In this document: positions 1-64,000 of the stretch, one piece after another
How positions within the stretch are numbered: position 1 is the stretch's first letter
Layout: each line of letters opens with the position of its first letter
Assembly: GCF_001425665.1 (NCBI RefSeq)
Contig: NZ_LMCX01000001.1
Coordinates: 714,623-778,622 of the forward strand
DNA: 64,000 nt
Reading direction: 5' to 3'
Source of the DNA: Yonghaparkia sp. Root332
GTDB lineage: Bacteria; Actinomycetota; Actinomycetes; Actinomycetales; Microbacteriaceae
Translations under genes and position numbers: made by a program
Notes under the pieces: generated by a model
What the model was told of the DNA's origin: nothing
What the model saw: only the letters and a program-made list of their open reading frames with translations
Databases searched by the model: none

Positions 1-29
1 GTAGCACCGGCCCGAACCTAGGCGCCTTC

Positions 30-2147
30 ATGATCCCGCTGCTCTCCGTTCGAGACCTCGTCACCACGTTCCACACTTCCGATGGCCCTGTTCAGGCGGT
101 GAGAGGAGTCTCATTCGATCTGTCTGCGGGCGAGACACTCGCCATCGTGGGCGAGTCCGGGTCGGGCAAGTCGGTCACAGCGACCTCACTCATGAATATG
201 GTGCGTGCGCCCGGCCGCATCGAGAGCGGGTCGATCACGTTCAAGGGGGTCGATGTTCTCGCGAAGTCGCGAGACGAGCTCCGCCAGATGCGGGGGGCCG
301 CGATGAGCATGATCTTCCAGGACCCTGTGGCAGCCCTCGACCCCCTGATGCGTATTCGGGATCAGCTGGGCGAGGCGATCAGAGCCCATAGCGCGATCTC
401 CGCGTCGGCGGCCAACGCGCGGGCGATCGAGCTCATGCATCAGGTCGGAATCCCCGATCCGGAGGCACGGCTGCGTGACTATCCGCTCGCCTTCAGCGGG
501 GGGATGTCGCAGCGGGTCATGATCGCCATGGCACTGGCCAATGATCCCGAGGTCATCATCGCCGACGAGCCCACCACCGCACTCGACGTGACGGTCCAGG
601 CCCAGATCTTGGACGTTCTCGACACACTCAACCGCGACCGCGGCACCGCTGTCATCCTGATCACCCACAACCTCGGTGTCGTCGCCCAGCTCTGCCAGCG
701 CGTCGCGGTGATGTACGGCGGAAAGATCGTCGAGACCGGGCCGACCGCCGAGGTGTTCGCGAACCCTCAGCACCCGTACACGCGCGACCTGCTGGCCGCG
801 ACGCCCAAGCTCTCGCAGCCGCGCGACGTGCCCCTCGTCGCGATCTCGGGTCGCCCGCCGACGATGCGCGAGCCCATCATCGGATGCTCGTACGCTCCGC
901 GCGATCCCCTCGCTGTTGCTCGATGCTTCGTCGAGGCACCCGCTCTGGAACCCGGCGAAGGAGCGCGGCGCCACGCATGCTGGGTGAGCGACGGCACGAC
1001 GTCGCTGCCACCGCGCCCCGAGCTGGGACTCGAGATCGACCAGGCGCCGAGGGCAGCCGCGCCCCGTGGCGCTGCGCTTCTGCAGGTTGCGGATCTCACC
1101 AAGCAGTTCGACGGCCCGCGCGCGCGCGCGTTCGGGCGCAGGCAGCAGGTTCGAGCCGTCGACGGCGTAACGTTCGATGTCCATCAGGGCGAGACGCTCG
1201 GCCTCGTGGGCGAGTCAGGGTGCGGGAAGTCCACGATCGCGAAGCTCGTGCTCGGGGTCGAGTCGCCCACCGGCGGCTCGATCCGATATGCCGGCCAGGA
1301 TTCCACCGTGCTCAGTGCCGCCGCACGGCGCCGGTACAACCGCAATGTGCAGATCGTCTTCCAGAATCCGATGTCGGCTCTGAACCCGCGACGAACCGTG
1401 GGGAGCATGCTGTCCGAGCCGCTGGCGCTTCAAGGGATGCGCGGCCAGGAGTTGCGCGACCGCAGAGACGCTCTGCTCGAACTCGTCGGCATGGATGCGT
1501 CGATCGCCAATCGGTTCCCGCACGAGTTCTCGGGCGGGCAGCGCCAGCGTCTCGTCATCGCGCGCGCCTTGGCGGTCGACCCGCAGCTCATCGTCTGCGA
1601 TGAGGCAGTCGCAGCTCTTGACGTGTCGCTACAGGCGCAGATCATCAACCTGCTGAAGGAGCTGCAGACCAGGCTCGGGCTGTCCTACTTGTTCATCGGA
1701 CACGATCTCGCCACCGTCCGTCACATCGCCGACCGGATCATGGTCATGTATCTCGGTCAGATCGTCGAGCAGGGCACTGCCGAGCAGGTGACCGGCAATC
1801 CTCAGCACCCCTACACGGTGAGCCTGCTCTCCGCTGTGCCGGATCCGGACCCGTCTGCGCTGTCGCGACAACGCGTGATCCTGCAAGGAGAAGTGCCCAC
1901 ACCGTTGAACCCGCCGAGCGGATGCCGATTCCACACGAGGTGCCCGATCGGCCCCACCATGCGCACCGACCGAGAGATCTGCCGCACGGAGAAGCCGACT
2001 GCCGATCCGGAGGCCGAGCATGGGGTCGCCTGCCACTTCGCCGGCGAGTTCACCCTCGTCGGCTCCGGCTCGTCTGCACCGATCTCGGCCGATGTGCCGC
2101 ACGGACTCGGGCCCGTTCGCCAGACCACGAGGAAGACGCTCCAGTGA
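30..2147 (+). CDS. Fused two-domain ABC transporter ATPase, Dpp/Opp type
   Basis: ATP-hydrolysing subunit of an oligopeptide/oligosaccharide importer, with the DppD-like and DppF-like halves fused in one 705-residue chain. Walker A motifs are GESGSGKS at residues 41-48 and GESGCGKS at about 394-401. Each half has a signature motif (FSGGMSQR, FSGGQRQR) and a Walker B followed by DE. Each half also ends in the oligopeptide/dipeptide C-terminal segment around HPYT, and the second half carries a Cys-rich C-terminal part. The permeases and binding protein would lie upstream of the window. The stop overlaps the GTG of the sulfatase gene by 4 nt (GTGA), so the two are translationally coupled. Family members carry peptides, but several Opp-type systems in plant- or algae-associated bacteria import oligosaccharides, and the neighbours suggest that here. 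Family call very sure; substrate inferred. Confidence 0.9.
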   Translation: MIPLLSVRDLVTTFHTSDGPVQAVRGVSFDLSAGETLAIVGESGSGKSVTATSLMNMVRAPGRIESGSITFKGVDVLAKSRDELRQMRGAAMSMIFQDPVAALDPLMRIRDQLGEAIRAHSAISASAANARAIELMHQVGIPDPEARLRDYPLAFSGGMSQRVMIAMALANDPEVIIADEPTTALDVTVQAQILDVLDTLNRDRGTAVILITHNLGVVAQLCQRVAVMYGGKIVETGPTAEVFANPQHPYTRDLLAATPKLSQPRDVPLVAISGRPPTMREPIIGCSYAPRDPLAVARCFVEAPALEPGEGARRHACWVSDGTTSLPPRPELGLEIDQAPRAAAPRGAALLQVADLTKQFDGPRARAFGRRQQVRAVDGVTFDVHQGETLGLVGESGCGKSTIAKLVLGVESPTGGSIRYAGQDSTVLSAAARRRYNRNVQIVFQNPMSALNPRRTVGSMLSEPLALQGMRGQELRDRRDALLELVGMDASIANRFPHEFSGGQRQRLVIARALAVDPQLIVCDEAVAALDVSLQAQIINLLKELQTRLGLSYLFIGHDLATVRHIADRIMVMYLGQIVEQGTAEQVTGNPQHPYTVSLLSAVPDPDPSALSRQRVILQGEVPTPLNPPSGCRFHTRCPIGPTMRTDREICRTEKPTADPEAEHGVACHFAGEFTLVGSGSSAPISADVPHGLGPVRQTTRKTLQ

Positions 2148-3595
2148 CTCCATCCAATGTTCTGCTCATCATGTGCGATCAGTTGCGCGCAGACGCTATC
2201 GGCGCCTACGGCGGCACCATCGTTCCCACTCCGAACATGGATCGGCTCGCTCGGGAAGGGGCCCGATACACGTCGGCCTACACGGCGTCTCCCGTCTGCG
2301 TGCCGTCACGCGCATCCCTGATCACCGGCAACGAGCCGCAGACCAATGCGTGCTACGAGAACGAGATGCCGATGCCCGACACCTCGACGGTCATGGATCT
2401 GCTCACCGACGCCGGGTACGTCACTCACGGGGTGGGGAAGATGCACTTCACGCCCGACGGCCAGGAACTTCGAGGCTTCGTCTCACGCGATACGGGCGAG
2501 GAATTCGGAACCGTCGACGATGACGACTATCTCGCGTATCTAGAGGAGGTCGGGTTCGGTTACGTCGAGCATCCTCACGGACTCCGAGACGAGATGTACT
2601 ACATCCCGCAGTTGTCTCCGGTTCCGGAGGAGCATCACTTTTCGCACTGGGTCGCGGACCGCTCCATTGCCTTCATCGAGGAACGCGACGACGACGCGCC
2701 GTTCTTCCTCTGGTCGAGCTTCATCGCGCCGCACCCGCCATTCGCTCCGCCGGCGCCATGGCACCGCCGTCTCGCCCCCTCTTTGCTCCCCGAGCCGTTC
2801 GAGCCGCAGGGCGGGGAAGCCCTCATGACGGTGTACAACCGCCTCCAGGAGCGCTACAAGTATCGCGATGGCGGACGCGATCGCCGGCTCCTGCAACTGA
2901 TCCGTGCGTACTACTACGCGTCGGTGGCGCACGTCGATGCGCAGATCGGCCGTATCCTCACGGAGCTCGACGACCGCGGCCTCGCCGAGAGCACACTCGT
3001 GATCCTGACCGCGGACCACGGCGAGTTCCTGGGCGACTATGGAACCTTCGGCAAGCGGAGCTTCCTCGATGCGGCCGCGCGAGTGCCGTTGCTCGTTCGC
3101 GGCCCTGGCTTCGTCGCCGGCTCGGTCGTCCAATCTCCTGTGAGCCTCATCGACGTGTACCCGACGATCGCCGCGGCCGCGGGAAAGTCGGCCGAACGCG
3201 AAGGACTGTCGCTCGCCGACCCCCTCAACGACCGCCACGTCTACGGCCAGTACCAGGCTGGGGTGATGGGCATGTACGCAGTCATCACGCCACTGTGGAA
3301 GTACATCTGGTCCGCGCCGGATCAGCGGGAAATCCTGATCGACAGGCGAAGCGGTAAGGAATCCATGAACTTGGCGTACAACGTCCGCACGCGAGCGACG
3401 CTCGAGCAGCTGCGGGCCGAGGCGTGCGAGCATTTCGCCGATCTCGCCGACGTCGATTTCGACGCCCTGTCGAGCAACGTGACCTTGCGGCTGGGCGCGC
3501 CGGCCGATGCCCGAGGGCTCGCCGCCCTGGCCTCGCTCGAGCTCGATCCCGACGCGGCGACGCTCGTGGTCCGGGAATCCTGGGACGGTGAGTGA
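2144..3595 (+). CDS. Sulfatase, formylglycine-dependent (type I, alkaline phosphatase superfamily)
   Basis: Hydrolyses a sulfate ester. The start is a GTG overlapping the previous stop (GTGA), giving 483 residues that begin TPSNVLLIMCDQ, the usual N-terminus of type I sulfatases. The metal site is visible as D12 and Q13 near the start and as the TADHGEF block (Asp, His). The activation motif is CVPSR at residues 52-56, in which Cys52 must be oxidised to formylglycine. There is no signal peptide, so the enzyme is cytosolic and should act on imported sulfated oligosaccharides rather than on polymer. Its activator is encoded about 1.3 kb downstream on the opposite strand, and a GH43-like glycosidase follows with a 1-nt overlap. 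The exact substrate cannot be read from sequence; a sulfated sugar fits the neighbouring rhamnose pathway better than choline sulfate or an aryl sulfate. Confidence 0.9.
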   Translation: MTPSNVLLIMCDQLRADAIGAYGGTIVPTPNMDRLAREGARYTSAYTASPVCVPSRASLITGNEPQTNACYENEMPMPDTSTVMDLLTDAGYVTHGVGKMHFTPDGQELRGFVSRDTGEEFGTVDDDDYLAYLEEVGFGYVEHPHGLRDEMYYIPQLSPVPEEHHFSHWVADRSIAFIEERDDDAPFFLWSSFIAPHPPFAPPAPWHRRLAPSLLPEPFEPQGGEALMTVYNRLQERYKYRDGGRDRRLLQLIRAYYYASVAHVDAQIGRILTELDDRGLAESTLVILTADHGEFLGDYGTFGKRSFLDAAARVPLLVRGPGFVAGSVVQSPVSLIDVYPTIAAAAGKSAEREGLSLADPLNDRHVYGQYQAGVMGMYAVITPLWKYIWSAPDQREILIDRRSGKESMNLAYNVRTRATLEQLRAEACEHFADLADVDFDALSSNVTLRLGAPADARGLAALASLELDPDAATLVVRESWDGE

Positions 3596-4902
3596 TGTCG
3601 GGTAACCCCGTCATCCCGAACCAGGGAGTGAACGACCCGCACATCCGCATCTTCGGCGACACCGCGTACCTGTACGCATCGCACGATCTGTCCCCGTCAA
3701 ACGACTCGTTCGTGATGGCGGATTGGCAGGTGTGGAGCTCGCTCGACTTGGTGCACTGGCAGCATGCTTCGACACTCTCGCCCGACGATACGTACTTGCG
3801 CGGAGCGGTGGAGTTCACGTCAGCCTGGGCTACCGACGCCGCCGAGAAAGATGGTCGGTACTTCTGGTATTTCTCCGAGGGGGATGCCCGGGTCGGCGTC
3901 GTCGCCGGTCCGACGCCGGTGGGCCCCTGGTCTGACCCCCTGGGCGCTCCCCTTCTCGCGGAGGGGCTCACATCGACTCAGCACTACGACCCCGGCATCT
4001 TCAGCGAGGGCGGTCGGCGGTACATCGTGTTCGGTGCCTGGGACTACTTCATCGCCGAGCTCGGCGAGGACATGGTCTCCCTGGCCGAGCCGCCGCGTCA
4101 GCTGCGCATCCAGGATGCGCAGGGACCGTACACGTACGCGGAGGGCAGTCCTTTCGAGGGCAGGGGCACGGACGACAAGCCGTTCCTGCACCGCGAAGGC
4201 GACCTGTACTACCTGTCGTGGGGTGCCTTCTATGCGACGTCACTCGCGCTGTTCGGGCCGTACACGTATCGCGGTTGCGTGATCGACGACTCGAGCTTCC
4301 CGACCGGCCTCGACCAGCCGACGTGGCCTCTCGGGCCCGCGCAGGGTCGCCATGGCTCGTTCTTCTCCTGGCACGGGCAGACCTACTTCGCCTACTGCGA
4401 CATCTCGCAAACCGGCAACCGCTACTTCCGAGACACGTTCATCAGCTACGTCCACTACCGGTCTGACGGCACGATCGCGCCGATCCGCGTCGATCTGACC
4501 GGGGTCGGCCGGTACGAGGCCCGCCGGGGTCGCATCCGCGCCGCGGAGTACTTCCGAGTGCTCGGCGCCGAAAAGCTCCAGCTCGATCGGCACACTGACG
4601 ACTTCGTGGTGATGGGGTGTCACGGGACGGACGCGCGTGTGGAGTTCCCCAACATCGAGGGCCTCCTCGGGTCGACTTCCGTGGCGATCGGCGCGGCTGG
4701 CACTCCCCGGGCTTCGGCCGACGTCATCCTCTCGCGCCGTAGCGATGACGGAACGATCGCTCGGGGCGCCGTGATGCTCGATGAGGAGGGACTGGCCGAG
4801 CTCACTCTGGCGGTCGAGCCACTCGACGACCTCGAGAGCATCGTGGTCCGGTGGACTCCGGCTGGCGGGTCAGTCGGGATCGATTGGCTGCATTTCCACT
4901 GA
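3595..4902 (+). CDS. Glycoside hydrolase family 43-like enzyme with C-terminal CBM6-like domain
   Basis: Probable beta-xylosidase or alpha-L-arabinofuranosidase-type glycosidase of 435 residues. The N-terminal three quarters resemble a five-bladed GH43 propeller: NDPH near residue 14 (expected catalytic base Asp), YDPGIF, and an EGSPFE...KPFLH block where the family keeps its acid Glu. From IRAAEYF onward the sequence resembles a CBM6-type beta-sandwich, ending in the typical DWLHFH. No signal peptide is seen, so it should be cytosolic. ATG at 3595 overlaps the sulfatase TGA by one base; a GTG one codon earlier is an alternative. The 3' end overlaps the convergent activator gene by 33 nt. Fold family fairly sure, substrate unknown; xylose or arabinose linked to sulfated sugar is the contextual guess. 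Confidence 0.75.
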   Translation: MSGNPVIPNQGVNDPHIRIFGDTAYLYASHDLSPSNDSFVMADWQVWSSLDLVHWQHASTLSPDDTYLRGAVEFTSAWATDAAEKDGRYFWYFSEGDARVGVVAGPTPVGPWSDPLGAPLLAEGLTSTQHYDPGIFSEGGRRYIVFGAWDYFIAELGEDMVSLAEPPRQLRIQDAQGPYTYAEGSPFEGRGTDDKPFLHREGDLYYLSWGAFYATSLALFGPYTYRGCVIDDSSFPTGLDQPTWPLGPAQGRHGSFFSWHGQTYFAYCDISQTGNRYFRDTFISYVHYRSDGTIAPIRVDLTGVGRYEARRGRIRAAEYFRVLGAEKLQLDRHTDDFVVMGCHGTDARVEFPNIEGLLGSTSVAIGAAGTPRASADVILSRRSDDGTIARGAVMLDEEGLAELTLAVEPLDDLESIVVRWTPAGGSVGIDWLHFH

Positions 4903-5937
4903 AGCTCGGGAGCCCATGGCGCCGGACACCGCGACGGTTCTGAATCCCGTATTGGCCGTGGACGAGTCCGGAGTGTTGTGAGTGCGCGCCGAGTTGCGGT
5001 AGCGATTGCAGTACGAGTCATGGCACAGGTAGCTTCCGCCTCGCAGCACGCGGGTGTCGCCGGAAGTCGGGCCCTGCGGATCACGATCGGGGCTGTATCG
5101 GTAGTACGAAGCATCGAACCGGTCGGCGCACCACTCCCAGACGTTGCCGACCGTCTGCCATAGACCGTAGCCGTTCGGGGCGTAGGCCTTCACGGGCGCC
5201 GTCGTGATGAATCCATCGTCGGAGGTGTTCGTCACCGGGAAGTCACCTTGCCAGATGTTGGCTCGCCACCGCCCGCCCTCGTCGGGAGGCTGGTCGCCCC
5301 ACGGGTATCTGGACGCGTCGAGGCCTCCGCGAGACGCGTACTCCCACTCCGCTTCCGTCGGAAGGCGTCGACCCGCCCAGACGCAGTAGGCCGTCGCATC
5401 GTTCCACGAGACATGAACTGCGGGGTGATCCTCAAGGCCCTCGATCGACGAGCCGGAACCGCCGGGGCGGCGCCACTGCGCACCTCGGACTCCGCGCCAC
5501 CACGGAGACCCCGCGGCGACGCCCATGATGTCGACCTCGGGTGCTGAGAGAGCGAGGTGGAAGACCGCGGAGTATCCGAACACTTCGGCCTCGGTGCGGT
5601 AGCCCGTGGATTCGACGAAGGCGGCGAACGCGAGGTTCGTCACCGCTGTCGCGTCGATCGAGAAGGCGCTGAGCGCGACGGTGTGCACGGGCGATTCACC
5701 ATCCTGAAGGTTGGCGTCACCGGAGGAGTCCCCCATCGCGAACGTGCCGGCAGGGACGATCGCTTGCTCGAGATCGTGCACGCCTCCCGAGTTCTGCTCG
5801 GGCCGGGCTCGAGGGTGCCGAGTCTCGGCCCCTCCTCCTCCCACCTCAGTGCGAGCCACTCCGCACGAGCATGTCTGCTCCATGGCGATGGGGTCGTCGC
5901 CGGGCGTGGCAGATCTCGGTGGCCGCCGGGAGGTCAT
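4870..5937 (-). CDS. Formylglycine-generating enzyme (sulfatase-modifying factor)
   Basis: Oxidises the Cys of sulfatase CxPSR motifs to formylglycine using O2 and copper. The protein has 355 residues. The FGE domain starts near residue 60 (IVPAGTFAMGD) and contains the family blocks RLPTEAEWEYA, YPWG, TVGNVWEWCAD and RVLRGGSY. The two Cys in the block after RGGSY (LCHDSYCNRYRNSAR) match the copper/substrate-binding pair of aerobic FGEs. There is no signal peptide, matching a cytosolic sulfatase partner at 2144-3595. The ATG overlaps the stop of the upstream LacI gene by 4 nt, so repressor and activator share a transcript. Its first 55 residues carry an unusual CSCG stretch; a later in-frame Met at residue 19 is an alternative start. 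Confidence 0.9.
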   Translation of the reverse strand: MTSRRPPRSATPGDDPIAMEQTCSCGVARTEVGGGGAETRHPRARPEQNSGGVHDLEQAIVPAGTFAMGDSSGDANLQDGESPVHTVALSAFSIDATAVTNLAFAAFVESTGYRTEAEVFGYSAVFHLALSAPEVDIMGVAAGSPWWRGVRGAQWRRPGGSGSSIEGLEDHPAVHVSWNDATAYCVWAGRRLPTEAEWEYASRGGLDASRYPWGDQPPDEGGRWRANIWQGDFPVTNTSDDGFITTAPVKAYAPNGYGLWQTVGNVWEWCADRFDASYYRYSPDRDPQGPTSGDTRVLRGGSYLCHDSYCNRYRNSARTHNTPDSSTANTGFRTVAVSGAMGSRASVEMQPIDPD

Positions 5938-6986
5938 GACCTTGCGCCTTCGTGAGGGTCGGGCGAGTGCGACATCGTCGGTGACACTGTGCTCGATCGC
6001 ACGATGAGCTCGGGAGTGAAGACGACGTTTCTCGGGGCCAACGTGGGGTCACCGAGCTCCTCGAGCATAATCTGCAGCGCAGTCTCGCCGAGCAGTCGAC
6101 TCGGTTGCCGCACCGACGTCAAGGGCACCACCGTGGCCGACGCGAAGTCGATGTCGTCGTACCCCACAAGGGCGATGTCGTCGGGCACGCGAACCCTGCC
6201 CGTCATGACGAAGGCCTGCAGCACGCCGACCGCGAGCACGTCGTTGGCCGTGAACATGGCATCCGGGCGCTGACGCGGAGGCCGCTGGACCAGCTGCTCA
6301 CCGGCGTCCCGACCGTCGACCACCGAGAGACCGCTGGCAGTCACCACTTCGAGCGACGCCCCCGGCACCTCGGCGACGGCACGACGCGCGCCGTCGAGTC
6401 GGTCTGTGACCTGCCGGATCTCGAACTGGGCACCGAGATAGGCGATTCGACGGCGTCCGAGTTCGAGTAGGTGCTTCACCGCCAGATAGCCGCCGGCGAC
6501 GTCGTCGACGGAGACGGACGACACGCCCGTGCCTTCGCCGCTGCGGTCGACCAGCACGGCTCGCGTGCCGTGTCGCCGAAGTCGGCTGAGCCGATCGGTG
6601 ACATCCCCGATCGGCGAGATCAGCACCCCGCGAACGCGCTGCTCCTCGAAGAGATCGAGATACGCGCCTTCGCGATTCGCGTTCTCGTCGCTATTGCCCA
6701 GGATCACCGAGTGGCCCGCCAAGTCGGCGGCGTCTTCGGCGCCGCGCGCGATCTCGGCGAAGAAGGGGTTGCCGATATCGAGGACCACGAGCCCGATCGT
6801 GGTGCTGTGACCCACGCGGAGCTGACGTGCCGCGTCGTTGCGCACGAAGCCGAGCTCGTCGATCGCCCGACGAACGCGCACGCCCGTCTCAGCACTGACC
6901 AGCGCGGGACGGTTTAGCACGTTCGACACGGTGCCGACGGAGACCCCGGCGTGCCGCGCGACGTCCTTGATGCCGATCGGAGCCAT
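5934..6986 (-). CDS. LacI-family transcriptional repressor of the rhamnose/sulfated-glycan locus
   Basis: A 350-residue LacI/GalR regulator. The helix-turn-helix is at residues 6-27 (IKDVARHAGVSVGTVSNVLN) with the hinge helix near residue 53, followed by a periplasmic-binding-protein-like effector domain. It is divergent from the rhamnose genes, whose promoter carries two LacI-type operators. It is co-transcribed with the formylglycine-generating enzyme, with which it overlaps by 4 nt. The likely inducer is L-rhamnose, L-rhamnulose or an imported oligosaccharide; this is inference from position. Its own mRNA looks leaderless: TAGCCT on the minus strand ends 6 nt before the ATG. Confidence 0.93.
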   Translation of the reverse strand: MAPIGIKDVARHAGVSVGTVSNVLNRPALVSAETGVRVRRAIDELGFVRNDAARQLRVGHSTTIGLVVLDIGNPFFAEIARGAEDAADLAGHSVILGNSDENANREGAYLDLFEEQRVRGVLISPIGDVTDRLSRLRRHGTRAVLVDRSGEGTGVSSVSVDDVAGGYLAVKHLLELGRRRIAYLGAQFEIRQVTDRLDGARRAVAEVPGASLEVVTASGLSVVDGRDAGEQLVQRPPRQRPDAMFTANDVLAVGVLQAFVMTGRVRVPDDIALVGYDDIDFASATVVPLTSVRQPSRLLGETALQIMLEELGDPTLAPRNVVFTPELIVRSSTVSPTMSHSPDPHEGARS

Positions 6987-6992
6987 GCGGCC

Positions 6993-6998
6993 AGGCTA
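6993..6998 (-). promoter_or_regulatory. -10 element of the LacI gene (leaderless type)
   Basis: TAGCCT on the minus strand, with 6 nt to the ATG at 6986. Transcription would begin at or next to the start codon. I see no clear -35. An operator lies 3 bp upstream, so autoregulation is plausible. Confidence 0.5.
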
Positions 6999-7000
6999 GT

Positions 7001-7012
7001 CGAATCGATTCA
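7001..7012. promoter_or_regulatory. LacI-type operator 1
   Basis: CGAATCGATTCA contains the perfect 10-bp palindrome GAATCGATTC with the central CG typical of LacI-family sites. It sits between the repressor's own -10 and the rhamnose -35, and is 44 bp (about four helical turns) from a second similar site. Confidence 0.65.
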
Positions 7013-7013
7013 C

Positions 7014-7040
7014 TTGACGTCCGCTCGGCTCAGACATACT
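7014..7040 (+). promoter_or_regulatory. Promoter of the rhamnose operon
   Basis: TTGACG at 7014-7019 is a good -35. The -10 is CATACT at 7035-7040 (15-bp spacer) or TACTCT at 7037-7042 (17-bp spacer). The second operator begins 5 bp downstream, over the expected transcription start. Confidence 0.6.
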
Positions 7041-7044
7041 CTTG

Positions 7045-7056
7045 TGAAACGATTCA
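7045..7056. promoter_or_regulatory. LacI-type operator 2
   Basis: TGAAACGATTCA is an almost perfect 12-bp palindrome with central CG, closely similar to operator 1. Its place over the start of transcription suits repression of the rhamnose operon. Confidence 0.7.
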
Positions 7057-7088
7057 AAAACGGTCGAACAAGAGAGCGACTCCCCTTC

Positions 7089-8255
7089 ATGACGACATTC
7101 GATTCGATCGCGCCGCACCTCGAGCGTCAGGCGATCGAACTTCCCTCGTGGGCGTTCGGAAACTCGGGCACGCGATTCAGGGTCTTCACCACGCCCGGCA
7201 CTCCTCGCGACCCCTTCGAGAAGATCGCCGATGCCGCCGAGGTTCACCGTCACACGGGTCTCGCCCCGAGTGTCGCGCTGCACGTCCCCTGGGATCGCGT
7301 CGCCGACTACGAGGCGCTCGGCGCGCACGCGCAGGAGCACGGGGTTGCCCTCGGCACGATCAACTCCAACACCTTCCAGGACGAGGAGTACAAGTTCGGC
7401 TCGCTCGCCGCCTCCGACCCCGCGGCCCGCCAGCGCGCGATCGACCACCACTTCGCCTGCATCGAGGTCATGCACGCTACGGGTTCGCGCGACCTCAAGA
7501 TCTGGCTGGCCGACGGAACCAACTACCCCGGCCAGGACGACATGCGTCGCCGGCAGGACCACCTCGCCGAGAGCCTCGCCGCGATCTACGCGCGGCTCGG
7601 CGACGACCAGCGGCTCGTCCTCGAGTACAAGTTCTTCGAACCGGCGTTCTACCACACCGACGTTCCTGACTGGGGGACGGCATACGCCCAGGTGGCGGCC
7701 CTCGGCGACCGCGCGATGGTGTGCCTCGACACCGGCCACCACGCACCCGGCACGAACATCGAGTTCATCGTCATGCAGCTGCAGCGCCTGGGCAGGCTCG
7801 GCTCGTTCGACTTCAACTCGCGCTTCTACGCCGACGACGACCTCATCGTCGGCGCGGCCGATCCGTTCCAGCTCTTCCGGATCATGGTCGAGGTCGTTCG
7901 GGGCGGCGCGTACGACGAGGGCAGCGATGTCGGCTTCATGCTCGACCAGTGCCACAACGTCGAGGAGAAGATCCCGGGGCAGATCCGCAGCGTGCTCAAC
8001 GTCCAGGAGATGACGGCGCGCGCGCTGCTCGTCGATCGTGAGGCTCTCGACGCCGCCCAGCGCGCGAACGACGTCCTCGCTGCGAACGGCATCCTCATGG
8101 ACGCCTTCTACACGGATGTCCGTGCCGACCTCGCCGCCTGGCGCGAGTCGCGCGGCCTTCCCGCCGACCCCATGGCGGCGTACGCCGGGAGCGGCTACCG
8201 CGAGCGCATCGTCGCCGAGCGCGTCGGCGGCCAGCAGGCGGGGTGGGGCGCGTGA
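7089..8255 (+). CDS. rhaI: L-rhamnose isomerase
   Basis: Converts L-rhamnose to L-rhamnulose in a TIM barrel with two divalent metals. The 388-residue protein belongs to the Pseudomonas stutzeri/actinobacterial type, not the E. coli RhaA type. Metal and catalytic residues are visible in LEYKFFEPAFYHTD (Glu), CLDTGHHAPG (Asp, His) and FDFNSRFYADDD (Asp). The ATG at 7089 is chosen because the protein then starts just after the operator region; upstream in-frame codons would run through the promoter. It is the first gene of the rhamnose operon and overlaps rhaM by 4 nt. Confidence 0.93.
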   Translation: MTTFDSIAPHLERQAIELPSWAFGNSGTRFRVFTTPGTPRDPFEKIADAAEVHRHTGLAPSVALHVPWDRVADYEALGAHAQEHGVALGTINSNTFQDEEYKFGSLAASDPAARQRAIDHHFACIEVMHATGSRDLKIWLADGTNYPGQDDMRRRQDHLAESLAAIYARLGDDQRLVLEYKFFEPAFYHTDVPDWGTAYAQVAALGDRAMVCLDTGHHAPGTNIEFIVMQLQRLGRLGSFDFNSRFYADDDLIVGAADPFQLFRIMVEVVRGGAYDEGSDVGFMLDQCHNVEEKIPGQIRSVLNVQEMTARALLVDREALDAAQRANDVLAANGILMDAFYTDVRADLAAWRESRGLPADPMAAYAGSGYRERIVAERVGGQQAGWGA

Positions 8256-8593
8256 GGGTCGCCTTCCGCCTGCAGGTCCGTCCCGAGCTGCTGGACGAGT
8301 ACCGCCGCGTGCACTCTCCGGTTCGGCGCGAGATGCTCGAGACGATCGCCGCGAGCGGTCGCCGCAACTACTCGCTCTTCCTCGACGAGACCGACGGCTC
8401 GCTGTTCGGCTACTACGAGGTCGATGACGACGCGGCTGCTCAGGCGTCCCTCGCGGCGAGCCCGGTCGCCGCCGCGTGGGAGTCGGAGATGAGCCGGTTC
8501 TTCGTGAGCCTCTCCGCCCGTGCCGATCAGGCCGCGCGCCGACTGCCCGAAGTCTTCAATCTGTCCGACCAGCTGGAGGGCGCAGCCGAATGA
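8252..8593 (+). CDS. rhaM: L-rhamnose mutarotase
   Basis: Interconverts the alpha and beta anomers of L-rhamnose so that the isomerase is supplied with its preferred form. The 113-residue protein is a ferredoxin-like dimeric barrel: VAFRLQV at the start, then EYRRVHSPVRREML, YSLFLDE, LFGYYEVDD and the family's aromatic block. The GTG at 8252 overlaps the rhaI stop (GTGA); a GTG three codons earlier is possible. The gene overlaps the next one by 4 nt. Confidence 0.92.
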   Translation: MRVAFRLQVRPELLDEYRRVHSPVRREMLETIAASGRRNYSLFLDETDGSLFGYYEVDDDAAAQASLAASPVAAAWESEMSRFFVSLSARADQAARRLPEVFNLSDQLEGAAE

Positions 8594-10623
8594 CCACGAA
8601 GCACGAGCTCCTCGCCCGCAGCAACCGCCTCGGCGCCGAGCCGCACATCACCAACTACGCCGGTGGGAACACCTCCGCGAAGGGCACCGAGACCGACCCC
8701 GTGACGGGGGAGCCCGTCGAGCTGCTGTGGGTCAAGGGCTCGGGCGGCGACCTCGGCACGCTTACCGAGCAGGGCCTCGCGGTTCTGCGCCTCGACCGCA
8801 TGCGCGCGCTCGTGAACGTCTACCCGGGCGTCGACCGCGAGGACGAGATGGTCGCCGCCTTCGACTACTGCCTGCACGGCTCCGGCGGTGCGGCCCCGAG
8901 CATCGACACGGCGATGCACGGTCTGGTGGATGCGCCCCACGTCGACCACCTCCACCCCGACGCGGGCATTGCCATCGCGACCGCGGTCGACGGGCCCGCG
9001 CTCACCGCCGAGATCTTCGGCGAGAAGGTCGTCTGGGTGCCCTGGCGCCGACCCGGCTTCCAGCTCGGGCTCGACATCGCCGAGATGAAAGCCGCCAACC
9101 CGCAGGCGATCGGGTGCATCCTCGGCGGGCACGGCATCACCGCGTGGGGCGACACCTCCGATGAGTGCGAGGCGAACTCGCGCTGGATCATCGACACCGC
9201 CCAGGCCCACATCGACGAGCACGGCGCGGCCGAGCCCTTCGGTGGCGTGCGCACCGGCTTCGAGGCGATCGCTGACGAGCGCGAGCGCCGCGCGAAGGCC
9301 GCCGCCCTCGCCCCGACGATCCGCGGCCTCGCGAGCCACGACCGACCCATGGTCGGCCACTTCAGCGACGACGAGCGCGTCCTCGCCTTCCTCGCGAGCG
9401 AGAAGGCTCCCGCGCTCGCGGAGCTCGGCACGAGCTGCCCCGACCACTTCCTGCGGACCAAGGTCAGGCCGATGCTGCTCGACCTGCCGGCCGACGCGGA
9501 CGTCGAGGCGAGCATCCAGCGCTTGAGAGAACTGCACGAGCAGTACCGCGCCGACTACACCGCCTACTACCAGGCGCACGCGACCCCCGATTCGCCCGCT
9601 ATACGCGGGGCGGACCCGCTCATCGTGCTCGTGCCGGGCGTCGGCATGTTCAGCTTCGGCGCGAACAAGCAGACGGCGCGCGTCGCCGGGGAGTTCTACC
9701 TCAACGCCATCAACGTCATGCGCGGGGCTGAGGCGCTCAGCACCTACGCGCCGATCAGTGATGCCGAGAAGTTCCGCATCGAGTACTGGGCGCTCGAGGA
9801 GGCCAAGCTGCAGCGCATGCCGAAGCCGAAGAGCCATGCGACGCGCGTCGCTTTCGTGACGGGCGCGGCGAGCGGCATCGGCAAGGCCATCGCGACGCGC
9901 CTCGCCACCGAGGGCGCGTGCGTCGTCATCGCCGACCTCGATCTCGAGAAGGCGCGGGCCGCCGCCGCCGAGCTCGGCGGCACGGATGTCGCGATCGGCG
10001 TGCAGGCGAACGTCACGGATGCGGCGCAGATCGACGCGGCGCTCGCCGAGGCCGTGCTCGCGTTCGGCGGGGTCGACATCGTCGTCAACAACGCGGGCCT
10101 GTCGCTCAGCAAGCCGCTACTCGAGACGACCGAGGCCGACTGGGATCTCCAGCATGACGTCATGGCGAAGGGCTCGTTCCTCGTCGCGAAGGCGGCCGCG
10201 CGCATCCTCATCGAGCAGGGGATGGGCGGCGACGTCATATACATCTCGAGCAAGAACTCGGTGTTCGCCGGGCCCAACAACATCGCCTACTCGGCGACGA
10301 AGGCCGATCAGGCGCACCAGGTGCGGCTGCTCGCCGTCGAGCTCGGCGAGCACGGCGTGAAGGTCAACGGCATCAACCCCGACGGCGTCGTGCGTGGCTC
10401 GGGCATCTTCGCGAGCGGCTGGGGAGCCAACCGTGCGGCGACCTACGGCGTCGAGGAAGAGGATCTCGGCACGTTCTATGCGCAGCGCACGATCCTCAAG
10501 CGCGAGGTGCTGCCCGAGCACGTGGCGAACGCGGTCGCGGTGCTCACCGGGCCCGACCTCTCGCACACGACCGGTCTGCACATCCCCGTCGACGCGGGCG
10601 TCGCCGCGGCGTTCCTGCGATAG
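8590..10623 (+). CDS. Bifunctional L-rhamnulose-1-phosphate aldolase / short-chain dehydrogenase (RhaEW/YuxG type)
   Basis: A fusion of 677 residues. Residues 1 to about 400 are a class II aldolase: the zinc ligands are in HVDHLHP and in the GGHGI block. It should cleave L-rhamnulose 1-phosphate to dihydroxyacetone phosphate and L-lactaldehyde. From about residue 418 there is a Rossmann short-chain dehydrogenase (TGAASGIG nucleotide motif, NNAG, catalytic Ser in ISSKNS and YSATK), which in this fusion type oxidises the lactaldehyde to lactate. The ATG overlaps the rhaM stop by 4 nt; the kinase gene follows after 5 nt. The role follows from the family and from the surrounding isomerase, mutarotase and kinase. 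Confidence 0.92.
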   Translation: MTTKHELLARSNRLGAEPHITNYAGGNTSAKGTETDPVTGEPVELLWVKGSGGDLGTLTEQGLAVLRLDRMRALVNVYPGVDREDEMVAAFDYCLHGSGGAAPSIDTAMHGLVDAPHVDHLHPDAGIAIATAVDGPALTAEIFGEKVVWVPWRRPGFQLGLDIAEMKAANPQAIGCILGGHGITAWGDTSDECEANSRWIIDTAQAHIDEHGAAEPFGGVRTGFEAIADERERRAKAAALAPTIRGLASHDRPMVGHFSDDERVLAFLASEKAPALAELGTSCPDHFLRTKVRPMLLDLPADADVEASIQRLRELHEQYRADYTAYYQAHATPDSPAIRGADPLIVLVPGVGMFSFGANKQTARVAGEFYLNAINVMRGAEALSTYAPISDAEKFRIEYWALEEAKLQRMPKPKSHATRVAFVTGAASGIGKAIATRLATEGACVVIADLDLEKARAAAAELGGTDVAIGVQANVTDAAQIDAALAEAVLAFGGVDIVVNNAGLSLSKPLLETTEADWDLQHDVMAKGSFLVAKAAARILIEQGMGGDVIYISSKNSVFAGPNNIAYSATKADQAHQVRLLAVELGEHGVKVNGINPDGVVRGSGIFASGWGANRAATYGVEEEDLGTFYAQRTILKREVLPEHVANAVAVLTGPDLSHTTGLHIPVDAGVAAAFLR

Positions 10624-10628
10624 CCGGC

Positions 10629-12056
10629 ATGACCATCCACGTCGCCGCCGTCGACCTCGGGGCCACGAGCGGTCGCGTCATGCGCGCCGTCGTCGACGCC
10701 GGCTCGATCGACATGGTGGAGGTGGCGCGCTTCCCGAACGGCCCCGTCCAGCGCGCCGACGGCCTGCACTGGGACATCGAGGCACTGCGCGGACACATCA
10801 TGGAGGGCCTGCGTCAGGCGTTCGCCGACGACCCGCTCATCACCTCGATCGGCATCGACTCGTGGGCCGTCGACTACGCCCTCATGGCGGGGGGTCGGAT
10901 GCTCGCTGAGCCGTTCCACTACCGCGACGAGCGCACAGCCCGCGGTGTCGCGAGGGTGCACGCCGTCGTGCCGCCCGACGAGCTCTACAGCGCCTCCGGT
11001 ATCCAGCACCTGCCCTTCAACACGGTGTTCCAGCTCGCCGCCGAGTCTCCCGTGCGCCTGGCGGAGGCAGAGACGCTTCTGCTCATCCCGGATCTGGTCG
11101 CGTTCTGGCTCACCGGACACACGATCTGCGAGTCGACCAACGCCTCCACGACCGGGCTGCTCGACCCGCGCACGGGCGAGTGGAACGAGGCGCTCATCGA
11201 GCGGCTCGGGCTGCCGCGCCGGCTGCTCCCACCCCTCGTCCGACCCGGCGAGACGATCGGCGCACTCATCCCCGAGGTCGCTGCCGCGCTCGAGGCGCCC
11301 GTGGGGCTCGTGGTCACGGCCGTCGGATCCCACGACACCGCCTCGGCCGTGGTCGGCGTTCCGATGACTCGACCTGATGCCGCGTACATCAGCTGCGGCA
11401 CGTGGGGGCTCGTCGGTCTCGAGCTGGAGAATCCCGTCATCACCGATGCCGGCCGCGCGGCCAACTTCACCAATGAGGGCGGCGTCGACGGCCGAGTGCG
11501 GTTCCTCCACAACGTGATGGGGCTGTGGCTGCTGAGCGAGACGATCCGATCGTGGGAGGCCGAGTCGGGTCGCGTCGACCTCGGTCCCCTGCTCGCCGAC
11601 GCGGCGACCGTCACCCGACCGGTGCCGACCTTCGATGTCAACGACCCGCGACTCCTCGCGCCGGGCGAGATGCCGTCGCGGATCGCCGCGCTCATCACCG
11701 AGCAGGGGGATGCGGCCCCCGCCTCTCGCGCCGAGCTCGCCCGCGCGATCCTCGAAAGCCTCGCCCTCGCCTTCGCGTCGGCGGTGCGCACCGCCTCGGC
11801 GCTCGCCGACCGACCGGTGTCGGTCATCCACCTCGTCGGCGGGGGAGCGCTCAACGCCCTCCTCTGCCAGCTGACCGCTGATCGGGCCGGGATGCCCGTG
11901 CTCGCCGGCCCCGTCGAGGCGACGGCCCTCGGCAACGTGCTCGTCCAAGCTCGCGCCCAGGGCCCGCGTGGAACCCTGGAGGACGTGCGGAGGCTCGTCG
12001 CCGAGCAGTGCACGATCACGTCGTTCTCGCCGCGCCCCGTTCGCGTGACTGCGTGA
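10629..12056 (+). CDS. rhaB: Rhamnulokinase (FGGY kinase)
   Basis: Phosphorylates L-rhamnulose to L-rhamnulose 1-phosphate, the substrate of the preceding aldolase. The 475-residue FGGY kinase shows the N-terminal phosphate-binding loop VDLGATSGRVM, the catalytic-region Asp in GIDSWAVDYAL, and the C-terminal ATP-binding HLVGGGALNALLCQLTAD block. It lies 5 nt after the aldolase gene and completes the pathway. Confidence 0.92.
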   Translation: MTIHVAAVDLGATSGRVMRAVVDAGSIDMVEVARFPNGPVQRADGLHWDIEALRGHIMEGLRQAFADDPLITSIGIDSWAVDYALMAGGRMLAEPFHYRDERTARGVARVHAVVPPDELYSASGIQHLPFNTVFQLAAESPVRLAEAETLLLIPDLVAFWLTGHTICESTNASTTGLLDPRTGEWNEALIERLGLPRRLLPPLVRPGETIGALIPEVAAALEAPVGLVVTAVGSHDTASAVVGVPMTRPDAAYISCGTWGLVGLELENPVITDAGRAANFTNEGGVDGRVRFLHNVMGLWLLSETIRSWEAESGRVDLGPLLADAATVTRPVPTFDVNDPRLLAPGEMPSRIAALITEQGDAAPASRAELARAILESLALAFASAVRTASALADRPVSVIHLVGGGALNALLCQLTADRAGMPVLAGPVEATALGNVLVQARAQGPRGTLEDVRRLVAEQCTITSFSPRPVRVTA

Positions 12057-12102
12057 CTCTGCGCCTCCGCGCCTCACCCACGACACGACACGAGGAGCAG
12101 CC

Positions 12103-13149
12103 ATGCCCGTCATCCCCGCCATCGTCGCCCGATCCGCTGAGGCTCCCCTCGAGGTGGCCACGATCGAGCGCCGCGAGGTCGGCCCGCGCGACGTGCGCAT
12201 CAGCATCGAGTGGGCCGGCATCTGCCACTCCGACATCCACACCGTCCGCGGCGACTGGGGCCCGCAGCACTATCCGCTCGCGGTGGGTCACGAGATCGTC
12301 GGAACGGTCGTCGAGGTCGGCGCCGAGGTCACACGCTTCGCGGTCGGCGACCGCGCCGGCGTCGGCTGCCTCGTGAACTCCTGCGGCGAGTGCGCGAACT
12401 GCCTCGCGGGGGAGGAGCAGCACTGCGAGAACGGCTCGATCGGCACCTACGGCCAGATCGATCGCGACGGCACGGTCACGCAGGGCGGCTACTCGACCGA
12501 GATCGTCGTCACGGAGGGCTTCGTGCTGCACATCCCCGACGCCATCCCCGTCGATCGCGTCGCGCCGCTGCTGTGCGCGGGCATCACGACGTACTCGCCG
12601 CTCAAGCACTGGAAGGTCGGCCCGGGCTCGAAGGTCGCGGTCGTCGGCCTCGGCGGGCTCGGCCACATGGCGGTCAAGCTCGCCGTCGCTCTCGGCGCCG
12701 AGGTCACGGTGCTCTCGCAGTCGCTCGGCAAGCGCGAGGACGGTCTCGCGATGGGCGCGACCGACTACTACGCGACGAGCGACCCGGAGACGTTCGTCGC
12801 GCTCAAGAACCGCTTCGACGTCATCCTCAACACCGTGAGCGCGTCGATCGACCTGGACGCCTACTTCGGCCTGCTGGCTCTCAACGGCACGTTCATCAGC
12901 GTGGGTGCTCCGGGGGAGCCGATGCCGGTGACGGTCTTCAGCCTGTTCACGAACCGCCGTTCGTTCGCCGGCTCGACGATCGGCGGCATCCGCGAGACGC
13001 AGGAGATGCTGGACTTCTGCGCCGAGCACGGCGTCGCCCCGGACGTGGAGGTCATCACCGCCGACCGGGTCAACGAGGCCTGGGATCGCGTGCTCCGCTC
13101 GGATGTCCGCTACCGCTTCGTGATCGACATCGCCTCGCTCGCGGGCTGA
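12103..13149 (+). CDS. Zinc-dependent alcohol dehydrogenase, cinnamyl-alcohol/aldehyde reductase family
   Basis: NAD(P)-dependent medium-chain dehydrogenase of 348 residues. The catalytic zinc site is GICHSDIH plus GHEIVG. The structural zinc is held by a Cys cluster (CGECANC then QHC), and the nucleotide site is GLGGLGHMAVKLA. It resembles the YahK/cinnamyl alcohol dehydrogenase group, broad reductases of aldehydes. It is the last gene of the rhamnose run, preceded by a strong GAGGAG ribosome site. It may reduce L-lactaldehyde to propanediol, giving a second fate beside the fused dehydrogenase; that role is inferred from position. Confidence 0.85.
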   Translation: MPVIPAIVARSAEAPLEVATIERREVGPRDVRISIEWAGICHSDIHTVRGDWGPQHYPLAVGHEIVGTVVEVGAEVTRFAVGDRAGVGCLVNSCGECANCLAGEEQHCENGSIGTYGQIDRDGTVTQGGYSTEIVVTEGFVLHIPDAIPVDRVAPLLCAGITTYSPLKHWKVGPGSKVAVVGLGGLGHMAVKLAVALGAEVTVLSQSLGKREDGLAMGATDYYATSDPETFVALKNRFDVILNTVSASIDLDAYFGLLALNGTFISVGAPGEPMPVTVFSLFTNRRSFAGSTIGGIRETQEMLDFCAEHGVAPDVEVITADRVNEAWDRVLRSDVRYRFVIDIASLAG

Positions 13150-13254
13150 TCGAGAGCCTCGGCCCGGGCAGCGGCTCGTGCGACCGGGCGGCGACCGCCC
13201 CCGATCGCGACCGAACCGGGACCTTCGCCCCGGGCATCCTCGAACACCGCTCAT

Positions 13255-13260
13255 TAGGCT
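13255..13260 (+). promoter_or_regulatory. -10 element, leaderless type
   Basis: TAGGCT ends 6 nt before the ATG at 13267 and no ribosome site of its own is needed. Confidence 0.5.
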
Positions 13261-13266
13261 GAGGGC

Positions 13267-13782
13267 ATGGAGCCGTTCGACACCGCGTTCGGCCTGCCGC
13301 TCCCTCTCGCCGTCGGCCTCTTCTACGTCGTGGTGCTGCTGCGCGGCGGGGCGAACTACGCGCTCGGGCGGGGCGCGCGCGGCGGCGCCGGCCGCACGCG
13401 GCTCAGGGCGCGGCTCGAGACGCCGCGCTTCCGCCGCGCCGAGCGCATCGTCGAGCGCTGGGGCGCCCCCGTCGTCGCCGCCTCCTTCCTGACGGTCGGC
13501 TTCCAGACGCTCGCCAACCTCGCCGCGGGCGTACTGCGGATGCCCCTCCTCGCGTACATCCCCGCCCTCGCGGTCGGCGGTCTCGCGTGGGCGCTCATCT
13601 GGGGAGTGGTCGGCGTCGCCACCTACGAGGCGATCGCCGAGCTCGCGACGCGGAGTCCGCTCGAGGCCGCGCTCTTCACCGTGCTGCTCGTCGGCGTGCT
13701 CGTGCTCATCGAGGTGCTCAACTACCGCCGGCAGAAGCGCCGCGACGAGGCATCCCTCCTGCAGGTCGCCGCCGAGGCCTAG
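13267..13782 (+). CDS. DedA-like (SNARE-associated) small membrane protein
   Basis: A 171-residue integral membrane protein with an N-terminal hydrophobic segment, a basic cytoplasmic stretch, two or three further membrane spans and a basic tail. The block RIVERWGAPVVAASFLTVGFQT followed by AAGVLRMPLLAYIPALAVGG resembles the DedA core (conserved Gly-Ala-Pro, then Ala-Gly and Met-Pro), in which such proteins act in lipid flipping or envelope homeostasis. It is shorter than usual DedA proteins and lacks the usual FxRFxPG arginine motif, so the function is uncertain. Its TAG stop forms the first half of the next gene's -10. Confidence 0.65.
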   Translation: MEPFDTAFGLPLPLAVGLFYVVVLLRGGANYALGRGARGGAGRTRLRARLETPRFRRAERIVERWGAPVVAASFLTVGFQTLANLAAGVLRMPLLAYIPALAVGGLAWALIWGVVGVATYEAIAELATRSPLEAALFTVLLVGVLVLIEVLNYRRQKRRDEASLLQVAAEA

Positions 13783-13785
13783 GCT
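13780..13785 (+). promoter_or_regulatory. -10 element, leaderless type, overlapping a stop codon
   Basis: TAGGCT, whose first three bases are the stop codon of the preceding gene, ends 7 nt before the ATG at 13793. Confidence 0.5.
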
Positions 13786-13792
13786 CTGCGGC

Positions 13793-14785
13793 ATGACAGC
13801 GCCCGCCGACCGCACGCCCGCCGTGAACGTCGTCCATCCCGCGCAGGGCGCGCCCGTCGTGACTCTCACCGTGAACCCGGCGCTCGATGTCTCGACCTCG
13901 ACCGAGCGCGTCGAGCCCGAGCACAAGCTGCGCTGCGGGCCGAGCCGCACCGACGCCGGCGGCGGCGGCGTCAACGTGAGCCGCGTCATCCACCGCCTGG
14001 GCGGGCAGTCGATCGCCATCTACGCCGTCGGCGGGCCCACCGGTCAGGCCTACCGGCAGCTGCTCGAGGCGGACGGCATCATCGGCCGCGCCATCCCCAT
14101 CGACGGGTCGACGCGCGAGAACGTCACGATCGATGAGCTCTCGACTGGCCGCCAGTTCCGCTTCGTGCTGCAGGGCCCGCACCTCACCACGGACGAGTGG
14201 AGCGCCTGCCTCGCCGCGGCGCAACGGGCCATGACCCCGGGCGGCTACGTCGTCGCGAGCGGATCCCTCTCGCCCGGCATGCCCGACGACTTCTACGCGC
14301 GTGTCGCGCGGTCGGCGAGAGCGATCGGGGCGCGCTGCATCGTGGATGCCTCGGGGCCGGCGCTCGCCTCCGCCCTCCGCGAGGGCGTGCACCTCGTGAA
14401 GCCGTCGGCGCGCGAGCTCGGCGAGCTCGTCGGCCGCGCGCTGCCCGACCTCGAGTCGCGCGTGGATGCCGCGCGCGAGCTCGTCGCCCGGGGCGCCTCC
14501 GAGGTCGTCGCGCTCACTCTCGGCGGCGATGGCGCCGTGCTCGTCACCGCCGACGGCGTCACGCGCCTGGAGGTCCCGCCCGTCGAGGTGCACTCGACCG
14601 TTGGCGCGGGCGACTCGTTCCTCGCCGCGCTCGTCCTGCGCCTCGCGCAGGGCCGCGACCTCGACGCCGCCTTCCGGGCGGGCGTCGCGGCGGGCACCGC
14701 GACCGCGATGACGGAGGCGACCGAGCTCTGCCACCGCGACGACGTCGAGCGCCTCGAGGCGCAGCTGCTCGCCGCGCGCGGCTGA
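13793..14785 (+). CDS. PfkB-family phosphofructokinase (Pfk-2 type)
   Basis: ATP-dependent sugar-phosphate kinase of 330 residues. It has the ribokinase fold markers DAGGGGVNVSRVIHRLGG near the N-terminus and STVGAGDSF near the C-terminus with the catalytic Asp. The sequence runs close to E. coli PfkB along its length (HKLRC, ASGSLSPG, IVDASGPAL, LVKPSARELGEL, ELCHRDD). 6-Phosphofructokinase is the best guess; 1-phosphofructokinase or tagatose-6-phosphate kinase are possible. It could feed triose from rhamnose or other sugars into glycolysis, but it has its own promoter and is not clearly part of the rhamnose operon. Confidence 0.85.
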   Translation: MTAPADRTPAVNVVHPAQGAPVVTLTVNPALDVSTSTERVEPEHKLRCGPSRTDAGGGGVNVSRVIHRLGGQSIAIYAVGGPTGQAYRQLLEADGIIGRAIPIDGSTRENVTIDELSTGRQFRFVLQGPHLTTDEWSACLAAAQRAMTPGGYVVASGSLSPGMPDDFYARVARSARAIGARCIVDASGPALASALREGVHLVKPSARELGELVGRALPDLESRVDAARELVARGASEVVALTLGGDGAVLVTADGVTRLEVPPVEVHSTVGAGDSFLAALVLRLAQGRDLDAAFRAGVAAGTATAMTEATELCHRDDVERLEAQLLAARG

Positions 14786-14867
14786 GCCCGCCGCCGAGCG
14801 CGCGCCGGGCATCCGCCGCCGACGTCACGCCCGCCGCTAGAGTCGGCGGCGACGCGAAGGAGGGCCC

Positions 14868-15872
14868 ATGCCCGTGATCGACACGGCCGTCTACGTCGAC
14901 GGCGCCCGCACGGAGGACCCTCCCGCGCTCGACGTCGTCGCCGACCTCGCGCGCGAGCGCGGCGGCATGGCGTGGATCGGCATGTACCGACCCGCCCCGG
15001 AGGAGCTCGCCGGTGTCGCCGACGAGTTCGAGCTCAACGCGACCTCCGTCGAGGACGCGCATCACGGGCACCAGCGCTCGAAGCTCGACCGGCACTCCGC
15101 CGGCGACTTCATCGTGCTCAAGCCCGCCCGCTACGTCGACGACGTCGAGCGCGTCGAGCTCGGCGAACTGCACGTCTTCGTCGCCGCCGACGCGGTCATC
15201 ACGGTGCGCCATGCCGAGTCGCCGAACCTCGCGAGCGTGCGCCGCCGCCTCGAGGCGGATCCCGACCTGCTGGCCCTCGGCCCGCGCGCCGTGCTCTACG
15301 CGATCCTCGACGAGGTCGTCGACGAGTACGCGCCCGTCATCGCCGGTCTCGAGAACGACATCGACGAGATCGAGGACGAGCTCTTCGCCGGGGACGACGC
15401 CGTCAGCCGCCGCATCTACGAGCTCTCGCGCGAGGTCATCGAGCTGCAGCGCGCGGTGCAGCCGCTCCCGGGCATCATCCGCAGCCTCTCGGTCGACGCG
15501 CCCGAGGGTCGCCTGCGCGACTCCTTCGCCGACGTGCTCGACCACGCCCTGCGCGTCGGCGACCGCGTCGACACCTTCCGGGCCGTGCTGCAGAACGCGC
15601 TGCAGGTGAACTCCACACTCGTCACGCAACGGCAGAACGCCGAGATGCGGGCGCTCGGGGAGGCCTCGCTCGTGCAGAGCAACGAGGTGCGCAAGATCTC
15701 GTCGTGGGCGGCCATCCTCTTCGCCCCGACGCTCGTCGGCACGATCTACGGCATGAACTTCCGCGTCATGCCCGAGCTCGACGAGCCGTGGGGATACCCG
15801 GCGGCGCTCGTCGCGATGCTCGCCACGAGCGTCGGGCTCTTCGCGATCTTCCGCGCCCGCCGCTGGCTCTAG
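14868..15872 (+). CDS. corA: CorA-type magnesium/cobalt channel
   Basis: Pentameric Mg2+ channel subunit of 334 residues. It has a long acidic and coiled-coil cytoplasmic part and two C-terminal membrane helices, with the selectivity motif GMN in YGMNFRVMPEL between them. The ATG has the strong ribosome site AAGGAGGG. A TAGAGT about 25 nt upstream may be its -10. It is encoded alone. Confidence 0.92.
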   Translation: MPVIDTAVYVDGARTEDPPALDVVADLARERGGMAWIGMYRPAPEELAGVADEFELNATSVEDAHHGHQRSKLDRHSAGDFIVLKPARYVDDVERVELGELHVFVAADAVITVRHAESPNLASVRRRLEADPDLLALGPRAVLYAILDEVVDEYAPVIAGLENDIDEIEDELFAGDDAVSRRIYELSREVIELQRAVQPLPGIIRSLSVDAPEGRLRDSFADVLDHALRVGDRVDTFRAVLQNALQVNSTLVTQRQNAEMRALGEASLVQSNEVRKISSWAAILFAPTLVGTIYGMNFRVMPELDEPWGYPAALVAMLATSVGLFAIFRARRWL

Positions 15873-15913
15873 AGCCGTCACCCGGCCGAAACACTCGCGC
15901 AACACGGCCCGCC

Positions 15914-15919
15914 TAGGCT
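15914..15919 (+). promoter_or_regulatory. -10 element, leaderless type
   Basis: TAGGCT ends 7 nt before the ATG at 15927. Confidence 0.5.
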
Positions 15920-15926
15920 CCCCGGC

Positions 15927-16889
15927 ATGGCGGGCATCGGCGAGCCCCTCGTCCGGGGCGCTGCGGGCGTCTCCGCGAGCGCGCCCGCGCACCTCCTCGC
16001 CCTCGGTCGCGGAGTCCAGCGGGCCGACGCGACCGCCCGCATCCTCGAAGCGCACCTCCTCCTCGCGCGCGATCACCCCCTCCCGGACGCCGCCGACGCG
16101 CGCCTCGTCCTCCGCGCGTGCGGTGCCGACGATGCGGCGGATGCCCGGCTCGGCCGGAGCGCCGCCATCGACCTGCTCACCGCCGACCGCTCCCACCCCG
16201 CGTCGATCGCGCACGCGCTCGTGGAGGCGCGCGATGCGGCCCGCCTCGCCCGGGAGTCGCTGCCCGCCGAGCTCTACGACATGCTCGTCGCCACCCGTGC
16301 GCGCCTGCCGCGGAAGGTCGTCGAGCCCCGCGTCGGCGACTTCCTCGCCTGGGTGCGCGAGCGCTCGGCGCTCGCCGTGGGGCTCATCGAGTCGGCGGTC
16401 GCGCGCGACGGCGCGTTCGAGCTCATCGCCCTCGGCCGCCGCCTCGAGCGCGCGGCCGCGACGGCCCGCCTCCTCGTCGCCCACGCCGACGACGCCGACG
16501 CCGACCCCGGGTGGATGTTCGTGCTCCGCAGCGCCGGAGCCCACGAGGCGCACGTGCGCGCCCACCGCGGAGCGCCCACCGCCGCGACCGCGATCGAGCT
16601 CCTCGCCCTCGACGAGCGCTTCCCGCGCTCGGTCGCGCACGGCCTCGTCCACGCCGAGCGCAGCCTCCGCGCGCTCGACGTCGGCGGAGGCGCGAGCGGC
16701 CTCGCCGCGAGCCGCCGGGCCGCGGCCGAGCTCAGCGCCCTCGTCGACGCGGCCGCGAGCGCGGCAGTCGAGCCGAGCCCCGCGCCCGCCGAAGCGGATC
16801 GCGCCCGGGCGCGCCGGGCATCCGCTCTCCGCTCCCTGCACGCGGCGGTCGAGCAGGCGACGCGCGAGATCCTCGTCGCCCTCGAGTAG
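15927..16889 (+). CDS. Alpha-E domain protein (DUF403-like), stand-alone
   Basis: A 320-residue, Ala/Arg-rich, all-helical protein. It holds two copies of the alpha-E repeat: ALGRGVQRADATARILEAH near residue 26 and ALGRRLERAAATARLLVAH near residue 170. Each is followed by the family's downstream pattern (AAIDLLTADRSHPASIAHAL; AIELLALDERFPRSVAHGL). In most bacteria alpha-E proteins are encoded beside a circularly permuted ATP-grasp and a transglutaminase-like protease, forming a putative peptide-modification system; neither is present nearby. Biochemical function unknown. Confidence 0.65.
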   Translation: MAGIGEPLVRGAAGVSASAPAHLLALGRGVQRADATARILEAHLLLARDHPLPDAADARLVLRACGADDAADARLGRSAAIDLLTADRSHPASIAHALVEARDAARLARESLPAELYDMLVATRARLPRKVVEPRVGDFLAWVRERSALAVGLIESAVARDGAFELIALGRRLERAAATARLLVAHADDADADPGWMFVLRSAGAHEAHVRAHRGAPTAATAIELLALDERFPRSVAHGLVHAERSLRALDVGGGASGLAASRRAAAELSALVDAAASAAVEPSPAPAEADRARARRASALRSLHAAVEQATREILVALE

Positions 16890-16895
16890 CCCGGC

Positions 16896-17138
16896 TCAGA
16901 CCGCGGCGGGCGGGCAGTGCAGGCGCGTCGCGGTGGTGCCGACGCCGCGCTCGATCACGTGGTCGGCCATGAGGGCTCCGCAGAGCGGGCAGGTCGGGTC
17001 GACGGGCGCGACGTAGGGCTCCTCCGGGCGGCCGATGCCGACCGCGGCGGGACCGGCGATGGGGTAGAAGAACCGGTTGACGGCGGCCCAGAAGCCGGGC
17101 TGACCCGCCCACGGGTTCGGAAGCTTCGAGACGACCAT
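16896..17138 (-). CDS. Small conserved zinc-ribbon-like protein
   Basis: An 80-residue protein of unknown function that resembles small proteins common in Microbacteriaceae. It has an aromatic N-terminal half (KLPNPWAGQPGFWAAVNRFFYPIAGPA) and a CPLCG...HCP pattern in the C-terminal half that could bind a metal. The ATG at 17138 is chosen over upstream codons because GGAGG stands 6-7 nt ahead of it. No partner gene is evident. Confidence 0.7.
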   Translation of the reverse strand: MVVSKLPNPWAGQPGFWAAVNRFFYPIAGPAAVGIGRPEEPYVAPVDPTCPLCGALMADHVIERGVGTTATRLHCPPAAV

Positions 17139-17214
17139 GGGTCGATCCTCCCACTCGCGACCCGCGCCGGGCACCGGCCGAAAGGCCTGCGTCCGCGAGC
17201 CGACCGCGCGCGGC

Positions 17215-18540
17215 TCACCCCTTGCGCGCCGACGCCTCCACGATCGCGATCTCGCGCGTCGCCGTCTCGAGGTCGTAGTCGTCGCCGTCGTACCGCACGC
17301 GCACGCGCCACCACGGCCCGCCGTCGCGCCCGAGCCGCAGGTTGCGGGTCGAGCGCATCCACAGCCCGGCGACGGCGGCGGCCGCGAAGCCCGAGAGCGC
17401 GGCGACGACGAGGGCCCAGCGCGGCCCCGCCTCGTTCGCGATGAACCCGAGCAGCGGGGCGCCGATCGGGGTTCCTCCCATGAAGATCGTGAGGTAGAGC
17501 GCCGTCACCCGCCCACGGATCGCCGGGCGCGTCGTCGTCTGCACGTAGGCGTTCGACGAGGTGATCATGGTCAGCGAGGTGAACCCGACGAGCACGAGCG
17601 CGGCGGCGAAGGTCTCGAAGGTCGGCATGAGCGACGCCGCGGCCGTGCTGAACGCGAAGCCCAGCGCCGCGAGGGCGATGACCCGCAGGCGCGGCCTCTC
17701 GCGTCGGGCCGACAGAAGGGCGCCCGCCACCGATCCGATGGCGAGGATGCTCGACAGGAGTCCGAACTCGGTGGCGCCCCTCCCGAACTCGACCCGGGCC
17801 ATCGTCGCGGTGAAGATGCCGAAGTTGAAGCCGAACGTCCCGACGAGGAACACCATCGTGAAGACGACGACGAGGTCGCCGCGACGGCGCACGTACTGGA
17901 TGCCCGCCTTCAGCTGCCCGCGCCCCTTCTTCTCCTTCTTGAGCGGGTGCAGCTGGTCGCCGCGCAGCATCGCGAGGGCGAGGAGGGTCGCCGCGTAGGT
18001 CATCCCGTTGATCGCGATGACCCAGCCGGCGCCGATCGCGGCGACGAGGAGGCCCGCGACGGCGGGGCCGATGAGTCGCGCGACGTTGAACGACGCCGAG
18101 TTGAGCGCGACGGCGTTGGGCAGCTGGTCAGGCCCGACGAGCTCGCCGACGAACGTCTGCCGCACCGGCGCGTCGAGAGCCGTGGCGATGCCGAGGCCGA
18201 GGGCGAAGAGGTAGACCATCCACAGCTCGGCGATGTCGAGGATGACGATGAGCCCGAGGCCGAGCGCGAGCAGCCCCTGCAGCGCCTGGGTCGCGGCGAG
18301 CAGCTTCCGACCCGCGAAGCGATCGGCGATGATGCCCGCGTAGGGTCCGATGACGAGCGCGGGCCCGAACTGCAGCGCCATGGCGACGCCGACCGCGGCC
18401 GCGTCCTCGTTCGTGAGCTCGGTGAGGATGAGCCAGTCCTGCGCGGTCCGGTTCATCCACGCACCGATGTTCGACACCATCGCCCCGACGAACCAGATGC
18501 GGTAGTTCAGGAGCCCGAGGCTGCGGAACATCGTCCTCAC
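17215..18540 (-). CDS. MFS exporter (enterobactin/multidrug exporter-like)
   Basis: Major facilitator protein of 441 residues with about 11-12 membrane segments. It has the loop-2 motif GIIADRFAGRKLL and the DAPVRQTFVGELVG segment typical of the MFS_3/EntS-like group, plus a hydrophilic C-terminal tail. GTG at 18540 overlaps the stop of the MarR gene by 4 nt, so it is translated from the same message. A MarR repressor with an exporter suggests efflux of a small toxic compound that is also the inducer; the compound is unknown. Confidence 0.87.
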   Translation of the reverse strand: MRTMFRSLGLLNYRIWFVGAMVSNIGAWMNRTAQDWLILTELTNEDAAAVGVAMALQFGPALVIGPYAGIIADRFAGRKLLAATQALQGLLALGLGLIVILDIAELWMVYLFALGLGIATALDAPVRQTFVGELVGPDQLPNAVALNSASFNVARLIGPAVAGLLVAAIGAGWVIAINGMTYAATLLALAMLRGDQLHPLKKEKKGRGQLKAGIQYVRRRGDLVVVFTMVFLVGTFGFNFGIFTATMARVEFGRGATEFGLLSSILAIGSVAGALLSARRERPRLRVIALAALGFAFSTAAASLMPTFETFAAALVLVGFTSLTMITSSNAYVQTTTRPAIRGRVTALYLTIFMGGTPIGAPLLGFIANEAGPRWALVVAALSGFAAAAVAGLWMRSTRNLRLGRDGGPWWRVRVRYDGDDYDLETATREIAIVEASARKG

Positions 18541-18959
18541 GAGTCGGCGAGCTTCCGCAGCACGGGGCGCACGGCCTCGAGCGCGGCGCGCTCGTCGGGC
18601 TCGAGCGCGTCCAGCTGGCGGTGGAACCAGGCGGTGCGCAGTCGTCGGGTCTCGGCGATGAGCTCTTCGCCCGCCGGGGTGAGGCTCACCCAGACCTGGC
18701 GCGCATCCGTCTCGCTCGGCTCGCGGCGGACGAGGCCGCTCGCCTCGAGGGCGTTGATGGTGCGATTCATCGAGGGCGGGCTGACGCGCTCGCGCTCGGC
18801 GATGACGCCGGGCGTCGTCCGGCCGTGGGTCTCCAGCTGCCACAGCACCCCGAGCTGCGTGTCGGTGACGCCCTCGCCGCCCCGCTCGGCCCGGATGCGC
18901 CTGGCCACCTTCTGGATCAGGACCCGCAGGTCCTCGTCGGGGTCGCTCGTGATCGTCAT
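18537..18959 (-). CDS. MarR-family regulator
   Basis: A 140-residue winged-helix repressor: TTPGVIAERERVSPPSMNRTINALEASGLV is the helix-turn-helix, and the wing SETDARQVWVSLTPAG follows. The ATG at 18959 is chosen instead of one at 18980 because a 26-bp palindrome, probably its operator, covers 18967-18992 and would otherwise overlap coding sequence. It is encoded just upstream of, and overlapping, the MFS exporter gene it presumably controls. Confidence 0.87.
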   Translation of the reverse strand: MTITSDPDEDLRVLIQKVARRIRAERGGEGVTDTQLGVLWQLETHGRTTPGVIAERERVSPPSMNRTINALEASGLVRREPSETDARQVWVSLTPAGEELIAETRRLRTAWFHRQLDALEPDERAALEAVRPVLRKLADS

Positions 18960-18966
18960 GGCATCC

Positions 18967-18992
18967 TTAGCATAGGTCATTACCCTTGCTAA
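18967..18992. promoter_or_regulatory. Palindromic operator of the MarR/MFS operon
   Basis: A 26-bp near-perfect palindrome with ends TTAGCA...TGCTAA and inner AGG...CCT halves, placed 7 bp upstream of the chosen start codon. Length and position fit a MarR autoregulatory site. Confidence 0.65.
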
Positions 18993-19084
18993 CGAGTTGC
19001 GGCTGCGGGCTATTCCGTCCGCCTTCGCCGCACCTGCCGCCGCGCTCCCCGCGCCCCTACGATGAACGCAGGGAGGCCCGAATC

Positions 19085-19957
19085 ATGGTGAAGTTCATCG
19101 CCGAGCGCGACCACCGCACCTTCGTCGACGCTCAGGGCGTCACGATCCACTACTACGTCTGGGCGCCGGGCCGGCCGAAGGCCGTCGTGCAGCTCGCGCA
19201 CGGGGTCGGCGAGCACGCGCTGCGGTACGAGGCGCTCGCGCAGGAGCTCGTCAACGCCGGCTACGCCGTCTACGCCGACGACCACCGCGGCCACGGCATG
19301 ACGGGCGTCGAGATGACCGACGGCGACTCCTCGAAGATGGGGCGCCTCGGCCCGGGCGGACTGCGCGCGACCATCCAGGACCTCCGCGACCTGAGCGCGA
19401 TCATCCGCACCGACCACCCCGAGCTCCCGCTCGTCCTCCTCGGGCACTCGTGGGGCTCGCTCATGGCGCAGATCATCCTCAACGACCACGCCGCCGACTA
19501 CGACGCCGCGGTGCTCACCGGCACGAGCTACCGGATGCCCGGCTACATGAACTCCGGAGACCTCAACGCCCAGCACGCCCACCTCGGCGACACCGGCGTG
19601 GAATGGCTGAGTCGCGACCCCGAGGTTCACCGGCTCTTCCGCGCCGACCCGCTCACCTTCGACGCGAAGATCCTGAAGCTCTTCGGCGTGCGCGACGGGC
19701 TGCGACTCTTCGGCCGCCCGAAGCGCCTCGGCCGCGACATCCCGCTGCTCGTCATGGTCGGTGACGACGACCCGCTCGGCGGCGAGCCCGGCGCGGTCCG
19801 GCTCGTCGAGGAGTACGTGCGCCGCGGGGGACTCACCGACGTCGAGCTCTCCGTCTACGCCGAGGCTCGCCACGAGATCTTCAACGAGCTCAATCAGGAG
19901 GACGTGCGCCGCGACCTCATCGAGTGGATGAACGACCGTCTGTTCCCGACCCCCTAG
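19085..19957 (+). CDS. Alpha/beta hydrolase, monoacylglycerol lipase-like
   Basis: Serine hydrolase of 290 residues: oxyanion segment LAHGVGEHALRY, DDHRGHG, nucleophile motif GHSWGS, Asp in the VGDDDPLGG segment and a C-terminal His in EARHEIFNE. These features match monoglyceride lipase/lysophospholipase-like enzymes. The ATG at 19085 follows a GGGAGG ribosome site; a TACGAT hexamer about 30 nt upstream may be the -10. The end overlaps the convergent cupin gene by 4 nt. Confidence 0.85.
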   Translation: MVKFIAERDHRTFVDAQGVTIHYYVWAPGRPKAVVQLAHGVGEHALRYEALAQELVNAGYAVYADDHRGHGMTGVEMTDGDSSKMGRLGPGGLRATIQDLRDLSAIIRTDHPELPLVLLGHSWGSLMAQIILNDHAADYDAAVLTGTSYRMPGYMNSGDLNAQHAHLGDTGVEWLSRDPEVHRLFRADPLTFDAKILKLFGVRDGLRLFGRPKRLGRDIPLLVMVGDDDPLGGEPGAVRLVEEYVRRGGLTDVELSVYAEARHEIFNELNQEDVRRDLIEWMNDRLFPTP

Positions 19958-20316
19958 TGCCCCTGCGCTCCCGGCAGCGACACCGCGGTGAGCAGCATGA
20001 CGCTCGGCTCGAGCGCCTCGACCCGGTGCTTCGCGCCGGGGATCCGCACGAGCATTCCGGGCCGCGCCTCGATGGCGTGCTCGCCCGTCTCGCTCGACCA
20101 CGACAGCCGCACCTCGCCGCGCAGCACGCGCAGCGTCGCCTCGCCCGGGTTGCCGTGCTCGGGCAGCCCGCCGCCGGTGTCGAAGGCCATCGCGATGTGC
20201 CGCAGCGTCGACTGGCCGAGCTCGAGCGTCAGCGTCGCCCTCCCCTCGGGCGAGGCGAGCGCCTGCTCGAGCAGGTGGTCGGCGAGGCGGTCGAGGTCGT
20301 GCGCCAGGGAGTCCAT
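19954..20316 (-). CDS. Small cupin-domain protein
   Basis: A 120-residue single-domain cupin: beta-strand pattern with PEHGNPGEATLRVLRGEVRLSW and a later PGMLVRIPGAKHRVEALEP. A His in each half could bind metal, as in cupins; no reaction can be assigned. The ATG at 20316 is preferred because TAGGGT ends 7 nt ahead of it. Confidence 0.75.
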   Translation of the reverse strand: MDSLAHDLDRLADHLLEQALASPEGRATLTLELGQSTLRHIAMAFDTGGGLPEHGNPGEATLRVLRGEVRLSWSSETGEHAIEARPGMLVRIPGAKHRVEALEPSVMLLTAVSLPGAQGH

Positions 20317-20323
20317 GCCCCGC

Positions 20324-20329
20324 ACCCTA
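20324..20329 (-). promoter_or_regulatory. -10 element, leaderless type
   Basis: Minus-strand TAGGGT ends 7 nt before the cupin ATG at 20316. Confidence 0.45.
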
Positions 20330-20363
20330 CGCCGCCGCCCGCCCGCTGGGCGAGCGTGCTGAG

Positions 20364-20369
20364 TAGCCT
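20364..20369 (+). promoter_or_regulatory. -10 element, leaderless type
   Basis: TAGCCT ends 6 nt before the ATG at 20376. Confidence 0.5.
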
Positions 20370-20375
20370 GGCCTG

Positions 20376-21266
20376 ATGCCGACGACACTGCCTCCCTTCG
20401 TCTCCTCCGCCGACCTCGAGTCGCTCATCGCCGAGGCGGGCCGCGACGAGCGCCGCCTCGTCATCGCCGACGTGCGCTGGTACCTCGACGGTCGCTCCGG
20501 CCGCGACGCCTTCCACGCCGGCCACATCGCCGGAGCCGTCTTCGTCGACCTCGACGAGTGGCTCGCCGGCCCGCCGAGCGCCGCGGAGGGCCGGCACCCC
20601 TTGCCCGACCCGGAGCGCTTCGCCCGCGGCATGAGCGAGGCGGGCATCGGCGACGGGACGACGGTGGTCGCCTACGACGACGCGGGCGGCGTGATCGCGG
20701 CGCGGCTGGTGTGGATGCTGCGCTCCCTCGGCCACGACGCCGCCGTGCTCGACGGCGGCATCACGGCCTGGCCGGGCGAGCTCGGAGCCGGCGCGACCGT
20801 GGCCGGGCGTCGCGCGGCGCCGCGCGCCGACGCGACCTCCACCGCCCAGCCGTGGCCGGTATCCGCCCTCGCCTCGATCGACGAGACGCAGGCGCGCGCC
20901 GCCGACGGCAGCGCCCTCGTGCTCGACGCGCGCACCGCCGACCGCTTCGCCGGCGAGACCGAGCCGGTGGATGCCCGTGCGGGCCACATCCCGGGCGCGC
21001 GCAACCTGTCGGTGCGCGATCACATCGCGGCCGACGGTCGCCTGAAGGACCTCGACGAGCTGCGCACCCGCTTCGCGGAGCTCGGCCTCATCCCCGGCGG
21101 CGCCGAACCGGGCTCCGACGTCATCGCCTACTGCGGCTCGGGCGTGACAGCGTGCCACGAGCTGCTCGTCCTCGAGCACGCGGGCCTCGGTCGCGGCCGG
21201 CTCTTCCCGGGCTCGTGGTCGCAGTACGCCGCCGACCCCCAGCGGCCCCTCGCGACGGGTGCCTAG
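20376..21266 (+). CDS. Two-domain rhodanese sulfurtransferase
   Basis: Thiosulfate or 3-mercaptopyruvate sulfurtransferase of 296 residues with two rhodanese domains. The N-terminal domain is inactive (DVRWYLDG, no active-site Cys). The C-terminal domain has the persulfide Cys loop CGSGVTA near residue 252. The loop CGSGVTA is the one common in mercaptopyruvate sulfurtransferases, but substrate choice is not certain. Its TAG stop begins the -10 of the next gene. Confidence 0.9.
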   Translation: MPTTLPPFVSSADLESLIAEAGRDERRLVIADVRWYLDGRSGRDAFHAGHIAGAVFVDLDEWLAGPPSAAEGRHPLPDPERFARGMSEAGIGDGTTVVAYDDAGGVIAARLVWMLRSLGHDAAVLDGGITAWPGELGAGATVAGRRAAPRADATSTAQPWPVSALASIDETQARAADGSALVLDARTADRFAGETEPVDARAGHIPGARNLSVRDHIAADGRLKDLDELRTRFAELGLIPGGAEPGSDVIAYCGSGVTACHELLVLEHAGLGRGRLFPGSWSQYAADPQRPLATGA

Positions 21267-21269
21267 GCT
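21264..21269 (+). promoter_or_regulatory. -10 element, leaderless type, overlapping a stop codon
   Basis: TAGGCT starts with the stop codon of the sulfurtransferase gene and ends 6 nt before the ATG at 21276. Confidence 0.5.
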
Positions 21270-21275
21270 GGCCTC

Positions 21276-22325
21276 ATGCATGGTGAGTACAAGGTTCCCG
21301 GAGGCAAGCTCGTCGTCGTCGATCTCGAGGTCGACGGCGGCCTGATCACCGCGTTCCGGCTCGCGGGCGACTTCTTCGTCGAGCCCGACGAGGCGATCCC
21401 CGCCATCGAGGCGGCCGTGATCGGGATGCCCGCCGACGCCGATCACGCTGCCCTCGCGCGCGCGATCTCCGCGGCCCTCCCTCCCGGCACGGTCATGCTC
21501 GGATTCAGCGCCGACGCGGTCGCGACGACCATCCGCCGCGCGCTCGCCGAGGCGACCGCGTTCACCGACTACGAGTGGAGCCTCGTCGTCGGCCCACCGC
21601 TCACCCCGCAGCAGCAGATGGCCGCCGACCAGGTGCTCGCCGAGGAGGTCGGCGACGGCCGCCGCGGTCCGACCCTCCGCATCTGGGAGTGGGAGCGCCC
21701 CGCCGTCGTCATCGGCTCCTTCCAGTCGGTGCGGAACGAGGTCGACATGGACAACGCGCACCGCTACGGCTTCGAGGTCGTGCGGCGCATCTCCGGCGGC
21801 GGCGCCATGTTCATGGAGGCCGGGAGCGTCATCACCTACTCGCTCTACGCGCCCATCGAGCTCGTGCAGGGCATGAGCTTCGCCGAGTCGTACGCCTTCC
21901 TCGACGAGTGGGTCATCGAGGGGCTCAAGGGCCTCGGCATCGAGGCGAGCTACCAGCCCCTCAACGACATCACGAGTCCCGCGGGCAAGATCGGCGGGGC
22001 CGCCCAGAAGCGCCTCGGATCGGGCGCCGTGCTGCACCACGTGACGATGAGCTACGACATGGACGGCGACCGCATGGTCGAGGTGCTGCGCATCGGCCGC
22101 GAGAAGCTCAGCGACAAGGGCGTCAAGAGCGCCAATAAGCGCGTCGACCCGCTGCGCAGTCAGACCGGGCTGCCGCGCGAGGAGATCATCGACCGCCTCG
22201 TCGCGACCTTCCGCGCCCGCAACGGGCTCACCGAGAGCGCCATCACGCCGGAGGAGATGGAGCGCATCGACGCCCTCGTGGCGGAGAAGTTCTCGACCGA
22301 GGAGTGGCTCTACCGCGTGCCGTGA
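21276..22325 (+). CDS. Lipoate-protein ligase family protein with N-terminal accessory domain
   Basis: A 349-residue ligase that should attach lipoate to 2-oxoacid dehydrogenase or GcvH proteins. Residues from about 110 form the catalytic domain: RRISGGGAMF (substrate loop) and SPAGKIGGAAQKR (catalytic Lys). The first 90 residues (GEYKVPGGKLVVVDLEV...GDFFVEPDEAI) resemble the accessory domain that in E. coli LplA is C-terminal, so the domain order is swapped. Similar architecture occurs in related actinobacteria. Confidence 0.85.
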   Translation: MHGEYKVPGGKLVVVDLEVDGGLITAFRLAGDFFVEPDEAIPAIEAAVIGMPADADHAALARAISAALPPGTVMLGFSADAVATTIRRALAEATAFTDYEWSLVVGPPLTPQQQMAADQVLAEEVGDGRRGPTLRIWEWERPAVVIGSFQSVRNEVDMDNAHRYGFEVVRRISGGGAMFMEAGSVITYSLYAPIELVQGMSFAESYAFLDEWVIEGLKGLGIEASYQPLNDITSPAGKIGGAAQKRLGSGAVLHHVTMSYDMDGDRMVEVLRIGREKLSDKGVKSANKRVDPLRSQTGLPREEIIDRLVATFRARNGLTESAITPEEMERIDALVAEKFSTEEWLYRVP

Positions 22326-22430
22326 GCGGGGCGCTCGATCGGGCCTCAGCCGGGCATCCTCCCCGCCTCCCGCCGGGCGCGCCGCCTCCGCATTCACCGA
22401 GCGTTCACGAGCCCTCGCCGACCCCCCGGG

Positions 22431-22436
22431 TATTCT
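22431..22436 (+). promoter_or_regulatory. -10 element, leaderless type
   Basis: TATTCT ends 7 nt before the GTG at 22444. Confidence 0.5.
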
Positions 22437-22443
22437 GGGGCTC

Positions 22444-22752
22444 GTGCCGGTGTGGGGGTGGGTTCTTCTCGTGGGCGCGGCCGTCGCCGTGTCCATCCTC
22501 GCTCACGCCCGAGGATGGATCGATCTGAGCGACAAGTCGCGCCGCGGCGGCTCCGGCCCCGGGGTGCTCGGCATCGGCGACGAGGTCTTCCACCCGACCC
22601 GCCACGAGGCGCAGGTCGAGCTCGATCGCCAGACCATCCTGCCCGCGCCGGCTCCGACCCCCGGCGACGGGCCCCAGGGCATCGTGGATGCTCCCGCCGA
22701 CGCCCCCGGATACTCGGGTCGCCTCCGCATCGACGTCTCCGCCGACCGCTAG
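22444..22752 (+). CDS. Small membrane-anchored protein of unknown function
   Basis: A 102-residue protein with one N-terminal membrane helix (WGWVLLVGAAVAVSILAHA) and a polar, Pro-rich tail containing FHPTRHEAQVELDRQT. The length of the reading frame, a GTG at leaderless distance from TATTCT and the sensible domain layout support it being real. No family assigned. Confidence 0.6.
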   Translation: MPVWGWVLLVGAAVAVSILAHARGWIDLSDKSRRGGSGPGVLGIGDEVFHPTRHEAQVELDRQTILPAPAPTPGDGPQGIVDAPADAPGYSGRLRIDVSADR

Positions 22753-22787
22753 CGCACCGAGTCGCGCGCCGCGATCACGGGCGACCG

Positions 22788-23075
22788 TCAGCGGGTCGCG
22801 AGGTCCGCGTACTCGGGGTGGCGGCGCATCCACATCACCACGAAGGGGCACGAGGGCACGATGCGGTCGGTGCTCTCGGCGCGCAGGTGGTCGAGGATCG
22901 CCTGCACCATGTCGCCGCCGACGCCCTTGTTGCGCAGGAACGGCGGCACCTCGGCGTGGATCAGTCGCAGCTGCCCTGGCGCAGCGTCGTAGACGATGAA
23001 GCCCTGCAGCTCTCCGGCGGCGTCGTGCACCACGTAGCGGTCGGCGTCGGGCTCGTGCGTGACGGTGAGGCTCAT
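22788..23075 (-). CDS. Small GNAT-family N-acetyltransferase (YjdJ-like)
   Basis: A 95-residue minimal GCN5-type acetyltransferase: RLIHAEVPPFLRNKGVGGDMVQAILDH contains the acetyl-CoA pyrophosphate loop R/Q-x-x-G-x-G/A, and it ends in PSCPFVVMWMRRHPEY, typical of the YjdJ/DUF GNAT group. The substrate is unknown. The ATG at 23075 has TAGGGT 7 nt upstream. Confidence 0.85.
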   Translation of the reverse strand: MSLTVTHEPDADRYVVHDAAGELQGFIVYDAAPGQLRLIHAEVPPFLRNKGVGGDMVQAILDHLRAESTDRIVPSCPFVVMWMRRHPEYADLATR

Positions 23076-23082
23076 GACGGGC

Positions 23083-23088
23083 ACCCTA
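23083..23088 (-). promoter_or_regulatory. -10 element, leaderless type
   Basis: Minus-strand TAGGGT ends 7 nt before the ATG at 23075. Confidence 0.45.
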
Positions 23089-23128
23089 CCCGCGCCGCCG
23101 GGGTTCCGTTTGATGGCATGATTCGCCT

Positions 23129-23893
23129 GTGCCTGAAGAAAACTCCGCCGCTCGCAGGCGTCTGCCTAAGGACCACCCGGTCGGCATCCGGTTCCTGGAT
23201 GAGACCGGGTCAATCTCTTCCGATCGCTTTTTCGGGGTGGGGCTTGTCGTGATGTCAAACCCATCTCCAGTTCTCCGCGGGATCCAAAAGCTACGCGATT
23301 GAGAACACTGGTACAAAGAGTTCCACTTTGGCGAGGTCACTCGGGGTACCTTGCCGATCTACAAGAAGGTGGTCGATCTCTGTCTCGGCTCCAGCGACCT
23401 GAGCTTCTATCGCTTCATCGCCGACCGGACTCAGGCAGATCCCGTCGTGCGCTTTCGTGATCGATCGACCGCCTACGAGAAGATGGTAGAGCAACTGGTC
23501 CTCGCGAGCATCCAGAGTCCGACTATCGTCTCGGTACTCGCCGACAACTACAGCACTCCAGATGAGATCCTCTTCGAGGAGGAACTGCGGGCCGGCGTGA
23601 ACCGGCGCTTGAACAGGCTGGCTGTGCTCAACGTCGTCCGACTTGACTCAAAATCCACGGACGGGCTACAAATCGTGGACTTGCTCACGTCTGCAGCAGT
23701 CTTCGAGTTTCGCGCTAACGCGGGCCTGGCCTCAGCTACAAGCGACAAGGGCGCTCTTGCAAAATACGTGCGTGACGTTCTCGGCGTCGACAGCCTGCTC
23801 AGTGGTTGGCGGCAAGGACCTCATAGTGTCCAGCTGTACGGTCATGGTCGATGGGACGGGTCTTCTGAGTCGGGAGACCTAGTGGTACACTAA
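23129..23893 (+). pseudogene. DUF3800 protein gene interrupted by one in-frame TGA
   Basis: One continuous frame from GTG at 23129 to TAA at 23891-23893 would give about 254 residues. The single interruption is a TGA at 23300-23302, after 57 codons. Before it lies the N-terminal DUF3800 pattern (IRFLDETGS, then FFGVGLVVM). After it the frame resumes with EHWYKEFHFGEVTRG, a helical middle part, and the C-terminal LQIVDLLTSAAVFEF block. No other frameshift is seen, so the lesion is recent, is a sequencing error, or is read through. A TTG at 23351 could start a C-terminal fragment lacking the N-terminal Asp. Base composition is clearly less GC-rich than the flanking genes, suggesting acquisition. 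A structured RNA element begins right after the stop. DUF3800 has no firmly established function. Confidence 0.75.
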
Positions 23894-23975
23894 ACACTCC
23901 GGGTGTGGCCCTTTGGCCTATAGCCCGACCTCTTTAGAAGTGGCCCAGTCTTCGACTGGGCCACTTCTTTTTCTT
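23894..23975 (+). ncRNA. Candidate DUF3800-associated structured RNA
   Basis: Starts directly after the DUF3800 stop. The hairpin GGCC-CTTT-GGCC (23907-23918) is enclosed by CGGG (23900-23903) pairing with CCCG (23924-23927). A competing hairpin ACAC-TCCGG-GTGT lies at 23894-23906, and the element ends in a 13-bp terminator. Families of conserved RNAs next to DUF3800 genes (the DUF3800 RNA motifs) have been described; I cannot run a covariance search, so membership is a proposal. Alternatively this is just the 3' UTR of the gene. Confidence 0.45.
23938..23972 (+). terminator. Strong intrinsic terminator
   Basis: A 13-bp perfect stem (AAGTGGCCCAGTC / GACTGGGCCACTT, 23938-23950 and 23954-23966) with a TTC loop, followed by CTTTTTCTT. 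It is the clearest U-tract terminator of the window and ends the DUF3800/RNA unit. Confidence 0.9.
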
Positions 23976-24005
23976 GAGTTTGTACCTTCAACTGCGCGGG
24001 TCGGG

Positions 24006-25028
24006 CTACGCGCTCGCGCGCACCACGACGTCGGTGGGGAGGATGGCCGTGCGGCTGGTCTCCTCGCCGCGCAGGCGCTGGAGGAGCATCCGCGCCATCT
24101 GCTCGCCCATCTCCTCGCTCGGCTGCCGCACGGTCGTGAGCGGCACGCCCGCGGCGAGCGCGGCGGGGCTGTCGTCGAAGCCGAGCACCGCGATGTCGTC
24201 GGGCACGCGCACGCCGCGCTCGGCGAGCACCGAGAGGGCGCCGAGCGCCATGAGGTCGCTCGCGACGAAGATCGCGTCGAAGCCGCCGACGTCGAGCAGC
24301 TCGCGCGCCGCGCGCGATCCGCCGACCATCGTGAAGTCGCCGACCGCGCTCGGGCCCGGCTCGAGCCCCGCGGCGTCGAGCGCGCGGCGCCAGCCCTCGA
24401 CCCGGTCGATGCCGGCGGGCATGTCGGTGGGTCCGGTGATCGTCGCGATTCGGGTGCGGCCGTGCTCGATCAGGTAGCGCACGCCCGCCTCGGCGGCGGC
24501 GGCGTTGTCGACGTCGACGAAGTAGGCGCCCGCGTCGGCGTCCGATCCGAGGGGGTGGCCGCCGAAGACGACGGGGATGCTTCCGCCGAGCTTCTCGAGG
24601 AACCGATCGCTCGAGTGGTGAGAGACGACGATCGCGCCGTCGACGCTTCCGCCGAGCAGGTAGTCGACGGTCTTCTGCGAGGGGCCGGGGTTGGCGAGGT
24701 GCAGGTTGAGCACGTAGTCCGAGGCGTCGAGCACGCGGCTGATGCCGCGCACGACCGCCGCGAAGTAGGGGTCGCCGAAGAACCGCGCGGTGTCCTCCGG
24801 CACGACGAGCGCGATCGCCATCGCGCGCCGGTTCGCGAGCGACCTCGCGGCGCGATTGGGGGTGTAGCCGAGTCGGAGGATGGCGGCCTGCACGGCCTCG
24901 ACGGCATCCGGGCTGACCTTCGGCGAGGCGTTCACGACGCGCGACACCGTCGCGCGCGAGACGCCGGCCTCCGCGGCCACCATCTCGAGGGTCGGCGCCG
25001 TGCGCGCCTGACCCGTCTCGATCGTCAT
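24006..25028 (-). CDS. LacI-family repressor of the beta-glucoside operon
   Basis: A 340-residue LacI/GalR regulator: helix-turn-helix TLEMVAAEAGVSRATVSRVVN at residues 13-33, then the sugar-binding domain. It lies at the end of the ABC sugar transport and GH1 cluster, 10 nt after the glucosidase gene. It has a probable promoter of its own (TAGACT 7 nt upstream). It probably binds the TGAGAGCGCTCTCA sites ahead of the binding-protein gene, with a beta-glucoside or its hydrolysis product as inducer; that link is inferred. Confidence 0.92.
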   Translation of the reverse strand: MTIETGQARTAPTLEMVAAEAGVSRATVSRVVNASPKVSPDAVEAVQAAILRLGYTPNRAARSLANRRAMAIALVVPEDTARFFGDPYFAAVVRGISRVLDASDYVLNLHLANPGPSQKTVDYLLGGSVDGAIVVSHHSSDRFLEKLGGSIPVVFGGHPLGSDADAGAYFVDVDNAAAAEAGVRYLIEHGRTRIATITGPTDMPAGIDRVEGWRRALDAAGLEPGPSAVGDFTMVGGSRAARELLDVGGFDAIFVASDLMALGALSVLAERGVRVPDDIAVLGFDDSPAALAAGVPLTTVRQPSEEMGEQMARMLLQRLRGEETSRTAILPTDVVVRASA

Positions 25029-25035
25029 GCTCCGC

Positions 25036-25041
25036 AGTCTA
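25036..25041 (-). promoter_or_regulatory. -10 element, leaderless type, overlapping a stop codon
   Basis: Minus-strand TAGACT begins with the stop codon of the GH1 gene and ends 7 nt before the LacI ATG at 25028. Confidence 0.45.
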
Positions 25042-26508
25042 TTGAGGGGCGGCGTCGTGCCCGCGCACCCCGCGTTCGGCGATGACGCGCTGGTAGAGGC
25101 GCCCGCTCGACTTCACCGTCCGCTCCTGCGTGGCGTAGTCGACGCGCACGAGCCCGAAGCGCTTGTCGTAGCCCCAGGCCCACTCGTAGTTGTCCATGAG
25201 CGACCAGTAGAAGTAGCCGCGCACGTCGACGCCCGCGTCGATCGCGTCGAGCATCGCCGCGAGGTGCTGCTCGAGGAAGTCGGCGCGCTCGAGGTCGTCG
25301 ACCTCGCCGTCGGGGCCGACGACGTCGTCGTAGGCGGCGCCGTTCTCGGTGACGTAGAGAACGGTGCCGGCCGGCTTCGCGTACTCGGAGTCGACGCGCA
25401 CGAGCAGGCGCGTGAGACCCTCGGGCTGCACCTCCCACTGCATCGCGGTGACGGGCAGTCCGCGCGGGTGCCCGTGCACGCCCTGATCGACCGGGAAGGG
25501 CGAGCGCTTCGGGCGCTCGGAGGGTGCGGCGGGGGCGAGCGGAGTGCCCGTGTAGGGATGCCCGCTCACCGCCTCGCCGCGGTAGTAGTTGACCCCCAGC
25601 GCGTCGATGGGCGTGGCGATCGCGGCGAGATCGCCGTCGTGCACGGGCACGGTGACGCCGATGCCGGCCAGGTCGTCGACGATGTCGGCCGGGTACGCGC
25701 CGCGGAAGATCGGGTCGAGGAACCACCGGTTGTGCTGCCCGTCGAGCAGGCGCACCGCGTCGAGGTCGGCCGGGTCGTTCGCGTCGACGGGGTCGGCGAC
25801 CGTCAGGTTGAGCGTGATGCCGAGCTGCAGCTCGGAGTCGCGGCGGCGCAGCTCCTGCACGGCGAGCCCGTGGCCGAGCAGCAGGTGGTGCGCGGCGTCG
25901 ATCGAGGCCTGCGGGTCCTGCCGGCCGGGGGCGTGCTCGCCGCCGAGGTAGCCGAGGAAGGCGCTGCACCACGGCTCGTTGAGCGTCGTCCAGGCCCGGA
26001 TGCGGTCGCCGAGCGCGTCGTGCACGAGGCCGGCGTACTCGACGAAGCGGTGCGCGGTGTCTCGCGCGGGCCAGCCGCCGGCCTCCTCGAGCGCCTGCGG
26101 GAGATCCCAGTGGTAGAGCGTCAGCCAGGGCTGGATGCCCGCCTCGAGCAGGTCGTCGACGAGGCGCGAGTAGAAGTCGAGGCCCGCCTTGTTGACGCCG
26201 CGACCGTCGGGCTGGACGCGCGCCCACGAGGTCGAGAAGCGATAGGTCTGGATGCCCAGCTCGCGCATCATCGCGACGTCCGAGCTCGAGCGGCGGTAGT
26301 GGTCGCACGCCGGCTCGCCGTCGTCGCCGTTCACGACGGCTCCCGGCACGCGGGCGAACGCGTCCCAGATGGAGTCGGTGCGGCCGTCGACGTGGGTCGA
26401 TCCCTCGATCTGGAACGCCGCGGTCGCGACGCCGAACCGGAAGTCGGCGGGGAAGGCGCGCACGCCGGCGAGAGGCGCCGTGGTGGGCGCCGGGGTCGAG
26501 AGGGTCAT
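25039..26508 (-). CDS. Beta-glucosidase, glycoside hydrolase family 1
   Basis: Retaining glycosidase of 489 residues. The family signatures are FRFGVATAAFQIEGS near the N-terminus, the acid/base Glu in TTLNEPWC and the nucleophile Glu in YVTENGAAY. There is no signal peptide, so it hydrolyses imported beta-glucosides (for example cellobiose) in the cytosol. The ATG overlaps the upstream permease stop by 4 nt (ATGA). Part of the SBP-permease-permease-GH1 operon. Confidence 0.93.
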   Translation of the reverse strand: MTLSTPAPTTAPLAGVRAFPADFRFGVATAAFQIEGSTHVDGRTDSIWDAFARVPGAVVNGDDGEPACDHYRRSSSDVAMMRELGIQTYRFSTSWARVQPDGRGVNKAGLDFYSRLVDDLLEAGIQPWLTLYHWDLPQALEEAGGWPARDTAHRFVEYAGLVHDALGDRIRAWTTLNEPWCSAFLGYLGGEHAPGRQDPQASIDAAHHLLLGHGLAVQELRRRDSELQLGITLNLTVADPVDANDPADLDAVRLLDGQHNRWFLDPIFRGAYPADIVDDLAGIGVTVPVHDGDLAAIATPIDALGVNYYRGEAVSGHPYTGTPLAPAAPSERPKRSPFPVDQGVHGHPRGLPVTAMQWEVQPEGLTRLLVRVDSEYAKPAGTVLYVTENGAAYDDVVGPDGEVDDLERADFLEQHLAAMLDAIDAGVDVRGYFYWSLMDNYEWAWGYDKRFGLVRVDYATQERTVKSSGRLYQRVIAERGVRGHDAAPQ

Positions 26509-27455
26509 CCCTTGACAGCTCCTTGCATGATGCCGCTGACCAGCTGGCGGCCGGCGACGACGAACAGGATCAGCAGCGGGATGGTCGACAGGATCACGCC
26601 GGCCATCACCACCGAGTAGTCCACGAAGTAGTTGCTCTGCAGCAGCGAGAGCGCGACGGGCAGCGTGGGGCTCTGCCGGTCGAGGACGATGAAGGGCCAG
26701 AAGAAGTTGGTCCACGTCGAGATGAAGACGAACAGGCCGAGCATCGCGGCGGCGGGGCGGGCGGCGGGCAGCGCGACCGACCAGAAGGTGCGGATCATGC
26801 TCGCGCCGTCGACGCGCGCGGCCTCGATGAGCTCGTAGGGCAGCGCCTGGCTGAGGTACTGCGTCATCCAGAACACGCCGAACGCGCTCACGATCGCCGG
26901 CAGGATGACCGCGCTGAGCGTGCCCGCGAGCTGCAGCTGGCTCATCGCGATGAACAGCGGCACGACGCCGAGCTGCGTCGGCACGGCCATCGTCGCGATG
27001 ACGAAGATCAGCAGGCCATTGCGGCCGCGGAACCGCAGCTTCGCGAACGCGAACCCCGCGAGCGTCGAGAACCACACGACCGAGGCGGCGACGACCGTCG
27101 AGACGATGATCGAGTTGGTGATCGCCTTCCAGAAGTTGACGCTGTCGTTCTCGATGACGGCGGCGGCGTTGGCGAGGAAGTTGCCGCCCGGCCACCACAC
27201 GATGTCTTGCCGCGTGATGGTCGAGGCGTCGCCTGATCCGATGAGGAAGGACCAGTAGAGCGGAAAGACCGAGCCCAGCAGCACGGCGATGAGGAAGCCG
27301 TAGGCCATCCACCCGGGGCGCTGACCGTTGACGAGCCGACGACGGCGAGGCGTGCGGCCGGCACGGCGGGCGGCCGAGCGCTCGGCGGGGGAGGACCCGC
27401 GCGGAGCATCCGCATCATCGGGCACAGGGGCGAGGGGGATGCTGGGTGCGCTCAT
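26505..27455 (-). CDS. Carbohydrate ABC transporter permease (MalG type)
   Basis: Inner-membrane permease of 316 residues with six membrane helices after a basic, Pro-rich N-terminal tail. The EAA loop, which contacts the ATPase, is EAARVDGASMIRTFWSVALPAARP. It overlaps both neighbours by 4 nt. No ATPase gene is present in the operon, so a shared MsiK-type ATPase encoded elsewhere is likely, as is common in actinobacteria. Confidence 0.92.
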   Translation of the reverse strand: MSAPSIPLAPVPDDADAPRGSSPAERSAARRAGRTPRRRRLVNGQRPGWMAYGFLIAVLLGSVFPLYWSFLIGSGDASTITRQDIVWWPGGNFLANAAAVIENDSVNFWKAITNSIIVSTVVAASVVWFSTLAGFAFAKLRFRGRNGLLIFVIATMAVPTQLGVVPLFIAMSQLQLAGTLSAVILPAIVSAFGVFWMTQYLSQALPYELIEAARVDGASMIRTFWSVALPAARPAAAMLGLFVFISTWTNFFWPFIVLDRQSPTLPVALSLLQSNYFVDYSVVMAGVILSTIPLLILFVVAGRQLVSGIMQGAVKG

Positions 27456-28495
27456 CGGGCGAGCTCCTTCCGGGCGGCGCGGCGCTGCGATCGCGCGAGA
27501 ACCTTCTCGGGGCTGTCGTTGCTCGCGATGGAGCGCGTGATGGCGAGGTTGATGAGCCCGACGATGACGATGATGAGGAACAGCAGCCAGGCCACGGCGG
27601 CGGCGCGGCCGAAGTTCAGCTGGCCCCAGCCGAGGTTGTACAGGTAGATCGTGATGGTCATCCACTGACCGGATGCTCCGCCCTGGCCGAACTGGTCGTA
27701 CATGCGCGGCTCATCGAAGATCTGCAGGCCGCCGATCGTCGAGGTCACGATGACGAAGATGAGGGTCGGGCGCAGCTGGGGGATCGTGATGGAGAAGAAC
27801 TGCCGCACGATGCCGGCGCCGTCGATCATGGCGGCCTCGTAGTAGTCGCGCGGGATGGCCTGCATCGCCGCGAGCAGGATGAGGGCGGTGTAGCCCGTCC
27901 AGCGGAAGTTGACCATCGTCGCGATCGCGAGGTGGCTCGGCAGGATCTCGGAGTGCCAGCCGATCGGGTCGAGCCCGAGGCGGCCGAGCATGTTGTTGAT
28001 GAGGCCGTACTGGTCGCCGAACATGTTGCTGAAGATCAGCGCGACAGCGACCGGGGCGACGACGTAGGGCAGCAGCACGCCCATGCGCCAGAAGGTCTTG
28101 CCGCGCAGATTGCGGTCGAGCACGGCGGCGATGAGCAGGGCGGCGATGACCTGCGGCACGGCCGAGATGAGGAAGATCGAGAAGGTGTTGCGCAGCGCGA
28201 TCCAGAACTGGGGCTGGGCGAGCACGAAGGCGAAGTTCTCGAAGCCGACGAAGTCGCCCTGGCCGCCGATGAGGTTCCACTCGTGCACCGACACCCACGC
28301 CGTGTAGACGAGCGGGAAGAGCCCGACGATCGCGAAGAGCATGAAGAACGGCGAGATGTAGAGGTACGGCGAGAGCTTGAAGTCCCACCGCGAGAGCGTG
28401 TGCGAGAAGGCGATGCGCCGGGGCGAGCGGGCCGGGCGGGCTGCCGGCGGCGGGCTCAGGACCGTGCGCGTCGGGCGCGGGGCGGTCGTCGTCAT
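27452..28495 (-). CDS. Carbohydrate ABC transporter permease (MalF type)
   Basis: Inner-membrane permease of 347 residues with six membrane helices and the EAA loop EAAMIDGAGIVRQFFSITIPQLRP. It follows the binding-protein gene after an 89-nt gap that contains a strong hairpin, and it overlaps the second permease gene by 4 nt. The ATG at 28495 is chosen because longer versions extend into that hairpin. Confidence 0.92.
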   Translation of the reverse strand: MTTTAPRPTRTVLSPPPAARPARSPRRIAFSHTLSRWDFKLSPYLYISPFFMLFAIVGLFPLVYTAWVSVHEWNLIGGQGDFVGFENFAFVLAQPQFWIALRNTFSIFLISAVPQVIAALLIAAVLDRNLRGKTFWRMGVLLPYVVAPVAVALIFSNMFGDQYGLINNMLGRLGLDPIGWHSEILPSHLAIATMVNFRWTGYTALILLAAMQAIPRDYYEAAMIDGAGIVRQFFSITIPQLRPTLIFVIVTSTIGGLQIFDEPRMYDQFGQGGASGQWMTITIYLYNLGWGQLNFGRAAAVAWLLFLIIVIVGLINLAITRSIASNDSPEKVLARSQRRAARKELAR

Positions 28496-28527
28496 GGGGG
28501 ATGCTCCCGAGGGGTGAGTCGAGGGGT

Positions 28528-28563
28528 GGGGCCGCGCGTCGCGACGGTGCGCCGCGCGGCCCC
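28528..28563 (-). repeat. Intra-operonic stem-loop between binding protein and permease genes
   Basis: An 11-bp perfect GC-only stem (GGGGCCGCGCG / CGCGCGGCCCC) with a 14-nt loop, lying between the binding-protein stop and the permease start. There is no U-tract. The position suits an mRNA-stabilising or partial-termination element giving more binding protein than permease. Confidence 0.55.
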
Positions 28564-28584
28564 CGGGGGTGGATGCGGCTCGGC

Positions 28585-29877
28585 TTAGCCGAGCGCGCTC
28601 ACGTCGGCCACGAACTGCTCCCACGACGATTCGATCGTGTGGGTCTTGTCGGAGTCGACGCGGGTGAGCGCCTTCTGCATCGCGTCGTTGATCGGGAAGT
28701 ACTTCACGCTCTTGAACGGAGCGACGTCGATCGCCTGCGAGCGCTCGATGAGGATCTCGCCCACGGGGGCGTCGTTGAAGTACGGGTTGGTCGCCGCGAG
28801 CAGGGTGTCGCTCTCGTAGGCGTCGACCTGGCTCGGGAAGGTGCCGGCGGCCTCGAAGGCCGCGAGCTGCTGCTCGGGCGCGGTGAGCCAGGCGGCGAAC
28901 TTCGCCGCGGCCTCGGTGTTCTCGCCCTGGGCGGGGACGGTCAGGTACGAGCCGCCCCAGTTTCCGCCGCCGCCGGGGAAGACGTTCGCGACGTCCCAGC
29001 CCGTGACGTCGGGGGCGTTGCCGGAGATGACGCCGAGCATCCAGCCCGGGCAGAGCATCGTCGCGAAGGCGCCGTTGGCGAGCCCGGCGAACCAGTCGTC
29101 GCTCCACTGGCCGAGGTGGGCCGACTGCGTGGCGCTGGCCTCGAGGACCTGCTCGTAGATGCCCTTGACCTCGTCGTTCTCGGTCGCGATGACCGTGCCG
29201 TCCTCCTGCTCGTAGGCGAACTCGACCTGGTTGATCATGCCCTGGTAGGTCGCGCCGGCCGAGTCGAACCAGGCCGCGCCGGTCGCGTCGACGTACTGCT
29301 GGCCGACCTCGAAGTAGCGGTCCCAGTCGCCGTCGAGGAGCTCGGCGACCTCGGCGCGGTCGGTCGGGAGGCCGGCGGCCTCGAAGAGGTCGCTCCGGTA
29401 GCAGACGGCCTCCGGGCCGATGTCGGTGCCGTAGGCGACGAGGCGGCCGTCGGCGTCGGTGGCGGCGTCCGTCTTCCAGTCGACCCAGCGGTCGGCGACG
29501 TCGTCGCTCGAGAGGTCGGTGAGCAGGTCGGAGTACTGCATCATCTCGGCGAACCAGTCGATCTCGACCGCCTCGACGTCGGCGAGACCGGAGCCCGCTC
29601 CGAGCTTGGTGAAGAAGTTGTCGCGGGCGTCGTTCGACGTCGCGGCCTTGTTGTGCACGATCGTGACGCCGGGGTTCTCGTCCTCGTACTGCTTCAGCAG
29701 CTCGTCGGTGTACCCGAAGTCGTTGAACGTCGCGAGGGTGAGGGTGATCTCACCGTCGCTCCCGCTGCCGGCGGGGTCGGCGTCGCCGGTGCTCGCGCAG
29801 CCGGTGGCGATGAGGGTCAGGGCCGTCGCGCCGGCGAGGGCGGCGGCCGCGGTGCTGCGGCGTCGTGAGATCTTCAC
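28585..29877 (-). CDS. Sugar ABC transporter substrate-binding lipoprotein
   Basis: Extracellular solute-binding protein, family 1, 430 residues. The signal peptide ends in the lipobox IATG/C, then comes a Gly/Asp/Ser linker and the mature fold (LTLATFNDFGYTDELLKQYE). It delivers a sugar, probably a beta-glucoside, to the two permeases. The GTG at 29877 is chosen because AAAGGAG lies 6 nt upstream; an earlier GTG at 29883 touches the ribosome site. It is first in the operon. Confidence 0.92.
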   Translation of the reverse strand: MKISRRRSTAAAALAGATALTLIATGCASTGDADPAGSGSDGEITLTLATFNDFGYTDELLKQYEDENPGVTIVHNKAATSNDARDNFFTKLGAGSGLADVEAVEIDWFAEMMQYSDLLTDLSSDDVADRWVDWKTDAATDADGRLVAYGTDIGPEAVCYRSDLFEAAGLPTDRAEVAELLDGDWDRYFEVGQQYVDATGAAWFDSAGATYQGMINQVEFAYEQEDGTVIATENDEVKGIYEQVLEASATQSAHLGQWSDDWFAGLANGAFATMLCPGWMLGVISGNAPDVTGWDVANVFPGGGGNWGGSYLTVPAQGENTEAAAKFAAWLTAPEQQLAAFEAAGTFPSQVDAYESDTLLAATNPYFNDAPVGEILIERSQAIDVAPFKSVKYFPINDAMQKALTRVDSDKTHTIESSWEQFVADVSALG

Positions 29878-29913
29878 GGTCACTCCTTTGTGCGTGCGGG
29901 TGGGGCGGGGTGG

Positions 29914-29927
29914 TGAGAGCGCTCTCA
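29914..29927. promoter_or_regulatory. LacI-type operator, downstream copy
   Basis: TGAGAGCGCTCTCA, a perfect 14-bp palindrome with central CG, similar to CebR-type operators of cellobiose operons. It lies between the promoter and the start codon. Confidence 0.8.
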
Positions 29928-29937
29928 TCAGCAGGGC

Positions 29938-29953
29938 GTGAGAGCGCTCTCAC
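29938..29953. promoter_or_regulatory. LacI-type operator, upstream copy
   Basis: GTGAGAGCGCTCTCAC, a perfect 16-bp palindrome repeating the other operator 25 bp away. It begins about 11 bp past the -10, around the start of transcription. Confidence 0.8.
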
Positions 29954-29963
29954 AATTGCGGCC

Positions 29964-29993
29964 ACCGTAGGCCCGCCGTTGCAGAGATGTCAA
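29964..29993 (-). promoter_or_regulatory. Promoter of the ABC sugar/GH1 operon
   Basis: Minus-strand TTGACA at 29988-29993 (perfect -35), then an 18-bp spacer and TACGGT at 29964-29969 as a weak -10. Two LacI operators lie just downstream, giving classical repression. Confidence 0.6.
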
Positions 29994-30075
29994 CAACGAT
30001 TCTGGGATGCGTGTGAAATCCCTGGTCAGAGGGCTTCCTCCCGCGACGCCGCGGTCGGCGTGTCGCGGCCGCGGC

Positions 30076-30081
30076 TACACT
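30076..30081 (+). promoter_or_regulatory. -10 element, leaderless type
   Basis: TACACT ends 7 nt before the ATG at 30089. Confidence 0.5.
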
Positions 30082-30088
30082 CGGGCGC

Positions 30089-30892
30089 ATGCCGCGCCAC
30101 CCCTCCGTCCGCGCCCGTCAGGGGGTCATCGTGCTCGCCGTCGCGGTCGCCCTGAGCGGGTGCGCGCAGGGCGCGGGCCCGGGGGCGGAGGGGCCGTCGG
30201 CGACGGCCACGGGCATCCCCGCACCGGTGCAGTCGCCGACGGCGACCGCTGCTCCGACGCCGACGCCGGAGCCGTCGGCCGCCTTCGATCGCGCCGCGCG
30301 CTCGATCGACGACCCCGCGTCGCTGTGGGTCGTCGCCAACAAGCGGCGCCCGCTGCAGCCGCTCGACTTCGCGCCCGGCGATCTGCGCACGGCGGAGATC
30401 CCGTACGTGTACGAGCCGGTGCTGCGCGACGAGGCCGCGACCGCGGCCGAGCAGCTCGTCGCCGCGGCGGCCGCCGACGGCATCGCCCTCGCCGCGCAGA
30501 GCAGCTACCGCAGCTACGCGAGCCAGCAGCGCGTCTACGCCGGTTGGGTCGCGCAGCTCGGGCAGGAGGCCGCCGACCGGACGAGCGCCCGGCCCGGCCA
30601 CAGCGAGCACCAGACGGGGCTTTCGATCGACTTCAGCGCGGTGCCGGCCGGCTGCACGCTCGACCAGTGCTTCGCCGACACCGCTCAAGGGCGGTGGCTC
30701 GCCGAGAACGCCCGGCGCTTCGGCTTCCACCTGCGCTACCCGGAGGGAGCGACGCCCGTCACGGGGTACGAGTTCGAGCCGTGGCACTACCGGTACGTGG
30801 GGCCCGAGCTCGCGGCCGAGCTGCACGAGACGGGCATCCGCACCCTCGAGGAGTTCTTCGGCCTGCCGGCCGCGCCCGACTACGCGGGGTGA
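30089..30892 (+). CDS. D-alanyl-D-alanine carboxypeptidase, VanY/M15B-like lipoprotein
   Basis: A 267-residue cell-wall peptidase that trims the terminal D-Ala of peptidoglycan stems. The signal peptide ends in a lipobox-like LSGC, followed by a Pro/Thr linker to about residue 65. The M15B catalytic core follows: SSYRSYASQQRVY, then SEHQTGLSIDF (zinc His and Asp) and EPWHYRYVG (zinc His). Confidence 0.9.
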   Translation: MPRHPSVRARQGVIVLAVAVALSGCAQGAGPGAEGPSATATGIPAPVQSPTATAAPTPTPEPSAAFDRAARSIDDPASLWVVANKRRPLQPLDFAPGDLRTAEIPYVYEPVLRDEAATAAEQLVAAAAADGIALAAQSSYRSYASQQRVYAGWVAQLGQEAADRTSARPGHSEHQTGLSIDFSAVPAGCTLDQCFADTAQGRWLAENARRFGFHLRYPEGATPVTGYEFEPWHYRYVGPELAAELHETGIRTLEEFFGLPAAPDYAG

Positions 30893-30943
30893 CCGGCCGA
30901 TCACAGTCCCGCAACGACCTCGTTCGCGTCAGCCGAAGCTGAC

Positions 30944-30949
30944 TACGCT
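30944..30949 (+). promoter_or_regulatory. -10 element, leaderless type
   Basis: TACGCT ends 6 nt before the ATG at 30956. Confidence 0.45.
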
Positions 30950-30955
30950 CGCCCG

Positions 30956-31423
30956 ATGGCTACGACAAGAACCCATCACCGAATGCTCATCGCGGGCACT
31001 ATGACGGCATCGCTGCTCGGGCTCGCCGGCTGCGCTCCGGACGTCTCGGAGCGCCTCGAGGATCTTGAGGCGGTCAACCTCGGCACCAATGCCGAGGTCG
31101 GGCCCGTGTCGTTCGACAACATGCTCGTCGTCACGCGCGGCGAGGGCGAGCCTGCGCGACTGATGGGGGTGCTGACCAACTTCTCCAACGAGACCATCGA
31201 CGTCACGATTGCGGATGCCGACGACTCCACCGGCTTCATGCTCTTGCCGGGCCAGCAGTTCGCCTTCCAAGAGAACGTCGTCGTTCTCGACACCGCGGAT
31301 GACCGACCCGGCGCTCGTATCGAGCTCACGTTCACCGTCGAGGGCGAGACCGACTCGGCGCCCGTGCCGGTCAGGAACGGCACGCTCGAGTGGCTCGAGC
31401 CGTACATTCCCGCGGTGGCGTGA
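30956..31423 (+). CDS. Putative lipoprotein of unknown function
   Basis: A 155-residue protein with a signal peptide ending in LAGC (lipobox, Cys about residue 26). The mature part looks all-beta (PVSFDNMLVVTRGEGEPARLMGVLTNFSNETIDVTI...), resembling small Ig-like surface lipoproteins. No family assigned. It is convergent with the aminotransferase gene. Confidence 0.7.
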   Translation: MATTRTHHRMLIAGTMTASLLGLAGCAPDVSERLEDLEAVNLGTNAEVGPVSFDNMLVVTRGEGEPARLMGVLTNFSNETIDVTIADADDSTGFMLLPGQQFAFQENVVVLDTADDRPGARIELTFTVEGETDSAPVPVRNGTLEWLEPYIPAVA

Positions 31424-31456
31424 GGTTCGCCACCTGCCGAGGCGCCCTGCCGACCT

Positions 31457-32707
31457 TCAGCGGACCTCGGCCGCGATCCGCTCGACGATGAGCTCGACGA
31501 TCGGTGTGGGCGTCGCGAGGATCATGCGCACATGGCCGGCACCGACCTCGCCGCACGCGCGCCCGTCGGTGAGCGCGATGCCGGCGCGCTCGCGCAGCCG
31601 CGTCGCGGGCTCATCGCCGAGACCGAGAGCGCGCACGTCGAGCCACGCGATGTAGGTGCCCTCCGGAGCGCGGTAGCCGACCTCGGGCATCAGCTCGGCC
31701 AGGCGCTCTCCGAGCACGCGGCGATTGCGGTCGTAGTAGGCGACGGTGTGGTCGAGCCAGTCGCGCCCGTCGCGGTAGGCGACCGTGTTGGCGATCACTC
31801 CGAGGGTGCTCGCGCCGTGGCTCGCGAGGGGCCCGAGGGCCTCCCACGTCTTCTCGGCGGCGTCGCTCGACGTGATGAGCTGCGCGGTCTTCAGGCCCGG
31901 CAGGTTCCAGGCCTTCGACGCCGAGACCGCCGTGACGGCGTGCCCGGCGGCGACCTCCGAGATGCTCGCGTAGGGCACGTGATGCGCGCCGTCGAAGACG
32001 ATCGGCGCGTGGATCTCGTCGGCGAACACCGTCGCTCCGTGCCGCTCGACGACCTCGCTGAGCGCCTCGAGCTCGGCGCGCTCGAACACGCGCCCTCCCG
32101 GGTTGAGCGGGTTGCACAGCACGACCACGCCTGCCCCGTCGGCGAGAGCCTCCTCGATCGCGACGAGGTCGAGCGTCTGCCGGCCTGCGTGCGCGGCGAG
32201 CGGAACCTCGATGACCTCCCGGCCCAGCGCGATCGGCACGGTGAGGAACGGCATGTACGCCGGGGTGGGCACCACGACCGCCGAGCCCGCCCGCGAGTAG
32301 TGCTCGATCGTCAGCTCGAGGCCGCTGATGACGTCGGCGATCGGGTGCACGCGGCTCGACGGCACGCTCCAGTCGAAGCGCTCGCGCATCAGCCTGGCCG
32401 TCTCGCGCGACATCTCGCGGCCGATCGCGGGCGGCAGGTAGCCGAGCTGGCCCGCGTCGATCGCGGCGTGCAGGGCGGATGCCACGGCCGGAGCCGTGCC
32501 GAGGTCCGACTCGGCGACCCACGCGCCGACCGTGCCGGGGTGCATCGACCACTTCATGCCGCCGCGCGCGGAGAGCTCGTCGGGGGTCAGCGCATCCCAC
32601 CGCGCGAAGAGCGCCGCGCGCTCGGCGGCGAGCGCGGGGTCGAGGGCCGGGGCGGGGGGCTCGGCGCGGTGCAGGCCCGCACCGGCCGACTCAGCGGAGG
32701 GCGGCAT
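31457..32707 (-). CDS. MalY/PatB-type PLP-dependent C-S lyase / aminotransferase
   Basis: Fold-type I PLP enzyme of 416 residues: [11 protein letters not shown], the [11 protein letters not shown] block, FADEIHAPI and the PLP Lys in [12 protein letters not shown]. The MalY/PatB group acts mostly as cystathionine beta-lyase, splitting cystathionine to homocysteine, but also as regulator in E. coli. It lies after pgm with a 17-nt overlap, so the two are probably co-transcribed although their functions are unrelated. Confidence 0.87.
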
Positions 32708-34301
32708 CGACGATCGCCTTCGCCTCGCTCTGGACCTGCCGCAGGTGATCCTCGCCGCGGAAGGACTCAGCGTAGATCTTGTACACGTCCTCCGTGCCGC
32801 TCGGCCGCGCCGCGAACCACGCGTTCTCGGTGACGACCTTCACGCCGCCGATCGCGGCGCCGTTGCCCGGCGCCTCCGACAGGCGGGCCGTGATGGGCTC
32901 ACCGGCCAGCTCGTCGGCCGCGATCGCATCGCCCGACAGCTTCGAGAGCTTCGCCTTCTGCTCCTTGGTGGCCGCGGCATCCACCCGCTGGTAGGCGGGC
33001 GCGCCGTACCTCTCGGTGAGCCCGACGTAGAGCTGCGACGGCGTCGACCCGGTGACGGCGGTGATCTCGCTCGCGAGCAGGGCGAGCAGGATGCCGTCCT
33101 TGTCGGTCGTCCAGACGCTGCCGTCGCGGCGCACGAAGCTCGCGCCCGCGCTCTCCTCGCCGCCGAACGCGACCGAGCCGTCGATGAGGCCCGGCACGAA
33201 CCACTTGAAGCCGACCGGCACCTCGTGCAGTCGGCGGCCGAGACCGGCGGCCACGCGGTCGATCATCGAGCTCGAGACGAGCGTCTTGCCGATCGCCGCG
33301 TCGGCGCGCCACTCGGGCCGGTGCGTGTAGAGGTACTCGATCGCGACGGCGAGGTAGTGGTTGGGGTTCATGAGTCCGCCGTCGGGCGTGACGATGCCGT
33401 GCCGGTCGGCGTCGGCGTCGTTGCCGGTGAGCACCGCGTAGTCGTCCCGGTGGGCGAGCACGCTCGACATGGCGCTCGGGCTCGACGGGTCCATCCGGAT
33501 CTTCTCGTCCCAGTCGAGCGTCATGAACGCCCATGCCGGGTCGACGAACGGGTTCACGACCGTCAGGTCGAGGCCGTAGTGCTCGGCGATGAACTGCCAG
33601 TACTCGACGCTCGCGCCGCCGAGCGGATCGGCGCCGATGCGCAGGCCTGCCTCGCGGATGCGATCGATGTCGAGGATGTACGCGAGGTCGGAGACGTAGT
33701 GCAGCCGGTAGTCGTAGGCGTGCGTCTCGATCGCGGCACCGCGCTTCACGTCGCGCGAGCCGTCGGCGATGATCGCGTTGGCCCGGTCGGCGATCCAGTT
33801 CGTCGCGTCGGAGTCGGCCGGGCCGCCGTGCGGCGGGTTGTACTTGAAGCCGCCGTCGCGGGGCGGGTTGTGGCTCGGCGTGATGACGATGCCGTCGGCG
33901 TCGGCGAGGCCGCTGCGGTTGTGGGTGATGATCGCGTGACTGAGCGCGGGGGTCGGCACGTAGCCGTCGTTCGCGTCGACGAACGCCGCGACGCCGTTGG
34001 CGGCGAGCACCTCGAGCGCCGTCCGCTGCGCCGGGATCGACAGCGCGTGCGTGTCGGCGCCGACGAAGATCGGCCCGCTCGTGCCCTGGGTCGCGCGGTA
34101 CTCCACGATCGCCTGCGTGATCGCGGCGATGTGGGTGTCGGTGAAGGCGCCGTCGAGGCTCGAGCCGCGGTGACCGCTCGTGCCGAAGACCACGCGCTGC
34201 GCCGGGTCGTCGAGGTCCGGGACCCGATCGTGGTACGCCGCGAGCAGCGCGTCGACGTCGACGAGGTCGGAGGACTGGGCGGGGGTTCCGGCGCGGGTCA
34301 T
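32691..34301 (-). CDS. pgm: Phosphoglucomutase (alpha-D-glucose phosphate-specific)
   Basis: Interconverts glucose 1-phosphate and glucose 6-phosphate. The protein has 536 residues: N-terminal [10 protein letters not shown], catalytic phosphoserine loop [11 protein letters not shown], metal loop [10 protein letters not shown], sugar loop GGEESAGAS and C-terminal phosphate loop [10 protein letters not shown]. All key residues are intact. The ATG at 34301 gives the usual family length. Confidence 0.95.
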
Positions 34302-34510
34302 GCGCTCATCCAACCACCGCGGGCGGCGCCGGGCACAGTGTCTCGCGGGCTCCTCGCAGTCGCGCCCCGTCGACCAAATGAAGGGCGCCCGGGCGTGAGC
34401 ACCCTCGCCGCGGCCCACGGCATCCGCCGGGGCCCTCGGCATCCGCCTCGTCGACCGACCCCGTCCCCGATCGGCACCGCCGCCCGCGCGGCCGCCTGCG
34501 AGCCCGCCCG

Positions 34511-34516
34511 TAGACT
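34511..34516 (+). promoter_or_regulatory. -10 element, leaderless type
   Basis: TAGACT ends 7 nt before the pheA ATG at 34524. Confidence 0.5.
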
Positions 34517-34523
34517 GCGGAGC

Positions 34524-35474
34524 ATGAGCGCCGCCCCCGACAGCCCGCCCGCCTACAGCTACCTGGGCCCCGTCGGCACGTTCACGTGGGAGGCCCTCCG
34601 CCAGGTCCCCGAGGCCGAGGGCGCCGTGTGGCGCAGCGTCGCGAACGTCGGCGAGGCGTTCGACGACGTCATGACGGGGCGCAGCGTCGCGGCCATGATC
34701 GCGATCGAGAACTCCGTCGAGGGCGGGGTGAGCGCCACCCAGGACGCGCTCGCGACCATCCCGGGCCTGCGCATCATCGGCGAGTACCTGGTGCCCGTGA
34801 ACTTCGTGCTGGTCGCCCGGCCGGGCACCCGCATCGAGGATGTCCGGGTCGTGTCCGCGCACCCGGTCGCCTACGCGCAGTGCCGTCGCTTCCTCGAATC
34901 GGCCATCCCCAGTCACGGGCACATCCCGGCCGCCTCGAACGTCGCCGCGGCCGCGGGACTGCTGGAGTCGGCGCTCGCCGAGGCCGCCGTCGCGCCGCCC
35001 GGCATCACCGAGCATCACGATCTGGAGGTGCTCGCCGAGTCGATCGGCGACAACCCTAACGCCGTGACGCGCTTCGTGCTCGTGAGCCGCACGCTCGGCC
35101 TGCCCGAGCGCACCGGGGCCGATAAGACGAGCGTCATCGTCGAGCTGCCCGACAACGCGCCTGGCCGGCTGCTCGAGATGCTCGAGCAGTTCGCCACGCG
35201 CGGCGTGAACATGAGCCTCATCGAGTCGCGGCCGATCGGCGACGCCCTCGGCCGCTACCGCTTCGTCATCGATCTCGACGGGCACGTGCGCGACGAGCGC
35301 GTCGCCGACGCCCTGCTCGGTCTCAAGCGGTTCAGCCCGAACGTGATGTTCCTCGGCTCCTACCCGCGCGCGGACCAGCAGCAGATCGAGGTCGTCTCGC
35401 AGTACGGCGACGACGTCTTCACGGATGCCCGCGGCTGGCTCCGCGGCATCCTCAGCGGCGAGGCCCCGGCCTAG
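34524..35474 (+). CDS. pheA: Prephenate dehydratase
   Basis: Converts prephenate to phenylpyruvate in phenylalanine synthesis. The 316-residue monofunctional form starts with [15 protein letters not shown], has [16 protein letters not shown] and TRFVLVSR (catalytic Thr-Arg-Phe), and ends in an ACT regulatory domain ([25 protein letters not shown]) that binds Phe. Its end overlaps the convergent kinase gene by 4 nt. Confidence 0.95.
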
Positions 35475-36607
35475 ACGTCCTCGCCGAGCGTCGCGGGAAC
35501 GCCCGAGTCGGAGCGCTGCGGCTCGCCGACGTCGGCGGCGGCGGCGCGGCCCTGGTGCTCGACCTCGATCTGCTTCGCCTCCGCCTCCGCCTCGGCGTCG
35601 GGCTTGGCCGAGTGCACGTCGGCGTCGCGCGGAACGCGCACGATGAGCGAGGCGGGGTCGACGCTCACGGCGAGCTGGACGATGCTGCCCATCTCCTCGC
35701 CGTCGATCTCGAACTCCTCCGGCCCGCGGAAGCGGAGGTCGCCGCGGCGGCCCTGGAAGTAGCGCAGCGGGCGGACGCTCCTGTCGGCGGCGATGAGCCG
35801 GCGACCGAACCGCGTCTTGCGCAGGACGCCGTTCTCCCAGATGACGGTCGTGCCGATGCGGATCCAGCCGAGGACGTTCTTGGGGCGCATCGCGACGATG
35901 TCGATGAGGCCGTCGTCGATCTTGGCGTCGGGGAGGATCGGCACGTTGCCCGGCAGGATGCCGCAGTTGCCGATGAGGAGGGTGCTCACGGTCGTCGACC
36001 GGCTCGTCGCGCCGTCGAGCGAGTAGGTGACGCGCAGCGCGTTGACGTCCTTGAAGATGCGCGCGACCGCCTCGACGTATGCGAGCCAGCCCACCTTCTT
36101 CTTCAGCTCGGGGTTGGTCGCGGCGATCATCTTGGCGTCGAGGCCGACGCCGACCATGACGACGAACACGTGCGTCGAGGCCTCGCCGTCGCCGTCGACG
36201 ATGTCGGCGACCCCGACGTCGATCGCGCGGTCGGCGCCCGCGAAGGCCGTCTGCACCGAGCCGGTGAGGTCGTTGAGCGTCAGGTCGAGGTTGCGGGCGA
36301 GAAGGTTTCCGGTGCCGGCGGGCAGCAGGGCGACCGGGGTGCCCGTGCCGCGCAGCCCCTCGGCCACGGCGCGGACGGTGCCGTCGCCTCCGGCGGCGAG
36401 CACGACGTCGACGCCCTCGTCGACGGCGGTGCGCGCCTGCCCCGCACCCGGGTCGTCGACGCTGGTCTCGATCCAGAGCGATGCGGCCCAGCCGTGCTCG
36501 GACTCGGCGGCGGCGACCGCCGTGCGCAGGGCATCCTCATCGATCTTGATCGGGTTGTAGACGATGGCCGCGCGGGCGCGCGCGGAATCGGCGCGAGGGG
36601 TGCTCAT
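35471..36607 (-). CDS. Diacylglycerol/lipid kinase family protein
   Basis: Lipid kinase of 378 residues of the DgkB/YegS type: VYNPIK at the start, the ATP motif [28 protein letters not shown], and the C-terminal FEIDGEEMG. In this family it phosphorylates diacylglycerol or a related lipid. The last 50 residues are charged and low complexity ([17 protein letters not shown]). The start is ATG 36607, with TAGCCT 7 nt upstream. Confidence 0.9.
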
Positions 36608-36614
36608 GGTCGTC

Positions 36615-36620
36615 AGGCTA
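36615..36620 (-). promoter_or_regulatory. -10 element, leaderless type
   Basis: Minus-strand TAGCCT ends 7 nt before the lipid kinase ATG at 36607. Confidence 0.5.
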
Positions 36621-36667
36621 GAGCATCGGGGCCCGGTGGGCGCAGGGGTCGCGCGCCGAGCGCGTGC

Positions 36668-36673
36668 CAGACT
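36668..36673 (+). promoter_or_regulatory. -10 element of serS, leaderless type
   Basis: CAGACT ends 6 nt before the GTG at 36680. An overlapping GGGGAG could act as ribosome site instead. Confidence 0.35.
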
Positions 36674-36679
36674 AGGGGA

Positions 36680-37945
36680 GTGATCGACCCCCAGCTGCTG
36701 CGTGAGAACCCCGACGTCGTCTCGGCCTCCCAGCGGGCGAGGCGATCGTCGGTCGAGCTCGTCGACGAGGCCGTCGCCGCCGACCGCGCCCGGCGTGAGG
36801 CGATCACCGCCTTCGAGGCGCTGCGGGCCGAGCAGAACGCGCACGGCAAGCGCGTCGCGCAGGCGCCCAAGGAGGAGAAGGCCGCGCTCGTCGCCGCCGC
36901 TCAGGAGCTCTCGGCGCGCGTCAAGGCCGCCCAGCTCGCCGCCACCGAGGCCGACGAGGCGTTCACGCGCATCGCCGGATCCATCCCGAACGTCGTGCTG
37001 CCCGGCGTGCCCGAGGGCGGGGAGGACGACTTCGTCACCCTCCGCGAGGTCGGGCAGAAACCCGTCTTCGACTTCGAGCCGCGCGACCACCTCGCCCTCG
37101 GCGAGCTGCTCGACGCGATCGACGTGCCGCGCGGCGTCAAGGTCTCCGGCTCGCGCTTCTACTTCCTCAAGGGCGTCGGCGCGCGCCTCGAGCTCGCGCT
37201 CATGAACCTCGCCCTCGACCGGGCGCTCGAGGCCGGCTTCACGCCCCTCATCACCCCGACGCTCGTGAAGCCCGAGATCATGAGCGGCACCGGGTTCCTC
37301 GGCGCGCACGCCGACGAGATCTACCACCTGCCCGCCGACGACCTCTACCTCACGGGAACGAGCGAGGTCGCGCTCGCCGGCTACCACGCGGGCGAGATCA
37401 TCGACGTGTCGGCCGGGCCGCTGCGCTACGCCGGCTGGTCGACCTGCTACCGCCGCGAGGCCGGCAGCTACGGGCGCGACACCCGCGGCATCATCCGCGT
37501 GCACCAGTTCCAGAAGCTCGAGATGTTCACCTACATCGACCCCGCGCAGGCGGAGGCCGAGCACGAGCGCCTTCTGGCGCTCCAGGAGGGGATGCTCCAG
37601 GCGCTGGGCCTCGCCTACCGCGTCATCGACACGGCGGCCGGCGATCTCGGCACGAGCGCCGCGCGCAAGTTCGACGTCGAGGCGTGGGTGCCGACGCAGG
37701 GCGCGTACCGCGAGCTCACGAGCACGAGCAACTGCACGACCTTTCAGGCCCGACGCCTCGATACCCGCTTCCGTCAGGAGGACGGGAGGACCGCCCCCGT
37801 CGCGACGCTCAACGGCACGCTCGCCACGACGCGCTGGATCGTCGCCATCCTGGAGGCCCACCAGCGCGCCGACGGGTCGGTCGCCGTGCCCGGGGCGCTG
37901 CAGCCCTACCTCGGCGGCCTCGCCGTTCTGGAGCCGACCGCGTGA
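36680..37945 (+). CDS. serS: Seryl-tRNA synthetase
   Basis: Charges tRNA-Ser. Class II synthetase of 421 residues: N-terminal coiled-coil arm (about 25-100) and then the catalytic core with [17 protein letters not shown], motif 2 in [26 protein letters not shown], and motif 3 near the C-terminus ([15 protein letters not shown]). The GTG start matches the family N-terminus ([11 protein letters not shown]). It overlaps the phosphatase gene by 4 nt and lies 0.9 kb upstream of a tRNA-Ser gene. Confidence 0.96.
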
Positions 37946-38832
37946 GCGCGGCGACGAGCGACCCCGCGGCGAGCATCCCCGCCGGTGACCGCTGGCTCGT
38001 CGCGCTCGACATCGACGGCACCGTCCTGCACGAGGACGGCACGCTGTCGGAGGCGGTCCGGCGCGAGGTGCACCGCGTGCGCGACGCCGGCCACGAGGTC
38101 ATGCTCGCTACGGGCCGCTCGGTCGCGATGACCCTGCCCGTGCTCGAGCGCCTCGACATCGCGCCCGACTACGTCGTGTGCTCCAACGGAGCGATCACGC
38201 TCCGGCGGGACCCGGAGGCCCCCACGGGGTACCGGCGCCACCGCGTCGAGACGTTCGATGCGACGGACGTCCTCACGCGCATCCGCCCGCATCTGAGTCA
38301 GGCGAACTACGCCGTCGAGGACGAGACGGGCGTCTACCGCTACACGGGCTGGTTCCCGGACGGCGCGCTCGGTGCGATCAGCCATGAGGTGCCGTTCGAG
38401 GAGCTCTGCGCCGAGCCCGCGACGCGCGTCGTCGTGATCTCGCCCGGCCACGCGATGTCGGAGTTCCTCGCCGCCGTCGAGCTCATGGGCCTGCATCAGG
38501 TCAGCTACAACGTCGGCTGGACGGCCTGGCTCGACATCGCGCCCGACGGCGTCAACAAGTCCACGGCCCTCGAGCGCGTGCGGGATGCCCTCGGCATTCC
38601 CGGGGAGCGAGTCATGACCGTGGGCGACGGCCGCAATGACATCGAGATGCTCGCGTGGGCCGCGGGTCTCGGCGGCCGCGGCGTCGCCATGGGTCAGGCC
38701 CCGCCCGAGGTCGTCGAGGCGGCCTCCGAGGTCACCGAGCGCGACACCGCCGACGGGCTCGCTCGCGCCCTCGCGAGCCTGCGCTCCGCGGGTGCCCCTC
38801 GTTCGGGAGCAGACCGACCAGGCGATTCTTAG
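37942..38832 (+). CDS. Cof-type HAD-superfamily phosphatase
   Basis: Sugar-phosphate or nucleotide phosphatase of 296 residues. HAD motif I is [13 protein letters not shown], the motif II Thr/Ser is in LATGRS, and motif IV is [16 protein letters not shown]-like, with a Cof-type (IIB) cap between. GTG overlaps the serS stop (GTGA), so it is translated from the serS message. The substrate is unknown. Confidence 0.88.
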
Positions 38833-38867
38833 CCGGTCTCGGGCTAGAATCGCACTTTGGTGTCCAA

Positions 38868-38952
38868 GGAGGGCTGTCCGAGCGGCCGATGGAGCTGGTC
38901 TTGAAAACCAGTGGGCAGAGATGTCTCGTGGGTTCGAATCCCACGCCCTCCG
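38868..38952 (+). tRNA. tRNA-Ser (anticodon TGA)
   Basis: The acceptor stem GGAGGGC pairs with GCCCTCC, followed by discriminator G. The anticodon loop CTTGAAA reads TGA, flanked by a five-pair stem. There is a long variable arm, as expected for tRNA-Ser, and the T loop is GTTCGAATC. The CCA end is not encoded. Confidence 0.95.
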
Positions 38953-38989
38953 CCGCGACGGCGTCAGCGCCGTGCCAGGGGGAGTGCGA

Positions 38990-40276
38990 ATGACGGAGCG
39001 AGTGCGGGATCGGTCGATCCGCTCGTTGCCGACGGCGCACGTCCGTCACGGGCGCCTGCGCCGGTCGTCCGCGTGGCGGACCGCGCTCGCCGTCATCTCC
39101 TCCGCGCTCGCGATCGTGCTCGTCAGCGGCGTCTCCGTCGCCGCCATCACGCTCACCCAGCTCGACGCCAACATCGACGAGGTGGTCCTGACGGGCGCGA
39201 ACGGCGAGGAGCGCGTGATCCCCACGGTCGGTGAGTGGGAGGGCGGATTCAACGTCCTCATCGTCGGCGTCGACAACGCCGAGGGCCAGCGCGACGAGGC
39301 CGAGCGCGACGGCGCCACGCTCAACGACGTCAACATCCTCGTCCACGTCGCGGAGGACCAGCAGTCCGCCGTCGCGGTGTCGATCCCGCGCGACCTCGTC
39401 GTGCCGATCCCCGAGTGCCCGCTGCCCGACGGGCGCACCTCCTACGCGATGAGCGCGCAGCCGTTCAACGCGGCGTACGGCGTCGGCGGCCTCAACTGCG
39501 TCGTGCTCGCGGCGGAAGCGCTGACGGGCCTCGAGATCCCCTACGCCGGCACGATCTCCTTCGACGGCGTCGCGATGATGTCGACCGCCGTCGGCGGCGT
39601 CGACGTGTGCATCGACGCGCCCATCGACGACCCGTACACCGGTCTCGACCTCCCGACCGCGGGAACCCACACGGTCGAGGGCTACACGGCGCTCGCGTTC
39701 CTCCGCACGCGGCACGGCGTCGGTGACGGCTCCGACCTCAGCCGCATCTCCAGCCAGCAGGTCTACATGTCCTCGCTCATGCGCACGCTGCAGAGCGGCG
39801 GCACGCTCACCGACCCGAGCAAGCTCTACGGCCTCGCCCAGGTCGCGACGAAGGCGATGTCGCTGTCGTCGAGCCTCGCGAGCCTCGACACGATGGTCTC
39901 GATGGCCCTCGTGCTCAAGGACATCCCGACCGAGCGCATCACCTTCGTGCAGTACCCGGCGACGACCGGCCTCGACGGGGTGTACGCCAACAAGGCGGCG
40001 CCCGTGGAGTACCTCGCCGAGCAGCTGTTCGAGAAGATCCGCGCCGACGAGCCGTTCCTGCTCGCGGAGGACGCCACCGGAAACGGCGCCGCGCTCGACC
40101 CCAACGCGCCCGCCGCGCCCGAGCCCGCACCGAGCGAGACCGCGACCGCCGAGCCCGCGCCGAGCGCCTCCCCGACCGTCCCGCCGCTGCCCGGCGAGGA
40201 GCCCGCCGAGGCCGAGGTGCTCGAGGGCGTGCTCGGCCAGACCGCCGCGCAGCAGACCTGCTCGGTCGCGAACTGA
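38990..40276 (+). CDS. LytR-CpsA-Psr (LCP) family glycopolymer ligase, copy 1
   Basis: Membrane-anchored enzyme that attaches teichoic acid-like or other glycopolymers to peptidoglycan. The 428-residue protein has one N-terminal membrane helix (about 28-52) and then the LCP domain (FNVLIVGVDN, LNDVNILVHV, VSIPRDLVVPIP with the key Arg, and FLRTRHGVGDGSDLSRISSQQ). An Ala/Pro/Glu-rich tail ends with a Cys-containing motif (GQTAAQQTCSVAN). GGGGGAG precedes the ATG at 38990. A close paralogue follows after 14 nt. Confidence 0.92.
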   Translation: MTERVRDRSIRSLPTAHVRHGRLRRSSAWRTALAVISSALAIVLVSGVSVAAITLTQLDANIDEVVLTGANGEERVIPTVGEWEGGFNVLIVGVDNAEGQRDEAERDGATLNDVNILVHVAEDQQSAVAVSIPRDLVVPIPECPLPDGRTSYAMSAQPFNAAYGVGGLNCVVLAAEALTGLEIPYAGTISFDGVAMMSTAVGGVDVCIDAPIDDPYTGLDLPTAGTHTVEGYTALAFLRTRHGVGDGSDLSRISSQQVYMSSLMRTLQSGGTLTDPSKLYGLAQVATKAMSLSSSLASLDTMVSMALVLKDIPTERITFVQYPATTGLDGVYANKAAPVEYLAEQLFEKIRADEPFLLAEDATGNGAALDPNAPAAPEPAPSETATAEPAPSASPTVPPLPGEEPAEAEVLEGVLGQTAAQQTCSVAN

Positions 40277-40290
40277 GGCGGGTCGCGACG

Positions 40291-41568
40291 ATGACCGAGT
40301 CGAGACGTCGCGACCGCTCCGGCCTCCGGGCCGAGGCGGCCGAGGTCCGCCACGGCCGCCTGAAGCGCTCATCGGGGTGGCGCACGGCCCTGTCGGCGGT
40401 GGCGGGGGTGCTCGCCGTCGTGCTCGTGAGCGGAGCATCCGTCGCCGCGATCGCGGCCTACCAGCTGGACAGCGGGATCGAATCGGTCGACCTCGGCGGC
40501 GAGGTGCCGACGGTGGGCGAGTGGGAGGGCGGCTTCAACGTCCTCATCGTCGGCGTCGACAACGCCGCGGGTCAGGCCGACGCCGCCGAGCGCGAGACGA
40601 CCCTCAACGACGTCAACATGCTCGTGCACGTCGCGGAGGATCAGCAGTCGGCCGTCGCCGTGTCGATCCCGCGCGACCTCATGGTGCCCATCCCCGCGTG
40701 CGAGGCGGAGGACGGCACGACCAGCGGCCCCCTCGAGCTCGCGCAGATCAACTCCGCCTACGGGCTCGGCGGGCTCCCGTGCGTCGTCGACACCGTCGAG
40801 CAGCTGACGGGGCTCGAGGTCCCGTACGCCGGCACGATCTCCTTCGACGGGGTGGCGCGGATGTCCTCCGCCGTCGGCGGCGTCGACGTCTGCATCGACG
40901 CCCCCATCTCCGACCCGTACACCGGTCTCGACCTGCCCACGGCCGGCACCCACACCGTCGAGGGATACCAGGCCCTCGCGTTCCTCCGCACGCGCTACGG
41001 AGTCGGCGACGGCGGCGACCTCAGCCGCATCTCCAGCCAGCAGGTCTACCTGTCGTCGATGATCCGCAAGGTGCAGAGCGACGGCGTCCTCACCGACCTC
41101 GGTGCGCTCTACGGCCTCGCGAAGGTCACGACCGAGTCGATGCAGCTCTCGACGAGCCTGCGGCCGCTCGACACAATGGTCGCGATGGCGCGCGTGCTCG
41201 CCGACATGCCGACGGAGAACATCGTCTTCGTGCAGTACCCCGGCGAGATCGTGCTCTCGGGCGAGCTCGAGGGCCGCGTGCTGCCGCTCGAGGACGAGGC
41301 GGCCGAGCTCATGCGCCTCATCGAGAGCGACGAGCGCTTCATCCCCGATGAGCCGCAGAGCGGGACGGTCGCCGACCCGAACGCGCCCGCTCCCGCCCCG
41401 AGCCCCTCGGGCGAGGCGACGGCCGAGCCGGCCCCGTCGGAGTCCGCATCGGCCGACCCGTCGGCGGCACCGTCAGGCTCGCCGAGCGCGGCGCCGACGC
41501 CCGAGGTGCTCGAGAACGTGCCGGGTCAGACGGCGGCCGATCGGCGCTGCTCGGCCGCGAACGACTGA
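40291..41568 (+). CDS. LytR-CpsA-Psr (LCP) family glycopolymer ligase, copy 2
   Basis: A tandem paralogue of 425 residues with the same layout: membrane helix, LCP domain (FNVLIVGVDN, SIPRDLMVPIP, FLRTRYGVGDGGDLSRISSQQ) and a Pro/Ser/Ala-rich tail ending in GQTAADRRCSAAND. The two copies are nearly identical over long stretches of the catalytic domain but differ in the tail. Copy 2 lacks the ANGEERVI insertion near the membrane. A tRNA-Ser gene follows. Confidence 0.92.
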   Translation: MTESRRRDRSGLRAEAAEVRHGRLKRSSGWRTALSAVAGVLAVVLVSGASVAAIAAYQLDSGIESVDLGGEVPTVGEWEGGFNVLIVGVDNAAGQADAAERETTLNDVNMLVHVAEDQQSAVAVSIPRDLMVPIPACEAEDGTTSGPLELAQINSAYGLGGLPCVVDTVEQLTGLEVPYAGTISFDGVARMSSAVGGVDVCIDAPISDPYTGLDLPTAGTHTVEGYQALAFLRTRYGVGDGGDLSRISSQQVYLSSMIRKVQSDGVLTDLGALYGLAKVTTESMQLSTSLRPLDTMVAMARVLADMPTENIVFVQYPGEIVLSGELEGRVLPLEDEAAELMRLIESDERFIPDEPQSGTVADPNAPAPAPSPSGEATAEPAPSESASADPSAAPSGSPSAAPTPEVLENVPGQTAADRRCSAAND

Positions 41569-41616
41569 GGACGAGCATCCGCCCCGCACGGGCTATAGTG
41601 GTGGAGGCTCACGCCA

Positions 41617-41706
41617 GGAGACGTCGCATAGTCCGGCCGAGTGCACCACCCTGCTAAGGTGGAGTCCCCGTTTAGGGGACCGAGGGTTCAAATCCCTCCG
41701 TCTCCG
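41617..41706 (+). tRNA. tRNA-Ser (anticodon GCT)
   Basis: GGAGACG pairs with CGTCTCC, discriminator G. The anticodon loop is CTGCTAA (GCT). The long variable arm is GTCCCCGTTTAGGGGAC and the T loop is GTTCAAATC. CCA is not encoded. Confidence 0.95.
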
Positions 41707-41720
41707 CGCCGTATCATCTT

Positions 41721-41747
41721 GTCTCGCCGCCGCTTCTGCGGCGAGAC
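41721..41747 (+). terminator. Terminator-like hairpin after tRNA-Ser
   Basis: A 10-bp perfect stem GTCTCGCCGC / GCGGCGAGAC with a 7-nt loop, 15 nt after the tRNA. No U-tract, as often in GC-rich genomes. Confidence 0.6.
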
Positions 41748-41812
41748 GCCTCATGACGGGGTCGGGCAGTCTTCCGTCCGCGTCTACTGCGCCGCCGGCC
41801 CGCTCCGCCCGG

Positions 41813-43486
41813 TTAGGCGGGGTGGGGGATTCGGACCGTCACGGTCGTGCCGCGGCCCGGCTCGCTCTCGAGGGCCACGTCGCCGCCGTGCGCGTCGACG
41901 ATCGTCTTGACGATCGCGAGCCCCAGCCCGATGCCCCGAATGGCGGATGCCCGCGCCTCGGCCGCGCGGAAGAACTGCTCGAACAGCCGCTCCTGATCCT
42001 CCGGGGCGATGCCGAGACCGGTGTCGCTCACGACGAGGTGCAGGTGCTCGGCGTCCTCCGCGACGGAGACGTGAACGCTGCCGCCCTCCGGCGTGTAGCG
42101 GACGGCGTTCGTGAGGAGGTTCTCGACCACCTGCGCCATGCGGAGGGCGTCGATGCTCCCCGTCGCCTCGCCCGAGACCTCGATCGAGATGCTCTTCTGC
42201 TCGGCCTCGCTGCGAAGAGCGAGAGCGGCCTCGTGCGCGATGGCCGCGAGGTTGCTCGGCTGCCGGTCGATGACGATCGGTGCGGTGCGGGACGCTGCGG
42301 CGGCGAGGAGGTCGCGCACGAGCATGTGCTGGCGCCGCACCGTGCGATCGATGACCTGCAGCCACGAGCGGACGTCGTCGCCGAACTCGTGCTCGCGCTC
42401 GATCAGGAGCTCGACGAAGCCCGAGAGGGTCGTGAGCGGGGTGCGCAGCTCGTGCGACACCGTGCCGATGAAGGCGTCCTTCGCCTCGAGGGCATGCATG
42501 AAGTCGGTGACGTCGCTGACGACGAGCACGTTGGCCAGCTGCTCGCCGGTGTCGGCGTGCACGGGGCCCGCGGACACCGACAGGGCGTGCTGCTGCTGCC
42601 CGGGGAGCCCCACCCAGATGAGTCGGTCGGTGACGGTCTCGCCGCGCGCAGCGTGCTGGAACGCCGACTCTGACTCCTCGATCCGCGTGACGCGGTCCAC
42701 CATGAGGGCGCGGACGTCCTGGATCGACTCCCACGGGTCGGCGCCATCGGCCGTCAGCTCCGGGCTCTCGCGCAGGCGGCGGTTCATGAGCACGCGTCCG
42801 CCATCCGGGGTCATCACGACGACCCCCACCGGGATGGTGTCGAGCACCGCGTCGAGCAGGTTCCGCGCCCGCTCGGCATCGGCGGCGGCCTCCGCGCGAC
42901 GCCTCTGCTCGGCGGCGAGATCGACTTGGCGGTCGGCGAGGATCGACGACATGGCGTACGAGGCGCCCGCGGCGAACATCATCACGATGGGGAACATCGC
43001 CACGAGCATCACGGCGCGATCGGAAAGCTCCTCATCGAGTGATCCGCGGGCGAGGAGGACGAGGTCGGGGACGATCACGACCACGACTGCCGGCCCGAGG
43101 GCGGCGAGCGCGGCCTTCGACTTGACGAGCCCGACCCAGACCGCGGGGAGCGCCAGCATCATCACCATCGGGTTCGCCACGCCGCCCGTGCCCTCCAGCC
43201 GCACGAAGAGGAACCCGGCGAAGTCGAGGAGCGGCATGGCGAGCATCCACGGCCGGTAGTAGGAGGCGCGGAACGCGGGCAGGAAGGGGAGTGCGGTGGC
43301 GGCGGCGATGAGGCTCGCGCCGATCGCGTAGAGCGGCTGCAGCACGATCTGGGGCTCCAGGGCGAGCACCATGATCGAGGCGAGCGCGAACAGCAGCGCG
43401 AACGTGCCCTGCAGCAGCCGTGCCGTGTAGCGCGGGCTGACGAGCGGCCGGTCGTCGAGCGTGGGGCCATCGGTGGTCGCGGTCAC
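41813..43486 (-). CDS. Membrane sensor histidine kinase with PAS domain, orphan
   Basis: A 557-residue kinase. Several membrane segments lie in about residues 20-190, followed by a short coiled coil, a PAS domain (LLDAVLDTIPVGVVVMTPDG) and a HisKA region with the phospho-acceptor His in GTVSHELRTPLTTL. The ATPase domain has the N box (VVENLLTNAVRYTPEGG) and G boxes (DTGLGI, GIGLGLAIV). The GTG at 43486 has AAGGAG 6 nt upstream. No response-regulator gene is adjacent, so its partner and signal are unknown. Confidence 0.9.
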   Translation of the reverse strand: MTATTDGPTLDDRPLVSPRYTARLLQGTFALLFALASIMVLALEPQIVLQPLYAIGASLIAAATALPFLPAFRASYYRPWMLAMPLLDFAGFLFVRLEGTGGVANPMVMMLALPAVWVGLVKSKAALAALGPAVVVVIVPDLVLLARGSLDEELSDRAVMLVAMFPIVMMFAAGASYAMSSILADRQVDLAAEQRRRAEAAADAERARNLLDAVLDTIPVGVVVMTPDGGRVLMNRRLRESPELTADGADPWESIQDVRALMVDRVTRIEESESAFQHAARGETVTDRLIWVGLPGQQQHALSVSAGPVHADTGEQLANVLVVSDVTDFMHALEAKDAFIGTVSHELRTPLTTLSGFVELLIEREHEFGDDVRSWLQVIDRTVRRQHMLVRDLLAAAASRTAPIVIDRQPSNLAAIAHEAALALRSEAEQKSISIEVSGEATGSIDALRMAQVVENLLTNAVRYTPEGGSVHVSVAEDAEHLHLVVSDTGLGIAPEDQERLFEQFFRAAEARASAIRGIGLGLAIVKTIVDAHGGDVALESEPGRGTTVTVRIPHPA

Positions 43487-43621
43487 CCGTTCTCCTTCGT
43501 CGGTGCGTCGCCCAGCGTAGGGGTCGGGCGGGTTCGAGGAGTGCTCGACGCTCGGGCGGACCCCACGATTCGCGACCCTTCCGCGTCGCTGATATGCTCG
43601 CTCAGTCGCGAAAGTGACAGT

Positions 43622-43694
43622 GCGCCCGTAGCTCAATGGATAGAGCATCTGACTACGGATCAGAAGGTTAGGGGTTCGAGTCCCTTCGGGCGCG
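43622..43694 (+). tRNA. tRNA-Arg (anticodon ACG)
   Basis: GCGCCCG pairs with CGGGCGC, discriminator G. The anticodon loop is CTACGGA (ACG, first base read as inosine). The T loop is GTTCGAGTC. 73 nt, CCA not encoded. Confidence 0.95.
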
Positions 43695-43718
43695 CAGATC
43701 GGCTGACATCAGCACGAG

Positions 43719-43745
43719 AGCCCTCGCTTCGGCGGGGGCTTTTCT
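43719..43745 (+). terminator. Intrinsic terminator after tRNA-Arg
   Basis: AGCCCTCGC and GCGGGGGCT form a 9-bp stem (one G-T pair) closed by a TTCG loop, followed by TTTCT. Confidence 0.8.
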
Positions 43746-43862
43746 CGTTCCTGCCCCCGGCGCAGATACAAGGAACCCCTAGCATTTCCTCTGCCGCCCG
43801 AGTATCGTGGCGGTCGCCCACAAGGCGCCGCGCTCGCGAGAGCGCAGAACGAGGGAGTTCCC

Positions 43863-44657
43863 ATGAGGATCATCGTCCTGATCAAGCACGTGCCCGACAC
43901 CTGGGAGGAGCGCGTGCTCGACCCCGTCACCGGGCGGCTCGACCGCTCCGCGAGCGAACGGGTCGTGGACGAGATCACCGAGCGGGCCCTCGAGGCGGCC
44001 CTCGCGCTCAAGGACCGCGACAAGTCGATCGAGGTCGTCGCGCTGACGATGGGTCCGAGCGAATCGACGGGCGCGATCAAGAAGGCGCTGTCCATGGGCG
44101 CCGATTCGGGCATCCACCTCGTCGACGACGCGCTGGCCGGGGCCGACGCGATGACGACCGCCGCGACCCTCGCCGCCGCCCTGCGCGATGCGGGCGCCGA
44201 CCTCATCATCGCCGGCAACGAGTCGACCGACGGCCGCGGAGGCGTGATCCCCGCGATGCTCGCCGAGCACCTGGGCCTCCCCGCTCTCACCTTCGTCAGC
44301 GAGCTCAGCATCGACGGCGGCCGCGTGCGCGGCGAGCGCGCCACCGAGACCGCGACGAGCGTCGTGAGCGCACCGCTTCCGGCGATCGTGTCGATCACCG
44401 AGGGGATGCCCGAGCCGAGGTTCCCGTCGTTCAAGGGCATCATGGGCGCCAAGAAGAAGCCCGTCGCCTCCCACCCGCTCGCCGACCTCGAGCCCGCGCT
44501 CGCCGGGTCGCGCTCGAGCGCCTCCTCCGTCGTGCTGACCTGCGAGCAGCGCCCCGGCCGCACCGGAGCCGACCCCATCGTCGACGAGGGGGACGCGGGC
44601 ACGAAGCTCGCGGGCTGGTTGATCGAACGCCGTCTCGCTGAGCAGCGACTCGTCTAG
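43863..44657 (+). CDS. etfB: Electron transfer flavoprotein beta subunit
   Basis: AMP-binding subunit of ETF, which takes electrons from acyl-CoA dehydrogenases. 264 residues: IVLIKHVPDTWE, then the AMP-binding region and VVALTMGPSES, GNESTDGRGGVIPAML, and the recognition-loop region FPSFKGIMGAKKKP. First gene of a seven-gene run with GGGAG ahead of the ATG; etfA follows after 9 nt. Confidence 0.95.
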   Translation: MRIIVLIKHVPDTWEERVLDPVTGRLDRSASERVVDEITERALEAALALKDRDKSIEVVALTMGPSESTGAIKKALSMGADSGIHLVDDALAGADAMTTAATLAAALRDAGADLIIAGNESTDGRGGVIPAMLAEHLGLPALTFVSELSIDGGRVRGERATETATSVVSAPLPAIVSITEGMPEPRFPSFKGIMGAKKKPVASHPLADLEPALAGSRSSASSVVLTCEQRPGRTGADPIVDEGDAGTKLAGWLIERRLAEQRLV

Positions 44658-44666
44658 GAGGCCGCC

Positions 44667-45635
44667 ATGACCACCGCACTCGTCCACATCGAGCTCACCG
44701 CCGACGGCGCCCCCGCCGACTCGGCCGCCGGACTTCTCGGCGCCGCCTCCGCCCTCGGCGAGGCCGTCGCGCTCGTCGTCGTCGGCCCGGGCGCCGACAC
44801 CGCCCCGCTCGCCGGAGCCCTCGGCTCTCTCGGCGCCACGCGCGTGCTGATCGCCGAGGCCGCCGAGGTCGACTCCGTCATCGCGACCCCGCAGGTCTCG
44901 GCGCTCGCCGCCGCGGTCGAGCGCGAGCAGCCCGGCGTCGTCCTCCTCGCCCACTCGATCGAGAGCCGCGACGTCGCCGGCCGGCTCGCCGTCCGCGTCA
45001 GCGGCGCTCTCGCGTGGGACGCCGTGGCCGTCGCGCTCGACGGCGACCGCGTCGTCGCGACCCACTCTGTCTTCGGCGGCGCCTACTCCACGACCTCCGC
45101 GGTCGAGGGCGGCCTGCCGATCGTCACCGTGCGCCAGGGTGCGATCGATGCGCGCGCCGCCGCCGTCGACGCCCCCGCGGTCGAGACGCTCGCCGTCGAG
45201 GTCACGGGTGCGGTCGCAACGATCGAGTCATCGACGCCCGTGCGCCCCTCCGGCCGCCCCGAGCTGCGCACCGCGAAGGTCGTCGTCGCCGGCGGTCGCG
45301 GCCTCGGCTCGCCCGAGAGGTTCGCCCTCGTCGAGCAGCTCGCCGACGCCCTCGGCGGCGCCGTCGGAGCCTCGCGCGCCGCCGTCGACGCCGGCTACAT
45401 CGACCACACGGCGCAGGTCGGCCAGACCGGCACGACCGTCGCCCCCGACCTCTACATCGCCCTCGGCATCTCCGGCGCCATCCAGCACAAGGCCGGCATG
45501 CAGACGGCGAAGACGATCGTCGCGATCAACACGGATGCCTCGGCGCCGATCTTCGAGGTCGCCGACTTCGGCATCGTGGGCGACGTCTTCCAGGTCGTGC
45601 CGCAGCTGCTGTCGGCCCTCGAGTCGCGGAGGTAG
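44667..45635 (+). CDS. etfA: Electron transfer flavoprotein alpha subunit
   Basis: FAD-binding subunit of ETF, 322 residues. The C-terminal FAD domain shows [38 protein letters not shown] and [18 protein letters not shown], ending in the typical [10 protein letters not shown] segment. It has an AGGAGG ribosome site. It pairs with etfB and serves the downstream acyl-CoA dehydrogenase. Confidence 0.95.
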
Positions 45636-45641
45636 ACGAGC

Positions 45642-46595
45642 ATGAGCACCACCACCGGACGCCCGAGCACGGCGCGCGGCACGCAGGGCCGCGGGCCGCG
45701 CCGTCCGAAGAAGCTCGTCGTGAGCATCCTCATCGCGATCGTCGGCCTCGCCCTGCTCGTCGTCGCCGCCCGCGCGCTGCGCGAGCTCCCCGCCGTGCAG
45801 GAGTTCATCGCCCGCTACCCCGGCGAGACCGAGCTGCCCGAGGGCGCACCCGTCGGGCTGCCGGTGTGGCTCAACGCGACGCACTTCCTGTCGAGCCTGT
45901 TCCTGCTGCTCATCATCCGCACCGGGTGGCAGGTGCGCACCGCGAAGCGCCCCGCCGGGCACTGGACGCGCAACAACTCCGGCCCCCTGCGCACCAAGAA
46001 TCCGCCGAAGAAGATCACGCTCGAGCTCTGGCTGCACCTCACCCTCGACGCGCTGCTCGTCGTCAACGGCATCGTCTTCCTCGTGCTCGCCTTCGCGACC
46101 GGGCACTGGGTGCGCATCGTGCCGACGACGTGGGAGGTCGTGCCGAACGCCGCCTCCGCGCTGCTGCAGTACCTCTCGCTCACCTGGCCGGTCGAGAACG
46201 GCTGGGTCAACTACAACAGCCTCCAGCAGCTGAGCTACTTCGCGATCGTCTTCGTCGTCACGCCGCTCGCCATCATCACGGGGCTCCGGATGTCCGGGGC
46301 GTGGCCCGCGAACGCGCCTCGCCGCAATCGCGCCTTCCCCCTCGAGTGGGCGCGCGCGGTGCACTTCCCGGTCATGCTCGTCTTCCTGGCGTTCATCGTC
46401 GTCCACGTCGCCCTCGTCCTCTCGACGGGGGCGCTGCGCAACCTCAACCACATGTACGCCGCGCGCGACGACGACTCGTGGATCGGGTTCGGCGTCTTCG
46501 CCGCCTCGATCGTCGTCATGGTCGCCGCGTGGTTCCTCGCCCGGCCCGTCCTCCTGCGACCCGTCGCCTCCCTCACCGGAAAGGTCACCCGATGA
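45642..46595 (+). CDS. Membrane cytochrome b (b561/formate-dehydrogenase gamma-like)
   Basis: Integral membrane protein of 317 residues with about five or six helices. His residues inside helices suit b-type heme binding: [34 protein letters not shown] and [10 protein letters not shown]. It resembles cytochrome b561-type quinone-linked subunits. Its place between ETF and the acyl-CoA dehydrogenase, 6 nt after etfA and overlapping the next gene by 4 nt, suggests a role in passing electrons from ETF to the membrane; this is inferred, and no ETF:quinone oxidoreductase gene is in the window. Confidence 0.75.
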
Positions 46596-47770
46596 CCCTG
46601 CTCAACGACGCCCCGATGGCGGCGCCCGCCCACGGCCTGAGCGACGAGCAGCAGGCGCTCGTCGAGATGGTGCGCGACTTCGCCCAGCAGGAGCTCGAGC
46701 CCCACGCGATCGAGTGGGATCGCGAGAAGCACTTCCCGCTCGACGTGCTGCACGCCGCGGGCGAGCTCGGCTTCGGCGGCATCTACGTCCGTGAAGACGT
46801 CGGCGGCACCGAGCTCACGCGCGCCGACACCGCCCTCATCTTCGAGGAGCTCGCGAAGGGCGACGTCACGATCGCGGCCTACATCTCCATCCACAACATG
46901 GTCGCCTGGATGATCGACACCTTCGGCGACGACGACCAGCGCGAGCGCTGGGTGCCGAGGCTCGCGAGCATGGAGCACCTCGGCAGCTACTGCCTCACCG
47001 AGCCCGACTCCGGCTCCGACGCGGGCGCGCTCGCGACCCGCGCGGTGCGCGACGGCGACGACTACATCCTGACGGGCGTGAAGCAGTTCATCTCCGGGGC
47101 CGGCAGCACCGACGTCTACATCGTCATGGCCCGCACGGGCGAGGCGGGGCCCGGCGGCATCACCGCGTTCATCGTGCCCGCCGACGCACCGGGGCTGTCG
47201 TTCGGGCCCAACGAGGTCAAGATGGGCTGGAACGCCCAGCCCACCCGCCCCGTCATCCTCGACGGCGTGCGCGTGCCCGCCGCCGACCGGCTCGGCGCCG
47301 AGGGCGAGGGCTTCACGATGGCGATGAAGGCGCTCAACGGCGGCCGCCTCAACATCGCCGCGTGCTCGCTCGGCGGCGCCCAGTGGGCGCTCGACCGCGC
47401 GGTGCGCCACATCTCGACCCGGCGCGCGTTCGGAGCTCCGCTGTCGACGCAGCAGTCGCTCGTGTTCACGATCGCCGACATGGAGACGGAGCTGCAGGCC
47501 GCCCGCCTGCTCCTCCGCAGCGCCGCGCAGTCGATCGACAGCGGGCATCCCGACGTCGCCGCGCACTGCGCGATGGCCAAGCGCTTCGCGACGGACGTCG
47601 CCTTCACGGCCGCGAACGCCGCCCTGCAGCTGCACGGCGGCTACGGCTACCTCGCCGAGTACGGTATCGAGAAGGTCGTGCGCGACCTCCGCGTGCACCA
47701 GATCCTGGAGGGCACGAACGAGATCATGAAGCTCATCATCGGCCGCAGCGTGCTCGAGAAGGTCTCGTGA
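46592..47770 (+). CDS. Acyl-CoA dehydrogenase, isobutyryl-CoA dehydrogenase-like
   Basis: FAD enzyme of 392 residues that introduces a 2,3 double bond in short branched acyl-CoA; electrons go to ETF. It shows CLTEPDSGSDAG, KQFISGAGSTDVYIVMARTG, the ARR-type FAD loop STRRAFGAPLSTQQSL, and the C-terminal LHGGYGYLAEYGIEKVVRDLRVHQILEGTNEI with the catalytic-Glu region. The context (HIBCH and MmsB) points to valine breakdown. Both ends overlap neighbours by 4 nt. Confidence 0.92.
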   Translation: MTLLNDAPMAAPAHGLSDEQQALVEMVRDFAQQELEPHAIEWDREKHFPLDVLHAAGELGFGGIYVREDVGGTELTRADTALIFEELAKGDVTIAAYISIHNMVAWMIDTFGDDDQRERWVPRLASMEHLGSYCLTEPDSGSDAGALATRAVRDGDDYILTGVKQFISGAGSTDVYIVMARTGEAGPGGITAFIVPADAPGLSFGPNEVKMGWNAQPTRPVILDGVRVPAADRLGAEGEGFTMAMKALNGGRLNIAACSLGGAQWALDRAVRHISTRRAFGAPLSTQQSLVFTIADMETELQAARLLLRSAAQSIDSGHPDVAAHCAMAKRFATDVAFTAANAALQLHGGYGYLAEYGIEKVVRDLRVHQILEGTNEIMKLIIGRSVLEKVS

Positions 47771-48885
47771 GCGACGTCTCCGACTCGCACGGCGGCGAGC
47801 CCGAGCTCATCGTCGAGGTGCGCGGCTCGCTCGGCCTGCTGACCCTCAACCGGCCCCGCGCCCTCAATGCGCTCACGCACGGCATGGTCGTCATGATGCG
47901 CGCCGCGCTCGACGAGTGGGCCGGCCGCGACGACGTGCTCGCCGTCGCCGTCGTCGGCGCGGGCGAGCGCGGGCTGTGCGCGGGCGGCGACATCGTCTCG
48001 CTGCACGCCGACGCGCGTGCAGGGGGAGGCGCAGCGGCCGCCGCATTCTGGAGCGATGAGTACCGCCTCAACGCCGCGATCGCCTGCTACCCCAAGCCCT
48101 ACATCGCGCTCATGGACGGCATCGTGCTCGGCGGCGGCGTCGGCATCTCGGCGCACGGCTCGCACCGCGTCGTCACCGAGCGCTCGCGCATCGGCATGCC
48201 CGAGACCGGCATCGGCTTCGTGCCCGACGTCGGCGGAACCTGGTTGCTCTCGCACGCGCCCGGCGAGCTCGGCACCCACCTCGCCCTCACCGGCACGATG
48301 ATCGGCGCCGACGACGCGATCGCGGTCGGCCTTGCCGACGTCCGCGTGCCGAGCCGCTCGCTGGCGGAGCTCGTCGCCGCGCTCGAGCTCCTCGACCCGG
48401 CCGTCGAGGGCGACCCCGCGGCCGCCGTCGACGCGACGATCGCCGAGTTCGCCGAGCCGGCGGGCGCGGCCCCGCTGCTTCAGGAGCGCGCGTGGACCGA
48501 TGAGGCGTACGCCAGCGACGACGCGGGCGTCATCATGGGGCGGATGCGCGCATCCGGCAACGAGGCGGCGAACGCCGCCGCCGATGCACTCGCCGCCCGC
48601 TCGCCCAGCGCCATCGCGGTGACCCTCGCCGCGCTCCGCCGCTCCGCGCGCGCGGGGTCGCTCGAGGAGGCGCTCGCGCTCGAGTTCCGCGCCGCGCTGC
48701 GCGCGCTCGCGGCGCCCGACTTCGCCGAGGGCGTGCGCGCGCAGGTCATCGACAAGGACCGCTCGCCGCGGTGGAGCCCGCCGACGCTCTCCGAGGTCGA
48801 TCCGGCCGCGGTCGAGGCGGCATTCGCTCCGCTCGACGAGGCCGAGCGGGTCAGATTCGGCACGGGGGAGTGGGAGGCATCATGA
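47767..48885 (+). CDS. 3-hydroxyisobutyryl-CoA hydrolase
   Basis: Crotonase-fold hydrolase of 372 residues: CAGGDIVSLHADA (oxyanion loop), MDGIVLGGGVGISAHGSHRVVTERSRIGMPETGIGFVPDVGGTWLLS with the Glu and Asp that distinguish this hydrolase from hydratases, and a long C-terminal region. It releases 3-hydroxyisobutyrate in valine breakdown. GTG overlaps the previous stop; the gene overlaps mmsB by 4 nt. Confidence 0.9.
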   Translation: MSDVSDSHGGEPELIVEVRGSLGLLTLNRPRALNALTHGMVVMMRAALDEWAGRDDVLAVAVVGAGERGLCAGGDIVSLHADARAGGGAAAAAFWSDEYRLNAAIACYPKPYIALMDGIVLGGGVGISAHGSHRVVTERSRIGMPETGIGFVPDVGGTWLLSHAPGELGTHLALTGTMIGADDAIAVGLADVRVPSRSLAELVAALELLDPAVEGDPAAAVDATIAEFAEPAGAAPLLQERAWTDEAYASDDAGVIMGRMRASGNEAANAAADALAARSPSAIAVTLAALRRSARAGSLEEALALEFRAALRALAAPDFAEGVRAQVIDKDRSPRWSPPTLSEVDPAAVEAAFAPLDEAERVRFGTGEWEAS

Positions 48886-49919
48886 CGAGCGAGGGAGCAT
48901 CCGGCGGGGTCGACGGCGCGGTCGGCAGCGCGCGTGACGGAGCAGTCGGCGGGGCGGCGGCCACCGGGCCGGTCGCGTTCATCGGGCTCGGGCACATGGG
49001 GGCGCCGATGGCGGCGAACCTCGCGCGCGCGGGCGTCGACGTGCGCGGGTTCGACCTGTCGGCCGAGGCCGTCGCGCACGCGCGCGAGGCCGGCGTGCCG
49101 ATCGCGGCGTCGGCGGCCGAGGCCGTCGCGGGGGCGCGCGTCGTCATCACGATGCTGCCCGTGGGGCGGCACGTCCTCAGCGCCTACAGCGGCAGCGGCG
49201 ACGGCGACGGCCGCGGAGACGCTGGCCTGCTCGCGATGGCCGCCCCCGGCACGCTCTTCGTCGAGTGCTCGACGATCGCGGTCGACGACGCGCGGCAGGC
49301 GCACGACCTCGCGATCGCCGCGGGCCACCGGAGCATCGACGCCCCCGTGTCGGGCGGCGTCATGGGCGCCGAGGCCGCGACGCTCGCGTTCATGGTCGGC
49401 GGCGCCGACGCCGACGTCGCCGAGGCGCGGCCCCTGCTCGAGGCGATGGGGCGCCGCGTCGTGCACTGCGGCGGGCCGGGCCTCGGCCAGGCCGCGAAGG
49501 TCTGCAACAACATGATCCTCGGGGTGTCGATGATCGCCGTGAGCGAGGCGTTCGTACTAGGCGAGCGGCTCGGGCTCACGCACAACGCGCTCTTCGAGGT
49601 CGCCGCGAACGCGAGCGGCCAGTGCTGGGCGCTCACGACGAACTGCCCCGTGCCCGGCCCCGTGCCGGCGAGCCCCGCGAACCGCGACTACCAGCCCGGC
49701 TTCGCGAGCGCCCTCATGGCGAAGGATCTCGACCTCGCCGCGCAGGCCATCGCGTCGACCGGCGTGCACGCCGAGGCCGGCTCGCTCGCCGCGCAGATCT
49801 ACGCGCGCTTCGCCGAGGGCGACGGAGCGATGCGAGACTTCTCGGCGATCATCACCGACATCCGAGAGCGCAGCCTGACGACCGACGGCTCAGGCGAGCG
49901 CGGCGAAGGGGCCTCATGA
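48882..49919 (+). CDS. mmsB: 3-hydroxyisobutyrate dehydrogenase
   Basis: Oxidises 3-hydroxyisobutyrate to methylmalonate semialdehyde with NAD+. 345 residues: a Gly/Ala-rich 28-residue N-terminal extension, the Rossmann motif [15 protein letters not shown], the substrate loop [16 protein letters not shown], and the catalytic Lys in [10 protein letters not shown]. Next step (MmsA) is not encoded here. Both ends overlap neighbours by 4 nt. Confidence 0.93.
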
Positions 49920-50692
49920 CCGGCACGAGCACCATCCTCACCGAGCAGCGCGGACGCGTCGGCCTGCTGACCCTCAACCGCCCCGACGCGCTCAACGCGC
50001 TCAACTCGCAGCTCATGACCGAGGTCGTCGATCAGGCGCAGGCGTGGGATGCCGACCCCGGCATTGGCGCGATCGTCATCACGGGCGCGGGGCGGGCCTT
50101 CGCCGCCGGCGCCGACATCAAGGAGATGGCGAGCGCCACCTACGAGCAGGTCGCGCGCGAGCGGCTCTTCGCCGGGTGGGACGCCCTCGCGGCGGTCCGC
50201 ACCCCCGTCATCGCGGCGGTCAACGGATTCGCCCTCGGCGGCGGATGCGAACTCGCAATGCTGTGCGACCTCATCATCGCCTCGGAGGCCGCGACGTTCG
50301 GCCAGCCGGAGATCAACCTGGGCGTGATCCCCGGCATCGGCGGCACGCAGCGCCTCACCCGGGCGATCGGCAAGGCCAAGGCGATGGAGCTCATCCTCAC
50401 CGGCCGCATGATGGATGCCCACGAGGCCGAGCGCACCGGTCTCGTCGCGCGCGTGGTCGCCCCCGAGTCCCTGCTCGACGAGGCGATGGCTCTCGCCGAG
50501 ATCGTTGCGTCGAAGTCGAAGCCCGTCGCACAGGCGGCGAAGGCCGCGGTGAACGCCGCGTTCGAGTCGTCCCTCGCCGAGGGCGTGCGCGTCGAGCGGC
50601 AGCTGTTCTACGCGGGCTTCGCCCTCGCCGACCAGAAGGAGGGAATGACCGCCTTCGTCGAGAAGCGCGAGGCGCGGTTCGAGCACCGGTAG
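49916..50692 (+). CDS. Enoyl-CoA hydratase
   Basis: Crotonase-family hydratase of 258 residues: [13 protein letters not shown], the oxyanion loop [29 protein letters not shown], and [20 protein letters not shown] with the catalytic Glu positions. It probably hydrates methacrylyl-CoA to 3-hydroxyisobutyryl-CoA in this operon, and also other short enoyl-CoAs. Last gene of the run. Confidence 0.92.
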
Positions 50693-50738
50693 TCGGCCGC
50701 GCTGCCGGGGCTGCACGCGCGGGCAGGCCGGCGGCCGA
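50693..50738. terminator. Bidirectional terminator-like hairpin
   Basis: TCGGCCGC and GCGGCCGA make an 8-bp outer stem, with an inner CTGCC/GGCAG stem. It lies right after the echA stop and between two convergent genes. No U-tract. Confidence 0.5.
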
Positions 50739-50743
50739 GGTCG

Positions 50744-51274
50744 CTAGAGCGGATCGGGCGCCGGCGGTGGGGTGACGAAGTCGCCCGCGCTCTCCCGGAA
50801 GCGGGCGAGCGCGCGCACGATCGACGCGACGTCGTCGCGCGGCATCCCCGGCTCGGTGAAGACCTCTGAGTTGAGCGCCGCCGTCGCCTGCGCCGCCACG
50901 GCCCGGCCCGCATCCGTCAGCAGCAGCATGGAGGCGCGGCCGTCGCGCGGATGCGGCTCGCGCGCGATGAGGCCGTCGCGCTCGAGGCGCTGAACGGTGT
51001 TCGTGATGCTCGTGGGGTGCACCTGCAGTCGGGCGGTCGCGCTCGCCATCGGGATGATGCCGTCCTTCGTGAAGCTCAGCAGCTGCAGGAGCTCGAAGCG
51101 CGCGAAGGAGAGGTCGAAGCGCTTGAGCGTGCCCTCGACGCGGGCGAGCAGCAGCTGGTGGGCGCGCATGATCGAGGTGACGAGGGTCATGCCGTCGGCG
51201 GCGTCGCTCCAGCCGTGGGCGATCCACTGCCGACGCGCCTCGGCGAGCGGGTCGATCGGCAGGGGCTCGGGCAC
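50744..51274 (-). CDS. MarR-family regulator
   Basis: A 176-residue MarR protein: helices LLARVEGTLKRFDLSFARFELLQLLSF, the recognition region IPMASATARLQVHPTSITNTVQRLERDGLI, and the wing HPRDGRASMLLLTDAG. GTG at 51274 is chosen because TACGCT lies 6 nt upstream. It is convergent with the valine operon and next to the acetyl-CoA synthetase gene; either could be its target. Confidence 0.87.
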   Translation of the reverse strand: MPEPLPIDPLAEARRQWIAHGWSDAADGMTLVTSIMRAHQLLLARVEGTLKRFDLSFARFELLQLLSFTKDGIIPMASATARLQVHPTSITNTVQRLERDGLIAREPHPRDGRASMLLLTDAGRAVAAQATAALNSEVFTEPGMPRDDVASIVRALARFRESAGDFVTPPPAPDPL

Positions 51275-51280
51275 GACTCG

Positions 51281-51286
51281 AGCGTA
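51281..51286 (-). promoter_or_regulatory. -10 element, leaderless type
   Basis: Minus-strand TACGCT ends 6 nt before the GTG at 51274. Confidence 0.45.
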
Positions 51287-51342
51287 GTCGCGGGGGTGCG
51301 CGGTGGGCGGCTGCCGGGCGGCGGCTCTTGGCCCGCCGTACC

Positions 51343-51432
51343 CGATGCGCAACTCAGGAATATCGACGGGTTCGAGGCCGGCAGGCCCGGAGAAGTGCGG
51401 ATCGGCTTCCGCGGTTCCTGAGTTGCGCATCG
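51343..51432. repeat. Long inverted repeat, 18-bp perfect arms
   Basis: CGATGCGCAACTCAGGAA at 51343-51360 is the exact reverse complement of 51415-51432; the arms enclose 54 bp. It lies between the acetyl-CoA synthetase stop and the MarR promoter. It looks like a repeat element rather than a simple terminator. Confidence 0.85.
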
Positions 51433-51474
51433 CCACCGGGCGACACTCGCGCCCGCCGACCCCGATCCGCGCGC

Positions 51475-53550
51475 CTACCCGCGCGCGATGGCCGCGATCA
51501 CCGGGACGACCGACTCGTCCTGCAGCGAGGTCGTGTCGCCGAGCTCGCGCCCGTCGAGCACGTCGCCGAGCAGCCGGCGCATGATCTTGCCCGACCGGGT
51601 CTTGGGCAGGTCGGGCACGAGCAGCACGTGCTTGGGCTTGGCGACCGGGCCGATGACCCGCGCGATGTGCGCGGCGAGCTCGGCCCGGGCATCCGCCGCG
51701 GCCGCGCGCCACGCGGCGGCGTCGAGAGCGGGGCCCTCCGCGCCGCCAGCACCCGCGCTACCGGCGCCCGCGTCCGCGGCGTCCGACCCCGGCCGCACCA
51801 CCGGCACGACGAACGCCGCGACCGCCTGCCCCGTGACCGCGTCCGCGACGCCCACGACGCCGGCCTCCGCGACGAGCGGGTGCGCGACGAGCGCCGACTC
51901 GATCTCGATCGTCGAGAGCCGGTGCCCCGAGACGTTGATGACGTCGTCGACGCGGCCCTGGAGGCGCACGTACCCGCGCTCGTCGATCGTCGCGCCGTCG
52001 CCGGCGAAGAAGAGGCCCTGCGCGGAGAAGCGGCTCCAGTAGGCGGAGCGGTAGCGGTCGTGGTCGCCCCACACGGTGCGCGCCATGGCGGGCCAGCGCC
52101 CCTCGATCGTGATGTACCCGCTCGAGCCGGGCGCGACATCCGCCCCCTGCTCGTCGACGACGCGCACGGCGAGACCCGGCAGCGCGACGCCCGCCGCCCC
52201 CGGAACCCCCTCGTGCACGCCGGGCAGCGTCGAGACGATCGCGGCGCCCGACTCCGACTGCCACCACGTGTCGACGATCGGCGCACGGCCGCCGCCGAGA
52301 GCCACGTGGAACCACACCCACGCCTCGGGGTTGATCGCCTCGCCGACCGTGCCGAGCAGCCGCACGGTCGAGAGGTCGAAGGTCGACGGGAAGCCGTCCG
52401 GGAAGCGCGCCATGAACGTCCGGATGAGCGTCGGCGCCGTGTAGTAGACCGTCACGCCGAGCCGCTCGATGATCTCGGCGTGCCGCGTCGGCGCCGGGTG
52501 GTCGGGCGAGCCCTCGGCGATGACGATCGACGCGCCGTTCGACAGCGGACCGTAGAGCACGTACGTGTGCGCCGTCACCCACGCGAGGTCGGCGGTGCAC
52601 CAGTACACGTCGTCCGGCTTCGCATCGAACGCCGCCCAGTGCGACCAGCTCGCCTGCACGAGATAGCCGCCGGTCGTGTGCACGACGCCCTTCGGCCGCC
52701 CGGTCGTGCCGCTCGTGTACGTGATGAAGAGGGGATGCTCGGCGTCGAGCTCGGGAGCCACGTGCTCCTCGGGCTGATCATCCACCGCCTCGTGCCACCA
52801 GACGTCTCGCCCGTCGACCCAGGGCGTGCCCGGGGTCTCGTCGCCGGTGCGCCGGACGACGAGCACGTGCTCGACGTGGTCGAGCCCCGCGACGGCCTCG
52901 TCGACGATGGCCTTGACGCCGACCGCGGAGCCGCGGCGGAACTGCCCGTCGCTCGCGATGACGACCTTCGCGCCGGTGTCGGCGACGCGGAACCGCAGCG
53001 CCTCCGCCGAGAACCCGCCGAAGACGAGCGAGTGTACGGCGCCGAGGCGCGCGACCGCGAGGGCCGCGACGACCGTCTCGACGAGCACCGGCAGGTAGAT
53101 GACGACGCGGTCGCCGGCCTCCACGCCGAGCGCCTCGAGCGCGTGCGCCGCCTGGGCGACGCGGCGCTGCAGCTCGCCGTAGGTGACGCTCTCGCGGTCG
53201 CCGCGCTCTCCCTCGAAGTGCAGCGCGACGGTTTCGCCGCGGCCGGCGTCGACGTGGCTGTCGACGCACACGACGCTCGCGTTGAGCGCGCCCCCCGCGA
53301 ACCAGGTGGCCCGCGGGCTCGCCGGGTCGTCGTCGCTCGGCGGCACCCAGTGGTGCACCGAGTCCCACGGCCGGGCCCAGGGCAGGCGGTGCGCCTGCTG
53401 CTCCCAGAAAGCGAGCGGATCGACGGGCAGCGCCGCGAGGTCGGCCGGCGTGACGTTCGCCTGGGCGACGAACTCGGCGGAGGGAGGGAAGCGCCGGGAG
53501 TCGTGCACCGTGGTGGAGGGCACGGGGGCGGGTGCTTCGCGCGAGCTCAT
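51475..53550 (-). CDS. acsA: Acetyl-CoA synthetase (acetate-CoA ligase)
   Basis: Activates acetate (possibly propionate) to the CoA thioester through an acyl-AMP. 691 residues: LPWARPWD, GGALNASVVCVDSHV, the P-loop-like YTSGTTGRPKGV, the TWWQSESGA core, the hinge GRVDDVINVSGHRLS, and PKTRSGKIMRR with the regulatory acetylatable Lys. An Ala/Gly-rich insertion (about 595-625) is unusual for the family. The ATG at 53550 is preferred over the GTG at 53562, because the latter falls inside TAGCGT (53561-53566), the probable -10. Confidence 0.93.
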   Translation of the reverse strand: MSSREAPAPVPSTTVHDSRRFPPSAEFVAQANVTPADLAALPVDPLAFWEQQAHRLPWARPWDSVHHWVPPSDDDPASPRATWFAGGALNASVVCVDSHVDAGRGETVALHFEGERGDRESVTYGELQRRVAQAAHALEALGVEAGDRVVIYLPVLVETVVAALAVARLGAVHSLVFGGFSAEALRFRVADTGAKVVIASDGQFRRGSAVGVKAIVDEAVAGLDHVEHVLVVRRTGDETPGTPWVDGRDVWWHEAVDDQPEEHVAPELDAEHPLFITYTSGTTGRPKGVVHTTGGYLVQASWSHWAAFDAKPDDVYWCTADLAWVTAHTYVLYGPLSNGASIVIAEGSPDHPAPTRHAEIIERLGVTVYYTAPTLIRTFMARFPDGFPSTFDLSTVRLLGTVGEAINPEAWVWFHVALGGGRAPIVDTWWQSESGAAIVSTLPGVHEGVPGAAGVALPGLAVRVVDEQGADVAPGSSGYITIEGRWPAMARTVWGDHDRYRSAYWSRFSAQGLFFAGDGATIDERGYVRLQGRVDDVINVSGHRLSTIEIESALVAHPLVAEAGVVGVADAVTGQAVAAFVVPVVRPGSDAADAGAGSAGAGGAEGPALDAAAWRAAAADARAELAAHIARVIGPVAKPKHVLLVPDLPKTRSGKIMRRLLGDVLDGRELGDTTSLQDESVVPVIAAIARG

Positions 53551-53620
53551 CGTGGATTCCACGCTAGGCGGCCCGCGCGACCGCCGCAGGTCGGGGCGTC
53601 ATGCGGCGTCACGCAGCGAA

Positions 53621-53655
53621 CGCGGGGCCCGCGCCATGCGCTGGCGGGCCCCGCG
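53621..53655 (-). terminator. Terminator-like hairpin
   Basis: CGCGGGGCCCGC and GCGGGCCCCGCG form a 12-bp perfect stem with an 11-nt loop, 22 nt after the stop of the secreted-protein gene on the minus strand. No U-tract. Confidence 0.6.
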
Positions 53656-53677
53656 TCCGGGTCGTGCTGCAGGGGGA

Positions 53678-54313
53678 TCAGTCGAAGAACGAGTCGAGGT
53701 CGATCTCGCCCATGACGTCGTCGACGATGCCGTCGACGTCAACCTCGTCGAGCGTCGAGTCGACGATGTCGTTCACGTCCACCAGGTCGTTCACGTCGAC
53801 GACGTCACCGAGGTCGACGTTCGTCTCGTTGCCCGAGCCGATGGGGGCGCTCACGTCGTTGCCGGAACCGATCGCGTTGCCCGAGGCGACGTCGCCGACC
53901 TCGGGGGCCACGACCACGGGGCTCTCGTTGCTGATGTCGCCGTTGCCGATCGCCGTGTCGCCGCCGATGGAGCCGACTGCCGCGTCGCCGCCGGTCACGT
54001 CGCCGCCGGTGATGTCGCCGAGCAGGCCGTCGATGCCGATGCCGCCGGTGCTCGCGCTACCGCCGGAGATGTCGCCGATGAGGCCGTCGACCGAGCCGTC
54101 GAGCAGGTCGGCGATCGTGGTCTCACCCGTGATGTCGCCGAGCAGGTCGTTGGTCAGCTGGCCCTCGGTGACCGTCGAGGTCGACTCGGTGGTCGACGTG
54201 GTCGAGCCAGCGTGGTCGGCGAACGCCGGAGCGGCGAAGCCCGCGGTCACGAGTCCGGTGACAGCGAGGGCGGAGGCGCCGACGATGGTCTTCCTGGAGG
54301 TGAATGCGTTCAT
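53678..54313 (-). CDS. Secreted acidic Asp/Gly-rich low-complexity protein
   Basis: A 211-residue exported protein. The signal peptide is cleaved near AFA/DHAG (residue about 32), followed by a Thr/Ser stretch and then repeats built on GDITGG, GGDVTGG and SGN. The C-terminal part is of the form DVVDVNDLVDVNDIVDS and ends in DLDSFFD. It is strongly acidic with almost no Lys or Arg after the signal. AAAGGGG precedes the ATG. No known domain; the acidic repeats could bind calcium or form surface material, but that is a guess. Confidence 0.75.
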   Translation of the reverse strand: MNAFTSRKTIVGASALAVTGLVTAGFAAPAFADHAGSTTSTTESTSTVTEGQLTNDLLGDITGETTIADLLDGSVDGLIGDISGGSASTGGIGIDGLLGDITGGDVTGGDAAVGSIGGDTAIGNGDISNESPVVVAPEVGDVASGNAIGSGNDVSAPIGSGNETNVDLGDVVDVNDLVDVNDIVDSTLDEVDVDGIVDDVMGEIDLDSFFD

Positions 54314-54341
54314 GGGATGAACCCCTTTCGTGTCCGTATCC

Positions 54342-54381
54342 GTGCCGGGCCGCTCCCGATCGGGGGCGGTCCGCCCGGCAC
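54342..54381 (-). promoter_or_regulatory. Hairpin in the 5' leader of the acidic secreted-protein gene
   Basis: GTGCCGGGC (54342-54350) pairs with GCCCGGCAC (54373-54381), enclosing a second stem around CCCGATCGGG. It lies 29 nt ahead of the ATG at 54313. The rest of the 303-nt gap up to 54616 shows only the psuG -10. Confidence 0.5.
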
Positions 54382-54604
54382 ACTGGGGCATCCGGAGCGT
54401 GGACCGCTTCGGTTTGCGGCCGTCCCCCCGCACCCCCCGTTCGAGGGGGATGCCGGCACGATTCGCTGTGAGTTCCTGAGAGCCTTCTGCCGCGAGATCT
54501 CGGGCGAGCGCGCAGTGATCGAGAAGGATGCTGGGAGTCGGCTTCGAGCATCCGCCCCTGTGTTCTGATAGCGGCCTCGATCACGCCCGATGCGCGCCGC
54601 CCGA

Positions 54605-54610
54605 TAGCCT
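54605..54610 (+). promoter_or_regulatory. -10 element, leaderless type
   Basis: TAGCCT ends 6 nt before the psuG GTG at 54617. Confidence 0.5.
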
Positions 54611-54616
54611 GACCCG

Positions 54617-55534
54617 GTGACCCAGCCCCTGCAGCTCTCCGACGAGGTGGCCGCGGCGCTCGCCGCCGGGCGCCCCGTCGTGGCCCTCGAGTCGACGATC
54701 ATCAGCCACGGCCTGCCGCGCCCCCGGAACCACGAGGCGGCGCTCGAGTTCGAGGCCATCCTGCGCGACCAGGGCGTCACGCCCGCGACGGTCGCGGTGC
54801 TCGACGGCGTCGCGCGCGTCGGGCTCGACGCCGAGGGGGTGCGCCGCATCTCCGACGACGAGATGGCGAAGGCGAGCGTGCGCGACCTGCCCATCCTCGC
54901 GGCCCGCGCCGCGAGCGGGGCGACCACCGTCGCGGCGACCGCGCACCTCGCGGCGATGGCGGGCATCCGCGTCTTCGCCACGGGCGGGCTCGGCGGCGTG
55001 CACCGCGGGGCGAGCGAGACGTTCGACGAATCGGCCGACCTGTCGACCCTGGCCGTCACCCCGATCACGGTCGTCTCGGCGGGAGTGAAGAGCGTGCTCG
55101 ACATCGCCGCGACGCTCGAGCGGCTCGAGACCTACTCGGTGCCGGTCATCGGGCTCGGCACGACGGTCTTCCCGAGCTTCTGGCTGCGCGAGAGCGCCTT
55201 CACGCTCGACTGGTCGGTCGACGACGAGACCCAGGTCGCCGCCGTCATGGCCGCGCACGACGCGCTCGGGCACCGTCAGGGCATCGTGGTCGCGAACCCC
55301 GTGCCCGCCGACCAGGCCTGGGAGCCCGCCGAGCACGACCGCGTGCTCGCCGAGGCGTTCGCGCTCGCCGACGCCGCGGGCGTCACGGGCAAGGCGGTCA
55401 CGCCCTTCCTCCTCGGCACGATCGTCGAGCTCTCGGGCGGGCGCAGCCTCGAGGTCAACCTCGACCTCGCGCGCAACAACGTGCGGGTCGCCGGCCGCAT
55501 CGCGACGGCCTGGGCCGCGCGGCAGTCGGCCTGA
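54617..55534 (+). CDS. psuG: Pseudouridine-5'-phosphate glycosidase
   Basis: Splits pseudouridine 5'-phosphate to uracil and ribose 5-phosphate. 305 residues: VVALESTIISHGLPRP, GVTPATVAVLDG, FATGGLGGVHRGASETFD and VVSAGVKSVLDI carry the family's substrate and metal ligands. The GTG start follows a leaderless-type -10. The PfkB kinase follows after 17 nt. Confidence 0.93.
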   Translation: MTQPLQLSDEVAAALAAGRPVVALESTIISHGLPRPRNHEAALEFEAILRDQGVTPATVAVLDGVARVGLDAEGVRRISDDEMAKASVRDLPILAARAASGATTVAATAHLAAMAGIRVFATGGLGGVHRGASETFDESADLSTLAVTPITVVSAGVKSVLDIAATLERLETYSVPVIGLGTTVFPSFWLRESAFTLDWSVDDETQVAAVMAAHDALGHRQGIVVANPVPADQAWEPAEHDRVLAEAFALADAAGVTGKAVTPFLLGTIVELSGGRSLEVNLDLARNNVRVAGRIATAWAARQSA

Positions 55535-55551
55535 GCGGCCGGGCCTCCGCC

Positions 55552-56463
55552 GTGACCGGGTCGCGCGCGCTCCTCGTGGGCGACGTCATCGACGACATCA
55601 TCGTCGTGCCCTCCGGCCCCATCCGGCCCGACACTGACACGACCTCGCGCATCACCCGCCAGCCGGGAGGCAGCGCGGCGAACACGGCCGCGTGGCTCGG
55701 CTGGCTCGGAGCGGGCGTCGACTTCGTGGGCCGCGTCGGCGCCGGCGACGCTGACCGCCACGCGCGCGAGCTCGCCGCCGCGGGGGTCGCCGCGCACCTG
55801 CACGAGGATCCCGACCGGCCGACCGGCACGATCGTCATCCTCGTCGAGGGGCAGCAGCGCTCGATGCTCACCGATCGGGGCGCGAATGCGACGCTCGACC
55901 CCTCCCAGGTGACGGATGCCCTGCTCGCGACCGCGGGCATCCTGCATCTGACCGGGTACTCGCTCGTCGACGCCCTCTCGGCCCGCGCGCTGCGCGAGCT
56001 CGTCGACCGCGCTCACGCGCAGGGCGCGAGCGTCTCGCTCGACCCCAGCTCGACCGGGTTCATCGCCGACTACGGCGTCGCGGCGTTCCGGTCGGCGATC
56101 TCGGGCGTCGACGTGCTTCGCCCGAACCTCGACGAGGGGCGGCTGCTCGCGGGGCTCGACGCGGGCGCACCGCCCGCGCTCGTGGCCGAGGCGCTGCTCG
56201 ACCTCGCGCCGGCCGTCGTGCTCACGTGCGGGGCCGCGGGCGTGACGATCGCCGAGCGCCGCGCCGGCGAGGGTGCGCGGGTCGCGTCGCTCGACGCCGA
56301 GCGCGTGCCGACGGTCGACCCGACGGGGGCCGGCGACTCGTTCACGGCAGGCTTCCTCGCCGCGCGCCTCGCCGGAGCCGACCTCGCCCACGCCGCGCGC
56401 GAGGGTCAGCGCGTCGCCGCGATCGCCGTGAGCCGCATCGGCGGCCGGCCGCCCCGCGCGTAG
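55552..56463 (+). CDS. psuK: PfkB-family carbohydrate kinase, probable pseudouridine kinase
   Basis: Ribokinase-fold kinase of 303 residues: LLVGDVIDDI, the RQPGGSAANTAAWLGWLGA motif, LTCGAAGVTIAERR, and the catalytic VDPTGAGDSFTAGFLAARLAG. Its place 17 nt after psuG suggests that it makes pseudouridine 5'-phosphate for that enzyme. A ribose or other nucleoside kinase role is not excluded. The start is a GTG. Confidence 0.85.
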   Translation: MTGSRALLVGDVIDDIIVVPSGPIRPDTDTTSRITRQPGGSAANTAAWLGWLGAGVDFVGRVGAGDADRHARELAAAGVAAHLHEDPDRPTGTIVILVEGQQRSMLTDRGANATLDPSQVTDALLATAGILHLTGYSLVDALSARALRELVDRAHAQGASVSLDPSSTGFIADYGVAAFRSAISGVDVLRPNLDEGRLLAGLDAGAPPALVAEALLDLAPAVVLTCGAAGVTIAERRAGEGARVASLDAERVPTVDPTGAGDSFTAGFLAARLAGADLAHAAREGQRVAAIAVSRIGGRPPRA

Positions 56464-56478
56464 TCGCACGTCGCACGC

Positions 56479-56540
56479 TTGAGCCGTTTCATCGCATGTG
56501 AGCCCGAACCTTCCGGCTCACATGCGACGTATCGGCTCAA
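56479..56540. repeat. Nested inverted repeat between convergent genes
   Basis: The outer arms are TTGAGCCG (56479-56486) and CGGCTCAA (56533-56540). The inner arms are TCGCATGTGAGCC (56492-56504) and GGCTCACATGCGA (56515-56527) with a 10-nt loop; 5-nt bulges separate them. It sits between psuK and the exporter gene. It may act as a bidirectional terminator or be a mobile-repeat relic. Confidence 0.85.
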
Positions 56541-56542
56541 TC

Positions 56543-56617
56543 GCAGGCAGCGCCGCGCAGGCAGCGCCGCGCAGGCAGCGCCGCGCAGGCAGCGCAGCGC
56601 AGGCAGCGCCGCGCGGT
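56543..56617. repeat. Five tandem copies of a 15-bp unit
   Basis: GCAGGCAGCGCCGCG is repeated five times head to tail; the fourth copy has one A for C change. It ends at the stop codon of the EamA exporter gene and starts 2 bp after the nested inverted repeat. Confidence 0.9.
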
Positions 56618-57477
56618 CAGCGCCGCTGCGCCGACGCGACCGCGCCCGCGCTCGCGGCGATGACGAGCGCGATCGCGGCGAGCTGCAGGAACGACAGCAC
56701 CTGCCCGAGCACGATGAGCCCCGCGAGCGCGGCGACGACGGGGCCGAGGCTCGAGAGCACTCCGAAGACGCGCGTCGGCATGGTCTTGAGCGCGATGAAC
56801 TCGAGCGCGTACGGCAGCGCCGAGGTCATGAGCGCGATGCCCGCGAACACCGCGAGCAGCACCGGCTCGGCCGCGACGGCCGCCGTCGCCGACACCGCCC
56901 CGAACGGCACGACGATCACCGCCGCGACGACCATCGCGACCGCGAGCCCATCGACTCCGCGCACGCTCGTCGCTCCGAGCCTGGCCGAGGCGAGGATGTA
57001 GAGGGCCCAGAAGGCGGCGGCCCCCGCGGCGAGGACGATGCCCGCGATCGCGAGGGCCCCCTGCGAGTCGAGGGCGAGCATCCCCACCCCGACGGCCGCG
57101 AGGGCGACCCACAGGAGGTCGCGCGGTCGGCGCGTGCCGGCGACCGCGACGGCGAGCGGGCCGATGAGCTCGACCGCGACGGCGACGCCGATCGGCACGC
57201 GCTCGATCGCGAGGTAGATGAGGCTGTTCATGCCCGCGAGGCCGATGCCGAGGGCGATGACGCCGATCCACACGCGGCGGGTCCAGCCGCGCACCGAGGG
57301 CCGCAGGACGACCAGGAGGATCACCGCCGCGAAGAGCAGGCGAAGGGATGCGGCGCCGAGAGCGCCGACCTCGGCGAAGGTCGTTCCGGCGAGCGCGTTG
57401 CCGAACTGCACCGAGACGATCGCGGCGATGGCGAGCGGGAGCGGGCCGAGGCGCGGGCGCCGCGCGGGAGTCGTCAC
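56617..57477 (-). CDS. EamA-family (DMT) exporter, RhtA-like
   Basis: A 286-residue membrane protein with ten predicted helices in two EamA repeats. It resembles RhtA-type threonine/homoserine exporters (AGMNSLIYLAIERVPIGVAVAVELIGPL, then PYALEFIALKTMPTRVFGVLSSLGPVVAALAG). Its C-terminal end runs into the 15-bp tandem repeat. GTG start with CATACT 6 nt upstream. Substrate unknown. Confidence 0.87.
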   Translation of the reverse strand: MTTPARRPRLGPLPLAIAAIVSVQFGNALAGTTFAEVGALGAASLRLLFAAVILLVVLRPSVRGWTRRVWIGVIALGIGLAGMNSLIYLAIERVPIGVAVAVELIGPLAVAVAGTRRPRDLLWVALAAVGVGMLALDSQGALAIAGIVLAAGAAAFWALYILASARLGATSVRGVDGLAVAMVVAAVIVVPFGAVSATAAVAAEPVLLAVFAGIALMTSALPYALEFIALKTMPTRVFGVLSSLGPVVAALAGLIVLGQVLSFLQLAAIALVIAASAGAVASAQRR

Positions 57478-57483
57478 TCCCCG

Positions 57484-57489
57484 AGTATG
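57484..57489 (-). promoter_or_regulatory. -10 element, leaderless type
   Basis: Minus-strand CATACT ends 6 nt before the GTG at 57477. Confidence 0.4.
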
Positions 57490-57501
57490 CCGAAGGCCGC
57501 C

Positions 57502-57521
57502 CCGCTCCGGTGACGGAGCGG
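57502..57521 (-). terminator. Terminator-like hairpin
   Basis: CCGCTCCG / CGGAGCGG, an 8-bp stem with a GTGA loop. It is the second hairpin after the stop of the secreted-protein gene at 57588. Confidence 0.45.
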
Positions 57522-57537
57522 CACGGCCCGGGGGGGC

Positions 57538-57567
57538 GCGTCTCTCCCACCCGAATGGGAGAGACGC
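57538..57567 (-). terminator. Terminator-like hairpin
   Basis: GCGTCTCTCCCA / TGGGAGAGACGC, a 12-bp perfect stem with a 6-nt loop, 20 nt after the stop codon of the Pro/Ser/Val-rich secreted protein. No U-tract. Confidence 0.65.
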
Positions 57568-57587
57568 TGGTCGGCGTCGGTCGCGCG

Positions 57588-57989
57588 TCAGTCGGCCGAG
57601 CCGGCGCTGGCCGCCGAGACGGCGCTCGGGACGGAGGCGGGCGTCGCGGGCGACGCGGGCGACGGCACGCTCACGGGCGAGGCCGGGGTCACGGGCGAGG
57701 GGATGCTCACCGGCGACGCGACCGAGGCGGGCGTCACGGGCGAGATCGGCGAGACGGGGCTCGCGGTCGTCGCGGGCGACGGGGTGACGATGCTGTCGCT
57801 CGTGACGTCGAAGGTCACGTCGGCGCTGCCGCTGCCGGTCGAGACGTCGTCGGTGGTCGACAGGCCGGGGAGGCGGGTGTCGTCGCTCGTGAGGGCCATC
57901 TCGTTGGCCGAGGCGACCGCGCCTCCGGCGATGACGCCGAGTCCGAGGGCTGAGGCGGCGCCGACGGCGATCCAGGTCTTCTGCTGCAT
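57588..57989 (-). CDS. Secreted Pro/Ser/Ala/Val-rich low-complexity protein
   Basis: A 133-residue exported protein. The signal peptide ends around AVASA/NEM (residue about 28). The mature part is short and ends in a repeated tail of units like SPVTPAS, SPVSVPSP and SPATPAS. AAGGAG stands 6 nt ahead of the ATG at 57989; an ATG five codons earlier overlaps that ribosome site. No family. It may be a cell-surface or matrix protein, but only the export and composition are seen. Confidence 0.7.
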   Translation of the reverse strand: MQQKTWIAVGAASALGLGVIAGGAVASANEMALTSDDTRLPGLSTTDDVSTGSGSADVTFDVTSDSIVTPSPATTASPVSPISPVTPASVASPVSIPSPVTPASPVSVPSPASPATPASVPSAVSAASAGSAD

Positions 57990-58137
57990 GGTGCTCTCCT
58001 TCATCCGGTATTCGGTCTGAGGGGGAGGGGGCCGCCCTCCCGATGACTCAAGACTCGAGGCGGCGGATGAGACGGGAAGGAGGCGGAGGTGAGAGGGTTC
58101 TCATCGACCGGGCGCGGTCGCCGATCGGTGCGCGCCG

Positions 58138-59517
58138 TCAGCGCGCCGCACCCCGGGCCTGCTTGGCGGCCTTGACCGCCTCGTACGCGTCGAGCGCCGC
58201 CTGCCGCGATTCGCGCAGGTCGACCATGGGCTCGGGGTAGTCGTCGGTGCCGGCTTCGGGCACCCAGCGGTGCACGTACTCGCCGCGCGGGTCGAACTTC
58301 TTCGCCTGCAGCTCGGGGTTGAAGACCCTGAAGTAGGGCGCAGCGTCGGCCCCCGACCCCGCGACCCACTGCCACGACGCGGCGTTGCTCGCCTCGTCGG
58401 CGTCGACGAGCGTGTCCCAGAACCACTCCTCGCCCGTGCGCCAGTCGACCTGCAGGTTCTTCGTGAGGAAGCTCGCGGTGATCATCCGCACGCGGTTGTG
58501 CATCCAGCCCGTGCGCCACAGCTGCCGCATCCCCGCATCGACGATCGGGATGCCCGTGCGCCCGTGCCGCCACCGGTCCAGCTCGTCGTCCCCGGGCGTC
58601 GTCCACGGGAACGCGTCGAAGTCCGCCCGGTAGTTGCGCGTCGCCAGGTCGGGGTGGTGGAAGAGGATGTGATAGCTGAACTCCCGCCAGCCGATCTCGC
58701 TCAGGAACTTCTCCCGGTTCTTCGCCGCCGCCGCGCCGAGGCCGTGCCGCATGCGGTGCCACACCTCGAAGGGGCTGATCTCGCCGAAGCGCAGGTGCGG
58801 GCTCAGCATGCTCGTCGCCCGCAGGCCGGGCTCGTCGCGGCGGTGGTAGTCGGCGAGCACGTCCTCGGCGAATTCCTCGAGCCGGTCGTGCGCCCCCGCC
58901 GACCCGGGGGTCCACGTCTCGCGCAGCCCCTCAGCCCAGTCGGGGCGGGTGGGCAGCAGAGTCCACGTCTCGAGTGCGTCGCCGCCGGGCGCGAGGCCAT
59001 CGATGCGCGTCGGAGCCGGCAGGGGCTCGCGCGGCTCGGGGCGATTCAGGCACGCCTTCCAGTAGGGGGTGAAGACGCCGTAGGGGCCGCCGGCACCGGT
59101 CGTGATGGTCCACGGCTCGAACAGCAGCGCGGCCTGGAAGCTCGTCGCCTCGACGCCCTCGTCGGTCAGGCGCGACTTGAGAGCGGCATCCGTCTGCTTC
59201 GCCGCTCCGTAGCGGCGGTTCCAGTAGACGGCGTCGGCGCCGGTCTCCTCGATCAGAGCGCGGATGCTCGGCTCGGCTGCCCCGCGCCGCAGGGTCAGCG
59301 CGCCGCCGAGGCCGGCGAGCTCCTCGTCCAGCCGCTCGAGCGAGCGGTGCAGCCACCACCGGCTCGCCCCGCCGAGCGGACGCACGCCGGGCGACTCCTC
59401 GTCGAGGAGGTAGAGCACGATGACGGGCCGGCCGCGCTCGACGGCCGCCGTGAGCGCCGGGTTGTCGGCGATGCGGAGGTCGTCGCGCAACCACACGATG
59501 CTCGGAGCGCCTGACAT
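58138..59517 (-). CDS. phr: Deoxyribodipyrimidine photolyase
   Basis: Light-driven repair of UV-induced pyrimidine dimers. 459 residues: an N-terminal antenna domain (SIVWLRDDLRIADNPAL) and a C-terminal FAD domain with YWNRRYG, LSPHLRFGEISPFE, GWREFSYHILFHHPDLATRNYR, the GIPIVDAGMRQLWRTGWMHNRVRM block and WQWVAGSGADAAPYFRVFNP. It matches class I CPD photolyases over full length. Confidence 0.94.
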   Translation of the reverse strand: MSGAPSIVWLRDDLRIADNPALTAAVERGRPVIVLYLLDEESPGVRPLGGASRWWLHRSLERLDEELAGLGGALTLRRGAAEPSIRALIEETGADAVYWNRRYGAAKQTDAALKSRLTDEGVEATSFQAALLFEPWTITTGAGGPYGVFTPYWKACLNRPEPREPLPAPTRIDGLAPGGDALETWTLLPTRPDWAEGLRETWTPGSAGAHDRLEEFAEDVLADYHRRDEPGLRATSMLSPHLRFGEISPFEVWHRMRHGLGAAAAKNREKFLSEIGWREFSYHILFHHPDLATRNYRADFDAFPWTTPGDDELDRWRHGRTGIPIVDAGMRQLWRTGWMHNRVRMITASFLTKNLQVDWRTGEEWFWDTLVDADEASNAASWQWVAGSGADAAPYFRVFNPELQAKKFDPRGEYVHRWVPEAGTDDYPEPMVDLRESRQAALDAYEAVKAAKQARGAAR

Positions 59518-59524
59518 GGTGATC

Positions 59525-59530
59525 AGGCTA
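59525..59530 (-). promoter_or_regulatory. -10 element, leaderless type
   Basis: Minus-strand TAGCCT ends 7 nt before the photolyase ATG at 59517. On the other strand, TAGCCT at 59547-59552 may be the -10 of the divergent gene at 59566. Confidence 0.45.
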
Positions 59531-59565
59531 GGGGGAGGCAGGATAGCCTCACTGAGAGGTCACCG

Positions 59566-60534
59566 ATGGTTCGAGAAACGCCGCCCTCCCCGGGCGCTTC
59601 CGCTGACGAGCGGCCGCTGAGCGAGCCGGGTCGAGGGGAGCGCGGACCGGGCGTCTACCGGTATCCCGAGCCCGAGACCGCGGAACTCGCCGCGCGGCAT
59701 GCGTGCATGACCGAGGTGATCGACCTCATCGATGAGCTGGGCACCCGCGCACTGCTCGCCGGCAACATCGTCTTCCCGCCGAACGGGCTCGGCGCCCCCG
59801 AGCTGCGGGCCGCGTTCAACCTCCTCGTCGACCCGTCGAGGTGCCTCGAGCTCGCGGAGGCGCTCCTCGCTCGCGGGTGGGCGGCGGCTCGTGTGCGCTG
59901 GTTCGGGATCCTGCCGCCCGCGGTCATCTCCCTGCAGGATCCGCGGTCCGGCACGCTCCTGAACCTCTTCCCGCTCGTCCCCGGGTTCTTCACCGATCCG
60001 CAGACGGTCTTCGAGCACGCGTGGGGGTACCGCGGCGAGATGATCGTCTTCGACCGCCGCGTGCCGATCACCGACCGGCTGCTCACGATGGTGCTGTCGG
60101 TCCACGACAATCTCGGCCCGCGCGCGGCGGCCCCGAGACCGGAGTCGGAGACCGGCCCGCTCATCGACCGCTTCGCCGCGCTCATCACGAACGACGAGCT
60201 CGAGCGGCTGCCTCGCCTCGTTCGTGGCGTGGGGGCCGAGGGTGTCATGCGCCGTCTGTTCGACGGCCTGGGGCTGCCGCCCGCAGCCACCCGACTGCCG
60301 TCGCAGAACTACGCCCGCGCTCGCTTCGGGATCCCTGGCGCGGGTGTTCTCTCACGACTGCTGCTGCGCGCGATCGAGTCGAGCCCCGGCTATCCGGGCC
60401 ACGTGACGCGCGACGTGTCGCTCGCCCGCCGGTGGGTCCTCGGCCGACTGCCGAGCGAGATCATCGGCGCGGCGGCGTACATCCTGCGCGCGCGGCGGGC
60501 GCGACGCCGATTGCTGCGTGCGGGCGGGGCCTAG
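59566..60534 (+). CDS. Nucleotidyltransferase-fold-like protein of unknown function
   Basis: A 322-residue protein not firmly recognised. The segment from about residue 53 to 165 (LAGNIVFPPNGL, FNLLVDPSRCLELAEALLARGW, then VFEHAW and MVLSVHDNLG) follows the layout of the nucleotidyltransferase family found in polysaccharide and lasso-peptide clusters, where a DxD motif is expected; here it reads NLLVD, so activity is doubtful. The C-terminal part is Arg-rich and helical. GAGAGG precedes the ATG. It is divergent from the photolyase gene. Confidence 0.5.
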   Translation: MVRETPPSPGASADERPLSEPGRGERGPGVYRYPEPETAELAARHACMTEVIDLIDELGTRALLAGNIVFPPNGLGAPELRAAFNLLVDPSRCLELAEALLARGWAAARVRWFGILPPAVISLQDPRSGTLLNLFPLVPGFFTDPQTVFEHAWGYRGEMIVFDRRVPITDRLLTMVLSVHDNLGPRAAAPRPESETGPLIDRFAALITNDELERLPRLVRGVGAEGVMRRLFDGLGLPPAATRLPSQNYARARFGIPGAGVLSRLLLRAIESSPGYPGHVTRDVSLARRWVLGRLPSEIIGAAAYILRARRARRRLLRAGGA

Positions 60535-60633
60535 CCCCGGAGGCGACGGCAGAGGCGGGCTAGCGGGGCGAGCTCGCCGAGTGCAATGCCGAGTACCGGC
60601 TGGCCTACCAGTGGATTTGGTCCGTGGTCTTGC

Positions 60634-60661
60634 TGATACGAAGTAGTAGTGATACGAATTA
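60634..60661. promoter_or_regulatory. Paired operator upstream of the beta-helix gene
   Basis: Two copies, TGATACGAAGTA (60634-60645) and TGATACGAATTA (60650-60661), with central CG and 16-bp spacing. The same pair with the same spacing precedes the LacI-family gene at 62980. TTGCTG at 60630-60635 may be the -35. The rest of the 170-nt gap from 60535 shows no gene. Confidence 0.65.
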
Positions 60662-60704
60662 CCCCAAAACCGCAACATCTGCTCAATGACGAGGGAAGTG
60701 CGCA

Positions 60705-62789
60705 ATGAGGTTCCGAAAAACGGCCGCGATCACTCTGGTGGCCAGTCTGCTGGCGACGATCATCGTCTCCAGCCCCGCTGCCCCGGCGGCGGCAGTCGGC
60801 TCCACCTACTACGTCGATTCAGTCGCCGGAAGTGACACCAATGTCGGCACAGTCTCGTCAGCACCCTGGAAGACGCTGACGAAAGTCAACACCGTGACAT
60901 TGACCGCAGGGTCGCGCATTCTGCTGAAGGCGGGCTCAGTCTTCGCGAATCAGTACCTCGACCTCACGGGTTCGGGCGCCTTCGGCGCGCCGATCGTCGT
61001 TGATCGGTACGGGGCGGGAGCGCGCCCGCTCATCGATTTCGGGAACACCTCGGTAGGGAACGAGGGCTTCGGCGTCCGAATCAGGAACGGATCGCACTGG
61101 GAGGTGAACAACCTCGAGATCACGAGCGGACAGCACGCGACGGCCATGCGGCGCAACGGAATTCTTGTTGTCGGGGAGGGCCCTGGTGGGGGCGATTTCT
61201 CGCAGATCAAGATCGTCAACAACGTCGTCCGCGACATCTTCGGCAGCGATCGCCGGAGTGGGGGCATCAACCTTCATGCCCGCAACGTCAGCGGCGGCGG
61301 AGAGAGCACGTGGCGCGGGGTGCTCATCCAGGGAAACACGGTCGACAACGTCTCCGACACCGGGATCCAGACCATGACCGACGCTCTCACCGGGGCCCCG
61401 GGCTGGGTGCATCAGCGCGATGCCTTCAGGAACCTGCTGATCCGAGGCAACACGGTGACGCGCATCCACCGCGACGGCATTCTCGTCCGCGCCAGCAACC
61501 GGCCCCTCGTCGAATACAACACGACGGATCAGATCGGTCGGGAGACGGACGTCAACGCATCGGTCGTGAACTACCTGCCAGTCATCGGCTTCGTCGCGGC
61601 GCAGTGGATGTACTTCGTCGATCGCGGTGTCTTCCAGTTCAACACCGCGTCCAACACGCGCAAGCTCGATGGCGACGGGCAGGCGTGGGATTTCGACTAC
61701 GGGGTTTACGACAGCGTGTACCAGTACAACTACAGCTTCAACAACGAGGGCGGCGCACTGCTCGTTCTGCCCGATACATCCGGCAACGTCTTCCGCTACA
61801 ACATCTCGCAGAACGACTTCGATCGGCATCGGGGAGCCATCAGCATCGACCCGGCAGCCACGGGAGACCTCGCGGTCTACAACAACGTCTTCTACCGGTC
61901 CCAGGGCCAGTACAACCCGCTGACGGTCGCGAACACGAAGACGCAGGTGGACTACCGGAACAACATTTTCTACAACCTCGCCGGTGGCGGTTACGAGAAC
62001 GGACCAAAGGCCACGTACGCCAACAACACGTTCTTCGGCAACTCCTCCGCGACCGTGACCGGAGATCCGTCGAAATCCGTCGCCGACCCGCAGTTCGCGC
62101 TGCCCGGTGGTGCGACAGATCTCCTCAGCGCCATCGCGGCCTATGCGCTTGGCGCAGGTTCAGCGTCTCGCGACAGCGCTGCGGTCCTGCCCGATAACGG
62201 CGGCATCGACATCGCTGGCCGACCATTGCCGACCACGTCAATCGACCGGGGCGCGGTCGAGGGCACGCCGGCCGGACCGTCGATGGAGAGCTCGGAGTTC
62301 GCAAGCGGACTCGGGGCATTCACGCCCGTGAGCGGCACCTGGTCGAGCGGCGCGGCCGTGGGCGCGGCTCTGCAGACCGACATCCAGGCCGAAGGGATCG
62401 CCGTGGCGGGATCGAACTCGTGGACCGACTACTCGGTGAGTAGCTCGGTGGCCGCGAGCAACGCGAACGGCAACGCCGGCGTGATCGTGCGGTACACGAG
62501 CCCGTCGAACTTCCTGACCGCGCGCTTCAACCATCAGACTCAGAAGGTGGAGCTCTACAAGAAGCAAAGCGGGGTGATGACGCTGCTGGGATCGTCGGCC
62601 TACTATGCGGGCATCGGTGAGTACGTGCCGTTGCGCGTGGAAGTCCGTGGGCCGTCCGTCGACGTCTGGGTGGGTCCTGACAAGCTCGTCAGCTGGACGG
62701 ACACGATCAACGCTTACCCGGCAGGAGCAGTGGGACTTCGCATGGGCTACTCGCGCGGAGCGGCGAACGAAGTGCTCATCCGGCACTGA
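60705..62789 (+). CDS. Secreted right-handed parallel beta-helix protein with C-terminal LamG/jelly-roll-like domain
   Basis: A 694-residue exported protein. The signal peptide is residues 1 to about 34 (cleavage near AAA/VGS). The beta-helix covers about residues 37-520: start YYVDSVAGSDTNVGT, then Asn-rich coils such as IKIVNNVVRDIF, VLIQGNTVDNV, NLLIRGNTVTRI and YQYNYSFNNEGGAL. The C-terminal 170 residues (SSEFASGLGAFTPVSG..., WTDYSVSSSV, VIVRYTSPSNFLTARF) resemble a carbohydrate-binding or LamG sandwich. Such proteins are often polysaccharide lyases or surface glycan hydrolases; the catalytic residues cannot be fixed. Codon use is less GC-biased than in the middle of the window. Confidence 0.8.
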   Translation: MRFRKTAAITLVASLLATIIVSSPAAPAAAVGSTYYVDSVAGSDTNVGTVSSAPWKTLTKVNTVTLTAGSRILLKAGSVFANQYLDLTGSGAFGAPIVVDRYGAGARPLIDFGNTSVGNEGFGVRIRNGSHWEVNNLEITSGQHATAMRRNGILVVGEGPGGGDFSQIKIVNNVVRDIFGSDRRSGGINLHARNVSGGGESTWRGVLIQGNTVDNVSDTGIQTMTDALTGAPGWVHQRDAFRNLLIRGNTVTRIHRDGILVRASNRPLVEYNTTDQIGRETDVNASVVNYLPVIGFVAAQWMYFVDRGVFQFNTASNTRKLDGDGQAWDFDYGVYDSVYQYNYSFNNEGGALLVLPDTSGNVFRYNISQNDFDRHRGAISIDPAATGDLAVYNNVFYRSQGQYNPLTVANTKTQVDYRNNIFYNLAGGGYENGPKATYANNTFFGNSSATVTGDPSKSVADPQFALPGGATDLLSAIAAYALGAGSASRDSAAVLPDNGGIDIAGRPLPTTSIDRGAVEGTPAGPSMESSEFASGLGAFTPVSGTWSSGAAVGAALQTDIQAEGIAVAGSNSWTDYSVSSSVAASNANGNAGVIVRYTSPSNFLTARFNHQTQKVELYKKQSGVMTLLGSSAYYAGIGEYVPLRVEVRGPSVDVWVGPDKLVSWTDTINAYPAGAVGLRMGYSRGAANEVLIRH

Positions 62790-62917
62790 TCGGTGAAGGC
62801 GGTGCATCGGTGGCGCTCACCGCCGGCGGCGATCGCTTTCCTCTACCGGGGCGTCCGGCCGCTGGTGGTCGGCCCCTCCGACTCGCCGCTGCACCGCGAC
62901 GAATGTGTCAGAGAAGC

Positions 62918-62950
62918 TTGACTGTTACGAAAAAGTGGTGATACGAATTA
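62918..62950 (+). promoter_or_regulatory. Promoter and paired operator of the terminal LacI-family gene
   Basis: TTGACT at 62918-62923 is a probable -35. The operators TGTTACGAAAAA (62923-62934) and TGATACGAATTA (62939-62950) repeat the 16-bp-spaced pair found before the beta-helix gene. Confidence 0.65.
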
Positions 62951-62979
62951 CTACACGAGCTCCAACGAAGGAGAACACC

Positions 62980-64000
62980 ATGGCCAAAGAGGGCCGAACG
63001 GCACGGCAGAGCGACATCGCGCGCCTCGCCGGTGTCAGCCAGACCACGGTGTCGATCATCCTCACCGGCCGCGCTCGCGAGAACTCTATCCCGCAGAGCA
63101 CCCAGGATCGCGTCATGGCCGCGATCCGCGAGCTCGGCTACGTACCGAACGCCGCGGCCCGATCGCTCCGCGGCGGGCGCAACGGACTCATCGGCGTCCA
63201 TACCTACGAAGCGGTCTTCCCGGTCACCAGCGAGGACTACTACAACGAGTTCCTCGTCGGCATCGAGGAGAAGGCTGTCGAGATGGGTGTCGACCTGGTT
63301 CTCTTCGCCTCGACGCAGGGCGCCGACGGCACGCGCAGTATCTACGGCAGCGGGGCCAACCGCCTTCGTCTCGCCGATGGCGCTGTGCTTCTCGGCGTCG
63401 AGCGCAACGACGACGAGCTCGAGCGGCTCGCCAGCGAGGGGTATCCCTTCGTCTTCATCGGCCGCCGCGACACGGTCAGCTCGCTCATGCCCTACGTCGT
63501 CCCCGACTATGACAGCGCGCTGCGCGACGTCGTCACGCAGCTCAAGGATGTCGGTCACGGCAAGCTTGCCTACGTCGGGAACCGGATGCGCAACAATCCG
63601 CAGGAAGACCGGCTCACGGCGTTCACTCGCCATGCCGAACTCCTCGAGATTCCGACGACGACACCGCAGTTCCTTTCGCCGGCCGATCTCGACACCGACC
63701 GAGTCGCCCAATTCATCAAGGACGACGTCACTGCGGTGCTCGTCGAGAGCTGGGAGCTCGCCGTCGCGCTGAGCGATGCCGCCGCATCCGCGGGCATCGC
63801 CATCCCGGGTTCGCTGTCGATGGTGTGTCTCGACATCGGCCCGCGAAGCCTCGCCGTCGACAACTGGAGCCACATCCAGGTGCCGCGGCGCGAACTCGGC
63901 CGTCGAGCCGTCGCACTGCTGATGGACCTGCTCGACGGCCGAATCACCAACGACCACCACGAGCTGCTGCCGGTCACGCCGCCATCCTTCGCGACGATCG
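62980..64000 (+). CDS. LacI-family transcriptional regulator (cut by the window end)
   Basis: 340 codons are visible without a stop. The ATG follows AAGGAG. The helix-turn-helix SDIARLAGVSQTTVSIILTG is at residues 11-30, the hinge is near RVMAAIRELGYVPNAAARSLRGG, and the rest is the sugar-binding domain. It very probably binds the TGATACGAATTA sites ahead of itself and of the beta-helix gene, so the two form a small regulon, perhaps for a plant or algal glycan. Confidence 0.9.
   Translation, partial: MAKEGRTARQSDIARLAGVSQTTVSIILTGRARENSIPQSTQDRVMAAIRELGYVPNAAARSLRGGRNGLIGVHTYEAVFPVTSEDYYNEFLVGIEEKAVEMGVDLVLFASTQGADGTRSIYGSGANRLRLADGAVLLGVERNDDELERLASEGYPFVFIGRRDTVSSLMPYVVPDYDSALRDVVTQLKDVGHGKLAYVGNRMRNNPQEDRLTAFTRHAELLEIPTTTPQFLSPADLDTDRVAQFIKDDVTAVLVESWELAVALSDAAASAGIAIPGSLSMVCLDIGPRSLAVDNWSHIQVPRRELGRRAVALLMDLLDGRITNDHHELLPVTPPSFATI

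Follow-up and report, generated by a model that had tools for sequence, protein, structure and literature searches.

In Yonghaparkia sp. Root332, the 64,000-nt stretch analysed here (the window) and its upstream flank hold two adjoining gene units: a sulfatase cassette, made up of LacI1, an Opp-type transporter, a sulfatase, a GH43-like enzyme and a formylglycine-generating enzyme (FGE), within an L-rhamnose locus. We consider it probable that an imported sulfated, rhamnose-containing oligosaccharide is dismantled in the cytosol by this cassette, which would be an acquired insertion in the rhamnose locus. A preliminary description had treated the genes as one coherent pathway. They do adjoin at one site, but they split into three transcription units and include two LacI repressors, and the rhamnose part is common to congeners whereas the sulfatase part was not detected in any.

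Gene content of the two units

The block starts ∼6.7 kb upstream of the window, where profile searches placed an FMN-dependent lactate-type dehydrogenase (-6720 to -5488), a GntR regulator (-5485 to -4757), the divergent LacI1 (-4666 to -3632), an SBP_bac_5 binding protein with a lipoprotein-type start (-3449 to -1872), an OppB-type permease (-1800 to -850) and an OppC-type permease (-853 to 4, + strand; L006:18147-19004), the 3′ end of which forms positions 1–4 of the window. A fused OppD–OppF type ABC ATPase (30–2147, + strand) follows, with two ABC_tran and two oligo_HPY domains (Pfam, NCBIfam). The Opp-type transporter proposed earlier was therefore confirmed by extending upstream, since the binding protein and both permeases directly precede the ATPase, and the Opp/Dpp-type importer set is complete (family-5 binding protein, two BPD_transp_1 permeases and ATPases with oligo_HPY). 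This composition matches Opp/Dpp-Nik type ABC transporters, but here the set shares one operon with the sulfatase and GH43-like genes. Peptidases upstream, which the preliminary description had named as counter-evidence, were not found in the block: family searches covered 20 upstream genes, all of the 20 kb except one further gene and a small ORF, and the sole peptidase-like match came from an alpha/beta hydrolase. This protein scored weakly against Peptidase_S9, and its gene lies outside the block, 11 kb ahead of that for the binding protein.

Next in order are a Cys-type S1 sulfatase (2144–3595, + strand; PF00884, 164 bits), the GH43-like glycosidase (3595–4902, + strand; PF04616, 91 bits against a cut-off of 32), which has a C-terminal beta domain, and the sulfatase activator FGE (4870–5937, − strand, start may be 5781; PF03781, 273 bits). 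The two hydrolases lack signal peptides, as first described: judged by eye, both the sulfatase (VTPSNVLLIMCDQ..) and the GH43-like enzyme (MSGNPVIPNQGVNDP..) start directly in the catalytic domain. The sulfatase carries CVPSR at residue 52 (nt 2297), in line with the C-x-P-S-R of S1 formylglycine sulfatases, and the stretches MCDQLRAD, GKMHF, TADHGEF and FGKRSF, which together with CVPSR we take to be active- and metal-site stretches. FGE contains LCHDSYC. Judged by sequence, the motifs expected of the sulfatase and of FGE are present.

The rhamnose unit is preceded by LacI2 (5934–6986, − strand), identified by Pfam and by comparison with sister rhamnose loci, and by two operator-like sites between lacI2 and rhaI (7000–7057), TCGAATCGATTCAC (7000) and GTGAAACGATTCAA (7044). 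It encodes L-rhamnose isomerase RhaI (7089–8255, + strand; TIGR02635, 617.9 bits, cut-off 531), L-rhamnose mutarotase RhaM (8252–8593, + strand; PF05336, 84 bits), the bifunctional rhamnulose-1-phosphate aldolase/lactaldehyde dehydrogenase RhaD (8590–10623, + strand; TIGR02632, 1013 bits, cut-off 568) and rhamnulokinase RhaB (10629–12056, + strand), for which TIGR02627 was the best family at 414 bits, below its cut-off of 528, with FGGY Pfam matches. All genes named in the preliminary description were recovered by profile searches and the tight overlaps are real (2144–2147, 3595, 5934–5937, 8252–8255 and 8590–8593). Its rhamnose row needed amendment: RhaI, RhaD and RhaB stood, RhaM had been overlooked and the last gene is by family not a rhamnose gene. 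This gene (12103–13149, + strand) encodes an Ahr-like zinc alcohol dehydrogenase (302 bits, below the cut-off of 470); comparison with 13 sister stretches gave it no match exceeding 33% identity.

The GH43-like enzyme and the ulvan loci of marine relatives

The GH43-like protein occurred in 1/299 family genomes and 1/396 phylum genomes, its own genome both times, and a viral_contigs scan for relatives gave 189 pattern matches, none of which was confirmed. The closest relatives found (52–61% identity) belong to Erythrobacter (three), Pontixanthobacter (one) and an Opitutaceae MAG (one). D14 and D132, aligned to GH43 structures and invariant in 6/6 sequences, are presumably the catalytic base and the pKa-modulating Asp. 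The GH43 general acid is a Glu in an E-G/A motif. At the place where aligned GH43 structures have Glu-Gly/Ala, the enzyme has Asp-Lys (residues 194–195, in TDDKP, nt 4168–4182), as do all six sequences and four further relatives. Because the general-acid Glu is absent from the aligned place, which counts against our explanation, we refer to the enzyme as GH43-like. A structure prediction from six sequences had a mean pLDDT of 45 and was confident only in the C-terminal part, from about residue 305; therefore, no active-site claim rests on this model.

In all three relatives' genomes with flanks read, the GH43 gene lies 14–16 kb from a PL25 ulvan lyase or close homologue, and these loci also hold rhamnose genes, sulfatases and FGE. 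In Pontixanthobacter, the PL25 ulvan lyase (5UAM, 593.6 bits) is 15.6 kb from GH43, and the locus includes GH106, GH78, two GH88/105, two sulfatases and FGE, as well as RhaM, RhaI, RhaD, an FGGY kinase, an FMN dehydrogenase, KduI and TRAP. Close homologues of PL25 (74–78%), FGE, RhaI and RhaD recur in both Erythrobacter genomes with flanks fetched; GH78 was not found in these two flank sets, which counts against our explanation. The company kept by the nearest kin strengthens the earlier proposal of a sulfated rhamnose substrate and, by analogy, gives independent support for one that is ulvan-like. A locus in a soil Sphingobium (L028; 45% identity) has the order GH3-GH39-GH78-GH43 with no annotated sulfatase in the stretch, and would support rhamnose but not sulfate. 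In Persicobacter (L029), the neighbours were GH28, GH97, GH116 and others, which do not point clearly to rhamnose.

Sulfated rhamnose glycans, including ulvan, are major green-algal products. Ulvan lyases fall into PL24 and PL25, both of BNR_4 type, and into PL28 and PL40. Of what an ulvan utilization locus contains, a sulfatase with its activator (PF00884, PF03781 and motifs) and L-rhamnose catabolism (TIGR02635, TIGR02632 and PF05336 above cut-offs, RhaB below) were present. However, a full ulvan-type pathway was not upheld: the genome gave no matches to BNR_4 (PF15892; PL24/PL25-type ulvan lyase), GH78 (PF17389) or GH106 (PF17132), and no GH88/GH105 unsaturated uronyl hydrolase was among the neighbourhood genes searched by family. 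Therefore, scavenging of small fragments is likelier than degradation of ulvan, and usual ulvan oligosaccharides would not be finished unless the GH43-like enzyme does putative extra work. The PDB relatives of the sulfatase were mixed, with 4UPI (159 bits) and choline-sulfatase (152) nearer than the ulvan sulfatase 6HR5 (98), and it is only 27–34% identical to the Erythrobacter and Pontixanthobacter sulfatases, which counts against our explanation. The ulvan utilization locus of Formosa agariphila reportedly combines sulfatase, GH43 and rhamnose catabolism, and all three are shared with the locus here. They are also shared with Pseudoalteromonas marina in the accessible part of its description (PMC13050008), where the ulvan model places desulfation before or during hydrolysis. 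FGE is shared with the Pontixanthobacter and Erythrobacter loci. In contrast to known ulvan loci, a BNR_4 lyase, GH78 and GH106 were not found here, the hydrolases lack signal peptides, and ABC import to the cytosol would replace TonB-type outer-membrane import. The ulvan systems that we found in the literature, as far as the available portions of the sources go, are from Bacteroidota and proteobacteria with outer-membrane import. We found no description of actinobacteria that use ulvan or sulfated rhamnosides in the cytosol, a weak negative that covers titles, the starts of abstracts and few subscription papers.

Sister loci and alternative explanations

Among 26 genus genomes, RhaD/aldehyde dehydrogenase was present in 11 (88–93% identity to the congeners' RhaD) and the sulfatase only in its own; the cassette is known from this genome alone among those sampled. 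The seven best RhaD matches on plasmids were 72–77% identical, all in actinobacterial genera. The congeners have the same L-rhamnose isomerase pathway with bifunctional RhaD/aldehyde dehydrogenase (RhaI, RhaM, RhaD/ADH, RhaB and LacI2), whereas the front end here is the sulfatase cassette. We compared nine sister stretches, in which LacI2 was 62–80% identical to the repressor of the rhamnose locus in eight and 45% in the ninth, and the motif GAA[A/T]CG[A/T]TTC was found in six, between the lacI2/rhaI counterparts or before the rhamnose transporter. The front end varies, with a sugar transporter, GH78 or both in most: a RhaS-type transporter in G301, G300 and G303, a different CUT2 transporter in G314, and CUT1 transporter parts with GH78 in G310 and G305 (a sugar transporter beside the rhamnose genes in 6/9). 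Within the stretches read, G275 has GH78 with no transporter seen, no transporter adjoins the rhamnose genes in G074, and G316 offers no more than a sugar-type binding protein, its gene starting 6.7 kb past rhaB. In our genome, RhaS had no match at E ≤ 1e-20. Given these three sisters, the missing rhamnose transporter is no proof that the Opp-type transporter feeds the pathway. In G310 and G318, the FMN dehydrogenase and GntR are also present apart from rhamnose genes, which counts against the pathway reading.

The two units might instead be independent, with the Opp–sulfatase–FGE part scavenging sulfur from a non-rhamnoside sulfate ester and the rhamnose genes using free rhamnose via another carrier, which we regard as unlikely. 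The units are under separate LacI repressors with different operator-like palindromes, which counts against a single pathway, and in G074 no transporter was seen next to the rhamnose genes. A plasmid of Streptomyces sp. NBC_01727, which speaks for independence and, by its transporter–sulfatase–FGE order, also for our explanation, has the same layout (SBP-permease-permease-ATPase-sulfatase-ROK-FGE), but with ROK instead of LacI and no GH43 or rhamnose gene in 20.6 kb; its transporter parts (36–48% identity), ATPase (47%) and FGE (50%) resemble ours, whereas its sulfatase is only 27% alike. Further against independence, the GH43-like and sulfatase genes overlap, the nearest GH43 kin found belong to ulvan-lyase loci, and the cassette sits in a locus that includes a sugar transporter in six of nine sisters. 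Sulfatase relatives at E ≤ 1e-45 were found in 10/396 phylum genomes, the nine others at 32–38% identity; around five of these nine, tblastn with the cluster proteins (E ≤ 1e-10) detected no rhamnose gene, and one of the five (L048) has an Opp-type transporter alongside. In the plasmid collection, the sulfatase was best matched (43.5%) by one from Deinococcus aetherius, in a LacI-SBP-permease-permease-sulfatase row that shares the LacI regulator but has a CUT1-type sugar transporter; the annotation of this stretch shows neither GH43 nor FGE nor rhamnose genes. We count this row, too, in favour of our explanation. As a reading of the Opp-type transporter, a common peptide or metal importer that stands before the sulfatase by chance seems very improbable. 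The ATPase scores above cut-off for several peptide, nickel and staphylopine importer models at once (whole-protein scores, which sum two domains), but the binding protein and two permeases reach no cut-off of the listed models, the ATPase and sulfatase genes overlap by 4 bases, and the same transporter–sulfatase coupling occurs in Streptomyces.

The substrate could also be a sulfated arabinogalactan-type glycan with rhamnose-glucuronate caps, from which the GH43-like enzyme would remove arabinose or galactose; we judge this quite unlikely. BNR_4 proteins in the relatives' locus are close to BACINT_00347 (5MUM, 138 bits), presumably GH145, and to the L-rhamnose-alpha-1,4-D-glucuronate lyase 7ESL (116 bits), which we take to be PL27; both favour arabinogalactan. 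However, the same locus has the PL25 ulvan lyase at 594 bits, and Rha-alpha-1,4-GlcA is a linkage found in ulvan too. The arabinogalactan reading also draws on B. plebeius, which, in the part of the report available, uses wine arabinogalactan protein bearing sulfate and Rha-GlcA caps with GH145, GH43_24 and a sulfatase (PMC8406133).

Predicted route and implications

On the favoured reading, the substrate would be a sulfated rhamnose oligosaccharide, most likely a small piece that other bacteria have set free from ulvan or a similar green-algal glycan. The family-5 lipoprotein would capture it, and the Opp-type ABC transporter would bring it into the cell intact. The cytosolic sulfatase, activated by the adjoining FGE, would take off sulfate, and the GH43-like enzyme would then split the glycosidic bond. 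The L-rhamnose pathway ends in DHAP and L-lactate, and freed L-rhamnose would reach these products via RhaM, RhaI, RhaB and RhaD/aldehyde dehydrogenase. The upstream FMN-dependent dehydrogenase may convert lactate to pyruvate. LacI1 is predicted to govern the transporter–sulfatase–GH43 genes and LacI2 the rhamnose genes. The cassette would have been inserted where most sisters hold a sugar transporter, GH78 or both.

A more specific and tentative proposal is that the locus is a socket for exchangeable modules, and that the cassette here lives on xylosyl-rhamnose-3-sulfate, or a close analogue, left by ulvan degraders. For comparison, Formosa agariphila GH43_10 cleaves xylose from ulvan oligosaccharides, according to the accessible part of the source (PMC9549685). 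If this proposal is true, the GH43-like Asp-Lys enzyme and the sulfatase would suffice to free rhamnose with no lyase, GH105 or GH78, actinobacteria would have a cytosolic, Opp-fed route for scavenging sulfated rhamnosides, and GH43 would gain a new catalytic variant. By taking up sulfated pieces whole and desulfating them in the cytosol, a scavenger of Gram-positive type would add a guild to the ulvan food chain, and the system would give a small, testable model of sulfoglycan use. It would also draw attention to a GH43-like clade that it shares with marine ulvan loci. The swapping of front ends at a single rhamnose locus shows how new substrates can be added to a catabolic core.

Gene content, putative operators and active sites of the block

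Gene, Pfam and NCBIfam searches of the own genome (G000; 2.63 Mb, two contigs; window at G000:C1:714623-778622) recovered every gene named in the preliminary description where it had been placed. The missing transporter parts, which that description proposed to look for upstream, lie directly upstream in stretch L006 (negative positions precede the window) and together complete the transporter: a binding lipoprotein of family 5 (window -3449 to -1872) and two permeases, one OppB-type (-1800 to -850), the other OppC-type (-853 to 4). Further upstream, in divergent orientation, come the LacI-family repressor LacI1, a GntR-type regulator and an FMN-dependent dehydrogenase of the lactate type. Overlaps of a few bases join the fused ATPase, sulfatase and GH43-like genes, and the opposite strand carries the formylglycine-generating enzyme (FGE, the sulfatase activator) and a second repressor, LacI2, after which follow RhaI, RhaM, RhaD/aldehyde dehydrogenase (RhaD) and RhaB. 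RhaI and RhaD score above NCBIfam cut-offs and RhaM above its Pfam cut-off; RhaB was assigned to its best-scoring NCBIfam family, but below that family's cut-off. We refer to LacI1, the Opp-type transporter, sulfatase, GH43 and FGE as the cassette, and to cassette plus rhamnose locus as the block. No lyase, GH78 or GH105 was found by family search among 20 genes further upstream or beside the transporter; one of these 20, an alpha/beta hydrolase 11 kb before the binding-protein gene and outside the block, matched Peptidase_S9 (38.6 bits, cut-off 22.6).

The intergenic region of LacI1 and the binding-protein gene contains a perfect 20-base palindrome, CGTTTCAATCGATTGAAACG; that of LacI2 and rhaI contains two GAA[A/T]CG[A/T]TTC sites. 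The latter motif stands beside the corresponding genes in six of nine sister stretches scanned (L073, L077, L078, L079, L080 and L082, from congeners) and was not found there in L075, L076 and L083. This suggests two repressors with related yet different putative operators. Another perfect 20-base palindrome, GTCGGCTCGATCGAGCCGAC (window -1846 to -1827; L006:17154-17173), separates the binding-protein and permease genes; this candidate hairpin may lower transcription beyond the binding-protein gene.

Judged by their residues, the hydrolases appear active except for one residue. The sulfatase has the CVPSR and metal-site stretches and FGE the LCHDSYC stretch. The GH43 passes Pfam, and all six sequences of alignment A1 retain its first and second aspartates. 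At the position where GH43 structures (8HCJ, 3QED) have Glu-Gly/Ala, however, Asp-Lys occurs in all six members of its clade in A1, and likewise in four further relatives from plasmids. By eye, the own GH43 shows no signal-peptide-like N-terminus and its relatives a longer one resembling a signal peptide, that of the Opitutaceae protein being short and unclear.

A cassette beside a rhamnose core shared with congeners

RhaD occurs in 11 of 26 genus genomes: the own one, nine others with near-full-length copies (88-93% identity), and G311 with a fragment. At E<=1e-40 the sulfatase was found in the own genome only (1/26; 19 of the 26 at least 90% complete). Within this sample, congeners thus share the rhamnose core but not the cassette. 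GH43 at E<=1e-40 was found in the own genome alone among 299 family and 396 phylum genomes. The sulfatase at E<=1e-45 was found in 10 of 396 phylum genomes, the nine others at 32-38% identity. An aldo/keto reductase and a VTT-domain gene flank the block, 28 bases apart by alignment ends in congener G317 versus 19.9 kb here. The dehydrogenase, GntR, aldo/keto reductase, LacI2 and rhamnose genes stand together without the cassette in G074; dehydrogenase and GntR are located away from the rhamnose genes in G310 and G318, and their link to rhamnose is therefore loose. GC content is 0.646-0.669 for the cassette genes from LacI1 to FGE, 0.676 for LacI2, 0.686-0.716 for the rhamnose genes and 0.746-0.762 for three flanking genes (window mean 0.711), a contrast that agrees with later arrival of the cassette and is by itself no proof.

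The site beside the VTT-domain gene (window 13150-13266; sister stretches L081, L084 and L085) varies in content by species: nothing in G317, the 19.9 kb rhamnose block here, and an arabinofuranosidase gene (PF06964) with a gene kinase-like by resemblance in G302 and G318. Sugar genes may be swapped in and out at this site.

Front ends were compared across nine 20 kb sister stretches, each around a rhamnose locus with near-full RhaD. A CUT2 transporter is present in G301, G300, G303 and G314. In the first three its binding protein matches RhaS (TIGR02637; cut-off 342, exceeded in two, G303 scoring 328); the G314 transporter gives no RhaS match. G310 combines a CUT1 transporter with GH78, and G305 has GH78, another GH43 and a CUT1-type permease (68.6% against its G310 counterpart). 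GH78 is present in G275, with no transporter seen in the stretch, and in G316 a sugar-type binding protein, truncated where the stretch ends, begins 6.7 kb past rhaB. RhaS has no match in the own genome at E<=1e-20. The cassette thus occupies the place held in most sisters by a transporter, a rhamnosidase or both. Neither transporter nor GH78 is among the genes listed for the G074 stretch, which speaks against treating this pattern as proof.

Kin of the cassette genes

By sequence kinship the cassette is a mosaic, since transporter and FGE, sulfatase and GH43 have different kin. A Streptomyces plasmid module (SBP-permease-permease-ATPase-sulfatase-ROK-FGE) resembles the own transporter (36-48%) and FGE (50%), but its sulfatase is only 27% like ours. 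The best match of our sulfatase in the plasmid collection (43.5%) belongs to a LacI-sugar transporter-sulfatase row of Deinococcus, and Erythrobacter and Pontixanthobacter sulfatases are only 27-34% like it. The sulfatase itself offers no evidence for rhamnose.

Two further rows occur in this genome. L008:4895-12960 (G000:C2, about 197.9-206.0 kb) is a second sugar-type row, again with transporter plus sulfatase: a binding protein with two permeases (assigned from sequence similarity), an alpha-L-arabinofuranosidase (PF06964), a LacI regulator nearby, and a sulfatase in two frames (9616-10008, 9941-11131; broken gene or sequencing error). L007:7061-14927 (G000:C1, about 1.043-1.051 Mb) holds a ROK regulator, ABC permease and ATPase, an NMT1-type binding protein, two sulfatases and a second FGE, and resembles an operon for sulfate-ester uptake, distinct from the rhamnose cluster.

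A scan of genome contigs, which detects close GH43 relatives only, gave 41 pattern matches and confirmed five relatives: three from uncultured Erythrobacter, one from Pontixanthobacter rizhaonensis and one from an Opitutaceae MAG. The Pontixanthobacter GH43 adjoins GH106, two BNR_4 proteins (near BACINT_00347 and L-rhamnose-alpha-1,4-D-glucuronate lyase), a DUF5060 protein, RhaM, KduI, a sulfatase, DUF4861 and TRAP genes, with a LacI-like gene nearby (tblastn). Its flanks contain RhaI, RhaD, an FGGY kinase, an FMN dehydrogenase, two GH88/105, GH78, GH3, a second sulfatase, FGE and, 15.6 kb from GH43, a protein scoring 593.6 bits to PL25 ulvan lyase 5UAM. The flank comparison covers three of the five relatives, Pontixanthobacter and two of the three Erythrobacter. 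FGE, both GH88/105, RhaI and RhaD recur in the two Erythrobacter sets and GH78 was not found in them; their homologs of the Pontixanthobacter PL25, at 74% and 78%, are 16 and 14 kb away from GH43, and one genome has a second (56%), closer to GH43. A Sphingobium relative (45%) sits within a GH3-GH39-GH78-GH43 row. Such neighbourhoods connect the GH43 clade with rhamnose, and those of the Erythrobacter type connect it with ulvan; they do not tell the activity of GH43.

The Pontixanthobacter region (L014, L044 and L045; Sphingomonadales) is in its own right an apparent ulvan locus of large size, most of which Erythrobacter shares.

Substrate of the cassette

The own genome has no GH78, GH106 or BNR_4 match, and by these families the cell would be unable to start on polymeric ulvan. 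In PMC9549685 and PMC13050008, GH43 of other ulvan systems is assigned to xylose removal. As a provisional reading, xylosyl-rhamnose-sulfate would be the most economical substrate for one glycoside hydrolase and one sulfatase. Sulfated arabinogalactan is a rival substrate because the locus of the GH43 relatives holds two BNR_4 genes. Overall, we think it rather probable that this bacterium imports a sulfated rhamnose-containing oligosaccharide, such as an ulvan-like fragment, intact through the Opp-type transporter and would use it in the cytosol.
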